A DNA stretch of 59,218 bases from Pseudolabrys sp. (GTDB lineage: Bacteria; Pseudomonadota; Alphaproteobacteria; Rhizobiales; Xanthobacteraceae), in the NCBI GenBank assembly GCA_019689975.1, contig JADGGK010000011.1, positions 1-59,218 of the forward strand. Direction: 5' to 3'. The translations under genes and the position numbers were made by a program. Under the pieces are notes generated by a model. That model ran no database searches, was not told the DNA's origin, and was given only the letters and a program-made list of their open reading frames with translations. Shown piece by piece: positions 1 to 59,218 of this stretch (within the stretch, counting starts at the first letter, position 1; every line of letters begins with the position of its first letter).

Positions 1-185
1 CTAGCGGACGGCCGGCGGATGGCGGCGCCGGTTTTCGTCAGAAGTGCGTGCTGAGCAAGATCCCCGGCAGGCGCCGCGATCGGGCCGCACGGGCGAAAAT
101 TTTTCCAGGCTGCTTTTTGCGCGCGGGCGGCTCGAAGGTCGAAAATTGTTGGAAACGCGACACGACTATGCGCCGCCGCGGCCAG

Positions 186-374
186 TCACCCGAGCCCGGT
201 CGCGATCGGCGCGAGCATGCCCGACACCGTAGCGCCGATGGCCGCAACTACCGCGACCAGAACGGCCGCGATGCCGCTGGCAATGAGCGCATATTCGATG
301 GCCGTGGTTCCGGCACGGGCCGCGATGAAGCATTTGAGCGAATCGACCGCTGAAGTGAAGCGCATGGGCTGCAT
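186..374 (-). CDS. Flp/Fap-type pilin (type IVb pilin subunit)
   Basis: A 62-residue protein with the layout of Flp pilins: a short basic leader, then a G22-T23 processing site followed by TTAIEYALIA, with Glu27 at mature position +5, as prepilin peptidases and pilus assembly require. A single hydrophobic helix spans about residues 27-50. Flp subunits are processed by a CpaA/TadV-type peptidase at the inner membrane and build tight-adherence (Tad) pili. No cpa/tad assembly genes are in view, so this is either an isolated pilin gene or the edge of a locus outside the window. A second ATG three codons in could also be the start. Confidence rests on the motif and size. Confidence 0.85.
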   Translation of the reverse strand: MQPMRFTSAVDSLKCFIAARAGTTAIEYALIASGIAAVLVAVVAAIGATVSGMLAPIATGLG

Positions 375-401
375 CCTACTGGCATCGGTTTCTGATCGGT
401 A

Positions 402-803
402 TCACAGCAACGCAACCAGATGAGCAATCAGGGGAACGTCGGCGGGTGGCATGTCATAATCCCGCAACCGGTTCGGCCTCACCCAGGCGAGCTGCTGCCC
501 CTCCATCGCGCTGATAATCCCTTCCCAGCGGCGGCACACATAGAGCGGCATGAGCAGATGAAAGTCATGATACGCATGACTCGCGAAGGTGAGGGGCGCG
601 AGGCAGGCTTCGTCGACGGCAATTCCCAACTCCTCCCTAAGTTCACGTATCAGCGTCTGCTCGGGCCGTTCGCCATCCTTGACCTTGCCGCCCGGAAACT
701 CCCACAAGCCCTCCATCGGCTTGCCCGGGGGACGTCGGGCGAGGAGCACGCGTCCGTCCGGATCAATGAGCGCGCAGGCCGCGACAAGAACAAGTTTGTT
801 CAC
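402..803 (-). CDS. mutT: MutT-type Nudix hydrolase (8-oxo-dGTP diphosphatase)
   Basis: A 133-residue protein, the usual MutT size. The Nudix box G-x5-E-x7-REUxEExGU is complete at residues 39-61 (G39, E45, R53, E54, E57, E58, G60). MutT removes oxidised dGTP from the nucleotide pool to prevent A:T to C:G transversions. The N-terminal VLVAACALI strand and LLARRPPGKPMEGLWEFPGG segment are typical of the MutT/CTP pyrophosphohydrolase branch. It lies 96 bp downstream of argJ on the same strand, an arrangement I recall from other Hyphomicrobiales. Substrate choice within the Nudix family cannot be proved from sequence. Confidence 0.9.
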   Translation of the reverse strand: MNKLVLVAACALIDPDGRVLLARRPPGKPMEGLWEFPGGKVKDGERPEQTLIRELREELGIAVDEACLAPLTFASHAYHDFHLLMPLYVCRRWEGIISAMEGQQLAWVRPNRLRDYDMPPADVPLIAHLVALL

Positions 804-899
804 AGCTTTTCTGTTCTCAAACGATATGAGCCGGCTGGTTAAGAGGTCTTCAAACGTCCGGCGACGAGGCCGTCTCTTCGTCGGCCGGTTAACACGGTC

Positions 900-2132
900 T
901 TAAGATCGGTAATCGCCGTTGATGGTCACGTATTCCTTGGTGAGGTCGCAAGTAAGAATGCGATCCCGCCCTTTGCCGAGTCCGAGCGCGACCTTGAGGG
1001 CGATTTCCGGCTTCCGCATTACCGCAGTGACCCGCGCTTCGTCATAATTCGGGTCGCGTTCCCCCCTGTGGGCGACCCGGACATCGCCGAACCAGATCGA
1101 CAGTTTGTCGCGGTCGGCCGGCTCGCCGGCCTTGCCCACGGCCATGACCACGCGACCCCAATTGGCGTCCTCGCCCGCGATCGCGGTCTTCACGAGCGGT
1201 GAATTGGCAATCGACAGCGCGATGCGCCGAGCGGACGCTCTCGAAACCGCGCCTTCGACCGTGACCTCGACTAGCTTGCGCGCGCCCTCGCCATCGCGCA
1301 CCACGAGTTCGGCAAGGCGCGCAACGACTTGCCGGAGGGCCCATCTGAACGATCGAAGGCGCGGGTCCGCGGCCTTGGCGATGCGCGGAGCACCGCTCTT
1401 GCCCGTGGCAAACAGCATCAACGTATCGGACGTCGACGTATCGCCATCCACCGTGATCGCGTTGAACGTATCGGCAACGCTATCCTTCAGCATCGCATGC
1501 AGCGCCGGTGCCGCGATCGCGGCGTCGGTGAAGACGAAGGAAAGCAGGGTAGCCATATCGGGGGCGATCATGCCGGCGCCTTTGGCAATGCCGTTGATGA
1601 CGACATTCGTCCCGCCGATGACGGCGCGCGCCGTCGCCACCTTCGGAAAGGTATCCGTGGTCATGATGGCTTGCGCGGCTTCGAGGAATCGGCCCGGTGC
1701 GGCACACGCCCTCAGGTCGTCCATCACCGCGGCGAATTTGCCGACATCGAGCGGTTCGCCGATGACGCCGGTGGAGGCGAGAAACACCTCGTCAGGTTTG
1801 CATCCGGCCGCCTTTGCGGCAAGCGCGGCGGTGAGACGCGTGGCCGTGCGACCCTTCCTTCCGGTGAACGCGTTGGCGTTGCCTGCGTTGACCAGCAACG
1901 CGCGCGCCTTGCCATATTTGATCCTCGCGCGACACCATTCGACTGGTGCCGAGGGGCATTTTGAACGGGTGAAGACGCCCGCGGCCGTCGTGCCTTCATC
2001 AAACAAGGCGAGCAGGACGTCGGTGCGTCCGGTATAGCGAATGCCGGCCGCAGCGGTTGCCATGCGGATACCGGCGATCGGCGGCAGGTCGGGAATATGC
2101 TTGGGAGCAAGGGGGGATATGACGGCGGACAT
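900..2132 (-). CDS. argJ: Bifunctional glutamate N-acetyltransferase / amino-acid N-acetyltransferase ArgJ
   Basis: ArgJ transfers the acetyl group of N-acetylornithine to glutamate in the cyclic arginine pathway; many versions also make N-acetylglutamate from acetyl-CoA. The protein autocleaves into alpha and beta chains. The cleavage motif is present as [14 protein letters not shown] at residues 184-197, with the Ala194-Thr195 bond and Thr195 as nucleophile. [11 protein letters not shown] (81-91) is the conserved N-terminal block. I chose the ATG at 2132 (410 residues, family length about 405-415) because the 18 residues upstream in the open frame are not family-like; no strong ribosome site is visible. 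It precedes mutT on the same strand. Confidence 0.95.
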
Positions 2133-2247
2133 CGGCGCAGGTCTCGCGGCGCAAGCGCGGGTGGGTGTCTCCAACGGGGCGAACACTTAAAAGAGGGGAT
2201 AAGCCGACACAAGGCCAGCCTCGACCGTGCGCCTTGGCCGCTCGCAC

Positions 2248-3159
2248 CTATTGTTTGTCGGGCGCGGCGGGTGGTGTCTCCGGCTCGGTCTTATAGAATT
2301 TTTCGATTTTGGCCTCGGAACGAAGTTTCTGCACAAGTTCGGCCTGCGCACGACGCGTCACGAAGTTTTCGATCTGTCCCTTTACTTCGTCGAACGTAGG
2401 CGGCGCCTTGATGCGGGAATCCTCGAGCTTGATGACATGCCAACCGAATTGCGTCTTCACCGGGCCAGAAATTTCTCCCGGCTTGAGCTTGAAAGCCGCT
2501 TCCGCGAACTCAGGCACCATCTGTTCCTTGGTGAAATAGCCGAGATCACCGCCATTGGCCTTGCCCGAGGGGTCCTCGGTCGTTTCCTTTGCAAGCGTCT
2601 CGAAATTCTCCCCTTTTCGCAACCGGGCGATGATCGCCTTGATCTTCTCCTCGGCCTCCTTGCTTCCCTTTTCGTCCCCGGGCGCGGCACGAATCAGGAT
2701 ATGACGGGCGCGCACCTCGCGTTCTTCCCCCATCTGTTTGACCGCATCGTCATAGACCTTGTGCATTGCCGCGTCGGTGAGTGCCTCCCGGCCGACCGAT
2801 TGCAGTAACTCCGCCATCAACAGTTTTTTGCGGGCGATATCGAGGTGCTTCTTGAAGCTTTTGCTGTCGGCGAACTTCTTGTCCTCTGCCGCCTTCGACA
2901 CCAGGATCATGTCGGCCATAAATTGTACCAAATAGTCTTTTCTTGCCTCGGGTGTCATGGGTGGAAGCTGGCCGGCCTCCTCCTCGGCGATCGTCAGGTC
3001 GCTTTCGTGAATCTCGACACCGTTGACCTTCGCTACGAGCGGGTCCCGGTCTTGTGCGGGCGCGACACCGGCGGCCGCTGAGGAGAAAGCCAATATGAGG
3101 GCGAATAGACCGGCGCGGCGCGGCAACGTCTGCGATCCGGGGGAAATGGCGTATGTCAT
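2248..3159 (-). CDS. Periplasmic parvulin-type peptidyl-prolyl isomerase (PpiC/SurA-like)
   Basis: A 304-residue exported foldase. Residues 1-36 form a signal peptide ending near APAQ. A SurA-like N-terminal chaperone segment follows, then a rotamase domain at about 149-245 (ARHILI, GGDLGYFTKEQMVPEFAEAAF, TQFGWHVIKL). The tail is lysine-rich. Its role would be folding secreted or outer-membrane proteins in the periplasm. The frame is open upstream to 3288, but the ATG at 3159 is preceded by AAGGA with a 7-nt gap and begins the signal peptide, so it is the likely start. It is divergent from secA, which fits a function in protein export. Confidence 0.9.
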   Translation of the reverse strand: MTYAISPGSQTLPRRAGLFALILAFSSAAAGVAPAQDRDPLVAKVNGVEIHESDLTIAEEEAGQLPPMTPEARKDYLVQFMADMILVSKAAEDKKFADSKSFKKHLDIARKKLLMAELLQSVGREALTDAAMHKVYDDAVKQMGEEREVRARHILIRAAPGDEKGSKEAEEKIKAIIARLRKGENFETLAKETTEDPSGKANGGDLGYFTKEQMVPEFAEAAFKLKPGEISGPVKTQFGWHVIKLEDSRIKAPPTFDEVKGQIENFVTRRAQAELVQKLRSEAKIEKFYKTEPETPPAAPDKQ

Positions 3160-3166
3160 GAGAATG

Positions 3167-3171
3167 TCCTT
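3167..3171 (-). promoter_or_regulatory. Ribosome binding site deciding the parvulin start
   Basis: AAGGA on the minus strand, 7 nt before the ATG at 3159. It supports starting the parvulin at the signal peptide rather than at the upstream end of the open frame. Confidence 0.6.
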
Positions 3172-3307
3172 GGACCGGGAAAGACCGCGTCTGGCGCGGA
3201 TCATAACGCTCTTGTCACCCGACAACCATGGCTTTGCAATGGCCCGCCCATGGCGAGGGGCCGAATCCGCTTCGTCGCCACGCGACAATGGGTTCTGCCG
3301 CGGCCGA

Positions 3308-3336
3308 TTGACAAGACTTCGACCCCCTCCTATGTG
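3308..3336 (+). promoter_or_regulatory. Putative sigma-70 promoter for secA
   Basis: TTGACA at 3308-3313 and TATGTG at 3331-3336, separated by 17 nt. This is close to the housekeeping consensus, on the secA strand, and would give a leader of about 150 nt. No SecM-like arrest peptide was recognised in the leader. Confidence 0.5.
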
Positions 3337-3496
3337 TCACGGAAACGCCGGCCAATCCGTATTTTGCGTCGAATCTGCCCGAAAAGTGCCGCATTCCAAA
3401 GCACCGGAAGCTTCTTAAATCCGACGGCGGCGCCGTGTTAAACCAAATAAACATGCTGGATAAGAACGCCGCGGCCATAACTCGGGAGCTTCCGCG

Positions 3497-6307
3497 ATGA
3501 TCGGCGCCGTTGCCCGCAAGCTGTTCGGTTCCGCCAACGAACGGCGGATTCGTAGCTATCAGCCTCGCGTTGCCGCCATCAACGCGCTTGAGCCCGAATT
3601 GAGCGCGCTGTCGGACGACGCGCTCAAGGCGCGCACCGCCATGTTCAAGCAGCAAATCGCCGAAGGCGCCGCGCTTGACGACCTGCTGGTGCCGGCTTTC
3701 GCCACCGTGCGTGAGGCCGCCAAACGCACCATCGGCCAGCGTCATTTCGACGTCCAGCTCATCGGCGGCATGATCCTGCACGAAGGCAAGATCGCCGAGA
3801 TGAAGACCGGCGAAGGCAAGACGCTGGTCGCTACGCTGCCGGTCTATCTGAATGCGTTGACCGGCCGCGGCGTCCACGTCGTCACGGTGAATGACTATCT
3901 TGCCAAGCGCGATGCCGAATGGATGGGGCAAATCTATCGCTTCCTCGGGCTCACCGTCGGCGTTATCGTGCATGGCCTCGATGACGAGCAGCGCCGGGCG
4001 GCTTACGACTGCGACGTGACCTACGGAACCAACAACGAGCTCGGTTTCGATTATCTGCGCGATAACATGAAATACCGCTTGGAGGACATGGTCCAACGCG
4101 GTCACATCTATGCCATCGTGGACGAGGTGGATTCGATCCTAATCGATGAGGCGCGGACGCCGCTCATCATATCGGGTCCGCTCGACGATCGTTCGGATTT
4201 TTACAATACTATCGACGCATTCATTCCCAAGCTCGACAAGGGTGACTACGAAGTCGACGAGAAACAACGCACCGTCACTTTGACCGAGGCGGGCATGGAG
4301 AAAATGGAGCAGATGCTGCGCAACGCCAATCTGCTCAAGGCTCCCTCGCTTTACGACATCGAGAACGTTTCCGTCGTCCATCACGTCAATCAGGCACTGC
4401 GTGCGCACAAACTTTTCCATCGCGACAAGGATTACATTGTTCGCAACGGCGAGGTCGTCATCATCGATGAGTTCACCGGCCGCATGATGCCTGGTCGCCG
4501 CTATTCCGAAGGTCTGCACCAGGCGCTCGAGGCCAAAGAACATCAGCAGATCCAGCCGGAGAATCAGACACTCGCCTCGATAACCTTCCAAAACTATTTT
4601 CGCATGTATGAAAAACTCGCCGGCATGACCGGAACGGCAATGACGGAAGCGGACGAGTTCATGGACATATATGGGCTCGAGGTTCTGGAAGTGCCGACCA
4701 ATATGCCGATGATTCGTGTTGACGAAGACGACGAGGTTTATCGCACGGCGGCGGAGAAATATCGTGCCATTCTTGCGTTGATCGAAGATTGCAAGGAACG
4801 CGGTCAGCCGGTGTTGGTTGGCACGACGTCAATCGAAAAATCCGAACAGCTTGCCGAGATGCTGCGCAAGCAGGGTTGGGAGCAGCACGATTTTTCTGAT
4901 CCGAACGCTTTTGCCGCGCTTTATTCCGGCGACAATTCGTCCAAGGCCAAGGTGTTCGCGATCCTCAACGCGCGCTACCATGAGCAAGAAGCCTATATCG
5001 TCGCGCAGGCCGGCGTGCCCGGCGCCGTCACGATTGCCACCAATATGGCCGGTCGCGGCACCGATATTCAGCTCGGCGGTAATGCCGATATGCGCATCCG
5101 GCAGGAACTCGCCGGGGTCGAAGGCGAAGAACGCGACAGGCGCGTCGCCGAGATCCGCGCGCAGGTCGCGCGACTCAAGGAGAAGGCATTGGCCGCGGGA
5201 GGGCTCTACGTGCTCGGTACCGAGCGTCACGAAAGCCGACGCATCGACAACCAGCTTCGCGGCCGTTCAGGTCGGCAGGGTGACCCGGGGCGATCGAAAT
5301 TCTTCCTTTCCCTTGAAGATGACCTGATGCGCATCTTCGGCTCGGACAAGCTGGACGGCATGCTGAAGAAGCTTGGTCTCAAAGAGAACGAGGCGATCGT
5401 TCATCCTTGGATCAACAAGGCATTGGAAAAGGCGCAGCAGAAGGTCGAAGCGCGCAACTTCGATATTCGTAAGAACCTGCTCAAATTCGACGACGTCATG
5501 AATGACCAGCGGAAGGTCATTTTTGAACAGCGGCTCGAATTGATGCGCGAGGAGGCGGTGGACGAGACCATCGCCGACATGCGGCATTCTGTGATCGACG
5601 ATCTGGTCGGCAAGCATATTCCGGAGAATGCCTATCCCGAGCAGTGGGACACGGCGGGTCTCGAGCAGGCCGTGCGCGGCGTGCTCGCGCTCGATGTACC
5701 GATTTCGGAGTGGGCGAAGGAAGAAGGTATTGCCGACGACGAGGTAAGGGAGCGGCTCAAACGTCGCGCCGACGAGTGGATGGCAGCGAAGGTGGCCAAA
5801 TGGGGCCCCGACGTCATGCGCTATGTTGAGAAGTCGATCTTGTTGCAGACGCTCGATCATCTGTGGCGCGAGCATCTGGTTATGCTTGAGCATCTGCGCC
5901 AAGTGATCGGTTTGCGCGGCTACGGTCAGCGCGATCCGCTCAACGAATACAAAGCAGAGGCATTTGCGTTGTTCGAAAACATGGTGGCGCACCTCCGCGA
6001 GGCGGTCACCGGTCAATTGATGCGCGTCGAGATCGTGCAGCAGCCGCCCGTCGAACCGGCCGATAATCTGCCCTACATGGAGCCGCACAAGGTGGATCCG
6101 GCCACCGGAGAGGACGAGATGGCGCTCGCGGCGGCGCCGCTTGCGCCCTCGCTCGCTGCCGGCGGGGTCAACCCGCAGACCTCCCGTCAATCATCGGGCA
6201 CGCGCAATCCCAGCGACCCCGCAAGCTGGGGCAAGGTGGGCCGCAACCAGCCCTGTCCTTGCGGTTCCGGCAAGAAATACAAGCACTGCCACGGCAAATA
6301 CGCGTAA
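3497..6307 (+). CDS. secA: Preprotein translocase ATPase SecA
   Basis: SecA is the motor that pushes unfolded preproteins through SecYEG. The protein is full length (936 residues; family about 850-950). Walker A MKTGEGKT is at 102-109, the Walker B/DEAD-like IVDEVD at 207-212 is followed by the [13 protein letters not shown] block, and GTDIQLGG and [10 protein letters not shown] motifs of the second ATPase fold follow. The preprotein-binding and helical scaffold regions are intact. The C-terminal zinc motif has Cys920, Cys922, Cys931 and His932, the site used to bind SecB and phospholipid. GGGAGC lies upstream of the ATG. The next gene is convergent, so secA is probably monocistronic. Confidence 0.98.
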
Positions 6308-6533
6308 CGCCGCAACCTGCCGGCCGTACCCGATACCGTCCATTCCGGCTGCACGGCCGCGGATTGATTCTCTGCATATTTCCGCAAGTGCGGAGTTGGG
6401 TTGGGCGTGAGTGGCGCAAGCGCTCGCGCTATAGGAATGGCCGCGATGCCCTGATTGCAGATCGCTTCGACGCGTCGGCGCTGCAAAAGCCGGAGTCGGC
6501 AAGAACGGGGCGTAGGGACAGAATTCGCGCGAT

Positions 6534-8045
6534 TCAGCGCAGCGCCGACCAGCGGGCATCAAACGAACCCGCGGGCACGACCGGCTGAGCGCCGGGGAGG
6601 GTATCGAAAGACGGTCGTGACGCGGAATAGGCGGTATGGAGTTCTGCCGGCTTGTCCTCGTTTTCGGCCGGCTTTGCCTGTGACGGCTGGGCCGGATGGG
6701 AAACGGCAGGCGCCGGTCGTGACGCGTTCTTCGCCAACCGCGGCTCGCTCTTGGGAGGCAACGGCGTCGAAACGCCGGCGGCGCGGCTGGGTACGGATTG
6801 CTTTGGCTTGACCAAGCGGTCGTCGGCCGCGACCGAGGGCTCCGCCGCAGCCGGCGGGCCCGAGTGCTTATCGAGCGAGCGGCTCGCCGTTGCGGTGCCC
6901 TGCGGCGCGACGCGATTTGCCTTCGGCAGCGGCGCAGGCGGAGGCATCGGCACGCTCGTGGTTGCGGCGGCATCGGCCGTCGACGCGTCTCTCGCTTCCA
7001 TCAACTTGGAAGCGCCGGGCGGATTGGGCACATGTGGCAAGGCGCCCGGTACTGCACCGATCCCGGCCACCTGATATGTGCGGCCGTCATTGTCGAACAC
7101 GTTGTACGAAGCCAGCTTGGCCGCGAACACGGGGTTCATGCCGCCGTCAATCCCGGTGCGCGGTGGCACGGTCTCAACGCCGCGCGCGATGTAATTCGCC
7201 ATCTTCACCTGCTCGTCACGGCGATGATCGAGAATGGCATCAGCGACTGCAGGATCAAGCCGATAGGCCGGACATTTGCCGATAGGATTGAACGTCAGCG
7301 GCTTGGTGGCGTTTTCCGGTGCCACGGCATCGAACACATAACGTCTCTCGCATACCGCAACTTTGGGTTCCTGATGCGTGGCTTCAAAATCGTCGTAGCC
7401 TTCCTTCAGCATCTTCCAGAACGCGAAGTTCGGATTATTGCGGTGTCGGGCCATGTTGAGTGCGGTCATACGGAAGGGAAAAGCCTGCAATTGGAATTCC
7501 TTCTGTCCGCCGAAGAAGGCCTCGCGGGCGAGCGCATAGATTTCCTGAATTTGTTCGTCGGTCATCGCATAACAACCGCGCGACGAGCAGTCGCCATGCA
7601 CCATCAGCTCGGAGCCGGTATAGCCGTGCGCGCGGTCATAGGCGTTGGGAAAACCGGTATTGAAGGCCAGATAATAATTGGAGTTTGGGTTCATCTGCGC
7701 AGGAGTGATCGTATAGAAGCCCTCCGGCGCCTGGCGATCCCCCTCGCGTTTCTTCGGACCTAAGTCGCCTGACCAGCGGCAAATCGGATAGGTCTTCAGC
7801 AGTGCGAATTCGCCGTCCCGATTCTTCTTCCAAACCTCAAGTTCAGACTCTTCTTTGAAGATGCGGACAAGGATCGGTGAGCCCTTGTCCATGTTCTTTT
7901 CCGCCATGGTGGCGAGCATCTTCTCGGACAGCGGCGCAAGCGCGCGTCCGTTGGGGGCAAGCTTGTCGGCATCACAGCCGGCAAGCGCAACTGCGGCAAC
8001 CACGGCCGCGAGCGCGGTCAGCGCACGGAATGCGACTTGTATCAA
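6534..8045 (-). CDS. L,D-transpeptidase (YkuD fold, YafK-like) lipoprotein with long Pro/Ala-rich tail
   Basis: A 503-residue cell-wall enzyme. The N-terminal signal ends in the lipobox LAGC with Cys24, so it should be lipid-anchored. The YkuD catalytic motif is HGDCSSRGCYAM, with His150 and nucleophile Cys158, within a domain at about 55-240 resembling YafK. Such enzymes form or cut meso-DAP cross-links in peptidoglycan, or attach or release proteins there. From about residue 330 the sequence becomes rich in Pro, Ala, Ser and Lys, with no recognisable fold; this roughly 170-residue tail may span or bind the wall. It is convergent with secA. The exact reaction (cross-linking, hydrolysis or anchoring) is open. 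Confidence 0.88.
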   Translation of the reverse strand: MIQVAFRALTALAAVVAAVALAGCDADKLAPNGRALAPLSEKMLATMAEKNMDKGSPILVRIFKEESELEVWKKNRDGEFALLKTYPICRWSGDLGPKKREGDRQAPEGFYTITPAQMNPNSNYYLAFNTGFPNAYDRAHGYTGSELMVHGDCSSRGCYAMTDEQIQEIYALAREAFFGGQKEFQLQAFPFRMTALNMARHRNNPNFAFWKMLKEGYDDFEATHQEPKVAVCERRYVFDAVAPENATKPLTFNPIGKCPAYRLDPAVADAILDHRRDEQVKMANYIARGVETVPPRTGIDGGMNPVFAAKLASYNVFDNDGRTYQVAGIGAVPGALPHVPNPPGASKLMEARDASTADAAATTSVPMPPPAPLPKANRVAPQGTATASRSLDKHSGPPAAAEPSVAADDRLVKPKQSVPSRAAGVSTPLPPKSEPRLAKNASRPAPAVSHPAQPSQAKPAENEDKPAELHTAYSASRPSFDTLPGAQPVVPAGSFDARWSALR

Positions 8046-8172
8046 ACGTTACTCCCCGAAGGCAGGTCCCTTCGCCGCTTATCGTTAGCCTTAAGATGTG
8101 GCGGCCGCAAGGCGTTGGCCCCGCCCCGGCGAACGGCCTAAGCCCATGGTGAAACAGGGGTAAATCGCCAGT

Positions 8173-9141
8173 TTAGCCGGAGGCCCAGGTCGGGTTGCGG
8201 CCGATGGCGAGGAATTTCTCGCGCCGTAGCCGGCGCACGGTCTCGCCGTCGAGGGCTCTCAACTCCGCGAAGGCGGCGGCGATGGCTTCGCCGGTGGCCG
8301 CAATCGCCGCCGCCGGGTCGCGGTGGGCGCCGCCGATCGGTTCCGGTATGACGCCGTCGATCACGCCGAAACGCATCATGTCCTGTGCGGTGATCTTCAT
8401 GCTGGTCGCCGCCTCCTGCGCCTTCGCCGTATCGCGCCAAAGGATCGAGGCCGCCCCCTCGGGGGAGATCACGGAATAAATGGCGTGCTCGAGCATCAAC
8501 ACGCGATTGGCGGTCGCGATCGCGATCGCACCCCCCGATCCCCCTTCTCCCAAGATCACCGCGACATTGGGCACGCCGAGGCTTAGCGATACGTCGGTGG
8601 AACGGGCGATGGCCTCTGCTTGGCCCCGTTCCTCCGCGCCTACCCCGGGATAGGCGCCTGCGGTGTCGACCAGCGAAAGCACGGGAATCGAAAAACGATC
8701 GGCCATTTCCATTAGCCGTGCCGCTTTGCGGTAACCCTCGGGCCGCGCCATGCCGAAATTATGACGGATCCGGCTTTCCGTGTCTGAACCCTTCTCGTGG
8801 CCGATGACGCAGATGCTTTCGCCGCGAAAACGGCCGAACCCGCCGACGATCGCCGGGTCTTCACCGAATTTCCGGTCGCCCGCAAGCGGAACGAAGTCGG
8901 TGATCAGGCCGGCGATGTATTCGAGACAATGAGGTCGCTGCGGGTGACGCGCTACTTGCGTCTTTTGCCACGGCGTGAGGTTCGCGTAGAGCTCCTTCAG
9001 TGCAACCGCGGCCTTGACCTTCAGCCGGGAAATCTCTTCGCCGACGGCGAGCGCATCGCCTGCCTCGCCCAACGCGCGCAGTTCGTCGATCTTGGCCTCC
9101 AATTCGGCCACGGGTTTTTCGAAATCGAGGTAGCTGCGCAT
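8173..9141 (-). CDS. accA: Acetyl-CoA carboxylase carboxyltransferase subunit alpha
   Basis: AccA, with AccD, moves carboxyl from carboxybiotin-BCCP to acetyl-CoA, the first step of fatty acid synthesis. The protein is 322 residues from the ATG at 9141 (family about 317-320). It starts with the expected [15 protein letters not shown] helix and contains the HRPH-like [12 protein letters not shown] segment, [21 protein letters not shown] and [11 protein letters not shown], which form the CoA and oxyanion sites. Fifteen extra upstream codons in the open frame are not family-like. In related genomes, as I recall, accA sits next to xerD; here treZ-treY separate them. Confidence 0.96.
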
Positions 9142-9551
9142 GGGTGTCTCTGCCGATCGGCGCCGAGCGGAAATACCGAGGGACATTACGACCGCAACTG
9201 GCCTTGACCCTTACCATAAGTCAAGAAAGCGGCCGGATCGGCCGGCAATTCGCTTTGCGTGTCGTTGCCTCTTGCCGAGGGGCGCAGGCCGCGCGGCGCC
9301 GGCCGCGACGGCCGCACCGTGCCCTCTCCCTGGGCCACCCGACCGGCACGGAAAATCCGCAGGGCCTGCGGAACCGGTCCTGCGTGCGATCCGTTTTCCG
9401 CCTCGGAAATGCCTCGAGCAGGATGGCACAGGCGGTCGGTTACCGACCACGCGGAAATTTCTGCCCGCCGTACCCTAACAGGCGCTGCGGACCGCGAGCG
9501 GACCGTTGTCGACAGACGGTCTTTCGCTCCGGCTGGCCGCGTAAACGAGCC
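9142..9551. other. 410-bp divergent intergenic region between accA and treZ
   Basis: No convincing gene is visible here, although the treZ frame stays open through it; that stretch is rich in Arg, Pro and Gly and resembles no trehalohydrolase N-terminus. It must hold the promoters for accA (minus) and treZY (plus). I saw no strong consensus promoter and no clear palindromic operator. Confidence 0.5.
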
Positions 9552-11288
9552 ATGAGTCGGTTCGGCCCGCAGCTTTCCGCGGTCGGCGTCACGTTTCGAC
9601 TATGGGCTCCGGCCGCGCACGCGGTGGAGTTGATCTTGGACGCGCCATATCCGATGCAGCGCGATGGTGACTGGTTCACGTTGACCGTGCCGAAGGCGGG
9701 CGCAGGAACGCAATACGGTTTCAGAATCGATCAGGACTTGGAAATTCCCGATCCGGCTTCCCACTTTCAACCGCATGACGTCGCTGGACGCAGCGAGGTG
9801 ATCGATCATTCCGCCTTTGCATGGCGTGCGAGTGATTGGGTAGGTCTGCCGTGGGAGCGGTCGGTGTTCCTGGAGGCCCATGTCGGCACCTTCACGGCTG
9901 CCGGTACCTTCGCGGCGATGACGCAGCGACTCGACCATCTCGCCGCCACCGGTGTCACCGCCCTGGAATTGATGCCGCTCGCCGATTTTCCTGGTCGCTG
10001 GAACTGGGGCTACGACGGCGTACTCCTGTTTGCACCCGACAGTACCTACGGCCGCCCGGAGGAGCTCAAGACGTTGATCGATGCGGCGCATATGCGCGGT
10101 TTGATGGTTTTTCTTGATGTCGTCTACAACCACTTCGGACCGGAAGGTAATTATCTTCATCGTCTCTCGCCCGCATTCTTCACGGATCGGCATCGCACGC
10201 CCTGGGGAGCGGCGGTCGATTACCGCGTACCCGAAGTGCGTGCGTTCGCGATTGAGAATGCGCTGTATTGGCTGCGCGAATATCGATTCGACGGGCTGCG
10301 GCTGGACGCCGCTCACGCCATCGTCGAACCCGGCGAACCCCATATACTCACCGAACTCGCTGATGCCGTTCGGCTTTATGCGAACCAAAGCCATCGGCAC
10401 ATTCATCTCGTGCTGGAAAACGACGACAACGCCGCGCGTTTTCTCACCCCGCAGGGAGGATATCGTGCGCAGTGGAACGACGACTATCATCACTCCTGGC
10501 ATGCCCTGCTGACCGGCGAACGCACGGGTTACTACCGCGATTATCAGAATCCTGGTTCGCACATTGCGCGCACCCTGGCGCAGGGATTTGCCTATCAGGG
10601 CGAAATCTCGCTGCACCGGGCGGGCAAATCGCGGGGGGAACACAGTGCCTCTCTGCCGCGCGTCTGTTTCGTCAATTTCCTACAGAACCACGATCAGATC
10701 GGTAATCGCCCCAAAGGCGAACGGCTTACGACTTTGGCAGAACCCGAAGCGTTGACCGCGGCATTGTCGGTGCTGCTCCTGCAGCCCGGTCCGCCGCTCA
10801 TATTCATGGGCGAAGAATGGGGCACGCGCCGTCCTTTTCCCTTCTTTTGCGACTTCAAGGACGAGCTCGCTGATGCCATCCGCGAAGGCCGCAGACGCGA
10901 ATTCGCCGCGGCCTTTGCGTTGCATGGTGACGACATCCCCGACCCGCTGTCGGCCTTCACTCGCGATGCCGCCGTGCTCGACTGGAGCGAGCTTGCTTCT
11001 CCCGCCGCGAGGTCGCGACTCGAACTCACGCAAAATCTGTTGGCCGCGCGCCGTCGCTTTATCATCCCGCTGCTGCCGGCGATGACGGGCGCAGGCGACG
11101 CGAGTTTCAGCGACGGCGTGGTGCAGGCGCATTGGCGGGCAGGAACAAGGCGGCTGATGCTGATCGCCAATCTCGCGGCCAACCGGGCGCGCAATCCGGT
11201 CGCGGAGTGGGGGCAGCCAATCTGGGGCGGCTCGCCGCCGCAGGAACTGCCGCCGTGGACGGTCTACGCCGCCATTGGGAAAGAATGA
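9552..11288 (+). CDS. treZ: Malto-oligosyltrehalose trehalohydrolase TreZ
   Basis: TreZ (GH13) releases trehalose from maltooligosyl-trehalose made by TreY. From the ATG at 9552 the protein has 578 residues, the family length, and starts with the typical RFGPQL..GVTFRLWAP strand of the N-terminal beta-sandwich. GH13 motifs are in order: LDVVYNHFG (189-196), DGLRLDAAHAI with nucleophile Asp252, LVLEN with acid/base Glu289, and FLQNHDQIGN with Asp381. The stop overlaps the treY start by 4 bp (ATGA), so the two are translationally coupled. No strong ribosome site precedes the start. The pair runs opposite to accA and xerD. Confidence 0.95.
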   Translation: MSRFGPQLSAVGVTFRLWAPAAHAVELILDAPYPMQRDGDWFTLTVPKAGAGTQYGFRIDQDLEIPDPASHFQPHDVAGRSEVIDHSAFAWRASDWVGLPWERSVFLEAHVGTFTAAGTFAAMTQRLDHLAATGVTALELMPLADFPGRWNWGYDGVLLFAPDSTYGRPEELKTLIDAAHMRGLMVFLDVVYNHFGPEGNYLHRLSPAFFTDRHRTPWGAAVDYRVPEVRAFAIENALYWLREYRFDGLRLDAAHAIVEPGEPHILTELADAVRLYANQSHRHIHLVLENDDNAARFLTPQGGYRAQWNDDYHHSWHALLTGERTGYYRDYQNPGSHIARTLAQGFAYQGEISLHRAGKSRGEHSASLPRVCFVNFLQNHDQIGNRPKGERLTTLAEPEALTAALSVLLLQPGPPLIFMGEEWGTRRPFPFFCDFKDELADAIREGRRREFAAAFALHGDDIPDPLSAFTRDAAVLDWSELASPAARSRLELTQNLLAARRRFIIPLLPAMTGAGDASFSDGVVQAHWRAGTRRLMLIANLAANRARNPVAEWGQPIWGGSPPQELPPWTVYAAIGKE

Positions 11289-14029
11289 TGCCGCCCACGG
11301 TCCCACTCGCGACCTATCGTGTCCAGCTGACCAGGGATTTCGGGTTCGATCAGCTCGCGGACATCGTCCCCTATCTCGGGGAGCTCGGCATCACACATCT
11401 CTATGCGTCCCCGTTCCTGAAGGCCCGACCCGGCAGCACGCACGGCTACGATATCGTCGATCACGACCGCCTCAACCCCGAACTGGGCGGCGAGCAGGGC
11501 TTTGCGCGTCTCGCAGCCACGCTTAACGCGCACGACATGGGCCTCATCCTCGATTTTGTTCCCAATCACATGGGTGTGGGCCATGCCGACAATGCCTGGT
11601 GGCTCGACGTGCTCGAATGGGGACCAATGTCCCCGCATGCGGCGGCGTTCGACATTGACTGGCTCGGGCTGCCTTATCGGCGGCATCCCGGTGTGCTCAT
11701 TCCGATTCTGGGCCGGCCTTATGGCGAGGCGCTGCGCGCGGGCGAGATCGCCTTGCGGTACGACGCGCCGAGCGGCAGTTTCTCCATCTGGTATTTCCAG
11801 CACCAATTGCCGGTCAATCCACGACGCTATGCAGAGGTGCTGCGCACTTGCGTGGCGACCGCAGGTGCTGCAACAACCATGGCAGGTCGCGCGCTGATCG
11901 CCCTTGCCGACGACTACCGCGATCCGCGTGCGCCTTCATACCGCGAGGCGCCGGATCTGAAGCGGCGCCTTGCCGCAATCGACGGAGCGGAGGATATCAT
12001 CACTCGCGGCCTTGCCGCTTATCGCTGCGAGAACGAATCCGGTATGACGGCACTGCATCGTCTGCTCGAGCGTCAATATTACCGTGTCGCCTACTGGCGG
12101 GTCGCATTTTCCAACATCAACTACCGTCGCTTCTTCGACATCAACGATCTTGCCGGGCTGCGCATCGAAAATGCGGGGACGTTCCGCGCCGTCCATACCT
12201 TGGTCGCGCGACTGATCGAAAGTGGTCAGTTGCAAGGTCTGCGCCTCGATCATATCGATGGCCTACGCGATCCGGCGCAATATATCCGTCGTCTGCAGCG
12301 TCTCGTTGCCAGGCATCGGCCCGGATCACGAAAAGGCCGTTTCTATTTGGTGGTCGAAAAGATCCTTGCCGAAGGGGAGACGACGCCGGCTTGGCCCGGA
12401 GTTGCTGGAACTACCGGCTATGAATGGCTCAACCTGATCTCGCGCGTGCTGGTGGCCGGCGCCGGCCTCGTCCGCCTCGATCTGACCTGGAGAAACTTCA
12501 CTGGCGAACAGGCCAGCTTTCGTACCATCCTCGAGCAGGCCAAGCAGCACGTGATCGAGACCATGCTTGCCAGCGAGTTCACGGTGCTGGTGCGCTCACT
12601 CGCGCGTATAGCCGCCGGTCATCCCGCCACGCGTGATTTCACGAGCGACCGTCTTCGCTTAGCCTTGCAGCTTTACGTGTTAGAATTTCCCGTCTATCGG
12701 ACCTATGTCACCGCGGCGGGCGCCTCGCCCGTCGACCGTACCATCATCGACCGCGCAACGACGCGCGCCCGCGCCCGCTGGCAGGGGCCGGACGCGGAAA
12801 TATTCGATTTCCTGCGTAACGCGGCGACCATCGATCTCGCGAAAAACCCCGGCTTCAGCGCGCCGCGCGTGCGCGATTTCGCACTCAGGCTGCAACAGTT
12901 CACGGGGCCGCTAATGGCCAAGGCGATGGAGGATACGGCATTCTACCGACATCACCGCCTGCTTGCGCTCAACGAGGTCGGTGGCCATCCGGAGCTGGGC
13001 GCGGTGACACTCGGCGAATTTCATGCGCTCCAGCGGCGCCGAATGAACGAGACGCCGCATGGCCTCACGGCGACGGCAACCCACGACACCAAGCGCGGTG
13101 AAGACGCTCGGATGCGTATCTTGGCTTTGTCTGAACTCGCGGACGAGTGGGATCAATCGGTACGTTCCTGGCGTGACATGAATCGCCCGCTGGTGGGGTG
13201 TGCTGCCGGCCGTCGCGTGCCCTCCTGCGCCCATGAATATCTTGTGTATCAAACGCTGATCGGCGCGTGGCCAGGCGTGATCGATCGCGGCTTCGTTGAG
13301 CGTATGAAAACCTATGCGGTCAAGGCTGCGCGCGAAAGTAAGCAGGAAACCAGCTGGACGAATGTCAACGAAACTTACGAGGCGGCACTGTCGCGGTTTG
13401 TCGAGGCTCTTCTCGATCCGGCGCTTTCAGCGGCGTTCATCTCGTCATTTGCGAGTTTTGCGGCACGCACGTCGCTCATCGGATTTTTGAACACTTTGTC
13501 GCAGCTCGCACTCAAGACGCTGCTCCCTGGTGTACCCGATTTCTATCAAGGTACGGAATTGTTGGATCTCTCGCTGGTCGATCCCGACAATCGGCGGCCG
13601 GTCGACTTTGCGTTGCGCATGAAGGAAGCGGCGCACTCGCCTGACCGAACAAAACTCATTGCGTCGTGCTGCGATGGGCGCATTAAATTTGCGCTGATGC
13701 GTGAGCTGTTGGACCTGCGGCGGCGTTTTCCTGACCTGTTCCAGCAGGGTACCTATGAACCGATTCAGGTGACGGGAGCACATGCCGAACACGTCATTGC
13801 GTTCGCACGCGAGTGGAAGAATCGCCGATTGATCGTGGCAATCGGGCGTCATTTCGGCCCGCTGACGCAAAGCGGCCGGCGGTGGCCGGCGCGCTGGGAG
13901 GCTTGGCTCGCGCTTCCGCCGGGACGCTATGAGTGCTTGATCGGCCACCGCGGACCGATGAATGATACCGGTGTGGATGCGCTCTTCCGTGAGCGACCCG
14001 TCAGCGTCATGTTCATGCGGGCAGCTTGA
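11285..14029 (+). CDS. treY: Maltooligosyltrehalose synthase TreY
   Basis: TreY (GH13) isomerises the reducing-end alpha-1,4 bond of maltodextrin to alpha-1,1, giving maltooligosyl-trehalose for TreZ. The protein is 914 residues from the ATG overlapping the treZ stop (a second ATG follows directly). The start ATYRVQL is diagnostic. Catalytic motifs: LDFVPNHM (89-96), GLRLDHIDGLRDP with Asp322, FYLVVEKIL with Glu358, and TATHDTKRGEDAR further on. FYQGTELLDLSLVDPDNRRPVD near the C-terminus is also typical. It ends 42 bp from the convergent xerD. Together with TreZ it needs an alpha-glucan donor, which the cluster at 38.7-52.6 kb can supply. Confidence 0.96.
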   Translation: MMPPTVPLATYRVQLTRDFGFDQLADIVPYLGELGITHLYASPFLKARPGSTHGYDIVDHDRLNPELGGEQGFARLAATLNAHDMGLILDFVPNHMGVGHADNAWWLDVLEWGPMSPHAAAFDIDWLGLPYRRHPGVLIPILGRPYGEALRAGEIALRYDAPSGSFSIWYFQHQLPVNPRRYAEVLRTCVATAGAATTMAGRALIALADDYRDPRAPSYREAPDLKRRLAAIDGAEDIITRGLAAYRCENESGMTALHRLLERQYYRVAYWRVAFSNINYRRFFDINDLAGLRIENAGTFRAVHTLVARLIESGQLQGLRLDHIDGLRDPAQYIRRLQRLVARHRPGSRKGRFYLVVEKILAEGETTPAWPGVAGTTGYEWLNLISRVLVAGAGLVRLDLTWRNFTGEQASFRTILEQAKQHVIETMLASEFTVLVRSLARIAAGHPATRDFTSDRLRLALQLYVLEFPVYRTYVTAAGASPVDRTIIDRATTRARARWQGPDAEIFDFLRNAATIDLAKNPGFSAPRVRDFALRLQQFTGPLMAKAMEDTAFYRHHRLLALNEVGGHPELGAVTLGEFHALQRRRMNETPHGLTATATHDTKRGEDARMRILALSELADEWDQSVRSWRDMNRPLVGCAAGRRVPSCAHEYLVYQTLIGAWPGVIDRGFVERMKTYAVKAARESKQETSWTNVNETYEAALSRFVEALLDPALSAAFISSFASFAARTSLIGFLNTLSQLALKTLLPGVPDFYQGTELLDLSLVDPDNRRPVDFALRMKEAAHSPDRTKLIASCCDGRIKFALMRELLDLRRRFPDLFQQGTYEPIQVTGAHAEHVIAFAREWKNRRLIVAIGRHFGPLTQSGRRWPARWEAWLALPPGRYECLIGHRGPMNDTGVDALFRERPVSVMFMRAA

Positions 14030-14071
14030 AAACGAGTCCCACGTAACGCCGCATCGGAGCAGGCACGCGGG

Positions 14072-15019
14072 CTACTCGTTGGCCAGAGGATGCAGGTCGC
14101 GCACCAGCGATTTGAGCCGGTCTTGGAGAACATGGGTGTATATCTGCGTGGTGGAAATATCGGCGTGGCCGAGCAGAGTCTGCACGACGCGCAGGTCGGC
14201 GCCGTTGTGCAGCAGATGGCTTGCGAAAGCATGTCGCAGCACGTGCGGCGACAGCCGTTCGCCGGCGATGCCGCAGGCGGCGCCAAGTGCCTTGAGTTCG
14301 CGTGCGAAGTGCTGGCGCGTCAGGTGTCCGCTCGCGCCGAATGACGGAAACAGCCATTTCGATTCGGCCTGCGCCTTGAGTTGACCGCGCAGCATCATGT
14401 AGTCGGACATGGCCTGTTTGGCCGCCTGGTTGAGGGGTACGAGGCGTTCCTTGCCGCCCTTGCCCCGCACGACCAGAATGCGCTGGTCGCGCCGTGCCGC
14501 GGACACCGGAAGCGAGACGAGCTCGGAGACGCGCAGACCCGTGGCGTAGGCGGTTTCGAGCAGGCAGAGCAGGCGCGCCGCGCGCAGGCGCTGCAGCGGC
14601 GCACGCGACCTGTCGTCGGCCTCGGCGCGTGCCCGCGCAAGCAACGCGTCGACCTCGGCGAGGTCCAATACCTTGGGCAGGCTGCGGCCCCGCTTGGGTC
14701 CTTCGAGCACCGCGGCAGGGTCGTCGGCGCGCTTCCCTTCGGTATAAAGGAACCGGTAGAATTGACGCACCGCGGACAGGCGTCGCGCCACCGAAGAGGT
14801 CTTGAACCCGCGCGCGGAAAGGTCGGTAAGGTAGCCACGCAAGTCGTCGGTCGCCGCATCTATCATGCGCCGCCGTGCAGCACGCAAATGTGCGGCGAGA
14901 TCCGCCAGATCGTTGCGGTAGGCCGAAAGCGTGTTGGCGCCGGCCCCGCGCTCGGCGGCCAGCATGTCGAGAAAGAGAGCGATCAGCGTCTCGTCGGCGG
15001 TGTTCGGCTCGCGCGCCAT
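14072..15019 (-). CDS. xerD: Site-specific tyrosine recombinase XerD
   Basis: XerD with XerC resolves chromosome dimers at dif under FtsK control. The protein is 315 residues. An N-terminal SAM-like DNA-binding domain (about 10-100) precedes the catalytic domain with the full active site: Arg163 (TGLR), Lys187 (RGKGGK), His259 and Arg262 (PHVLRH), His285 (LLGHADI) and Tyr294 (TTQIYTH). Length and the HAFASHLLHNGADLR block fit chromosomal Xer rather than phage integrases. It is followed on the same strand, beyond treZY, by accA, and preceded by a small membrane protein and divergent aroK. Confidence 0.92.
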   Translation of the reverse strand: MAREPNTADETLIALFLDMLAAERGAGANTLSAYRNDLADLAAHLRAARRRMIDAATDDLRGYLTDLSARGFKTSSVARRLSAVRQFYRFLYTEGKRADDPAAVLEGPKRGRSLPKVLDLAEVDALLARARAEADDRSRAPLQRLRAARLLCLLETAYATGLRVSELVSLPVSAARRDQRILVVRGKGGKERLVPLNQAAKQAMSDYMMLRGQLKAQAESKWLFPSFGASGHLTRQHFARELKALGAACGIAGERLSPHVLRHAFASHLLHNGADLRVVQTLLGHADISTTQIYTHVLQDRLKSLVRDLHPLANE

Positions 15020-15041
15020 CGGTTTATCGCTGCCCGTTTCG

Positions 15042-15188
15042 CTATGGCTTAGCGAATCTGTCGGACGGTATGGTCACCACGATCTCACGCGGCTGATAGC
15101 TGACAAAATTGGCGAGCGAAAACATTGCCACATAGACGAGCCCGCACAGCAGACCGAGGAAGAGCAGGAATCGAAACAGGCTCGGCAT
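15042..15188 (-). CDS. Small one-helix membrane protein, conserved-looking
   Basis: A 48-residue protein from the ATG at 15188: a hydrophobic helix at about residues 5-25 followed by a short soluble tail, VSYQPREIVVTIPSDRF. The upstream part of the open frame is not protein-like. From memory, small proteins of this form lie between xerD and aroK in related genomes. Function is unknown; the single helix and tail suggest an inner-membrane accessory peptide. Its stop is 22 bp before the xerD start on the same strand, so the two could be co-transcribed. Confidence 0.6.
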   Translation of the reverse strand: MPSLFRFLLFLGLLCGLVYVAMFSLANFVSYQPREIVVTIPSDRFAKP

Positions 15189-15316
15189 GATCGTCAACGT
15201 CGGTCGGCCGGCTGTGTAGCCGGCAGTCGGTTCCGGCCACTCGCACGAAGGCCGCCCTCGCGGTTGTCCCAATTGCTGATATATGGAACCGTCAAGGGTG
15301 ATTTGGAAAGCCTAGC

Positions 15317-15907
15317 ATGACCAACACAATCGCTCAAAAACCGGCGAAGGATGCCCCGGATCGGGCATTGATGCGGGCGCTCGTGCAGTCCCTCGGACGC
15401 CGCTCGATCGTGCTGGTCGGCATGATGGGTGCCGGGAAATCCTCGGTAGGCCGTCGGCTCGCCGCCAGGCTGGGCATTCCTTTTGTCGACGCGGACGCCG
15501 AGATCGAACGTGCCGCCGGCATGACGATCGCCGAGATCTTCGCCGAGCATGGGGAATCCTATTTTCGTGCCGGCGAGGCGCGCGTGATCGCTCGACTCCT
15601 AGAAAATGGTCCGCAGGTGCTGGCGACCGGGGGCGGTGCCGTCATGAACCAGCGTACGCGCGACCTCATCCATATCAAAGGTATTTCGGTATGGCTCAAA
15701 GCCGACCTCGATGTGCTCATCCAGCGGACCAAGCGCCGTGGCGATCGTCCGCTCGCCGACAAGATCAAGGAGCTGCTGCCGCAGCGCGAGCCGGTCTACG
15801 CGCAATCCGATATTGTCGTGCAGTCGCGCGAGGAGCCTCATGACGCCGTTGTCGGCGAGATCATTGCGGCGGTCGGCAGGCATCTCGGCGTGGAGACGCG
15901 GTCATGA
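15317..15907 (+). CDS. aroK: Shikimate kinase
   Basis: AroK phosphorylates shikimate with ATP in aromatic amino acid synthesis. The 196-residue protein has the P-loop GMMGAGKSS at 35-43, the shikimate-binding DADAEIE at 58-64, the glycine triplet GGG at 105-107 and the lid segment RGDRPLAD. An N-terminal extension of about 25 residues precedes the kinase core, common in this order. It overlaps aroB by 4 bp (ATGA), so the two consecutive pathway genes are translationally coupled, with corC 3 bp further on. Confidence 0.95.
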
Positions 15908-17031
15908 CGGCACCGCCGCAGACAAATGAGGCGCGCGTGGTCAGGGTCGCACTCCGCGAACGCGGCTACGACATCGTCATCGGCCGCAATCTCGTCGCCA
16001 CGCTCGGCAGCCGCGTCAAGGCGCTCCGTCCGGGAACGAAATGCGCGATCGTTACCGATGACATGGTGGCAGTTCATCACCTGGAAGCCGTGGAGGCTTC
16101 GCTCGCTGCCGCCGGAATTGCCACCGCCCATGTCATCGTGCCGGCAGGCGAATCGTCGAAGAACTATGCCGTTTTCCAGGACGTGTGCGAGCGCATCATT
16201 GCCGCGCGCATCGAACGCGGCGATCTAGTCGTTGCGCTGGGCGGCGGTGTGATCGGCGATCTTGCCGGCTTTGTGGCCGCCTGCGTTCGGCGCGGCGTTG
16301 ATTACGTGCAGGTGCCGACCACCTTGCTGGCGCAAGTGGATTCATCCGTCGGCGGCAAGACCGGCATTGACTCGCCACAGGGAAAGAACCTGATCGGCGC
16401 CTTCCATCAACCGGTATTGGTGGTTGCCGATACGGCACTGCTTGACACGCTCCCCGAACGTCAGTTTCGCGCCGGCTATGCCGAAGTCGTCAAGTACGGA
16501 CTTCTCGGCGACGCCGCCTTGTTTGCTTGGCTGGAGAGGAATTGGCGGGAGGTGTTTGGCGGCGGGGCGGCGCGCGAGTACGCCATCGCGGCATGCTGCC
16601 GCGCGAAGGCGGACATCGTGGTCCGCGACGAGCGCGAGACCGGGGAGCGGGCGCTCCTTAACCTCGGCCATACCTTCGGTCATGCACTTGAAGCCGCCAC
16701 CGGTTTTTCCGATCGCCTGGTGCACGGGGAGGCGGTATCGCTTGGCATGGTTATGGCCTTTGAATTTTCCGCGCGCAGGGGGTTGATCTCCGCTGACGAA
16801 GTCGCGCGGGTACGGGCGCATCTGGCGGCCGTCGGATTGCCCGTGCGCGTCACCGAGGTTCCCGGCGGCGCGCCGCGACTTGACGAGGTGATGGATCTCA
16901 TTGCCCAGGACAAAAAGGTCAGGCGCGGCAAGCTCATCTTCATTCTGGTCCGCGGAATCGGCCGTGCATATGTCGCAACCGACGTCGAGGCCGGCGAAGT
17001 GCGTGCATTCCTTGCCGAACAATTGTCCTGA
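15904..17031 (+). CDS. aroB: 3-dehydroquinate synthase
   Basis: AroB converts DAHP to 3-dehydroquinate using NAD and a divalent metal. The 375-residue protein contains the NAD-binding [11 protein letters not shown] (113-123), [11 protein letters not shown] (146-156) and [10 protein letters not shown]. Metal ligands are visible as Glu194 (AEVVKYG), His256 (LGHTFGH) and His274 (VHGEAVS). It starts inside the aroK stop codon and ends 3 bp before corC. Placement with aroK is the usual alphaproteobacterial pair. Confidence 0.96.
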
Positions 17032-17034
17032 GCC

Positions 17035-18327
17035 ATGAACGCGAACGATTGGCTTTCGCTCATATTTGTTCTTTTCTGTCTGTTGCTGTCGGCCTTTTTC
17101 TCCGGCAGCGAGACCGCGCTGACCGCTTCCTCGCGCGCGGGCATGGCGCGTCTGGAGAAGCAAGGAAACCGCGCGGCGGCGATCGTCAACCGTCTGTTGG
17201 CCAGGCGGGAGCGGCTGCTCGGGGCGCTCCTGCTCGGTAACAACGTCGTCAACATCGCGGCCTCAGCGGTAGCGACTGGGATCCTGCTCGCTTGGTTCGG
17301 CAAGACCGGCGTCGTCTACGCGACCGCGGTGATGACGGTGCTGATCGTTGTGTTTTCCGAAGTCCTGCCCAAGACCGCGGCTTTCAACGCGCCCGACCGG
17401 TTCGCACTGACGGTGGCCCGGCCGATGGCGTGGATTGTTACCTTGCTTGCCCCGGTCTTGACGGGCGTAGAGACGCTCGTGCGCTGGTTGCTCCGTCTTT
17501 TCGGCATGAAGATCGGCGAAAATCAATCGATCTTGTCCGCGCATGAGGAATTGCGCGGCGCAGTCGACCTTTTCCATCGCCAGGGCGGAGTGGAGAAGAT
17601 CGACCGCGACATGTTCGGTGGCATCCTCGATCTGCGCGAGCTCGTCGTTTCCGACGTGATGGTTCATCGCACCAACATGATCACGCTCCGAGTCGACGAT
17701 CCACCGGAAGAGGTGGTCAACGCCGTGATCGCTTCGCCGGTGACGCGGATCCCGCTTTGGCGCGACAATCCGGAAAATATCGTCGGGGTGCTGCACGTTC
17801 GCGACCTGCTGCGCGCCCTGCATGCGGCCGACGGGGATGCCTCCAAAGTCGACATCGCCGCGCTGATGACACCGCCTTGGTTCGTGCCCGACATGCGCCC
17901 GGTCTCGGAGCAGCTCAAGGCATTTCGCCGGCGCAAAACGCCGTTCGCGTTGGTAGTGGACGAATACGGCGAGGTCGAAGGCCTTGTGACGCTGGAAGAC
18001 ATTCTTGAAGAGATCGTCGGCGATATTACCGATGAACATGATGTCGCCATGCCGGGCGTGCGGCGACAGCCTGACGGCTCGGTGATCGTCGAAGGCGCGG
18101 TACCAATCCGCGATCTGAACCGCGTGATGGATTGGAATCTTCCGGACAGCGAGGCGACGACCGTCGCAGGGCTCGTGATCCACGAGGCCCGGTCGATTCC
18201 CGAGGTTGGCCAGAGCTTCACTTTCCACGGGTTCCGGTTCAGGGTTCTCCGGCGGCAGCGGAACCGGATCACGGCCTTGCGCATCCAGCCATTGCCGCGT
18301 GCCGAACGCTCGGCAAAGCGGGAATGA
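17035..18327 (+). CDS. CorC/HlyC-type membrane protein with DUF21 and paired CBS domains
   Basis: A 430-residue protein. The N-terminal DUF21/CNNM-like membrane domain (about 1-190) carries SAFFSGSETALTASSRA. A tandem CBS pair follows (VMVHRTNMITLRVDDPPEEV, then ALMTPPWFVPDMRPVSEQL and YGEVEGLVTLEDILEEIVGDI). The C-terminal CorC_HlyC domain starts near DGSVIVEGAVPI. Relatives are linked to magnesium or cobalt efflux; 'hemolysin' in older names is misleading. CBS domains probably sense adenine nucleotides. The start is 3 bp after aroB, so it is likely in the aroK-aroB operon. Transport substrate is inferred. Confidence 0.88.
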   Translation: MNANDWLSLIFVLFCLLLSAFFSGSETALTASSRAGMARLEKQGNRAAAIVNRLLARRERLLGALLLGNNVVNIAASAVATGILLAWFGKTGVVYATAVMTVLIVVFSEVLPKTAAFNAPDRFALTVARPMAWIVTLLAPVLTGVETLVRWLLRLFGMKIGENQSILSAHEELRGAVDLFHRQGGVEKIDRDMFGGILDLRELVVSDVMVHRTNMITLRVDDPPEEVVNAVIASPVTRIPLWRDNPENIVGVLHVRDLLRALHAADGDASKVDIAALMTPPWFVPDMRPVSEQLKAFRRRKTPFALVVDEYGEVEGLVTLEDILEEIVGDITDEHDVAMPGVRRQPDGSVIVEGAVPIRDLNRVMDWNLPDSEATTVAGLVIHEARSIPEVGQSFTFHGFRFRVLRRQRNRITALRIQPLPRAERSAKRE

Positions 18328-18419
18328 CGAAGTCTGTAACTGTTTTCATTGCGTGTCGGCAGGGTGTTGCGAGGTTTTCCCGGGCAAAGGTTGCGCGGCA
18401 AGGGAACGGCGCCACAAGC

Positions 18420-18707
18420 TCAAACGCCGCCCTCGCCGGGTGCCGCCGCGTGGATGGCGAGCGCATGCACGCCGCTTGCCAGTTCTGTCGAAAGAGTTTG
18501 GTTGATCAGCCTGTGGCGCTGCAGCCGGGTCATGCCTTTGAATATCTCGGCCACGATGTAAACCCGAAAATGGGTTTGCCCGCCCGGACGGGATCCTGCG
18601 TGGCCCGCGTGCTGTGCCGATTCATCGACTACCTTGAGACTTTGCGGTGCGAAAGCCTCGGTCAACTTTTTGGTGATGGCATCAGCTGTCCGCATGCGAT
18701 CCGACAT
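18420..18707 (-). CDS. BolA family protein
   Basis: A 95-residue protein from the ATG at 18707 matching BolA length and pattern: an N-terminal helix (IKxKLTEAF-like), then THFRVYIVAEIFKGMTRLQRHRLIN and a C-terminal strand VHALAIHA. BolA proteins bind Fe-S clusters together with monothiol glutaredoxins and affect iron homeostasis and envelope shape; some bind DNA. The open frame extends upstream to 18938, but those residues are not family-like. It is convergent with corC and divergent from the DnaJ-like gene. A glutaredoxin partner is not in the window. Confidence 0.85.
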   Translation of the reverse strand: MSDRMRTADAITKKLTEAFAPQSLKVVDESAQHAGHAGSRPGGQTHFRVYIVAEIFKGMTRLQRHRLINQTLSTELASGVHALAIHAAAPGEGGV

Positions 18708-18810
18708 AGGAAGGTCCAGGTCACGCGTCAACAACCGCGTGGGGATTGAATCGGAGGTCTTCGCGCAGTCAGGTCTTGCAGGCCCGGCGAACAAGCGCAT
18801 AATAGGATCC

Positions 18811-19407
18811 ATGAAGTTTGATCCGCAATTGTTCGACCGCATCCGCGTCAAGCCGCGGGTCGATCCGCGCGCAGCGGACGACGCACCGGTTTGCGAATGG
18901 GCGGGGTGCAAGGAAAAGGCGACGCACCGCGCGCCCAAGGGCCGCGGGCGGGAGCGGGAGTACTGGCGTTTCTGCCTCGCGCATGTGCGCGCTTACAACC
19001 AGTCCTACGATTTTTTTGCCGGAATGAGCGACGCAGCGGTGATGGCCTACCAGAAGGATGCCATCACGGGGCATCGCCCAACCTGGAGAATGGGGACGGG
19101 CAGAAGCCGAGCCCGGCCTGATTTCGGCGGCTACGCCGCCGATCCCTTCGGCCTGTTCGGGGAAGGATTGCGCGCCGAGCGCAGGGCGCGAACCGAAACA
19201 AGTCGGCCGGTTCGCAACGCCGAACGCAAGGCGCTCGACACCTTGGGGCTCGACGTCGGGGCGACCAAGGCCGAGGTCAAATCCCGATTCAAGCAGCTGG
19301 TGAAGCGCCATCATCCCGACGCCAACGGCGGCGACCGCTCCACCGAGGACCGCTTGGTTGAAATCATCCAATCGTACAACTATCTGAAATCAGTAGGTTT
19401 CGGCTGA
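18811..19407 (+). CDS. J-domain (DnaJ-like) protein with N-terminal Cys motif
   Basis: A 198-residue protein starting at the ATG preceded by AGGATCC. The J domain is at the very C-terminus (about 140-198), with the HPD tripeptide at 168-170 inside KRHHPDANGG. It should therefore stimulate an Hsp70 ATPase. The N-terminal part has CEWAGC and, about 25 residues later, a Cys followed by AHVR, which could bind a metal. There is no Gly/Phe region or DnaJ zinc finger, so it is not canonical DnaJ but a type III J protein. It precedes cobS, an order I recall from related genomes. Client unknown. Confidence 0.85.
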   Translation: MKFDPQLFDRIRVKPRVDPRAADDAPVCEWAGCKEKATHRAPKGRGREREYWRFCLAHVRAYNQSYDFFAGMSDAAVMAYQKDAITGHRPTWRMGTGRSRARPDFGGYAADPFGLFGEGLRAERRARTETSRPVRNAERKALDTLGLDVGATKAEVKSRFKQLVKRHHPDANGGDRSTEDRLVEIIQSYNYLKSVGFG

Positions 19408-19434
19408 ATACCCGTCGTTTGGGGCGCCGGTAGA

Positions 19435-19453
19435 AGACGGTCGGGGACCGTCT
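19435..19453 (+). terminator. Hairpin after the DnaJ-like gene
   Basis: An 8-bp stem (AGACGGTC / GACCGTCT) closes a GGG loop and is followed by only a short TT. It lies 28 bp after the DnaJ-like stop codon and could end that transcript. The right arm can instead pair with GACGGT just downstream, so an alternative structure competes with it. Confidence 0.4.
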
Positions 19454-19615
19454 TTCGGACGGTTGGCAGGCGTCTTATCTTAATCCTCTGCCACGGCTAT
19501 GCAGGTTGGTCGGGTTTTTCGCCGCACCGAGCTCTGCTAAGTTGTACGCCCATCAGCCGGACCGGAACGAATCGGACCGAATCGGCTTCGGGATATCCGA
19601 AGCTATGGAGGATCA

Positions 19616-20602
19616 ATGACTGCCTTCGCAGAAGACGTAGCTGGCCTGCCGGATATGAAAGTGTCGATTCGGCAGGTATTCGGCATCGACAGCGACCTTG
19701 AAGTTCCGGCCTACTCGACCGCGGACGAGCACGTGCCCGATATCGATCCTGATTATCGTTTTGATCGGCCGACGACCCTCGCCATCCTCGCAGGATTTGC
19801 GAAAAATCGCCGTGTCATGGTCACGGGTTACCACGGCACCGGCAAGTCGACCCATATCGAACAGGTGGCGGCGCGGCTCAACTGGCCCTGCGTCCGGGTC
19901 AATCTCGACAGCCACATCAGCCGCATCGATCTGATCGGCAAGGACGCCATTGTGCTGAAGGATGGACAGCAAGTCACCGAGTTTCGTGAGGGCATCTTGC
20001 CGTGGGCTTTGCAGAACAATGTGGCACTCTGTTTCGACGAATATGACGCCGGCCGCCCCGACGTGATGTTCGTAATTCAGCGCGTCCTCGAAGCATCCGG
20101 CCGCCTGACGCTGCTTGATCAAAGCCGGGTTATCAAGCCGCACCCGGCATTCCGCCTGTTTGCAACCGCTAACACCGTCGGCCTCGGCGACACCTCCGGC
20201 CTCTATCATGGCACGCAGCAGATCAACCAGGGCCAAATGGACCGCTGGTCGATCGTCACCACCCTTAATTATCTGCCCCATGACAACGAGGTCGAGATCG
20301 TGTTGGCCAAGGCCAAGCACTACCGTACCGAGGAGGGGCGCAGCATCGTCAGCAAGATGGTGCGTGTCGCCGATTTGACACGTAACGCGTTCATGAATGG
20401 CGACATTTCCACCGTCATGAGCCCGCGCACGGTGATCACTTGGGCGGAAAACGCCGAAATCTTCAACGACATCGGCTTGGCTTTCCGACTCACCTTCCTC
20501 AACAAGTGCGACGAACTGGAACGGCCGATCGTCGCCGAGTTCTATCAGCGCTGCTTCGGTCACGAGCTGCCGGAGAGCGCGGTGAACGTAGTGCTGAGTT
20601 GA
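19616..20602 (+). CDS. cobS: Cobaltochelatase subunit CobS (AAA+ ATPase)
   Basis: CobS and CobT form the ATPase chaperone complex that works with CobN to insert cobalt into hydrogenobyrinic acid a,c-diamide in aerobic cobalamin synthesis. The 328-residue protein has Walker A GYHGTGKS at 71-78, Walker B LCFDEYD at 138-144 and the [13 protein letters not shown] sensor segment. The N-terminal block [21 protein letters not shown] is characteristic. GGAGG lies 4 nt before the ATG. cobT follows in the same direction after about 40 bp. CobN is not in the window, which is usual for this order as I recall. Confidence 0.94.
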
Positions 20603-20641
20603 TCCTTGCCCTCGCCTTGATGGGCGGCGGGAGAAGAGGCC

Positions 20642-22537
20642 ATGGCTTCGAACATCAAGCCAAGATCCTCGATCAAGGAGTCTCCGACCGAGCCTTTCAA
20701 GCAGGCCGTGGCCGGCTGCCTGCGTGCCATCGCGCGCAAGGCCGACCTCGACGTTTCCTTCGCCGCTGAGAGACCCGGGCTGATGGGCGGCAAAGCGCGT
20801 CTACCCGAGCCGCCGCGCAAGCTGAGCAAGCACGAGGCGGCGGTGGTGCGCGGCCATGCGGACGCCATCGCATTGCGTCTTGCCTGCCACGATGCCGCCA
20901 TTCACCGACGGCTGCAACCCATCGGGCAACAGGCGCGCGCGGTGTTCGAGGCCGTGGAGCAGGCTCGTGTCGAGGCGATCGGCGCGCGCCGCATGGCCGG
21001 CGTGGCGACCAATCTCGCCGCCATGTTGGACGAACGCTATCACCGCAGCAAGTTCGACGAGATCACCGAACGCTCCGAAGCGCCCATCGAGGAGGCGCTG
21101 GCGCTTATGGTACGCGAGCGCTTGACCGGCCTGCCGCCGCCGGCGGTCGCCAGGAAGTTGGTCGATCTTTGGCGACCGCTGATCGAAGACCGTGCGGGGC
21201 GCAGCCTCGATAGGCTTGACGCGCTGATCGAGGACCAGCGCCGCTTTGGCGATGCGATCCATGATTTGCTCGACGCGCTGGATATGGGTGAGGACAGGAG
21301 TCGAGACTCGGAAGAGGACACGGAGGAGGGGGAGGAAGATCGCCGCAAGCAGCAAGCCGATGCGGAAGGCGATGCGGAGGCGTCGGATGATGCTCAGCGC
21401 GCGAGCGCCGAAGATACCGATGTGACCGCCGACGATATGGCGGACGCCGCGGCCGAAGCCGTCGATGCGCCACGTGCCGACACGACGGACGACACGGAGA
21501 TGGGCGATGCGGAAACGCCCGGGGAGCCGCAGCGGCCGCGTCGTGGCATCATAAACGAACCGCGCCTTCCCGATTATCGCGCCTTTACGATCAAGTTCGA
21601 CGAGACGGTGGCGGCCGAGGATTTGTGCGAGCCAGAGGAACTTGATCGTCTGCGGGGCTATCTCGACAAGCAGTTGTCCCATCTTCAAGGCGTTGTGGCT
21701 CGGCTTGCCAATCGCCTACAGCGTCGATTGCTGGCACAGCAAAATCGTTCGTGGGAGTTCGACCTCGAAGAAGGAATCCTCGATTCGGCCAGGTTATCGC
21801 GCGTGATTATCGATCCGTTGCATCCGCTTTCTTTCAAGGCGGAGAAAGACATGCAGTTCCGCGATACCGTGGTGACGCTTTTGCTTGACAATTCGGGCTC
21901 GATGCGCGGGCGACCCATCACGGTTGCCGCCACCTGCGCCGACATACTCGCGCGTACGCTTGAACGCTGCGGAGTCAAAGTGGAGATTCTTGGATTTACA
22001 ACGCGAGCCTGGAAGGGCGGACAATCGCGAGAACATTGGCTCACCGCCGGCAAACCTCCTAATCCCGGCCGACTCAATGATCTGCGCCATATCATTTACA
22101 AATCGGCGGACGCCCCGTGGCGACGTTCGCGCAAGAATCTCGGCCTGATGATGCGCGAAGGTCTGCTCAAGGAGAACATTGACGGTGAAGCACTCGATTG
22201 GGCTCACAAGCGTCTTCTGGCTCGGCCGGAACAGCGCCGTATCCTGATGATGATTTCTGACGGCGCGCCAGTCGACGATTCCACACTCTCGGTCAATCCT
22301 GGCAACTATCTTGAGCGACACTTGCGGTCGGTTATTGAGGAAATTGAAACGCGCTCGCCGGTTGAGCTGATCGCAATCGGCATCGGCCACGACGTGACGC
22401 GATATTATCGACGCGCGGTCACGATAGTGGATGCCGAGGAATTGGGGGGTGCAATGACCGAAAAGCTTGCCGAACTGTTCGAGGAACGTCCGGGCAAGGG
22501 TCGACCTGCGATGCGGCCGCAACGACGCGTGGCGTGA
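20642..22537 (+). CDS. cobT: Cobaltochelatase subunit CobT (von Willebrand A domain)
   Basis: Partner of CobS in the aerobic cobaltochelatase. The 631-residue protein (family about 630) has a helical N-terminal half, a very acidic linker at about residues 215-300 rich in Asp, Glu and Ala, and a C-terminal VWA domain. The MIDAS metal site is DNSGS at 416-420 (Asp416, Ser418, Ser420), and [10 protein letters not shown] follows later. The acidic linker and VWA domain are shared with the ChlD/BchD magnesium chelatase subunits. It is preceded by GGGAGAAGAGG and lies directly behind cobS. Confidence 0.94.
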
Positions 22538-22711
22538 GACCATAGTATATCGTTTCCGTAATCGTCCGTCCGCAGGCCGAGGCGGATCACGTCGGCCGTG
22601 GCAGCTCGCCACGCGGAATGCAGCCGGCCTGTCGCGCAGTCGTCGCGGCCATATGCCTTCTTCTCTCTCCTCCCAATCGGCACCCCAGGTCGCAACACAC
22701 CGAGAAAACCG

Positions 22712-23752
22712 ATGCCCGCGCAATTGCCCAGCCGCCGCTGGATCGCAGTTTTCGGCATACTGATAATCGCAATTGGGCTTCTCGTTTCTCTGGCGGTTGC
22801 GGCCAGCTTTCGTACCGCCAAGGCGATCAGCCGTATCGCGATTACCGCGACGCCGATCACGTTTTTCGACAACCGAGATCCGAGCCGTACTCGTTTTGGT
22901 GCCCTGGAATTCCGCGGCGGCCTCGTATTGACATCCGATGAGCCTGCGTTCGGGGGCTTCTCCGCCATCCACATGCATGCGGACGGCGAACATTTTCTTG
23001 CGCTCACCGACCACGGCTCATGGCTGCGCGGTCGTCTCGTCTATCGCAATGGGCGGCCGGTCGACCTCATCGAGGCCGAAATGGCCCCCATGCTCGCTTG
23101 GGACGGGAAACCACTCGCGGCGCACGGTTGGCATGACGCCGAGTCTATGGCCGAGCTCGATAGCGCGCTTTATGTGGGCATCGAGCGCGTCGAACGCATC
23201 GTGCGCTTCGACTACCGCCGTGACGGTCTGCGGGCGCGCGGCATACCGATTCCGGTGCCGGCCGATTTTGCAGACCTTGCATACAATATGAGCCTGGAAT
23301 GTCTCGCCGGCGCTCCGGAGCGTTCGCGTCTTGCCGGGCGGCTGATCGTGATCACCGAGCGCAGCCTTGACCCAATGGGCAATCATCGCTCCTTCCTGCT
23401 CGGGAACGGCGACGTTGGCCGCTTCTCGGTCAGGCGCAGCGATGATTTCGATGTCAGCGACTGCGCGATCCTGCCTCCGTCCGATCTGCTGTTACTGGAG
23501 CGGAGACTATCTTTCGCGCGGGGATTCGCCATACGCATACGCCGCATTGCGCTCGATGCCATTCAACCAGGAGCGCTGGTGGATGGGGCGACCCTGTTCG
23601 AAGCCGACCTCGGCTACCAGATCGACAACATGGAGGGTCTCGCGGTACACCGCACGGCTGCGGGTGAGGTCATCTTGACGCTGATATCGGATGATAATTT
23701 CTCGCCCCTGCAGCGTAACCTTCTACTGCAATTCGCGCTGGTCGGAGGATAA
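22712..23752 (+). CDS. Esterase-like (phytase-related beta-propeller) exported protein
   Basis: A 346-residue protein from the ATG at 22712, with an N-terminal hydrophobic segment at about 9-31 serving as signal or anchor. The remainder matches the pattern of 'esterase-like activity of phytase' proteins: GALEFRGGLVL, FGGFSAIHMHADGEHFLALTDHGSW, YNMSLECLAG and YQIDNMEGLAVH. These are thought to be beta-propellers acting in the periplasm. Substrate is unknown and the catalytic claim is only by family name. The upstream open frame lacks protein character. It follows cobT after about 175 bp and is convergent with rpmB. Confidence 0.78.
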   Translation: MPAQLPSRRWIAVFGILIIAIGLLVSLAVAASFRTAKAISRIAITATPITFFDNRDPSRTRFGALEFRGGLVLTSDEPAFGGFSAIHMHADGEHFLALTDHGSWLRGRLVYRNGRPVDLIEAEMAPMLAWDGKPLAAHGWHDAESMAELDSALYVGIERVERIVRFDYRRDGLRARGIPIPVPADFADLAYNMSLECLAGAPERSRLAGRLIVITERSLDPMGNHRSFLLGNGDVGRFSVRRSDDFDVSDCAILPPSDLLLLERRLSFARGFAIRIRRIALDAIQPGALVDGATLFEADLGYQIDNMEGLAVHRTAAGEVILTLISDDNFSPLQRNLLLQFALVGG

Positions 23753-23946
23753 CCGCGCTCAGGCCGATGCCGGTCGGCCGGATCCCGGCCCAGCCTTGGA
23801 AACGGGGCGCGCGGGACCATATCGACGGATATCCTCGATCACCCTAGGCCGGAGCGGAGGATGTGGTGCACACCGGTGATCAAGAGGCCGTCCGAGGGAT
23901 TGGCGTGCCGCCCGCATACGAGGGGAGCGAGCGGCGCGAGCGCGCG

Positions 23947-24240
23947 TCAAGCGGTGCGGGCTGCCCGTTTCTTGGCAATTTCGCGTTTCAGTTCCCGCAT
24001 ACGCGGGGCAAGTTCCGAATCGTCGGCCTTGAGCAAGAACGCATCCAAGCCGCCGCGGTGGTCGATCGTTTTGAGTGCATTCGCCGAAATGCGCGCGCGC
24101 ACCGATCGGCCGAGCGTGTCGGACTTCAGCGTCACATTCACCAGATTCGGCATGAAACGCCGTTTGGTTTTGATGTTGGAGTGGCTCACTTTATGGCCGA
24201 CCAAGGGCTTTTTACCGGTCAGTTCGCAACGCCAAGCCAT
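23947..24240 (-). CDS. rpmB: 50S ribosomal protein L28
   Basis: A 97-residue protein matching alphaproteobacterial L28. It begins [22 protein letters not shown], contains TKRRFMPNL and SARALKTID-like [17 protein letters not shown], and ends in a Lys/Arg/Ala-rich tail. L28 is part of the large ribosomal subunit near the exit site. GAGG lies 9 nt before the ATG. A good promoter lies about 80-110 bp upstream. It appears monocistronic. Confidence 0.95.
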
Positions 24241-24615
24241 GGATCATGTCCTCGTAAGAACCAGCCGGCACGATCAACCGACGGCGACTTGCATCTCGTC
24301 ATCCAGTTTGAGCGTGCGGTTGTATAAAGAGGGGTCCAAAAGCCGTCAAGCAGCGGTTTTTGTGGCCTTTTGGCCCGACCGGCCACCGGAACCGGGTAGA
24401 AACGAACACAGAATCGACTTATTCAGCGCCGGATATCGCCATGGCGGCCATATCACATTATTGGCTGATGATGAGACACGGCGACGGGCTACGGCGGACA
24501 GATTCTGCAGCAAGACCGGGTGCGCCGCCTCGCCAGGATATGTGTTGGCGCACATAGTTGGGCTCAGTTCGCGGTCTCGGTACGCTTCGGAATACGCGGG
24601 GCCGATGTGGGTGCA
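24241..24615. other. 375-bp divergent region between rpmB and the DUF3108-type gene
   Basis: Holds the rpmB promoter described separately. The part towards the plus-strand gene has no convincing ORF and no strong promoter that I can see. Confidence 0.5.
24321..24349 (-). promoter_or_regulatory. rpmB: Putative sigma-70 promoter of rpmB
   Basis: On the minus strand TTGACG (24344-24349) and TATACA (24321-24326) are separated by exactly 17 nt, close to consensus. Transcription would start about 75 nt before the rpmB ATG. Confidence 0.6.
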
Positions 24616-25470
24616 ATGAGAAAACAGGCGCTCGTCCGTCGTGCGCTGATCGGGAGCGGACTGCTCGGCTTGATTGTCGGCATTCCACCGGTCGGCGCGT
24701 CCGCCCAGGGCAAGCTCGAAGCACACTATGAAGCGACGCTTGCCGGAATTCCGATCGGCAAGGGAAACTGGGTGGTCGAGATCGGCGACACCCATTACAA
24801 CGCCGCGGCCAACGGTTCTACGACCGGATTGATCCGCGTGTTCACCGGTGGCGAGGGATTTAGCACGGTCCGCGGCACCATGAGCGGGGGAAAGTCGATC
24901 TCGGCCGTCTATTCCGCAACCATCAAGACTCGCGGCAGGAGTGACGAGGTTCACCTCGTCATCAGCAACGGCAATGTCAAGGAATTCAGGCTCAATCCTC
25001 CGCCCGACAATGACCCGGAACGTATCCCAATTACCGAGGCGCATGAGCACGGCGTCGTCGATCCGATGAGCGGTTCCCTGCTGCGCGTTTCGGGCGAGGG
25101 TGATCTCCTGGCGCCAGAATCGTGCAAGCGATCGGTGGCCGTATTCGACGGCCGGCTGCGTTACGATCTCGAACTCGCATATAAGCGGATCGAACAGGTC
25201 AAGGCGAACACGGGTTATGCGGGACCTGCCTTGGTCTGCGCGGTTCGTTTCGTGCCGGTTGCCGGCTTCGTGCCCTCGCGTGCGGCAATCAAGTACATCG
25301 CCAAGCAACGCGACATCGAGGTATGGCTCGTTCCTATAGCGGGAACCCGGGTACTGGTACCATTCCGTATGCAGGGTCCGACGCCGATCGGCGAGTTCCG
25401 CGTCGAAGCGCGGCAGTTTGTTGCCGCGGGTGCGATGCGGCAGGCCGTAGGCCGAGCCAAGGCGCAGTAA
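24616..25470 (+). CDS. Exported DUF3108-type protein
   Basis: A 284-residue protein with a signal peptide at 1-30 (basic start, hydrophobic core GLLGLIVGI, cleavage after GASA). The mature start LEAHYEATLAGIPIGKGNW and later GEGDLLAPESCKRSVAVFDGRLRYDLEL match my recollection of the DUF3108 family. No catalytic motif is known for it. The fold is thought to be a periplasmic beta-rich barrel, perhaps lipid-binding (inference). I chose the ATG at 24616 because it begins the signal peptide; the 32 upstream codons are not protein-like. From memory it commonly lies between rpmB and the helicase in this order. Confidence 0.78.
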   Translation: MRKQALVRRALIGSGLLGLIVGIPPVGASAQGKLEAHYEATLAGIPIGKGNWVVEIGDTHYNAAANGSTTGLIRVFTGGEGFSTVRGTMSGGKSISAVYSATIKTRGRSDEVHLVISNGNVKEFRLNPPPDNDPERIPITEAHEHGVVDPMSGSLLRVSGEGDLLAPESCKRSVAVFDGRLRYDLELAYKRIEQVKANTGYAGPALVCAVRFVPVAGFVPSRAAIKYIAKQRDIEVWLVPIAGTRVLVPFRMQGPTPIGEFRVEARQFVAAGAMRQAVGRAKAQ

Positions 25471-25776
25471 GCGTTGCGGAGCACCGCGGCGTCTTGACTC
25501 CGCCGTGCGCGCGGGTTCATCCCGCGGTTAACGATTTGAAAGGAAAAAAAGCCAATTGATCACCCGATTGCTACTTGATCTTGTGGTCCGCTCAGCCGGC
25601 ATCGCGACATATCGGCGTGAACGAATCCGCACAGGGCTCGAGTCAGCGATTCGGGCGCGATTCGTTCGAGACTCGTTCCAAAGCTTAATCGCGGCGGCGG
25701 ATCGCTGTCGCATCGTGGTACAGAAGGCTGGCGACCGTTCTTGCCAGCAGGTTTCCTTGCCAGGTTTGGACGCGTA
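25471..25776. other. 306-bp region before the helicase gene
   Basis: Contains a 6-bp perfect hairpin (CGCGGG / CCCGCG, 25510-25526) with no T tract, then AAGGAAAAAAAG, then a 73-codon frame from a TTG at 25556 whose TAA overlaps the helicase ATG by one base. Nothing else is recognisable. The short frame has no known relative and its third-position composition is mixed, so I do not call it a gene. Confidence 0.4.
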
Positions 25777-28700
25777 ATGACCCTGACATTCTCTCCCCAT
25801 GCGTCGCGTGGTCCGCGCCTCCGCGGCGCCGGCGTTACAGCCGTCCTCGGGCCCACGAATACAGGCAAGACGCATCTCGCGATCGAGCGCATGTTGGCCC
25901 ATTCGAGCGGCCTGATTGGGCTCCCGCTGCGGCTGTTGGCGCGGGAGGTTTACAACAAGGTTGCGGCTCGCGCAGGCACCGAAAACGTTGCCTTGATCAC
26001 CGGCGAGGAAAAGATCAAGCCGCCCAATCCGCGGTTTTGGATTTCGACGGTCGAGGCCATGCCGCGCGATCTGGACGTCGCGTTCTTGGCAATCGATGAG
26101 ATCCAGCTTGGCGCCGACCTTGATCGCGGCCATGTTTTCACCGATCGCATCCTCAATTTCCGGGCGCGAGAAGAGACGTTGGTGCTCGGCGCCGCCACCA
26201 TGAGGCCGCTGGTCGAGCGGCTGTTGCCGGGCGCCCATATTATCAGTCGACCGCGCCTGTCGAGTTTGACTTACGCGGGCGAGAGAAAGCTCACGCGCTT
26301 GCCGCGTCGTTCGGCGATCGTCGCCTTTTCCGCCGAAGAGGTATACGCCATAGCCGAACTGATCCGGCGCCAGTGTGGTGGTGCCGCCGTCGTTCTCGGC
26401 GCGCTCAGTCCGCGCACACGCAATGCTCAGGTTGCGCTTTATCAGGCCGGTGACGTCGATTACCTGGTGGCCACCGACGCCATCGGGATGGGGCTAAATC
26501 TCGACGTCGATCATGTCGCCTTCGCGTCCGATCGCAAGTTTGACGGCTACCAGTTCCGTCGTCTTACTCCGGCGGAGTTTGCGCAGATCGCGGGACGCGC
26601 GGGACGCGCGACGCGCGACGGCACGTTCGGCACGACTGGCAGATGTGACCCCTTTGAACCGGAACTGGTACGGGCGCTCGAGAGTCATGCCTTTGAGCCG
26701 GTGCGTGTCCTGCAATGGCGCAATTCCGATCTCGATTTTTCATCACTGGGCGCGGTGCAGGCCTCGCTTGCCATGAACCCGGAGGAGCCGGGTTTGACGC
26801 GTGCTCCCGTCGGTGAAGACATCCTCGTTCTGGAACATGCCGTGCGTGACGACGGCGTGCGTGCTCTGGCACGGAGTCCGCAGGCCATCGCGCTCTTGTG
26901 GGACGTGTGCCAAGTTCCGGACTATCGCAAAATCGCTCCCGCGACCCACGCCGAACTTGTGGTCACCCTCTATGGATTTCTGATGCGGGAGGGTAAAATA
27001 CCGGCAGATTGGTTTGCGCGTCACGTTGCCGAGGCCGATCGAACCGACGGCGACATCGATACGCTGTCCAATCGCATCGCGCACGTCAGGACGTGGACCT
27101 TTGTCGCCAATCGGCAAGATTGGCTTGCCGACCCGGAACATTGGCAGGCGGTCACGCGTGCAATCGAAGATAAACTTTCCGATGCGTTGCACGAACGTCT
27201 TACAGAGCGGTTCGTGGATCGCCGCACCAGCGTGCTGATGCGGAGACTGCGAGAAAAGACGATGCTGGACACCGAAATCGGCAAGACGGGCGAGGTGATC
27301 GTCGAAGGTCATACGATCGGACGACTGATTGGTTTCACGTTCGCGGTCGATGCGTCGGCCGGCGGCTCGGAAGCCAGGGCGCTGAATGCCGCGGCACAGA
27401 AGGCCTTGGCCAGCGAAATCGACGCGCGCGCGACGCGTCTATCCCACTCCCCGAATGAGCAGATCGTATTGGCAAACGACGGCATCGTGCGCTGGATCGG
27501 TGATCCGGTGGCGCGACTCGTTGCCGGCGAGGACGTGTTGCGCCCGCGTCTGCGTATTCTCGCGGATGAACATCTGACCGGCCCGGCGCGCGATTTGGTG
27601 CAGAATCGGCTGGATCTTTGGCTCAAGACCCATATCGAGAAATTGCTTGCGCCTCTGTTTGCGCTCGCCGCGGCCGACGGGCTCACGGGCATTGCCCGCG
27701 GTGTCGCGTATCAACTAGTGGAGGCGCTCGGCGTGCTGGAACGACAGCGCGTTGCGGGTGAGGTGAAGAGTCTCGACCAGAATGCGCGCGCCGCGTTGCG
27801 GAAATACGGCGTGCGTTTCGGCACCTATCACATCTATTTGCCGATTCTACTCAAGCCGGCTCCGCGGGCATTGGCGACGCAGCTCTGGGCGCTCAAAAAC
27901 GAGGCGCCAGACGCGAAAGGCGTCGGCGAGCTGTTGGATCTCGCTGCCAGCGGTCGTACCTCAATTCCGGTCGACAAGGACGTGCCGAGGTCGCTCTACC
28001 GCGCGGCCGGTTACCGCGTCTGCGGCGAGCGCGCCGTGCGCGTCGACATTCTGGAGCGGTTGGCGGATCTCATCCGTCCGGCGCTTGCTTGGCGCGAAAA
28101 CTCGCCGGGACCGAAGCCTGACGGCGCGGTAGACGGTCGTTGCTTTGCGGTCACCGGCGCCATGACGTCGCTCACCGGCGCCGCGAACGACGATTTCGCG
28201 TCCATCCTGCGTGCGCTTGGCTATCGCATGGAACGACGGCTCAAGCCCATCGAAACGCCGGCGCCCAACGCGGCAACGGCGGAGCCGTTAAGATCGACAC
28301 CGGTAGCGGATCCCGCCGCGACCGCGGGTCAGTCGGGGGTTGAGGCCGTCGAGGGACCGCCGCGACCCGAGACCTCGCCGGAAATTCCGCTCGAGCGTGC
28401 ATCCCCGTCACCGAAGGCAGAGGATTTGCCCTCCGTCAACGAAATCTCCTCACCGGGCCACGAAACGCCCTCATCTGGCGAACCGTCCTATGACGAAGTC
28501 TGGCGGCCGGCCCGGCGCAGGGAGCCTCGGGCACGGGGCCGTCGCCCGACGCAGCAAAAGCGGCCGCCGCGCGAGCAGATTTCGGCTGCTGCGCCGCCGC
28601 ACACGCAGCCCGAGCTGGCGACGCCGCCGCATTCCAGGGAAGCGCAACCGCAGCATGCCCCCCGCGCGGGGCGGCAAACCCCCGATGGCGGACCGGCAGG

Positions 28701-28914
28701 TCGTCGTCCAGAGACCAATCCGGCGAGCGGCGCGGCTCTTGGCGGCCGCTCGCGTCGCAGACCTGACGAAACGTTCGCGCGCGCCGAGCGCGCCTCGTCT
28801 CGTGCGCCAACATTCCGCTCTGGAGGCCGTCAACACAGGGAACCGGACCCCGATTCCCCCTTCGCCAAGCTTGCCGCGCTCAAGGCTCAGCTCGAACAGA
28901 AGAACCAGACGTGA
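25777..28914 (+). CDS. SUV3-like superfamily 2 helicase with long disordered C-terminal tail
   Basis: A 1045-residue RNA/DNA helicase from the ATG at 25777. Motif I is GPTNTGKT at 25-32, motif II is DEIQ at 107-110 (the SUV3-type box), and motif VI is QIAGRAGR at 270-277, with LVATDAIGMGLNLD before it. The middle resembles the SUV3 C-terminal domains, which act with RNases in RNA turnover. From about residue 820 the chain is low-complexity, rich in Pro, Arg, Ala and Glu, and likely disordered. The stop overlaps the start of the S4 gene (GTGA). A start 12 codons earlier is possible. Confidence 0.88.
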   Translation: MTLTFSPHASRGPRLRGAGVTAVLGPTNTGKTHLAIERMLAHSSGLIGLPLRLLAREVYNKVAARAGTENVALITGEEKIKPPNPRFWISTVEAMPRDLDVAFLAIDEIQLGADLDRGHVFTDRILNFRAREETLVLGAATMRPLVERLLPGAHIISRPRLSSLTYAGERKLTRLPRRSAIVAFSAEEVYAIAELIRRQCGGAAVVLGALSPRTRNAQVALYQAGDVDYLVATDAIGMGLNLDVDHVAFASDRKFDGYQFRRLTPAEFAQIAGRAGRATRDGTFGTTGRCDPFEPELVRALESHAFEPVRVLQWRNSDLDFSSLGAVQASLAMNPEEPGLTRAPVGEDILVLEHAVRDDGVRALARSPQAIALLWDVCQVPDYRKIAPATHAELVVTLYGFLMREGKIPADWFARHVAEADRTDGDIDTLSNRIAHVRTWTFVANRQDWLADPEHWQAVTRAIEDKLSDALHERLTERFVDRRTSVLMRRLREKTMLDTEIGKTGEVIVEGHTIGRLIGFTFAVDASAGGSEARALNAAAQKALASEIDARATRLSHSPNEQIVLANDGIVRWIGDPVARLVAGEDVLRPRLRILADEHLTGPARDLVQNRLDLWLKTHIEKLLAPLFALAAADGLTGIARGVAYQLVEALGVLERQRVAGEVKSLDQNARAALRKYGVRFGTYHIYLPILLKPAPRALATQLWALKNEAPDAKGVGELLDLAASGRTSIPVDKDVPRSLYRAAGYRVCGERAVRVDILERLADLIRPALAWRENSPGPKPDGAVDGRCFAVTGAMTSLTGAANDDFASILRALGYRMERRLKPIETPAPNAATAEPLRSTPVADPAATAGQSGVEAVEGPPRPETSPEIPLERASPSPKAEDLPSVNEISSPGHETPSSGEPSYDEVWRPARRREPRARGRRPTQQKRPPREQISAAAPPHTQPELATPPHSREAQPQHAPRAGRQTPDGGPAGRRPETNPASGAALGGRSRRRPDETFARAERASSRAPTFRSGGRQHREPDPDSPFAKLAALKAQLEQKNQT

Positions 28915-29234
28915 CCGTGGATCGCCAGAGGATCGACAAATGGTTGTGGCATGCGCGCATGGTCCGCAGCCGCAGCGCCGCGGCCGCACTGACCGAGGCT
29001 GGCCGCGTGCGCCTCAACGGCCGGCGAATCACGGCAACAAGTCATCTCGTGCATAGCGGAGATGTCGTGACGCTTGCGCTCGATCGATCGGTACGGGTGC
29101 TTGAAGTGCTGGGCTTTAGCGAGCGGCGCGGTGACGCGGCCGCAGGCCGCGCTTTATATCGTGATCTGGCTGGGCCGGCAGCAGCCGCGGAGGCCTCTTC
29201 CGGCGGGAACTTGCCCGTCCGTGGGCCGCGGTGA
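28911..29234 (+). CDS. S4-domain RNA-binding protein (Hsp15-like)
   Basis: A 107-residue protein starting with GTG that overlaps the helicase stop by 4 bp. The S4 fold is clear: RIDKWLWHARMVRSRSAAAALTEAGRVRLNGRRI, then VHSGDVVTLAL. Hsp15 relatives bind 50S subunits carrying a nascent chain and help rescue stalled ribosomes. Translational coupling to the helicase suggests a joint role in RNA metabolism. The tail after about residue 85 is Gly/Ala-rich and not conserved. Confidence 0.88.
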   Translation: MTVDRQRIDKWLWHARMVRSRSAAAALTEAGRVRLNGRRITATSHLVHSGDVVTLALDRSVRVLEVLGFSERRGDAAAGRALYRDLAGPAAAAEASSGGNLPVRGPR

Positions 29235-29320
29235 AGCCCAAGAAGGTCAAATCGCGGCGGTTGCAGCCCTATTATCCATGCGATAGGCAACTTGTCGTGG
29301 ATCGGCCGGAGAGCCCGTGA

Positions 29321-29659
29321 ATGACCTACGTCGTCGTCGAAAACTGCATCAAATGCAAGTACATGGACTGTGTGGAAGTGTGTCCGGTGGACTGCTTCTA
29401 TGAAGGCGAAAACATGCTCGTGATCCACCCTGATGAGTGCATCGATTGCGGCGTGTGCGAGCCCGAATGTCCGGCCGAGGCCATCAAGCCGGATACCGAA
29501 CCAGGCCTTGAGAAGTGGCTCGAACTCAACGCGGAATACGCAAAAATCTGGCCGAATATTACGGTCAAGAAAGAGCCGCCTCCCGACGCCAAGGACTGGG
29601 ACGGGGTGCCGGACAAATACAGAAAGTTCTTTTCGCCGGAACCTGGCGAGGGAGATTGA
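29321..29659 (+). CDS. fdxA: 7Fe ferredoxin FdxA
   Basis: A 112-residue ferredoxin with the Cys pattern of the Azotobacter FdI type: Cys9, Cys12, Cys17, Cys21, Cys25, Cys40, Cys43, Cys46 and Cys50. Cys9/Cys17/Cys50 would hold a 3Fe-4S cluster and Cys21/Cys40/Cys43/Cys46 a 4Fe-4S cluster. The C-terminal half lacks clusters and matches the long-tailed family. It is a cytosolic electron carrier; its partner is not evident. GGAG precedes the ATG. It follows the S4 gene after 86 bp and precedes carD, an order I recall from Hyphomicrobiales. Confidence 0.95.
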
Positions 29660-29779
29660 AACTTACCGGCCGACCGGCAGGCCGCGATGCCTGCCGCCGG
29701 TTGCCAAAATCCATTAACCGCATGCGTAATTTGCCCGATTTTCGACCGGGAGACGGCGGTTTTGCGTCGCAATAACGCT

Positions 29780-29807
29780 TTGATTCTGGTCGAAAATGTG
29801 CTATATA
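29780..29807 (+). promoter_or_regulatory. Putative promoter before carD
   Basis: TTGATT (29780-29785) and TATATA (29802-29807) with a 16-nt spacer. The expected start near 29815 would place the hairpin and T tract at 29846-29872 inside the leader of carD. Confidence 0.45.
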
Positions 29808-29845
29808 TCGAAAAAATGACAATGAGCGACCGCCGCTATGAAAGC

Positions 29846-29872
29846 GCTCCCTTTTGCGGGAGCATTATTTTT
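29846..29872 (+). terminator. Intrinsic-terminator-like hairpin in the fdxA-carD gap
   Basis: A perfect 6-bp stem (GCTCCC / GGGAGC, 29846-29863) with a 6-nt loop is followed by ATTATTTTT. It could end fdxA transcription from 187 bp upstream, or act as an attenuator or 3' end of a short RNA started at the promoter just before it. Confidence 0.55.
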
Positions 29873-29977
29873 CCACGGCAGGACGTCCCAGGGCTTTAGC
29901 GAAGAGGGCGTGAAAATCGACACGCAACAGCAGTGGCAGGAAAAGCGCGTCACAAGGCAAAAAAAGGTTCCGCCGGC

Positions 29978-30700
29978 ATGATGAGCCGGGGGGCCAAGAA
30001 ATCCGCCGCCTTGCGGCGGACCTCGCAGGCCCCTCGCGGCAATGTCCGCGGCGGGTCTCCCGCAGTCAAGCCGACCGGCGGCCGCAAAGGCGGCGCCGGA
30101 GAAGGAGTCATGCCCGGAATGTCCAGCAATAAGAAGACTACCCAACGACAAGGCTTCAAGACCAACGAGTTCGTCGTATATCCCGCTCATGGCGTGGGAC
30201 AAATCGTCTCAATCGAAGAGCAGGAGGTTGCCGGCGCCAAACTCGAACTGTTCGTCATCAACTTCGTCAAGGACAAGATGACGCTGCGCGTTCCCACCTC
30301 CAAGATCGCTTCGGTCGGCATGCGCAAGCTTGCTGAGCCGCCGCTGGTGAAAAAGGCGCTCGAGACGCTCAAGGGCCGTGCACGAATCAAGCGTACCATG
30401 TGGTCGCGCCGCGCGCAGGAGTACGAGGCCAAGATCAATTCTGGCGACATCGTCGCCATTGCGGAAGTGGTGCGCGATCTGTACCGCTCGGAGACGCAGC
30501 CGGAGCAGTCCTATTCCGAACGGCAGCTCTACGAAGCTGCGCTCGATCGTCTGTCGCGGGAGATATCGGCGGTCCAGAAGATCACCGAGACGGAAGCGGT
30601 GAAGGAGATCGAGGCCGCGCTCGCCAAAGGCCCGCGCCGCGGCCTCAAGCCTGCCGAGGAGTCGCCCGTCGAAGAAGCGGTCGAAGAGGAAGCAGCCTAA
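29978..30700 (+). CDS. CarD-family transcriptional regulator
   Basis: A CarD/CdnL-type protein of 240 residues. The RNA polymerase-interacting domain (GFKTNEFVVYPAHGVGQI onwards, to SVGMRKL) is followed by the DNA-binding helical domain (KRTMWSRRAQEYEAKINSGDIVAIAEVVRDLYR). CarD proteins bind the RNAP beta subunit and stabilise open promoter complexes, notably at rRNA genes. The C-terminus is acidic. The N-terminal 45 residues before the core are basic and low-complexity. Start is uncertain: ATG 29978 follows AAGG, ATG 30119 lies 11 nt after AAGGAG, and a GTG at 29933 lacks a ribosome site. The G/C-rich third positions upstream of 30119 favour the longer form. Confidence 0.85.
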   Translation: MMSRGAKKSAALRRTSQAPRGNVRGGSPAVKPTGGRKGGAGEGVMPGMSSNKKTTQRQGFKTNEFVVYPAHGVGQIVSIEEQEVAGAKLELFVINFVKDKMTLRVPTSKIASVGMRKLAEPPLVKKALETLKGRARIKRTMWSRRAQEYEAKINSGDIVAIAEVVRDLYRSETQPEQSYSERQLYEAALDRLSREISAVQKITETEAVKEIEAALAKGPRRGLKPAEESPVEEAVEEEAA

Positions 30701-30769
30701 CTTGGGTTTCGATCGCATTGAATCGACCCCGTCGTTGCGAGGAGCCGCGACGGGGCGATGTCGCTTGCC

Positions 30770-30901
30770 CCGTCATTGCGAGGCAGCGACGCCGCAGAAG
30801 CAATCCAGTCACAGTCCGTGCCACAGACTCAATGCCCGCATTCGCAGACCTACCGTTTCTGGATTGCTTCGCCCTCGCTCCGCTCGGGCTCGCAATGACG
30901 G
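30770..30901. repeat. Palindromic intergenic repeat, copy 1
   Basis: An inverted repeat of about 132 bp. The outer arms are CCGTCATTGCGAGG (30770) and CGCAATGACGG (30891); the inner arms are GAAGCAATCCAG (30797) and CTGGATTGCTTC (30859). It can fold into a long hairpin. Elements of this kind are, as I recall, scattered through Bradyrhizobium/Rhodopseudomonas-like genomes. A partial start (GTCGTTGCGAGGAGC) lies just before it at 30731. Confidence 0.8.
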
Positions 30902-30911
30902 CGAATGTGAC

Positions 30912-31017
30912 CCGTCATTGCGAGGCGGCGCGAGCCGCCGAAGCAATCCAGTCTCTGTCGTGTCACAGGCACGATGCCTGCATTCGTGGCATTGCCGTTT
31001 CTGGATTGCTCTGATGT
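30912..31017. repeat. Palindromic intergenic repeat, copy 2 (right arm missing or displaced)
   Basis: A second tandem copy, offset 142 bp from copy 1: CCGTCATTGCGAGGC (30912), GAAGCAATCCAG (30940) and CTGGATTGCTC (31001). The central part is also similar to copy 1. The outer right arm is not present directly after; a degenerate version appears at about 31072-31102. Confidence 0.75.
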
Positions 31018-31050
31018 CCCAAGTCAAGCCGTGAGGCACGACTCTCCTTG

Positions 31051-31072
31051 CGGCCAGCAGTTTTGCTGGCCG
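31051..31072. repeat. Perfect 9-bp hairpin
   Basis: CGGCCAGCA and TGCTGGCCG flank a GTTT loop. It sits between the truncated right end of repeat copy 2 and a degenerate right-arm sequence. No T tract follows, so it is not a typical terminator. Confidence 0.6.
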
Positions 31073-31722
31073 CCCTCGCTTCGCTCGGGCTGGTCATGAC
31101 GGGCCAATATCGCCGGCATCCGCGCCGCCTGGGCCGCTGAACAACCGAGCGACGTTCGCGACCCGAGTCCCATCCGGCTCCGCGACCGGTGGTCTACGGT
31201 CACGGTCGAAGCAGGTTTCCCAGCGACCGATGTCGGCGGAGCGGTGTCGCAAGAGGGAACAATATGTCGAGGCGCAATCCGCGGCCGCCATCGACTGATG
31301 CCTGTCTCCCCGCCCCGCAAACCGGTTTCGGGAAATGCCGTGCCGCCAATCCGTCATCGCGACAATCGGCGGTTCAATGCATACGGAAGTAAGGCACGCG
31401 GAGCAGGCGGATCGCGATTTTTTAGAGCATTGCGCGCCAACCCGGTCTCGGCGCTCATCCTGTGACAGCGGAGGGGAATCCGGTGCGCAAACAGAATCGG
31501 ATAACGGAAGTTTACAACAGGCGGCCGAGCCGGTCCTCCATCCGAATGCGAGAAATTCTGCCCGCACCACCGCATGAACCATCAATCTGTGATCCGGAAC
31601 AGGGACATTGGTGGGCGCATGCGCTGCATGTCCTCACGCAAGCGTGATCCGTCAACGCCTATTCAGATTTAAAGGCCACGCTAAGCTCCGTGCGGCGCAC
31701 AAGCAACGGAAGCAGATCCGCG

Positions 31723-32466
31723 ATGTCGTACCGCATGTCACTTGATTGCGACCGCCGTGCGATGCTCGGTGGTTTGAGCATGGTCTTCCTTGCCGTCGTG
31801 ACGCGACCGTCATCCCTATTGGCACAGACTGGGAACAAGTTGCGTATCGGCATCATCGGTTCGGGGAAAATCGGCGGCACCATCGGCGGCCTGTGGGTCA
31901 AGGCCGGACATCCCGTGTTGTTTTCCTCGCGTCATCCCGAAGCGCTGAAAGAGCTCGCCGCCGGGCTTGGCCCGCTGGCACAAACCGGCACGGTGGCTCA
32001 GGCGATTCAATTCGGAGACGTCATTTTCATTGCCGTCCCGTACGGGGCCTTGCCGCAGATCGGAAGAGACTACGCGAGCGCGCTCAAGAACAAGATCGTG
32101 CTTGATGCCTGCAATGCAGTCGCCGCACGCGATGGGGCTATTGCCGACGAGGTCGAACAAAACGGCATCGGGGTCACGTCGCAAAAATATCTCGCCGGCA
32201 CACGGCTGGTACGTGCTTTCAACACGATATCATACGCGATCTTCGCGCGCGAGGCGAATCGCCCCGCGCCGCGGCTCGCGGTCCCCATCGCTGGCGACGA
32301 CCCGGAAGCGGTGCAGGTCGCCGCGGCACTGGTGCGCGACGCGGGATTCGATCCGGTCGTCGTGGGTAAGCTCGTGGATGCGCGGCGGTTTCAACGCGGT
32401 AATCCCGGCTACGGGCAGCCGGTAGGCGCCGACGAGCTCCGGAAGAAGCTCAACTTGCCGCAATGA
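31723..32466 (+). CDS. NADPH:F420-reductase-like Rossmann protein with Tat-type signal
   Basis: A 247-residue protein. After the leader, a Rossmann fold starts with IGIIGSGKIGG (42-52), as in NADPH-dependent F420 reductases and related NADP-binding dehydrogenases. VIFIAVPYGALPQI, VRAFNTIS and a C-terminal VVGKLVDARRFQ fit that family. The N-terminus has Arg11-Arg12 (DRRAMLGG), a hydrophobic stretch and a cleavage-like SLLAQ, so it looks Tat-exported, odd for a cofactor reductase. The ATG at 31723 is chosen; a GTG at 31690 and another ATG at 31735 are alternatives. It overlaps the next gene by 4 bp. The real substrate is unknown. Confidence 0.78.
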   Translation: MSYRMSLDCDRRAMLGGLSMVFLAVVTRPSSLLAQTGNKLRIGIIGSGKIGGTIGGLWVKAGHPVLFSSRHPEALKELAAGLGPLAQTGTVAQAIQFGDVIFIAVPYGALPQIGRDYASALKNKIVLDACNAVAARDGAIADEVEQNGIGVTSQKYLAGTRLVRAFNTISYAIFAREANRPAPRLAVPIAGDDPEAVQVAAALVRDAGFDPVVVGKLVDARRFQRGNPGYGQPVGADELRKKLNLPQ

Positions 32467-33767
32467 GCGCGCTGCAGCGCTGGGTGGCATGGGCGGCGCC
32501 GGCAACGCCGCGGGAGCGTGTGGCGGCCCTGTGGTCGTTTGCCTATTTTTTCACGTTGCTTGCCGGTTATTACGTGCTGCGGCCACTGCGCGATCAGATG
32601 GGAATTGCCGGTGGCGTTAGGAATCTGCCGTGGCTGTTCACGGCCACGTTTCTTGCACTGCTGATGGCCCAGCCGCTCTATGGGGCCTTGGTGGCAAAAT
32701 TGCCACGCTCGCGATTCATCCCCGTTGTCTATCATTTCTTCGTCGGCAATCTCGTCCTTTTCTGGCTGCTGCTCGTCTTTGGCGTCGAGGTGGCAATCGT
32801 GGCCCGGATCTTTTTTGTCTGGGTAAGCGTATTTAACCTGTTTGCGGTTGCCGTGTTCTGGTCGTTCATGGCGGATCTGTTCGATGCCGAACAAGGCAAG
32901 CGGCTGTTCGGTTTCATCGGCGCCGGCGGGACGGCAGGCGCCTTGTTGGGTCCGCTCCTTACAATTGTGCTATCGGAGCCTTTGGGACCGACAAATTTGC
33001 TGATTCCGGCTGCGGTGCTTCTTGAAGTAGCGGTCTTTTGCGTACATCGCCTCGAACGGGTTTCGACGGCGCAGTCAGGTGCCGCGCAGGTGCATGAGCG
33101 TATCGGCGGCGGCGCGCTTGCCGCCATACCCGAACTCGTCCGCTCCCCCTATCTTGCCGGTGTCGGGCTTTGGGTTAGCCTATTGTCCTTCGGCGCGACC
33201 ACTCTCTATTTCGAACAAGCCCATATCGTGGCGGCGACGGTGCATGGCGCGGCGACGCAAACGCGTCTGTTTGCCAGCATCGATCTGGCGGTCAATCTGC
33301 TCACGTTGATCACGCAAATATTCGCGACGGGCCGATTACTCAAACGCCTTGGCTCGGGCGTTGCGGCAGGCGCGCTGCCGGCGGTATACATCGCGGGGTT
33401 TGCGGCATTGTTTCTGTTGCCGACGCTGGCGATGGTGCTGGTCGTTCAGGTGGCGCAGCGTTGGATGAATTTCGCCGTGGCCAATCCGGCACGGCAGGTT
33501 TTCTTCACGGTGATGATGCGTGAAGAAAAGTACAAGGCGAAAAACCTGATTGACGTGGTCATCTACCGCGGCTCGGACGCCTTGTACGGCTGGATGTTCG
33601 ACAGCGTGCAGGCATTGGGATTGAAGCTCGGTGCCATCGCACTTGCGGCTTTGCCTGTCGCCGTCGGCTGGTTTGTGCTGTCGCTTGGCCTCGGTCGCGC
33701 GCAGGAGCGGCGTGCGGCAAAGCTCGCGACGACGGCAGCAAAAGAAGTAAAAGAGGAAGTCGCATGA
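32463..33767 (+). CDS. MFS-like membrane transporter of the NTP/NDP-exchanger type
   Basis: A 434-residue polytopic membrane protein with about 12 hydrophobic segments. The N-terminal ERVAALWSFAYFF..YYVLRPLRDQMG and the FWSFMADLFDAEQGKRLFGFIGAGGTAGA block resemble proteins annotated as NTP/NDP exchange transporters or related MFS proteins. Rickettsial and plastid relatives swap ATP for ADP, but in free-living bacteria the substrate is not established. It is translationally coupled on both sides (ATGA overlaps), to two oxidoreductases with Tat-type signals, which hints at a shared nucleotide or cofactor theme (inference). Confidence 0.75.
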   Translation: MSALQRWVAWAAPATPRERVAALWSFAYFFTLLAGYYVLRPLRDQMGIAGGVRNLPWLFTATFLALLMAQPLYGALVAKLPRSRFIPVVYHFFVGNLVLFWLLLVFGVEVAIVARIFFVWVSVFNLFAVAVFWSFMADLFDAEQGKRLFGFIGAGGTAGALLGPLLTIVLSEPLGPTNLLIPAAVLLEVAVFCVHRLERVSTAQSGAAQVHERIGGGALAAIPELVRSPYLAGVGLWVSLLSFGATTLYFEQAHIVAATVHGAATQTRLFASIDLAVNLLTLITQIFATGRLLKRLGSGVAAGALPAVYIAGFAALFLLPTLAMVLVVQVAQRWMNFAVANPARQVFFTVMMREEKYKAKNLIDVVIYRGSDALYGWMFDSVQALGLKLGAIALAALPVAVGWFVLSLGLGRAQERRAAKLATTAAKEVKEEVA

Positions 33768-34657
33768 CCATGCGCATGACGCGACGGACATTCGCGATGC
33801 TGACCGCCTCGGTCGTGGCAGCGCGGGCTGTGTGGGCGCAGAATCGTGACCCGATCACCCGCGCCATTCCCTCGAGCGGTGAACTGCTTCCGGCCGTCGG
33901 CCTGGGAACGGCCGGGGTTTTCAATTCCGCCGATACGGCGACGGAAGAGAAGGCGGCCGCCGTCCTGCGGGCGCTGGTCGGCCACGGCGGCCGCCTGATC
34001 GATACCGCCTCGACCTACGGCGACGCCGAGGTCGTCCTAGGAAACGTGATCGCCTCCACCGGCCTGCGCGACAAGGTGTTTATTGCCACGAAATCCGAGG
34101 CTCCCGACATCGCGGAATTCAAGCGTTCGCTGACGCGGCTCAAGACCGCGAAGGTTGATCTCATGCAGCTTCACAACGTCACCGACCCCCACCAATCGCT
34201 CGCCCGATTCAAAGAGTGGAAGGCCGAGGGTCTGTGCCGCTATATCGGCATTACGTCGACTTTCCATGGCGATTATCCGGCGGTTGAAGCCGTGCTGAAG
34301 CGAGAAAAGCCGGATTTCGTTCAGATCGACTATTCGCTCGACAACCGTCTGGCCGAACGGCGAATCCTGCCGCTCGCCGCCGAAGTCAAGACGGGTGTGT
34401 TGACCGCCTTGCCCTTCGGTCGCGCACGCTTGTTCCGTGCAGTGCGGGGCCGGGAAATTCCCGCATGGGCGCGCGGCTTCGCTTCCAGCTGGGCGCAGTT
34501 CTTTCTCAAATACCTTCTGAGCGATTCTCGCGTGACAGCCGTCATTCCCGGCACGGCCAACGCGTCTCATATGATAGACAATCTGGGAGCGATGAACGGG
34601 TTACTCCCTGACCCTGACCAGCGCCGTCGGATGGTCGCCTTCGTCGAGGCGCTTTGA
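33764..34657 (+). CDS. Aldo/keto reductase with twin-arginine signal
   Basis: A 297-residue protein. The N-terminus TRRTFAML with Arg7-Arg8, a hydrophobic core and AVWA-Q cleavage site is a strong Tat signal. The mature part is an aldo/keto reductase with the catalytic tetrad visible: Asp80, Tyr85, Lys110 and His137 (MQLHNV). RYIGITSTFHGDY and the C-terminal VIPGTANASHM fit the family's barrel. These enzymes reduce carbonyls with NADPH, normally in the cytosol; export after folding with cofactor would explain Tat use. It starts within the stop of the transporter gene. Confidence 0.88.
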   Translation: MTMRMTRRTFAMLTASVVAARAVWAQNRDPITRAIPSSGELLPAVGLGTAGVFNSADTATEEKAAAVLRALVGHGGRLIDTASTYGDAEVVLGNVIASTGLRDKVFIATKSEAPDIAEFKRSLTRLKTAKVDLMQLHNVTDPHQSLARFKEWKAEGLCRYIGITSTFHGDYPAVEAVLKREKPDFVQIDYSLDNRLAERRILPLAAEVKTGVLTALPFGRARLFRAVRGREIPAWARGFASSWAQFFLKYLLSDSRVTAVIPGTANASHMIDNLGAMNGLLPDPDQRRRMVAFVEAL

Positions 34658-34750
34658 CGACAACTCCGCATGTGCAAATCAGCCTTGCCCCTGGGTGCGG
34701 TAGCGGATTAGATAGTCGCCACGCATTGTCGCTAATGCAGGATACAAACG

Positions 34751-35716
34751 ATGACCGCCATTCGTGGCTATGTCGCCCCAACGACCGAACGCGACGCCCT
34801 CGGCGTCCACTCGCTTGACCAGTTCGTGCTGGCGGTGCCGGACGCCTCGGTGGCACAAGATTTTTACGGCAATTTTGGGCTGGACGTGCGTGCCAAGGGC
34901 AACGCACTCGAGCTCAAGACTTTCGGCCACGATCACCGTTGGGGTCTGATCGTCGAGGGAGCGAGTCGCAAGGCCTTGCATCACCTTTCGTTCGGCTGTT
35001 ACGCCGAGGACATGGCGCGGCTGAAAGCGCGTATTGAGGGCAACGGTATTAAGCTCATTGATCCGCCGCCGGGCTTCGAGAGCAACGGTTTCTGGTTTCG
35101 AAACCACGAAGGTGTGCTCATCGAAATCAAGGTCGGACCAAAAGTATCGCCTGACCGCAAATCGGAGAGCGAGTGGATCAGCGTGGGGCCAGGAAAGGCG
35201 GGTGCCACCACGCGGGAGAAGGCACCGCCGGTGCGGCCACGGCGACTTTCGCACGTGCTGCTTTTCACCCGTGACGTTGCCGCCTCGATCGATTTCTATC
35301 AGCGCAATTTGGGCCTGCGTCTATCGGACCGAGCCTCCGACATTGTTGCTTTCCTGCACGGCATTCACGGCAGCGATCATCATCTGCTCGCGCTGGTCAA
35401 ATCGAGTGCGCCGGGATTTCACCATTGCTCGTGGGACGTCGCCTCCGTTAACGACATCGGCCTCGGTGCAATGCGCATGGCCGATAAGGGTTGGACCAAA
35501 GGGTGGGGCCTCGGTCGCCACGTGCTCGGCTCGAACTATTTCCATTATGTACGCGATCCGTGGGGCAGTTTCTCGGAATATTCGTGCGACATCGACTATA
35601 TTCCGAAGAACGAGCGGTGGTCCGCAGGCGATCACAAACCCGAGGATTCCTTCTACCTGTGGGGGCCGGAGGTGCCGCGCGAGTTCACCATCAATTACGA
35701 AGCGGGCGAAAGCTGA
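34751..35716 (+). CDS. Two-domain VOC protein, extradiol ring-cleavage dioxygenase-like
   Basis: A 321-residue protein with two vicinal oxygen chelate modules (about 18-130 and 165-290). Candidate iron ligands of the type I extradiol enzymes are present in the second module: His168 (LSHVLLFTRD), His224 or His225 (GFHHCSWDV) and Glu276 (FSEYSCD). The family cleaves catecholic rings next to the hydroxyl groups. The substrate is unknown. It starts 93 bp after the aldo/keto reductase on the same strand and may share its transcript. No other clear aromatic-degradation genes are adjacent; a FAH-family gene lies at 57.3 kb. Confidence 0.82.
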   Translation: MTAIRGYVAPTTERDALGVHSLDQFVLAVPDASVAQDFYGNFGLDVRAKGNALELKTFGHDHRWGLIVEGASRKALHHLSFGCYAEDMARLKARIEGNGIKLIDPPPGFESNGFWFRNHEGVLIEIKVGPKVSPDRKSESEWISVGPGKAGATTREKAPPVRPRRLSHVLLFTRDVAASIDFYQRNLGLRLSDRASDIVAFLHGIHGSDHHLLALVKSSAPGFHHCSWDVASVNDIGLGAMRMADKGWTKGWGLGRHVLGSNYFHYVRDPWGSFSEYSCDIDYIPKNERWSAGDHKPEDSFYLWGPEVPREFTINYEAGES

Positions 35717-35847
35717 CGATAACGGGACTTGATTTCGGCTTATTCATGTTGCCGCAAGTCCTGCTGTGCCAGAAATCCACTTGGATCGCGCAACGCACGC
35801 GATCGACCTGCGCCGTGTGATGCCATCATGCATTGTCGCAGCCGGTT

Positions 35848-37311
35848 CTATTCGACGACCAGCTTGACCTGCATGCCCGGCTTCAACTGGTCGTGCGCCT
35901 CGAGGCCATTGAGCGTCAGGAATCGTTCCAGCTTGTGATCGGCGACTGCCATCCGATGCGCGAGTGATTGGATGGTATCGTCCGGCCCGACGGTGACGAT
36001 CTTGATGTGGGGCGGACGGACCTGCGCGATCTCTTTCAGGCTCATGCGGCGGAAGCTCTCGACCGACTCGCGGAAGGATCGGTCGATCTGCGGCGTCATG
36101 GCCTTGGCCGCGAAGATGAATCTGTAGACATCGCTTCCGAACCGAACGACGTAAAGTCGGAACGACCAGTCCTTGCCGACGGCGGTAGCGGTTGCGGCGG
36201 GGAAGCCGTTGATGGTCAATGAACGCACGCTAGACGGGTCAACATGTTCCATCCAGCCTGACATGAGGTAATCCGTGAGCGATTGCTCCGCGGGAACGCT
36301 GACCGAATCCAGGCGCAGAGCCTCGTGCCCGCCGTCTTTGAGGCCGAGCACCGCCTGCGTGGTGTTGTCGAGCGTAAAGCCCGCAGGCGCCGTGAAGGAG
36401 AAACCGAGCTTGCCGTGCACGAATCGGCGACCGCGCACGAAGCCCTCGCTCGGATCCTCGCCGTAAACCAGGCCGTCCAGATCGGCGAGATATTCGGCAT
36501 GGTCACGTTCGCCGTTGCCCGGCGCAGCGAATTGGCGGGCATTGGCGAGCGCATTCTTCACGCGATCGGGGGTTGCCGGATGCGTGGAGAGAAAATCCAC
36601 GGTGTGGATGCTGTTGGCTAAGCCGGAGGATTGCAGCTCCGCATTGCGTTGCAAATCCGTGAGCATGCGTGCTGCGCCGTACGGATCGAACCCGGCCCGC
36701 GCGATAATGCCGACGCCAATGCCATCTGCCTCGAATTCCTGGGCGCGGGAGAAAGTGGCCAGCGTGAGCTTCGATTTCGCAAGGGCGAGCGCGCTCATCT
36801 GCGGATCCTTTACGATGTCGGCGATGGTCCGGCTTGCAATCGCCGCTTCGCGCGCCTGCTCCTCGCGAATCTCGGCATGACGCGCGATGACGTGGCCCAT
36901 TTCGTGCGCCAATACGGAAGCGAGCTCGGATTTGTCGTTGGCAAGCGCAATCAGGCCACGCGTTACGTAGAGACGTCCGTCCGGCAGCGCGAAGGCGTTG
37001 ATGGCCGGCGAGTTGAGAATCGTCACCTTGTATTTAAGTCCTGGGCGCTCGGAGGCCGCAACCAGCCGCGCCACGGTGGACTCGAGCATCTGCTGCAGGC
37101 GCTCGTTGACATAGGCCCCGCCATAGGCGGCGAGGATACGCTGGTGTTCGCGTTCGGCAGGGGATGCGAGCTCGGCCTGATTCGGCCGCGGCATGGGCAG
37201 GTCAGCGTGCTGCGTATCCGGAATTGCGGCGCAGGCCGCAAGCGCCAGGGCGAGCACGACGAACAGCGGGCCTATCCGCCATCCGGATGGTGATGTGACC
37301 GTTGCGCCCAT
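35848..37311 (-). CDS. M48-family metalloprotease lipoprotein with LysM-like C-terminus
   Basis: A 487-residue envelope protease. The signal ends in LAAC with Cys27, suggesting lipid attachment. The zinc motif HEMGH is at 136-140, with a downstream EFEADGIG supplying the third ligand. This places it with the M48 BepA/YggG-type proteases that police outer-membrane protein assembly. The last 50 residues (VGPDDTIQSLAHRMAVAD to LKPGMQVKL) look like a LysM-type peptidoglycan-binding module. It is convergent with the dioxygenase-like gene, and the SNase-like gene lies 4 bp before its start region on the same strand. Confidence 0.9.
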   Translation of the reverse strand: MGATVTSPSGWRIGPLFVVLALALAACAAIPDTQHADLPMPRPNQAELASPAEREHQRILAAYGGAYVNERLQQMLESTVARLVAASERPGLKYKVTILNSPAINAFALPDGRLYVTRGLIALANDKSELASVLAHEMGHVIARHAEIREEQAREAAIASRTIADIVKDPQMSALALAKSKLTLATFSRAQEFEADGIGVGIIARAGFDPYGAARMLTDLQRNAELQSSGLANSIHTVDFLSTHPATPDRVKNALANARQFAAPGNGERDHAEYLADLDGLVYGEDPSEGFVRGRRFVHGKLGFSFTAPAGFTLDNTTQAVLGLKDGGHEALRLDSVSVPAEQSLTDYLMSGWMEHVDPSSVRSLTINGFPAATATAVGKDWSFRLYVVRFGSDVYRFIFAAKAMTPQIDRSFRESVESFRRMSLKEIAQVRPPHIKIVTVGPDDTIQSLAHRMAVADHKLERFLTLNGLEAHDQLKPGMQVKLVVE

Positions 37312-37315
37312 TGTG

Positions 37316-38158
37316 CTAATCGATCATTTCGACCTGTTCAGGACTGTCCACCTCGATCAGCGGGCCGGCTCTCAGATCGAGCCAACCGCGTACCCGCACA
37401 CGCCGGTTTTTGAGTGTGGCAAGCGCAAGACCGGCGGCGATGAAGTTGCGCTCCCCGCGCGAGGGAATCAACACGGAGAAATCGCGCGCCCAGCGGTCCC
37501 CAAAATTCAAATATATAGTGGTTCCGCTTCGGCGAACCGACAAGATCTGGCCCTCGACCAGTACGAAGCGGCCCACGAGAGCCTGCAGCCGCGCCAGGTC
37601 ATCGGCCGCGAGCGGCGCGAAACTTGGGTCTGCCCAGATCCCGCGGCCTTCGCCGCGGGCCCGCGCCTCGGCGGTGAGCAAGGCGGCTGCGCAGGCCTGA
37701 TCGCCAACATGTGCGGCAACCCGTGCGGCACCATTGGCAATGAGCCGATATTGCAGCGTTTCCGGATCATCGCCGGCATAGGCGAAAGCAACGATTCGTC
37801 CGTACCGATCTCGCGCGGCGCCGAGCGGCGCGAGCTTCAGCGCGCGTTTTTGCACCAGCTCCGCGAGAATTTCACGGCTTGCCGACGTGATCTCGATCGC
37901 CGCGAGGCGCAGTTCGTGACCGTCATCGAGCACAAGCGTGCGGCCGTCGCGCACCGCCTCCACCTGCGCGCTGCCAACGGCGACAGGCCTGCAGACCGCT
38001 TGCGCGTCGCCGCGTGTGGGATGGGTCGCCAAGCACGCGGCAAGGACAAGGATGACGGCCCATGTGCGCGCGGAATCGACATTAGGTGATCCTTCGCCAG
38101 CGAAGCTCGAGCTGTTTTGACTACGCCGCCGTGATGGAGCGGCATTTTCGTGACCCAT
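37316..38158 (-). CDS. Thermonuclease (SNase)-like protein with altered catalytic residues
   Basis: A 280-residue protein from the ATG at 38158, which has GGAAA 7 nt upstream. A hydrophobic stretch at about 33-47 suggests export. The region 63-160 follows the staphylococcal nuclease pattern, but the key acids look changed: DGDT is DGRT (Asp to Arg at 73), RLxGxDxPE is RLAAIEITS (Asp to Glu at 89, Glu to Ser at 92), while Arg84 is kept. A C-terminal domain (ARDFSVLIPSRGERNF) follows. It is likely a binding protein rather than an active nuclease. It ends 4 bp before the M48 start, so the two are probably co-transcribed. Confidence 0.7.
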   Translation of the reverse strand: MGHENAAPSRRRSQNSSSFAGEGSPNVDSARTWAVILVLAACLATHPTRGDAQAVCRPVAVGSAQVEAVRDGRTLVLDDGHELRLAAIEITSASREILAELVQKRALKLAPLGAARDRYGRIVAFAYAGDDPETLQYRLIANGAARVAAHVGDQACAAALLTAEARARGEGRGIWADPSFAPLAADDLARLQALVGRFVLVEGQILSVRRSGTTIYLNFGDRWARDFSVLIPSRGERNFIAAGLALATLKNRRVRVRGWLDLRAGPLIEVDSPEQVEMID

Positions 38159-38342
38159 GGCCGTTTCCGCGAACCGGATCTCCTTTGCCGGGCCGCATGA
38201 CCGCCCCGCCGGTGCTGTCCGGCGGACGAGGCAATGCCGCCCGGCAGAGGACGCTTCCCGGGGTGGTTTTTTCGCTCGCCGGTCCCCGCGACCCGGCATC
38301 GGGACTTGACGGGAACCAACGACTGAGTCCATCCACGCGTGC

Positions 38343-38348
38343 TATAAT
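38343..38348 (+). promoter_or_regulatory. TATAAT -10 box before tRNA-Arg
   Basis: A perfect TATAAT lies 33 bp before the tRNA 5' end. The -35 region at the right distance is weak; a TTGACG is present but 31 nt away. Confidence 0.45.
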
Positions 38349-38381
38349 AACTTTGTCAACAACTCCGCGCGCCGCCGCGCT

Positions 38382-38458
38382 GGTCCCGTAGCTCAGCTGG
38401 ATAGAGCAGCGGTTTCCTAAACCGAAGGTCACAGGTTCGACTCCTGTCGGGACCACCA
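38382..38458 (+). tRNA. tRNA-Arg (anticodon CCT)
   Basis: A 77-nt cloverleaf. The acceptor stem GGTCCCG (38382) pairs with CGGGACC (38448), followed by A and an encoded CCA. The D arm is GCTCAGCTGGATAGAGC, the anticodon loop TTCCTAA with CCT in the middle, and the T arm ACAGG-TTCGACT-CCTGT. It reads AGG codons. No duplicated 3' fragment of the gene was noticed elsewhere in the window. Confidence 0.95.
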
Positions 38459-38725
38459 GCGCCGCACACTTGAAGCGGAAGGCTCGGCCAATTGGCGTCA
38501 TGATGTGGTGGGCTCGCAGGCGGTCGGATACCATCCCAAGATACGGCGACATGGAATCCGTTTCTCGGTCACGAAGACGAGCGCGGTGAACGGCGCATGT
38601 CGGGGCTGGTTGAACATATACGCCGTGCATTTATTTTTATTTGCGCTCGCCAACCCGATCGCTGCACCGGGGGCGGCCGCCAATGCCGGCCTGCAATCGT
38701 CGAGCGTCACGCCGCGCCGCCGGTG

Positions 38726-40786
<2,061 letters not shown>

Positions 40787-40793
40787 GTTTCGG

Positions 40794-42944
40794 TCAGGTC
40801 CCAGGAACGAGATAGAGGGCAGCAAGGGGTGGAACGACAATGCGGATCTCCGGCCCATCGCGACCCGTTACGGCTGAAACGGAGCCTCCGTTTCCCACGT
40901 TACTGCCGCCGTAAACGGCCGCATCGGAATTGAGCACCTCTCGCCAGATGCCGGTCGACGGCACCGGCACGCGGTAGTCGTGTAGAACCTGCGGTGTGAA
41001 GTTGACGACGATCACGCAACGCTCGCTCGCGGAATTTCCTTTGCGCAGCCACGCAAACGTCGAATTGTCGGCGTCGTTGGCTACCAGCCATTCGAAGCCG
41101 GCCGGTTCGCAATCGAGCGCGTGCAGGGCCGGCGTCGTGCGATAAATCCGGTTGAGATCGCGCACCAATCTCTGCACGCCCGCATTTGGTTCGCGCAGCG
41201 TCAAGTGCCAAGGCAATGAGACGTCGTGGTTCCATTCGCTATCCTGGGCGAATTCCTGGCCCATGAACATGAGCTTCTTGCCTGGATGACCAAACATGAA
41301 GGCGTAGTAGGCGCGCAGATTCGCGTAGCGTTGCCATTCGTCGCCAGGCATGCGGCCGAGGATCGAACGTTTGCCGTGTACGACCTCGTCATGCGACAGC
41401 GGCAGAATGAAATTCTCGGAAAAAGCATAATGCAGTCCGAACAGGATGTTACCGTGATGGTGACGGCGATAGATCGGATCCTTGGACATATAGTCCAAGG
41501 TGTCGTGCATCCATCCCATGTTCCATTTGTAACCGAAGCCGAGTCCGCCCCAGTCGACGGGACGCGACACCTGCGGCCATGCCGTTGATTCTTCGGCGGC
41601 CGTCGTCGCGTGCGGGAAGTGCTTGAATATTTCGGTATTAATCCGGCGCAGAAAGGAGATCGCCTCGATGTTCTCGCGTCCGCCGTATTTGTTCGGTATC
41701 CAGGCGCCCTCGGGACGGCTGTAATCGAGATAAAGCATGGATGCAACGGCGTCGACGCGAAGACCGTCGACGCCATAACGATCGAGCCAGTAAAGCGCGT
41801 TCGCCAGCAGGAAGTTGGCGACCTCGAGGCGACCGTAATTGTAGATCAATGTCCCCCAGTCGAGGTGACGTCCCTGGCGCGGATCTTCATGCTCGTAAAG
41901 CGCGGTGCCGTCGAAGCGCGCAAGCCCATGCGGATCATCCGGGAAATGGCCCGGGACCCAGTCGAGTAGCACGCCAAGTCCAGCCTTGTGCAGCGAGTCG
42001 ATCAAATACGCGAAATCGGCCGGGGTACCGAACCGGCTGGTGGGAGCGAACAGTCCGGTCGGCTGATAGCCCCAAGATCCGTCGAAGGGGTGCTCCATCA
42101 CGGGTAACAATTCGACATGAGTGAAACCCATTTCGACAGCATAAGCCGGCAGCAATTCCGCCATCTCACGGTATGTCAACCAATGTTCGCCATGATCGCC
42201 TTTCTTACGCCAGGAACCAAGATGCACCTCGTAAATCGAGATTGGTGCATCGCGCGAGTTGACGCTTGGCGGCGCGAGGCTCGGGCGCGGGATCGCGTTG
42301 ATGTCGACAACAACCGACGCCGTGGCCGGACGCATCTCCGCACCAAATGCAACAGGATCGGCCCGGAGCGGAAGAAGCTCGCCCGAGTGCGCGACGATCT
42401 CGTATTTGTATTTTTCGCCGGCGCCGACTCCTGGGACGAAGATCTCCCAGTAGCCGTTGCCGCGCACGCGCATGGCGTGGCGTCGCCCATCCCATCGGTT
42501 AAAGTCGCCGACGACACTGACGCGCCGCGCATTCGGTGCCCATACGACGAAGGCAACACCACTGACACCTTCCATCGTTATCGGATGAGCGCCCAGCTTG
42601 TCGTAAAGGCGCAGATGATTGCCCTCACCGAGGAGATGAAGATCATAGTCCGACAGCACGGGAGGGAAACGATAGGGATCGTCGAATTCGACTTCGCTGT
42701 CGCCGAACCGGGCGCGCAGGCGGTAGGCGCATGGTCCCTCGAGCGGTCCGGCAAATAGCCCTGCCGCATCGATGCAATCGAGTTCGCGCTCGCCGTTGGC
42801 GCATATGGCGATGACTTGGCGGGCATCCGGGAGAAAAACGCGCAGGATGACGCGACCGTTATCGTCGTGCGGGCCGAGATAGCTGAACGGATCGGCGTGG
42901 CGGCCAGCGATGATTTCGCGCGCAACAGGCGAAAGGTCGCTCAT
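40794..42944 (-). CDS. glgB: 1,4-alpha-glucan branching enzyme GlgB
   Basis: GlgB introduces alpha-1,6 branches into the linear glucan. The protein has 716 residues from the ATG at 42944. An N1 module and CBM48 (about 120-215) precede the barrel, with [10 protein letters not shown] (326-335), [18 protein letters not shown] carrying nucleophile Asp398, AAEESTAWP with Glu451 and [12 protein letters not shown]. The full-length, two-module N-terminus is the proteobacterial form. Its start overlaps the treS-mak stop by 4 bp (ATGA), indicating coupled expression with the maltose 1-phosphate branch of glucan synthesis. Confidence 0.97.
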
Positions 42945-45900
42945 GCGGTCGCAGTCCTCCGCCGCGCGAGGATACGCAGCGTCGCCTCCATCGGAATGTG
43001 CGCCCATGCGGGGCGATTATTGATCTCGTATTCGATTTCGTAGAGTGCTTTTTCAAGCAGGAAAATATCGAGCAGCGCTCGCGTCTGCGTGGCGTCGGAC
43101 GGCCACAAGGGGCTGTCGCCGAGGGTGTCGCGGTAGCTTTCCCAGTAAGCCGCGCCCAGCCGCTCAATGAAACCGCGCAGGCGAGCCTCGAGGGGCACGC
43201 GATCCTCCGGCTTGAGGTCCGGCGCGCGGTCGATTGCCGCGCTTGCCGCGTAGTCGATGGAACGAAGCAGGCCGGCGACATCGCGCGCCGCCGGCGCCTT
43301 GGCGCGTCTCTCTTCCAACGAGCGGCGCGGTTCGCCCTCAAAATCAATAATGTAGGCGTCGTCTTTGGCGATCAGGACCTGGCCGAGATGAAAATCGCCA
43401 TGATTGCGGATCTTCAGTCCGTCGAAGCGCATGCTGCGATCGGCCTCGATGAGATTCTCGATCGCCGTACGCTGGTCGAGCAACCGCTGCGCGCTCCCCG
43501 CCGCAGCGTCGCTGAGGTCCGGCCGCCGCTCAAGGAGGCCGAACAGAAACCGTGCGCGAGCCAGACGCGCATCGGTCCAGCGCGACACGTCGTCGGGCGT
43601 TATGGGCTCGGGCGCGAAGTCGGGGAGGGATTGATTGGATGCCAGCGCACAATGCATTTCCGCCGTGCGACGACCGATCTGCCGCATGCGCTGAAGCATG
43701 GCGGCGATCTCCACCGTATCGGGAACAGAGCCCGTCGCGAGCAGGCGCAGTTCTTCGACCAGTCGGTCAAGCCCGGCTCCGGTGATGCTCCATGCGTCCC
43801 CCTGGTTTTCGATAAAGGCGTGGACAACGGCGAGCGCGCTGCGATTTTCGCCTTCCACCAGCTCGAGACTGCCGAGCAGCGCCGGAGCATTGGGAAAACG
43901 GGCAATATCGGTGAGGAAGCGCCCCATCTCGATTTCCGGATGGATGCCGGCGCCGATGCGGCGTAACACCTTGATGACGTATTGGCCGTTGACGATCACG
44001 CTCGTATTGGATTGCTCGCGATCAATAGCGGTGATCGTCTTGATCTCCGGTAATGGGCGCGCGGCATATGCCGCGCTGGGACGGAATTCGAGCCATTGCG
44101 AATCCTTGCCGACGGTTTCGCCGGCATGGATCTTGGTCAAAAGCGCCGTGATGAATTCCGGCTCAGCGGCGGCGTCGAGAAGGGTTCCTTCCCGCGCGCC
44201 GCGACGCACGGCGCAGAGTACAGTTGCGGCCCCGTGATCGATGTTCGTGTAGCGCATCCATCGGATCGTCAGCGGCAGGAAATAGCGGCTGATCTGATTC
44301 GCGCTTTTCAAGTCAACGATGACCGCGGCAAAACGATCGTCGGCATGTTCGATGCGGATGACCGTCGAAACACTGGCCGAAAACGGACGCTCGGCCTTGT
44401 CCGCGAACCAGCGTCGGTCGGGCATGAAACTTGGCAGCACGTCGTTTTCAAAAGTGCGGCGGGTCCAGCTCGAAATCGCATCCTCCCAGTTGTTGCCGAG
44501 TACGAGCGTGGCAATGTCACGCGGCAAGATCTTTTCCGGCTCCTGGATGGCGTCTGCACGAAGCAGGAACCAGAAGAAGCCATAGGGCGGAAGCGTGATC
44601 AGGTAAGGCAGATCGCCGATGCGCGGGAAGCGCGTACGCCCAAGCATTTCCTGCGGAACGCGGCCTTTCCAAGGGCTGAGATCGAGCTCGACCGCCTGGG
44701 CCGCACGCGAGAGATTGGCAACGCAAAGAATGGCTTCGTCACCGAGCTGGCGCACATAGGCCAGCACGGTTCGGTTGGCCGGACGGATGAAGGTGAGGGA
44801 GCCGCGGCCAAAAACCTTGGTCGACTTGCGCACCGCGATGAGCCGCTTCATCCAGCTCAGCAACGAGGACAACGATCGCGACTGAGCTTCGACATTCACA
44901 GCAGTATAGCCGTAGACCGGGTCCATGATCGGTGGCAAATAGAGCTGCGCCGGATCTGCGCGCGAGAAGCCGCCGTTGCGGTCTGGCGTCCATTGCATGG
45001 GCGTACGTACGCTGTTGCGATCGCCGAGATAGATGTTATCGCCCATGCCGATCTCATCACCGTAATAAATGATCGGTGTGCCCGGCATTGACATCAGAAT
45101 CGAATTCATGAGCTCAATCTTGCGACGATCATTGTCCATAAGCGGCGCAAGACGTCTTCGGATACCGAGATTGATGCGTGCCCGCGGGTCGGACGCATAT
45201 GTGGACCACAGATAATCCCGCTCGACGTCGGTAACCATCTCCAACGTCAGTTCGTCGTGATTGCGCAAGAACATTGCCCATTGGCAGTTTGACGGTATCT
45301 CGGGCGTCTGCCGCATGATGTCGGTGATCGGCAGGCGATCTTCCTGGGCGATAGCCATGTAAATGCGCGGCATCAGCGGGAAGTGATAGGCCATGTGGCA
45401 TTCGTCGCCATCTCCGAAATAGGCCTGGACGTCCTCGGGCCATTGATTGGCTTCCGCGAGCAGCACCTTGTTGGGCGCGTATGCATCAAGTTCGCGCCGC
45501 AAACGCTTGAGCACCGCGTGCGTCTCGGGAAGATTCTCATTGCTGGTGCCTTCGCGCTCGCAGAGATAGGGCACCGCGTCGAGACGGAATCCATCGACGC
45601 CCGTATCGAGCCAGCGCTTCATCACCTGGACGACAGCACGCACCACGCGAGGATTGTCATAGTTCAAATCAGGTTGATGGGAAAAGAAACGATGCCAGTA
45701 ATAGGCGCCCGCTTCGTCGTCCCACGCCCAGTTAGATTTCTCGGTATCGGTGAAAATGATGCGTGTGCCCGCATATTTGTGGTCATTGTCGCTCCAGACA
45801 TACCAATTGCGTGCGCTCGAACCTTTGGGGCTGCGTTTGGCGCGCTTGAACCACGGATGCTGGTCCGAGGTATGATTGATAACGAGTTCGGTGATCACGC

Positions 45901-46222
45901 GGAGCCCGCGGCGCTTGGCCTCCTGCATGAAGCGCCGGAAATCGCGCATGGTACCGAACGCGGGATTTACGTCGCCATAATCCGAGATGTCGTAGCCGTC
46001 ATCACGTCCCGGGCTGGGATAGAAAGGCAGCAGCCAAAGACAGGTGACACCGAGATCGCGCAGATAGTCGAGCCGCTCGGTGAGCCCTACGAAGTCTCCG
46101 ATTCCGTCGCTGTTGGAATCCTGAAACGCCTTGACATGCAGTTGGTAGATGACCGCGTCCTTGAACCACAGCTCGTCGTCCGCGGTTTTGTGCTCCTGGA
46201 TGGCAGTGGGCATTATATTCAT
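42941..46222 (-). CDS. treS: Trehalose synthase fused to maltokinase (TreS-Mak)
   Basis: A 1093-residue bifunctional protein. Residues 1 to about 560 are GH13 trehalose synthase, interconverting trehalose and maltose: [25 protein letters not shown] with Asp215, [11 protein letters not shown] with Glu257 and FLRNHDEL with Asp323. From about 570 it is a maltokinase (Pep2-like) with the kinase loop HGDFHLGQ at 941-948 and [10 protein letters not shown] after it. The fusion thus makes maltose 1-phosphate from trehalose and ATP, the substrate of GlgE. It starts 7 bp after glgE and overlaps glgB. Separate enzymes are used in mycobacteria; fusions are known in proteobacteria. Confidence 0.95.
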
Positions 46223-46229
46223 GGACGGC

Positions 46230-48254
46230 CTAACCTAGGCAGCGGAACAAGAGAGCAGGATCCTGTTCGGGATCGATTCGGAGCCGAACGCCGCCCCACT
46301 CGAGTTGACGACGTTCGCCGGTGACGAGGTTCTCGATCTCGCGTACCGGGCGGCGTGCGTCGGGCGGACCGATCATTTCATCCCCGAAATGCAACCAGAA
46401 TTCCCGTGCATCACGGGTAAGCGCGATGGCGCAGGCAACGGCATTGGTATGGTCCACCGATTGCTTGAGAAAGCCGATGACTCCCTGGTCGTCCACCGGC
46501 AGAAAACGCAGATTGACCGTTTGCAACAGCGCCGTGTTCTCGCGCCTAATCGCATTGAGGCGGCGCAGATAGTCCTTGATATTGCCGGGCTTGTTCCAAT
46601 CACGCACTTTGATTTCGTATTTCTCGGAATTCAGAAACTCTTCACGTCCGGGGATGGCTTCGTGCTCGAGCAACTCGAAGCCGTTGTAAATGCCGTAATT
46701 CGACGACAGCGTGGCCGCAAGCGCGGCACGCGATTTGAACACCCAGGCCTCGCCGCTCTGCAACTGGAAGGGTAGGATATCCGGCGTCGTTACGAAAAAG
46801 TTGGGTCGGAAATATTCGCGTTCGGGAAAGCCGGTGAGTTCGCTGAGATACGCTTGAATCTCGTTTTTTTCCGTACGCCAGGTGAAATACGTATAGGACT
46901 GGGTGAAGCCGAGCTTTGCCAGCACCTTCATCACCTTTGGCCGCGTGAAGGCCTCTGCCAGGAAAAGCACGTCGGGATGACGCAACTGAACCTCGTGGAT
47001 CAGCCATTCCCAGAATGGAAAAGGCTTGGTGTGCGGATTGTCGACCCGGAAAATCCGCACGCCCTGATCCACCCAGAACAGAACGATGTCGCGCCAAGCC
47101 TGCCACAGCGCGATGCGGTCGTCGCAATTGAAATCGGGGTTGACGATATCTTCGTACTTCTTTGGCGGATTTTCGGCAAATTTGATCGACCCATCAGGCC
47201 GGGTGCGGAACCATTGCGGGTGTTGTTTGAGCCAGGGATGGTCGGGAGAGCATTGCACCGCAAAGTCCAGTGCGACTTCCAGTCCATTTGCGTGGCACGC
47301 ATCGATCAAACGACGAAAATCGGCCAGCGTGCCAAGTTCCGGATGAATCGCCTCGTGGCCTCCCTGCTCACTGCCGATCGCGTAGAAGCTGCCCGGATCG
47401 TTCGGACCCGCTTGCAAGGAATTGTTCTTGCCTTTGCGGTTGGTGCGGCCGATCGGATGGATCGGTGTGAGATAAAGGACATCGAAACCGAGCGCTGCGA
47501 TTTCCGCTACGCGAGCGATGCAGTCGTCGAATGTGCCGTGTTTGCCGGGCACGCGTCCCTGACTCCTCGGCACCATCTCGTACCAAGCGCCGACGCGGGC
47601 CCGCGTACGGTCGGCCACCAGCGGAATAGCCCGGCTACGGGTCAGATCGGGCCGAGTCCCCGCCTTTTGCATGGCGGCTGCGAGCGCCTCGTCGAGCAAG
47701 ACCGCGGGGTCGTTATTGGCTGAAAAAGCGTCAACCGCGGCGGTCACGGTCCGGCGCGCCTCCTCTTCTTGCGGCATCAACTCGCTGAGCAGACGTTGCC
47801 CCTCGCGCGCTTCCAGGGCAACGTCCAGCCCCGCGTCGCGTTTGGCGAGGAAATCTCGTCGCCAGGTGGCGAACCAGTCGGTCCACGCCTCGATGGCAAA
47901 GACGTACCAGCCCGCTTGATCAGGCAGGAACCGGCCATGCCATCGGTCATTGTCATGAAGCCGCATCGGCTCGCGGCGCCATTCGTTGCTCGTTTCTGGT
48001 CGCCACAGCAGTGCCGCCGCAATGACATCATGACCGTCGCGGATGATATCAGCCCATACATCGACCGCCTCGCCGGCGATGCGCTTGACCGGATAGCGGC
48101 CGCCGTCGACGCACGGATAGATGTCTTCGATGCGGAAACGTGGCCCCGTCGGATCGGCAGGCGATGTGTCCCAGAGTTCCGTGCGCACCGCGGCATCGGT
48201 AGCGGGGGCTAAATAGGCTCTCATGCGGATACCCGAACGCTCCGCGTCGACCAT
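46230..48254 (-). CDS. glgE: Alpha-1,4-glucan:maltose-1-phosphate maltosyltransferase GlgE
   Basis: GlgE (GH13_3) extends alpha-1,4-glucan by maltosyl units from maltose 1-phosphate. The protein has 674 residues from the ATG at 48254. The signature RIEDIYPCVDGGRYPVKRI (41-59) is followed by the N-terminal sandwich and helical insert, then LTPIHPIGRTNRKGKNN, VALDFAVQCSPDHPW, IFRVDNPHTKPFPFWEW with nucleophile Asp405, and FLAEAFTRPKVM with acid Glu434. Start alternatives are a TTG at 48281 and an ATG at 48224; none has a strong ribosome site. It is first in the operon and divergent from malQ. Confidence 0.95.
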   Translation of the reverse strand: MVDAERSGIRMRAYLAPATDAAVRTELWDTSPADPTGPRFRIEDIYPCVDGGRYPVKRIAGEAVDVWADIIRDGHDVIAAALLWRPETSNEWRREPMRLHDNDRWHGRFLPDQAGWYVFAIEAWTDWFATWRRDFLAKRDAGLDVALEAREGQRLLSELMPQEEEARRTVTAAVDAFSANNDPAVLLDEALAAAMQKAGTRPDLTRSRAIPLVADRTRARVGAWYEMVPRSQGRVPGKHGTFDDCIARVAEIAALGFDVLYLTPIHPIGRTNRKGKNNSLQAGPNDPGSFYAIGSEQGGHEAIHPELGTLADFRRLIDACHANGLEVALDFAVQCSPDHPWLKQHPQWFRTRPDGSIKFAENPPKKYEDIVNPDFNCDDRIALWQAWRDIVLFWVDQGVRIFRVDNPHTKPFPFWEWLIHEVQLRHPDVLFLAEAFTRPKVMKVLAKLGFTQSYTYFTWRTEKNEIQAYLSELTGFPEREYFRPNFFVTTPDILPFQLQSGEAWVFKSRAALAATLSSNYGIYNGFELLEHEAIPGREEFLNSEKYEIKVRDWNKPGNIKDYLRRLNAIRRENTALLQTVNLRFLPVDDQGVIGFLKQSVDHTNAVACAIALTRDAREFWLHFGDEMIGPPDARRPVREIENLVTGERRQLEWGGVRLRIDPEQDPALLFRCLG

Positions 48255-48406
48255 GCTGGTTTGTCTTAATTTGGGCCTCAAGCCCGCAACAAGGAATCAC
48301 AACTCAATCCCTGGGAAAACCACAAAGATGGCCAAAGTTCCGCAAGCTTTGCCGCACCTCGTAGCCTGTCCGAGACACCCGCCCGCTTAGTGAAAAAGAC
48401 GCATTC
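48255..48406. promoter_or_regulatory. Divergent control region between glgE operon and malQ
   Basis: About 150 bp must carry promoters for both directions. On the minus strand TTGTTG and TTAAGA with 17 nt between form a weak promoter candidate for glgE. An imperfect inverted repeat (GGCCAAAG at 48330, CTTTGCC at 48347) lies near the middle. No operator can be assigned by sequence alone. Confidence 0.3.
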
Positions 48407-50167
48407 ATGAATGGGTTAGCCGAGGCCGCCAGCCGCTGGGCGATCGAGCCCGACTACGTCGATGTCTTCGGCCGTTGCCATCGCGCGAGTGCGGAAGCGC
48501 TTACGCGCCTGATCGAGGCGATGCGTATGGCGGGTATCGAGCCGCAACCCGTCGGGCCCGCCATCCGGCCGCTGGCCGCCTATCAGGGAGACGGACGCCG
48601 GTATTGGGCGCTCGCAGTCCAGCTCTATGCCGTGCATTCGCGCCGCAATTGGGGTATCGGCGACTTTACCGACCTTGCTTGCCTGGTTGATCTGGCCGCT
48701 ACGCACGGTGCGGCGGCCGTGGGTCTCAACCCGCTTCATGCCCTGTTCATCGACCGGCCCGAGCACGCGAGCCCCTATGCGCCCAATAGCAGGCTGTTTC
48801 TCAACCCAATTTATATCGACGTCGACGCTGTTCCAGAATTTCCCGGTCGTTCGTCACGATTGAACGCCGAGATAGCCGCGCTCCGTGCAACCCGTCGGAT
48901 AGCTTACGCTCGGGTTGCTGAAATAAAACTCGACGCATTGCGGCTGGCGCACCGGGCCTTCCGTGACCATGCCGGCAGCGCCCGCCGCGCCGATTTTGAC
49001 GCTTATCGCGCCGAACAAGGCGACCGCCTGTTGCGCTTCGCCTGCTTCGAGGTGTTGCGCCGGCGTTACGCGCCGGCCCCATGGTGGGATTGGCCGCTCC
49101 GCTGGCGGCATCCCGATCGCCGAGATTTGGAAGAATTCCGGCACATCGAAGACGAGGCCTGTGAATTTCATGAGTTTCTGCAATGGATCGCCGACCGCCA
49201 GATGGCCCGCTGCGCCGAGATTGCGCGTCGACGCGGCATGCCGATCGGTCTCTATACTGATCTTGCGATCGGGATCGATCCGCATGGTGCCGACGCTTGG
49301 AGTGAGCAGAAATCCATGCTGCATGCGGTAACGATCGGCGCACCGCCCGACGAGTTCAACCCTGCCGGACAGAATTGGGGGCTCCTCTATTTCAATCCGC
49401 ATGCATTGCCGAAGGACGATTTTGCGGCGATACGGCGGCTCATGCGCACGGCCATGCGGCATGCGGGGGCCGTTCGTCTCGACCACGTCCTCGGCCTAAA
49501 GCGCATATATATGATTCCTGCGGCCAGTTCGGCGCACGATGGCGCCTATGTGCGGTTTCCGTTTGCGGAACAGTTGCGGACGATTGTCGAGGAAAGTCGA
49601 CGCGCGCGCTGCATCGTGATTGGCGAGGATCTCGGCACTGTGCCGGATGATTTCCGCGCAACAGTCGCCCGCTGGGGATTGTGGTCCAGTCGGGTTATGT
49701 TGTTTGAACGCGAGCACGACGGACGATTCCGGCCGCCGAATGCTTATCCTGAGCGAGCGATCGCGAGTTTCGCGACGCATGATCTACCGCTTTACCGTAG
49801 TTGGATCACCGCACATGATCTACAACTCAAACAAGAATTGGGCCTTGATCCGGGAGAGAGCAGCGAGGCGCGTGTGCGCGCGCAACAATTCTTGCGCGAG
49901 GCCACGACGCAATATGCTCGCCGTTTTCACGAGGACGACGTTACGGCGATTGCCGCTTTCCTTGCCGCAACACCGTGCCGCCTTGTCGCAATATCAATGG
50001 AGGACGTTCTCGGTCTTTCTGATCCGATCAACATTCCGGGAACGACCGCTCAGTACCCGAATTGGCGACACAAACTGCCCGTGGCACTCGAAGATTTGGG
50101 CGATCATGATGGCTTGCGTCGCATTGCCGAGGTCTTCGCTCAGGCCGGCCGCGCGATCGCAGAGTAG
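48407..50167 (+). CDS. malQ: 4-alpha-glucanotransferase (amylomaltase) MalQ
   Basis: MalQ (GH77) shuffles alpha-1,4-glucan segments between maltodextrins, releasing glucose. The 586-residue protein has the GH77 motifs: RRNWGIGDFTDL early, the VRLDHVLGLKRIYMIP loop with nucleophile Asp359, GEDLGTVP with acid Glu407 and THDLPLYR with Asp459. It is shorter than the E. coli enzyme but similar to other amylomaltases. It is transcribed away from glgE, and its TAG directly abuts the glgP stop codon on the other strand. It would recycle short maltodextrins left by GlgP and GlgX. Confidence 0.94.
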   Translation: MNGLAEAASRWAIEPDYVDVFGRCHRASAEALTRLIEAMRMAGIEPQPVGPAIRPLAAYQGDGRRYWALAVQLYAVHSRRNWGIGDFTDLACLVDLAATHGAAAVGLNPLHALFIDRPEHASPYAPNSRLFLNPIYIDVDAVPEFPGRSSRLNAEIAALRATRRIAYARVAEIKLDALRLAHRAFRDHAGSARRADFDAYRAEQGDRLLRFACFEVLRRRYAPAPWWDWPLRWRHPDRRDLEEFRHIEDEACEFHEFLQWIADRQMARCAEIARRRGMPIGLYTDLAIGIDPHGADAWSEQKSMLHAVTIGAPPDEFNPAGQNWGLLYFNPHALPKDDFAAIRRLMRTAMRHAGAVRLDHVLGLKRIYMIPAASSAHDGAYVRFPFAEQLRTIVEESRRARCIVIGEDLGTVPDDFRATVARWGLWSSRVMLFEREHDGRFRPPNAYPERAIASFATHDLPLYRSWITAHDLQLKQELGLDPGESSEARVRAQQFLREATTQYARRFHEDDVTAIAAFLAATPCRLVAISMEDVLGLSDPINIPGTTAQYPNWRHKLPVALEDLGDHDGLRRIAEVFAQAGRAIAE

Positions 50168-52633
50168 TCAAGACAACGAAAGATTCCAAATATCGCGCGC
50201 ATAATCGCGGATGGCACGGTCGGAGGAGAACCACGTCATACGCGCGGTGTTGAGGATGGCAATGCGCCACCATTGCAGCGGATTGCGCCAGAGCCGATCG
50301 ACGCTGCGCTGCGCATCCCAATAGGCGTCAAAATCGGCCGCCACCATGAAACGATCGTAGCTCGCAAGTGCTTCGACGAGCGGACCATAACGGTTAGGAT
50401 CGTCGGGGGAGAAGACGCCCTTGGCGAGGCCGTCCACGGCGGCGGCAAGACGCGGCGAGGCTGACATCGCCTCGGCGCCGGTGAACCGCGTACGTTGGCG
50501 TTCGGCAACTTCCGCTGCGGTCATGCCGAATATGATGATGTTGTCGGCCCCCACGTGGTCGCGAATCTCAATATTGGCGCCGTCAAGCGTGCCTATGGTG
50601 AGGGAGCCGTTGAGCGCAAGCTTCATATTGCCGGTGCCGGAAGCTTCCATACCGGCGGTGGAAATCTGCTCCGACAGATCAGCGGCGGGAATGATTTGCT
50701 CCGCGAGACTGACATTGTAGTTGGGCAGGAAGACGATCTTCAGCCGGTCGCCGACCACGGGATCGGCATTAACCACGGCGGCAACGTCGTTGATCAACTT
50801 GATGATGAGCTTCGCCCGTTCATAACCGACCGCGGCTTTGCCGGCGAATATCTTTACGCGCGGAACCCAATTCTCGTGCGGCGCGGAACGGATCGCCTGG
50901 AACAAAGCGATCGCCTCAAGAATGTTGAGCAATTGTCGTTTGTATTCGTGGATCCGTTTGACGTGCACGTCGAACAGCGCATCGCTGCGTATGCGCACGC
51001 CGGTTGCAGTCTGCACGAGTTGGGCCAACCGCTCCTTGTTCTCCGCACGAGCGTTTCGGTACAGTGTGATAAAATTTGGTTCATCGATAAGAGTTTCGAG
51101 TTTACTCAAGGCCGAGGTATCGTCGAGCACATCCTCGCCGAGCGTACGCACGAGAAGATTGGTCAACGGGGGATTGGCGCCAAACAACCAACGACGAAAT
51201 GCGATGCCGTTCGTTTCGTTCACGATGCGCGTCGGCGTAAGTCGCGCGAGATTATTAAATATTGTTTTGCGCAGGAGATCGGTATGCAAGGCCGACACGC
51301 CATTGACGCAATGCGTTCCCACGAATGCGAGGTGAGCCATGCGAACCGATTTGGTACCGTTTTCCTGCACCAGAGAAACATCGGCAAGGAGGGCTGCGTC
51401 AGTGTGTCCCGCTTTTTTCAAGGCCGAAAGGTGCAGCCAGTTGATCAGATAGATGATCTGCAGATGCCGCGGGAGCAGGCGGTCGACTAACTCGACCGGC
51501 CAGGTTTCCAGCGCCTCCGGCAATAGCGTGTGATTGGTGTAGGCTAGCGTCGACCGTGTGATGCTCCAGGCGTGATCCCAGCCGTAGCCATGCTCGTCGA
51601 TGAGAAGCCGCATCAATTCAGCGACCGCAATCGCCGGGTGCGTGTCGTTGAGCTGGACGGCTGCGTGGTCGGGCAACGTATCAAGGGTTCCATACTCTTC
51701 GAGGTGACGGCGGACCAGGTCCTGTAAAGACGCCGACGTGAAAAAGTATTCCTGCCGCAACCGGAGCTCCTGGCCTCCCGGTGTCGAATCGTTTGGATAA
51801 AGCACGCGCGAGATGGCTTCCGCCTGCATGCTGGCGGCGCTTGCTCCAATCAGGTCGCCATGATTGAGCGCGGCGAGCTGCAGCGGAGATGCCGCGCGTG
51901 CCGACCAGAGTCTCAAAACATTGACGTGGCGACCACGCCAGCCGCCGATGAGCGTGTCGTATGGCAGCGCCAAGACGGTTTCGGCTGGGTGCCAAACGGC
52001 GCGGGCCGTCGCATCGTTTCCGCCGAGATACTCGACCGCGCCGCCGAATCCTATCGTGTAGCGCGTGTCGTGATTGGCAAACTCCCATGGATTGCCGCGC
52101 GCCAACCAATCTTCCGGATATTCGCGCTGCCAGCCGTGCTCGATCCGCTGCTCGAACAACCCGTGGTCATAGCGGATGCCGTAACCGTAAGCCGGGATGC
52201 CAAGGGCCGCCATCGAGTCCATGAAGCAGGCTGCGAGGCGCCCGAGGCCGCCATTGCCGAGCGCCGCATCGGGTTCGACCTTGCTCAGCGCATCGAGATC
52301 GACGTCGAAAGCGGCAAGCGCACGTCGAGCCGTCTCCGTCAGCCGAAGATTGCGAAGCGTGTCGAGGAGTAGTCGACCTATCAGGAACTCGATCGAGAGA
52401 TAATAGACCCGCTTCCTTCGAAATCGCCTGATTTCATGCTGCTCCTCGATCCAACGATCCACAAGGCGATCGCGCAGTGAGAGGACCGTCGCCTGATACC
52501 AATCGTTGAGGCTCGCTTTTTCGGGAGTGCGGCCTAGCCCGTAGACGAGTTTGGCGCAAATCGCGTCGCATAGCGCACTTTCCTCGGAGGTGAGCGGCGA
52601 AACGGTTGAGGGGCGTCGTCTGGCGTGCTGCAT
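50168..52633 (-). CDS. glgP: Glycogen/alpha-glucan phosphorylase GlgP
   Basis: GlgP releases glucose 1-phosphate from the non-reducing ends of alpha-1,4-glucan with phosphate and pyridoxal phosphate. From the ATG at 52633 the protein has 821 residues (a TTG eight codons upstream is an alternative). YYLSIEFLIGRLL, AALGNGGLGRLAACFMDSMA and the PLP motif EASGTGNMKLALNG with Lys671 are all present. It converges on malQ without intergenic DNA. No glgC or glgA is in the window. Confidence 0.96.
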   Translation of the reverse strand: MQHARRRPSTVSPLTSEESALCDAICAKLVYGLGRTPEKASLNDWYQATVLSLRDRLVDRWIEEQHEIRRFRRKRVYYLSIEFLIGRLLLDTLRNLRLTETARRALAAFDVDLDALSKVEPDAALGNGGLGRLAACFMDSMAALGIPAYGYGIRYDHGLFEQRIEHGWQREYPEDWLARGNPWEFANHDTRYTIGFGGAVEYLGGNDATARAVWHPAETVLALPYDTLIGGWRGRHVNVLRLWSARAASPLQLAALNHGDLIGASAASMQAEAISRVLYPNDSTPGGQELRLRQEYFFTSASLQDLVRRHLEEYGTLDTLPDHAAVQLNDTHPAIAVAELMRLLIDEHGYGWDHAWSITRSTLAYTNHTLLPEALETWPVELVDRLLPRHLQIIYLINWLHLSALKKAGHTDAALLADVSLVQENGTKSVRMAHLAFVGTHCVNGVSALHTDLLRKTIFNNLARLTPTRIVNETNGIAFRRWLFGANPPLTNLLVRTLGEDVLDDTSALSKLETLIDEPNFITLYRNARAENKERLAQLVQTATGVRIRSDALFDVHVKRIHEYKRQLLNILEAIALFQAIRSAPHENWVPRVKIFAGKAAVGYERAKLIIKLINDVAAVVNADPVVGDRLKIVFLPNYNVSLAEQIIPAADLSEQISTAGMEASGTGNMKLALNGSLTIGTLDGANIEIRDHVGADNIIIFGMTAAEVAERQRTRFTGAEAMSASPRLAAAVDGLAKGVFSPDDPNRYGPLVEALASYDRFMVAADFDAYWDAQRSVDRLWRNPLQWWRIAILNTARMTWFSSDRAIRDYARDIWNLSLS

Positions 52634-52787
52634 GGTGTGTGACGGATGCAACTCCAAAAAATCCGCAGAAGGGCTTAATGATCTGGCTGGCGGTCAAGTT
52701 CCCGACGAATCGGAAGGATCATTATGCGCTTGCGTCACGCACAATGGTGGTCGGAAGTGGTCGGACGACGGCGGGCACGGGATGTGG

Positions 52788-52835
52788 CATAATATTTCAC
52801 AATATGAGTTGACATGCCATAATTTCGCAAAATAG
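52788..52835. promoter_or_regulatory. Two AT-rich near-repeats around a TTGACA box
   Basis: CATAATATTTCACAATATG (52788-52806) and CATAATTTCGCAAAATAG (52818-52835) share a pattern and are 30 bp apart, about three helical turns. The second contains the near-palindrome ATTTCGCAAAAT. TTGACA (52809-52814) lies between them. They look like tandem operator sites for an unknown regulator of the TPP enzyme or of divergent glgP. Confidence 0.4.
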
Positions 52836-52901
52836 CTTGATGGCGGGCGGCGCTGGCGTGATGCCACCGCGGCCGCGCGCGAACCTGCGAAGGAGGTTGC
52901 G

Positions 52902-54704
52902 ATGACAGGACACAACGCGCTCACGGGCGCGCAGGTCATCGTCGATTATCTCATTCGCGAGAAAGTTCCGGTTGTTTTCGGTCTCTGCGGCCACGGCAAC
53001 ATCCAGTTCATCGACGCACTTTACGAGCGCTCCGCCGACATCAAGACCGTGTCGGTGCATCATGAGAGCGTCGCCGGGTTCATGGCCGACGTCTATTACC
53101 GTGTCAGCGGCCGACCTACCGCCACCTTTACCAGTTGCGGCCCCGGTTCGGCCAATTTGCCGATCGCGCTGGCCAATGCCTTTCTCGACTCGGTTCCATT
53201 CATGGCCGTGACCGGCAACGTGCCCACCAGCCAGTTCAACCGTGGCGCCTTTCAGGAGCTTTACCGCCACTATCAGGCCGATTTCCCCGCAACAGTGCGC
53301 TCCTACTGCAAGAAGGTGTTCCAGCCGACCCGCGGCGAGCAGGTGCCGTTGATGGTGCGGCAGGCATGGAAGACGATGGTGACCGGACGGCCGGGACCGG
53401 TCGTACTCGACGTCCCTTTCGACGTATTCATGGAGCCCGCGGCGGAGGAAGCGCCGCGTCCGGAGGACTGGACCGCGAACATTTCCAGTCGCTGCGGTGC
53501 CGATCCGGAAGGCGTCGTCAAGGCCGCCGACATGTTGCTGGCTGCCGAGCGACCAACGATCATCGTGGGGCAGGGCGTTCGCTACGGCGGTGCGTGCGAC
53601 GAACTGCTGCGTTTGGCGGAACGTTTGCAGATTCCGGTCGCCGCCTCCGCGAGCGGTCTTGGTGCCATCGACCTCAATCATCCTCTCGCGCTCGGCCTCG
53701 TGGCTCGCGCCGGCCATTACCAGGCCAATCACGCGACGCGGCAGGCCGATGTGCTTCTCGCGCTCGGCGTGCGTTTCGACGACCGTACGTCAAGTTCTTG
53801 GGTCCCGGGCTATTCGTTCACTATTCCCCCGACCAGACTCATCCACGTGGACATAGATCCGGAAGAAATCGGTCGGAATTATCCCGTCGCGCTGGGCTTG
53901 ATGGCGGACGTGCGCACCTTCCTGCGGCAGCTGCTCGCCGAGATCGCCAGCCGCAAGGACGTCGACAGCAAGCTTGAAGCGCGCAGGAGGTGGCTTGCCG
54001 CTATCGACGGCTATCGCAAGGAGTGGGACAGCTTTGTAGCGCCCGGCTTCCGCGACGGCTCCACGCCAATCAATCCACAACGTGCCGCACATGAGATCGG
54101 CAGGGCGCTGCCCGATGACGCAATTCTCGTCAGCGACATCGGCGTTCATCACAATTGGCTGCTCGGATTTTGCAAGCCGAAGCGCCCGGACTCTCTCATC
54201 GGGTCCATGGGCTTCGGGCCCATGGGTTTCGGCGTTGCCGGTGTCCTTGGCGCGAAATTCGCCGCGCCCGACCGACCCTGCGTTTCCGTGTGCGGGGACG
54301 GCGCCTTTTTCATGCATGCAAACGTGCTCGGCACGGCGGTCGAATACGATCTGCCGGTGGTCTGGATCGTCTGGAACAACTATGCCTATGCCTCGATCCG
54401 CGGCCTGCAGCGCGGCTATTTGAAGGGCCGCGAATTGGCGACGGATTTCCGCCACCCCCGCACCGGCGAGCGTTACAATCCCGATTTCGCCGCCATGGCT
54501 CGCTCGGCCGGCGTCGAGGGCGTGCGCATCGACCGACCTCAGGATATCGGCGACGCGATCCAGGTCGCGATTGATGCGGGCAAACCCTATCTCATCGACC
54601 TCGATGTCGATGCCGATCTCAATCCGGCAGGAGCGGGCGTGTGGGAATTGCCCGGACTGGGGTGCAACAGGCCAGGGATCGGCCAAAGATATGAGCCAGG
54701 TTGA
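52902..54704 (+). CDS. Thiamine pyrophosphate-dependent enzyme, acetolactate synthase large-subunit type
   Basis: A 600-residue three-domain TPP enzyme. The catalytic Glu55 sits in HHESVAGFMAD, SCGPGSANLPIALANAF follows, and the TPP/magnesium motif runs from GDG (465-467) to NN (492-493). A perfect AAGGAGG lies 5 nt before the ATG. The family includes acetolactate synthase, glyoxylate carboligase, sulfoacetaldehyde acetyltransferase and others. The GLCGHGNIQFIDAL start and lack of a neighbouring small subunit argue against a biosynthetic IlvB, so a catabolic or specialised decarboxylase/ligase is more likely. The exact reaction is unknown. Confidence 0.85.
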   Translation: MTGHNALTGAQVIVDYLIREKVPVVFGLCGHGNIQFIDALYERSADIKTVSVHHESVAGFMADVYYRVSGRPTATFTSCGPGSANLPIALANAFLDSVPFMAVTGNVPTSQFNRGAFQELYRHYQADFPATVRSYCKKVFQPTRGEQVPLMVRQAWKTMVTGRPGPVVLDVPFDVFMEPAAEEAPRPEDWTANISSRCGADPEGVVKAADMLLAAERPTIIVGQGVRYGGACDELLRLAERLQIPVAASASGLGAIDLNHPLALGLVARAGHYQANHATRQADVLLALGVRFDDRTSSSWVPGYSFTIPPTRLIHVDIDPEEIGRNYPVALGLMADVRTFLRQLLAEIASRKDVDSKLEARRRWLAAIDGYRKEWDSFVAPGFRDGSTPINPQRAAHEIGRALPDDAILVSDIGVHHNWLLGFCKPKRPDSLIGSMGFGPMGFGVAGVLGAKFAAPDRPCVSVCGDGAFFMHANVLGTAVEYDLPVVWIVWNNYAYASIRGLQRGYLKGRELATDFRHPRTGERYNPDFAAMARSAGVEGVRIDRPQDIGDAIQVAIDAGKPYLIDLDVDADLNPAGAGVWELPGLGCNRPGIGQRYEPG

Positions 54705-54809
54705 CGACTGCCTTTTTTCCGTCCCAGCCAAGCCGCCGCGCCGATCCCGCAAAGGCGGCATGGCAGAGCGCATGTTGCCGCGTGTGCCGGCCGTCCATGG
54801 GAGGAACCT

Positions 54810-56282
54810 TCACTCGCTCCGGTAGAACGGCAAGGCATCCGCGCTAAAGGCCCGACGGGAGCGCGGATCGAGATAAAACATGTGTCCTCCACGATAGAGT
54901 TTGAGCGTGATGCGCCCCGGGGGGTCGAACACAGGCATGTGGTCGAGGATATACCGCGTCATCCCGTAGGGCGTGACGAGGTCGGAATATCCGTGCGCGA
55001 TGAGCACGCGGAACGACGGGGACACCGACATCATCACGCGTATGTCGCCTTCCGCCCCGACAGCGCTGCGGCCGTCTTTCCATTCCCAGCCTTGCGTCAC
55101 GTCGTGAGCGAGAAGCCGGTATGTCATCTCGGTATTGAAGCCGAGTTCGGAGCGAGCATAGGCGGCAAAGGCGCCGCCATAAGCACGCGCGACGCCGTCC
55201 AGAATCGGATCCGGCGCGTGATCGGCGCGTTGCTCGGGGAAGGGATCATCGACGGCAAAGGTTGCATCGTAACGACTGACGATTTTTTTGTCGGCGGAGC
55301 GCAGGGTCTTGACCACGCTGTCGGTGACGAAACCTCGTTGCTGCCGCACCACGTCGAACGGCAATCCGCTCATCTCCGCAACACGTTCGTAGAATGCGCG
55401 CGCAGGATCACCTTGCAGCGGGTGTCCGGCGAGCGTCGTTAGATAGTCCGTCATCGCGAACCCCTCGACCTGCGCCAGGGCCGCGAGATCGAAGGCGCCT
55501 CTGCGCTCGAGCGTTGCCGCCGCGAGCGAGGGAAGCTTCAGCGCCGAACGCAACGCCGAGGCATCGTCGCCGAAGGTCAGCCAGCCCTCGATGAGCGGGG
55601 AGAGCATGATGATCCCGCTGACGGCGATCCCCTGTTCACGCTGCAGCATGCGTGCGGTTTTTGCCGCACGCAGGCCGCCGTAGCTCTCGCCGAGAAGATA
55701 TTTCGGCGACCCGGCACGGCCATTCTTGACGACATAGAGAGCGATTGCCTTCGCCATCGCTTCGGCGTCACTACGCACATTCCAGAAATGCTTGGCCTCG
55801 TCAGCCTTGACGGCGCGGCTCCAGCCGGTTCCCACGGGATCGATCAGGACCAGATCGGTGAAACGCAGCCAGGTGTCCGGATTGTCGACGAGCGTTGCTC
55901 GCGCCGGGTCGCGGCCGATTTCAAGTACGCGTGGCCCCACAAGACCGAGATGAAGAAAGGCCGACGCCGCGCCCGGCCCGCCGTTGAATGCAAATGTGAT
56001 CGGCCGGTTGCCGCTGGCCGAATTCAGAACATAGGCGGTATAAAAGACCGCGGCGCTCACTTCTCCCGATCGGTCGAAGAGCGAAAACGTGCCAGCCGTC
56101 GCGGTGTAGGCAAGCCTACCCTGCGCGGTATCGATGGAATGTTGGGTAACCGAGTCCGCCGGCAGAAGCCGCAGCGGACCCCCACCCGTATCGTGCCGCG
56201 CCGCCGGTTTTTCCGGCGTCGTCGTTTGCGCCGCGGCGGAAAGAGCGCCAAGCAGGAGCACGACCGAGAGCGCGCGGCGCAT
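54810..56282 (-). CDS. S10-type serine carboxypeptidase-like exported protein
   Basis: A 490-residue protein from the ATG at 56282, with a signal peptide (RRALSVVLLLGALSAAAQ). The alpha/beta-hydrolase core shows FAFNGGPGAASAFLHLG (oxyanion), GESYGG with nucleophile Ser200, and later HGYSDLVTPYG (Asp) and YRGGHMFYLD (His), the S10 catalytic order. Such bacterial relatives act in the periplasm on peptides or esters; the substrate is unknown. The longer open frame upstream runs to the infA stop and is not protein-like. It lies 95 bp after infA on the same strand. Confidence 0.86.
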   Translation of the reverse strand: MRRALSVVLLLGALSAAAQTTTPEKPAARHDTGGGPLRLLPADSVTQHSIDTAQGRLAYTATAGTFSLFDRSGEVSAAVFYTAYVLNSASGNRPITFAFNGGPGAASAFLHLGLVGPRVLEIGRDPARATLVDNPDTWLRFTDLVLIDPVGTGWSRAVKADEAKHFWNVRSDAEAMAKAIALYVVKNGRAGSPKYLLGESYGGLRAAKTARMLQREQGIAVSGIIMLSPLIEGWLTFGDDASALRSALKLPSLAAATLERRGAFDLAALAQVEGFAMTDYLTTLAGHPLQGDPARAFYERVAEMSGLPFDVVRQQRGFVTDSVVKTLRSADKKIVSRYDATFAVDDPFPEQRADHAPDPILDGVARAYGGAFAAYARSELGFNTEMTYRLLAHDVTQGWEWKDGRSAVGAEGDIRVMMSVSPSFRVLIAHGYSDLVTPYGMTRYILDHMPVFDPPGRITLKLYRGGHMFYLDPRSRRAFSADALPFYRSE

Positions 56283-56377
56283 GGTGCCATGCGCCTTGGC
56301 ACGATCATGTTTTGTTCGGCGGCGCCCGGCTTGCACGCCAACGATGCTCCGCGTAGCCAAGCGGCAAAAATGGGAGA

Positions 56378-56650
56378 TCAACGGCGGCGGAAATTGGGCC
56401 GGCGCTGTTGCGGTGACGGCGTCGGGGTATCGCCCTTGTGGCGGAAACTGATACGCCCGCGCTGCAAATCATAGGGGGACATCTCCACGATCACGCGATC
56501 CCCCACGCCGGTACGGATGCGAAACTTGCGCATCTTCCCCGCCGTGTATGCCAACACCTCATGATCATTGTCGAGTTTCACCCGGAAATTTCCGTCCGGG
56601 AGAACCTCGGTCACCGTCCCGTCAAATTCCAACAGTTCCTCTTTCGCCAT
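56378..56650 (-). CDS. infA: Translation initiation factor IF-1
   Basis: A 90-residue protein with the full IF-1 OB fold: [39 protein letters not shown] and [23 protein letters not shown]-1 sits in the ribosomal A site and assists IF-2 and IF-3. It is 18 residues longer than the usual 72, with a C-terminal extension of Pro, Gln and Arg; extended forms occur in this order as I recall. GGAG lies upstream of the ATG. Confidence 0.95.
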
Positions 56651-57292
56651 CCAGTCGCTCCAGTTTGATGTGGTACGTTCGATCCGCCGCGCTTTACGCG
56701 GGGGACACGAACATCTCGCAAAAGTAACATTCTATTCCACTTTGGCTCTTTCTCCCATAGGCGGCGACGTACCGGAATCAACCGCCATGCGCGCCCCTCG
56801 CCTATCCCGAGGCGTCCCCTGGGAGCCTGCCGCGACGGATTCCGGTCTTGTCCCGTTTTGCGATGGCAGGGTGTATCACATCGATTTGATCGGGGAACGA
56901 CAAAACGTTATGGGAGACCGACAGAAACGGTCGGTGAACGACAAGTCAAGGACGGCTATGAGTTTGCGCTTAATCAGCTACCGATCAGGTCAAATCGCCA
57001 CGGTCATTGCGAGGGGCCCCGTAGAGGCGGCGAAGCAATCGAGGCGTCGGCCCAGTCAATTCTGGTTTACTTCGCGGCGGTCGCAATGAGTGGTCGCAAT
57101 CAAGGGACTCGACACTAGCGTTTCTGTCGGCGGGCTCATGCGACGATTGCCTCGGTTTGGGCATTTCGTATTGCAAAACACAAGCCCATCGCAGATTGGA
57201 ATGTCGCAGCCGCACTGGTCGCCACCAATGCGGATGCGCTAATGAACCCCTTCGCCGGGGACATTGATGGATGCAAGCAGGAACTGCCACTC
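56651..57292. other. 642-bp intergenic region between infA and the FAH-family gene
   Basis: Contains the infA upstream region on the minus strand and a palindromic repeat copy at 57002-57091. Several short frames exist but none looks like a known protein. The stretch 56850-56980 has some coding-like character in two frames that do not join; it could be a remnant. Confidence 0.45.
57002..57091. repeat. Palindromic intergenic repeat, third copy
   Basis: A shorter, more diverged relative of the elements at 30.8-31.0 kb: GTCATTGCGAGG (57003), GAAGCAATCGAG (57032), and a right half ending in GTCGCAATGAG (57080). The arms can pair into a hairpin of about 90 bp. Confidence 0.7.
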
Positions 57293-58171
57293 ATGAAAAT
57301 CATCGGTTTTAGTGACCAGGGCCCGAGGCTCGGCATCGTCGCGGGCGACACGGTCGTGGATTTGCAGGCCGTCGATCCAAGCCTGCCCCACGACCTCGGG
57401 GTCTGGCTGCGACGGAGCAATGGCGATCTCGCCCCGCTCGCCGAACTTGCCAGGAAAGCGCCGGCCAGCGCGCATCGCCCTTTGTCGGGCATCACCTTTG
57501 CGCTTCCGGTCGCCAACCCAGGCAAGATCGTTTGCCTCGGGCTGAACTATCTCGATCACGTCAAGGAGGGTCCGCAGCGCGACAACATCCCGAAATTCCC
57601 CTCGATCTTCTTTCGCGTGCTGACGTCAATGGTCCCGCATCTGCAGCCGATCATGCGACCGAAAAGCTCGATACAGCTCGATTACGAGGCAGAGATGGTC
57701 GCGATCGTGGGCAGGAGGGCGAAGCATCTCACCGTGGACAACGCTGTCGACTGCATCGTCGGCTATTCCTGTGCCAACGAGGGCTCGGTGCGGGAATTTC
57801 AACGCCACACCACGCAGTGGGGCATGGGGAAGAACTTCGACCGAACTGGGGGTTTCGGTCCCTGGATGGTCACCGCCGATGAGCTGCCGCGCGGCGGTCG
57901 TGGTCTGAGGATCCAGAGCCGGCTCAATGGGAAGGTAATGCAGTCGGACAACACCGCCAACATGATGTTCCCGCTTGCCGAGACGTTGGTCTATCTCACC
58001 AAGGGGATGACGCTGGAGCCCGGCGACGTGATCTTGACCGGGACGCCGGCGGGCGTTGGCCATGCCCGGCAGCCGCGGCCCGTCTGGATGAAAGCAGGCG
58101 ACGTGTGCGAGGTCGAGATCGAGGGTATCGGCACGTTGCGCAACCCAATTGAAGATGAAAAACTCGAATAG
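57293..58171 (+). CDS. Fumarylacetoacetate hydrolase (FAH) family protein
   Basis: A 292-residue protein from the ATG at 57293. The FAH catalytic core is complete: CLGLNYLDHVKEG, SIFFRVLTS, the acidic metal site around LDYEAEMVAIVG, YSCANEGSVREFQ, KNFDRTGGFGPW and LEPGDVILTGTPAGVG. Members hydrate, isomerise or decarboxylate beta-dicarbonyl-type acids with magnesium, often in aromatic breakdown. Substrate cannot be told. An upstream in-frame start gives 17 extra non-conserved residues. It is followed by the FMN reductase gene after 45 bp, likely co-transcribed. Confidence 0.9.
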   Translation: MKIIGFSDQGPRLGIVAGDTVVDLQAVDPSLPHDLGVWLRRSNGDLAPLAELARKAPASAHRPLSGITFALPVANPGKIVCLGLNYLDHVKEGPQRDNIPKFPSIFFRVLTSMVPHLQPIMRPKSSIQLDYEAEMVAIVGRRAKHLTVDNAVDCIVGYSCANEGSVREFQRHTTQWGMGKNFDRTGGFGPWMVTADELPRGGRGLRIQSRLNGKVMQSDNTANMMFPLAETLVYLTKGMTLEPGDVILTGTPAGVGHARQPRPVWMKAGDVCEVEIEGIGTLRNPIEDEKLE

Positions 58172-58216
58172 GCCGCATGGCGCCGCTACCCGCCTTGACG
58201 TGCGGAGGGGATCAAG

Positions 58217-58783
58217 ATGACCGACCAACTCGATGTGCTTGTCATTTGCGGTTCGCTGCGCAAGCGCTCCTATAACGCGGCCCTCACCCGAGCCCTGCCG
58301 GGGCTTGCGCCGCCGGAAATGAGGCTGACGGCAGCGCCATCCTACGAGTTGCTGCCGCCCTATAATGCCGATGTCCAAGAAGCAAACGGCTTCCCGCCGG
58401 CCGCCGAAACGCTCGCGGACGCCATCCGCGCCGCCCACGGCGTGTTGTTCGTCTCGCCGGAATACAATTGGTCGATGCCCGGAGCGCTGAAGAACGCCAT
58501 CGATTGGATTTCGCGGATGAAGAACCAGCCGTTCGAAGCCAAGCCGGTCGCGATCCAGTCATGCTCGCAGGGCATCCTCGGGGGAGCACGCATGCAATAT
58601 CACTGGCGCATGACAATGACCTTCCTCAAGGCGCATATTTTCGGCACGCCGGAGGTTTTCGTCAGTCAAGCGCCGGCGAAATTCGACAACGAAACGCTCG
58701 AGCTCAAGGATCAAGCAACGAAGGACATGGTCAAGACACATCTGGCGGCGTTTGCAAAATTTGTCGCGCGGATGAAAACATAG
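58217..58783 (+). CDS. NADPH-dependent FMN reductase / quinone reductase-like flavoprotein
   Basis: A 188-residue flavodoxin-fold protein with the signature VICGSLRKRSYNAALTRAL for FMN phosphate binding and VSPEYNWSMPGALKNAIDW for the isoalloxazine ring. These enzymes reduce FMN, quinones, azo dyes or chromate with NADPH. GGAGGGG lies 6 nt before the ATG. It follows the FAH-family gene and could supply reduced flavin or detoxify quinones (inference). Confidence 0.9.
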   Translation: MTDQLDVLVICGSLRKRSYNAALTRALPGLAPPEMRLTAAPSYELLPPYNADVQEANGFPPAAETLADAIRAAHGVLFVSPEYNWSMPGALKNAIDWISRMKNQPFEAKPVAIQSCSQGILGGARMQYHWRMTMTFLKAHIFGTPEVFVSQAPAKFDNETLELKDQATKDMVKTHLAAFAKFVARMKT

Positions 58784-59218
58784 CGGAAAAGGCGCGGGAG
58801 CGGAGCACGGCCGAGCGCAAAGTCCGCCGCGACGCGAGTGCCGCCTAGGCAAGGATGATGGCGCGATCGAACTGACTCTTCGGCGACATTTTTTCTGGTT
58901 GGTCCACCCCTTTGCCCATGGCTTGCGCCGGATCGATATAGATTGCGGGGGGCTCGCCAGCGGGTCGATCATCGAGCGCAACCCGACGATGATCGACGTT
59001 GGCGTTGATCCAGTGAGAAGATCGACTCGCCTGTGCGCCTCAGCGCCGCAAAGCTGGCTCGGCCGATTTGGGCCGGGGCGACGCAATGGCGCTTCGAGTC
59101 TCGGACCGGCGTCTCGATGCCGCTACTATGGCACCGATGCTGTTTCTCGTTGGCGAATCCATGAGGGCCATCCGCAAGATGGGCGGCGCCATGCGTCCGG
59201 GCGGATTCGCTGCAGCCT
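58784..59218. other. End of window, no confident gene
   Basis: On the minus strand, a frame ending at a TAG at about 58846 reads as a plausible protein end, but it meets a stop upstream near 59040 and has no start, so it could be a gene remnant. On the plus strand, an ATG at 59128 opens a frame that leaves the window; it is too short to judge. Confidence 0.3.

Follow-up and report, generated by a model that had tools for sequence, protein, structure and literature searches.

Bacteria are, to our knowledge, thought to hold no NAD(P)-type cofactor outside the inner membrane. What, then, would two NAD(P)-type oxidoreductases with predicted export leaders do in the periplasm, and why should a nucleotide-carrier-like protein be encoded between them? 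This question is raised by a three-gene locus in Pseudolabrys sp. (assembly GCA_019689975.1, contig JADGGK010000011.1), situated in a stretch of 59,218 nucleotides that we refer to as the window. The features of the locus, in window positions, are as follows.

31723 to 32466, plus strand: gene A, 247 amino acids, FNO/STEAP-like Rossmann dinucleotide-binding protein, predicted exported (from Pfam, PDB, and leader and motif conservation)
31723 to 31827, plus strand: predicted twin-arginine leader of A, RR at residues 11-12, SLLAQ end
32463 to 32466, plus strand: ATGA overlap of the A stop and the B start
32463 to 33767, plus strand: gene B, 434 amino acids, putative inner-membrane MFS protein of NTT/TLC (ATP/ADP translocator) type
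33764 to 33767, plus strand: ATGA overlap of the B stop and the C start
33764 to 34657, plus strand: gene C, 297 amino acids, aldo/keto reductase (AKR), predicted exported, twin-arginine leader
33764 to 33841, plus strand: predicted twin-arginine leader of C, RR at residues 7-8, AVWAQ end

The three open reading frames, their strand and coordinates, and both ATGA junctions of the original prediction were confirmed from the sequence: B starts at 32463 within the stop of A and C starts at 33764 within the stop of B, each by a four-base overlap. The GC content of A, B and C (0.598-0.626) is similar to that of the neighbouring genes. No promoter-like site was found between 31000 and 36000, and an Rfam search of 30600-35000 gave no match. 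Intergenic repeats with arms CCGTCATTGCGAGG and CTCGCAATGACGG, resembling REP/palindromic repeats, lie at 30725-31102 between a CarD-like gene and gene A. Immediately 3' of C, at 34751-35716, is a gene for a two-domain extradiol-dioxygenase-like (VOC) protein, which we rejected as an operon member since no locus among the best 80 of at least 575 contained a relative of it (E ≤ 1e-5).

Protein A matches Pfam F420_oxidored (PF03807, E 1.9e-17), its nearest PDB entries are 4huj, 5n2i (F420:NADP oxidoreductase), 2raf and STEAP3, and the glycines of its GxGxxG motif are invariant in all 46 rows of its alignment, in keeping with its original description as an F420-reductase-like Rossmann protein. 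With FNO and the FNO-like domain of the STEAP metalloreductases it shares the Rossmann fold, the GxGxxG motif and an S-R pair after strand 2 (S69 in 42 of 46 rows, R70 in 44 of 46), a pair which in those enzymes contacts the NADP 2'-phosphate. It differs from FNO in being predicted exported and in falling below the equivalog cut-off for NpdG, F420:NADP reductase (TIGR01915, 38 against 149.8 bits). Protein C matches Aldo_ket_red (PF00248, E 3.4e-32) and retains D80, Y85, K110 and H137, which we take to be the AKR catalytic tetrad Asp-Tyr-Lys-His, each in the at-least-95% class across 103 rows; the aldo/keto reductase with intact tetrad that had been claimed is thus what we find. In C, conservation of the 2'-phosphate-binding residues is not clear, with K or R at position 266 in 56 of 103 rows, so that the enzyme may use NADPH or NADH. 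Because the glycines and S-R pair of A and the tetrad of C are conserved, both proteins retain a dinucleotide site.

The N-termini of A (MSYRMSLDCDRRAMLGG) and C (MTMRMTRRTFAML) each carry a twin arginine (Arg11-Arg12 and Arg7-Arg8, respectively), a hydrophobic stretch and an Ala-containing end, SLLAQ in A and AVWAQ in C. We scored leaders in the stretch before the fold by requiring RR and, close behind it, a run of 10 residues without charge whose mean hydropathy was at least 0.8, a simple rule under which the tested stretch may extend upstream of the true start; a stricter earlier version failed several clear leaders, that of the window C included, and was loosened before counting. Among the usable relatives, 43 of 45 for A and 94 of 103 for C passed this rule, far above the 4.6 and 8.8, respectively, expected from shuffled stretches. 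The two A relatives that fail (L166, L167) carry a leader that is hydrophobic but lacks a suitable RR. Of the nine C relatives that fail, five (L090, L119, L155, L156, L161) show RA or RK in the leader in place of RR; in two (L073, L031) RR is there but the core is charged or short, and two (L026, L028) have no leader. The host genome (G000) contains TatC (PF00902, E 1.2e-70). Taken together, the conserved twin arginine and the moderately hydrophobic stretch predict that A and C are Tat substrates. The original prediction had proposed such leaders on both outer genes and had named their loss from relatives as a possible refutation; the relatives keep them.

The only Pfam family matched by the window copy of B is MFS_1 (E 2.2e-8), with no match to PF03219 at E ≤ 0.01. 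Among 49 alignment members of the B family, 25 match PF03219 (best E 4.2e-11) and 47 match MFS_1, and in a fold comparison B is nearer to NTT than to other MFS folds, families missing from the fold list carrying no evidential weight. When B is aligned to CpNTT1, and not to AtNTT1, R43 (154 of 154 rows) falls opposite a Lys, in a stretch that aligns weakly (5.6 bits), E143 (100 of 155) opposite a Glu, and K356/K358/K360 opposite three lysines; these residues are candidate equivalents of K155, E245 or K527 of AtNTT1. The four functional charged residues of AtNTT1 are given as K155, E245, E385 and K527 in PMC10654386. Family and fold comparison thus support B as a relative of the NTT/TLC nucleotide carriers, bearing out its earlier description as nucleotide-exchanger-like. 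It differs from the NTT/TLC carriers (PF03219; CpNTT1, AtNTT1, PamNTT4) in that only about half of the relatives tested match PF03219, in coming from free-living proteobacteria and in its linkage to exported oxidoreductases, and it is a putative carrier by sequence and fold. Elsewhere in the genus B was found in no more than 4 of 42 genomes, so the operon is patchy there.

What B does may be judged from the company it keeps. Partners were identified by profile alone, with leaders tested afterwards, in three sets: a contig set, the best 80 of at least 575 loci and thus leaning to close relatives; a genome set of 70 distinct B genes (at least 200 bits and at least 250 amino acids, the window gene included) from whole genomes drawn evenly from the class, the phylum and the class of genome G152, with five of one order and 20 regions added mainly for want of a given partner or locus; and a plasmid set, six of 12 plasmid records with B. 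A and/or C lay on the same strand within 1.5 kb of B in 63 of the best 80 of at least 575 contig loci, these 63 being alpha- and betaproteobacterial (isolates of Variovorax and Bradyrhizobium among them) with a few metagenome-assembled genomes (MAGs) of other names. Partnered B genes numbered 52 of 70 in the genome set and four of six in the plasmid set, the latter comprising B-A in Azotobacter and Pantoea pPAT9B04 (gammaproteobacteria), B-AKR in Pantoea pPAT9B03 (L128) and C-B in Cupriavidus metallidurans. Over all sets, with the contig loci again the best 80 of at least 575, 119 of 156 B genes are partnered: 68 with C, 27 with A and C, 17 with A, five with a classical short-chain dehydrogenase (SDR) and two with an atypical SDR. 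The other B genes have no partner (29), none within a cut flank (five) or C on the opposite strand only (three), and one clade of nine B genes has a single partnered member. Gaps between B and partner are at most 200 bases in 127 of 147 cases. Outside the count, loci L009-L016 also include partnered genes, in G034 (A-B-C), G049 (C-B) and G057 (A-B).

A gene neighbourhood conserved in other genomes, the lack of which had been set earlier as a second possible refutation, is therefore found. The three-gene make-up itself holds for the window and fails as a general rule, being one variant among several: a fixed three-gene system proved too narrow, as B-C, C-B, C-A-B, A-B, B-A and B with an SDR also occur. 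The general unit, as read from the sequences, is B with at least one predicted exported NAD(P)-oxidoreductase. A partner has RR and a hydrophobic stretch in 106 of the 119 partnered cases and a hydrophobic leader without a fitting RR in 11, so that an export-type leader, Tat-like or not, is present on a partner in 117; the two exceptions are L128, whose Pantoea AKR leaves no space for a leader, and L217, in which C is split in the assembly.

The partners also exchange. Genomes G152, G554, G656 and G747 each have two or three B genes, one adjoining C and another adjoining a short-chain dehydrogenase with an export-type leader. By inspection, the classical SDR leaders carry RR in L203 and L194, are Sec-like in L193 and L195 and lipoprotein-like in L201; the atypical SDRs, those of L159 and L238, are NAD_binding_10 proteins (Pfam applied to L159 alone) with leaders that look Sec-like, the RR of L159 falling upstream of its likely start. 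About seven partners are clearly non-Tat-looking. On a tree of 154 B rows, a quick one in which some branches are weakly supported, partner type changes 18 times against a mean of 46.2 over 30 label shuffles (shifts among A, C and A+C counted), which indicates that partner type is inherited yet repeatedly changed. SDR partners appear at two separate places on this tree. B is thus repeatedly linked to four NAD(P)-enzyme families, nearly always with an export-type leader, and the pairing of B relatives with exported SDRs and atypical SDRs gives independent support to the link between transporter and cofactor proposed originally. The partners share an NAD(P) site and an export signal, and share neither fold family nor, as far as known, substrate, while B stands beside carriers of ATP/ADP and, in PamNTT4 and microsporidian NTTs, of NAD+ (PMC5381601, PMC5923384). 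Most simply read, B would transport NAD(P)(H) for these enzymes.

We therefore propose, with a probability of roughly 0.5, that the operon is a small periplasmic redox module consisting of the exported NAD(P)-oxidoreductases A and C and a carrier B that moves nicotinamide dinucleotide. A and C would be made in the cytoplasm and exported via Tat as NAD(P)-binding oxidoreductases. B would be an inner-membrane NTT/TLC-type carrier most likely moving the dinucleotide itself, for example by letting NAD(P)H out and taking NAD(P)+ back in, and A and C could thereby turn over in the periplasm, where they may reduce carbonyls. The periplasmic carbonyl-reducing system of the original prediction is supported in part. 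The charge difference between NADPH4- and NADP+3- is that between ATP4- and ADP3-, the pair swapped by NTT exchangers; this makes an exchange of NAD(P)H for NAD(P)+ by B plausible and counts as no evidence for it. Somewhat more tentatively, and with slightly less than even confidence, we extend the proposal to many proteobacteria, which would keep a dedicated periplasmic NAD(P)(H) supply in which an NTT-type B exports or exchanges the dinucleotide and serves interchangeable oxidoreductases of at least four families, namely AKR, FNO-like, SDR and atypical SDR. If true, this would add a route for reducing power to the periplasm beside the quinol- and thiol-based ones.

The alternative that survives best, which we nevertheless consider unlikely, is that A and C are exported with NADP(H) bound tightly and regenerated in situ by a second substrate, B moving substrate or product only. 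In glucose-fructose oxidoreductase (GFOR) and Caulobacter AAOR the cofactor stays on the enzyme, Tat carries folded, cofactor-bound proteins, and we know of no dedicated carrier for either enzyme. Both are Tat-exported NADP-dependent oxidoreductases, as A and C are predicted to be, and the Zymomonas GFOR is described as Tat-exported and NADP-containing in a title cited by PMC7317946 and in PMC4628093. They belong, however, to the Gfo/Idh/MocA family, a domain for which neither A nor C gave a Pfam match at E ≤ 0.01. The alternative gains from exported-looking AKRs in genomes without B. A strong C relative (E ≤ 1e-40) occurs in 20 related genomes, the host included, of which 14 lack B; the AKRs of these 14 (L023-L036) are 33-40% identical to C, 11 of them satisfy the RR-leader rule and one more (L031) has RR by eye. 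B is therefore not a general need of exported AKRs, and these RR-bearing enzymes suit a bound cofactor better. The fold of B is, moreover, also that of general MFS proteins, with MFS_1 matched by nearly all relatives. Against this, B is nearest to nucleotide carriers, and its partners come from four families that need not share a substrate and do share NAD(P) binding. The Sec-like partners, few and judged by eye, matter here: Sec passes its substrates unfolded, and these must obtain their cofactor outside, so that the cofactor could not have travelled along.

Less probable again is that B imports nucleotides or NAD(P), scavenging or recapturing them, and that the exported enzymes act otherwise, the linkage marking a shared stress or growth condition. 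According to PMC5381601 and PMC5923384, the characterised NTTs are those of parasites, symbionts and organelles and take up nucleotides or NAD+; a B relative 32% identical was found, with no partner detected, in Mycetohabitans from the fungus Rhizopus. The tight and repeatedly re-formed linkage to leader-bearing NAD(P)-oxidoreductases argues against import, as does the ordinary size (about 2-7 Mb) of most of the B-bearing genomes sampled. Alongside the C relatives without B, 18 loci of distant TLC relatives (82-184 bits; L133-L148, L151, L190) served as linkage controls, and none of the 18 has an A, C or SDR partner. L133-L148, mostly of about 410-470 amino acids and mostly of one genus code (f57 g90), form a separate NTT-like group, some near serine-hydrolase-like genes by eye.

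Very improbable is a third alternative, in which the leaders are non-functional and the three genes make up a conventional detoxification operon of the cytoplasm, with B as an MFS efflux pump. In its favour, AKR and Rossmann proteins are mostly cytoplasmic and the AKR beside B in L128 is leaderless. Against it, leaders are kept in A and C relatives at roughly ten times the shuffled expectation, an export-type leader, Tat-like or not, is found on a partner of all but two of the 119 partnered B genes, and the genome has TatC.

For the periplasmic module that we favour, one parallel in setting is CerR, the Caulobacter periplasmic ceramide reductase, which has a conserved NADH site and a reductant supply that is not known; the paper raises the question of the reductant source in the periplasm, and CerR differs in being NDUFA9-like and, in the text accessible to us, in having no NTT-like partner described (PMC11087976). 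NTT genes are widespread in free-living bacteria, the characterised ones coming from elsewhere as noted above, and Major et al. (2017) describe such genes and their fusions, a term search of the main text finding no oxidoreductase (PMC5381601). Our literature search, to which most subscription papers were out of reach, returned no description of an association between B and exported oxidoreductases.

Several further features of the B loci deserve mention. In betaproteobacteria, a context of TctC, TctA, FAA hydrolase, ApbA and UGSC genes was confined to related loci and so was not used. Four MAGs titled Bordetella parapertussis (L083, L093, L112, L113), a name that may be wrong, sit amid betaproteobacterial MAGs and have similar B genes. 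B genes of group f65 without an A, C or SDR partner (L196, L197, L206, L207) neighbour a beta-lactamase-like serine hydrolase (Pfam, L197) and, by eye, GMC-oxidoreductase-like proteins. In L209 (4095-6764) two B genes stand in tandem, next to a same-strand C and an opposite-strand A. Finally, a second, more distant AKR is present in the betaproteobacterial loci L098 (10321-13226), L102, L117, L093 and L095, where the genes after it cluster with an aminotransferase and a DUF6279 protein (families assigned by Pfam for the copies in L098).
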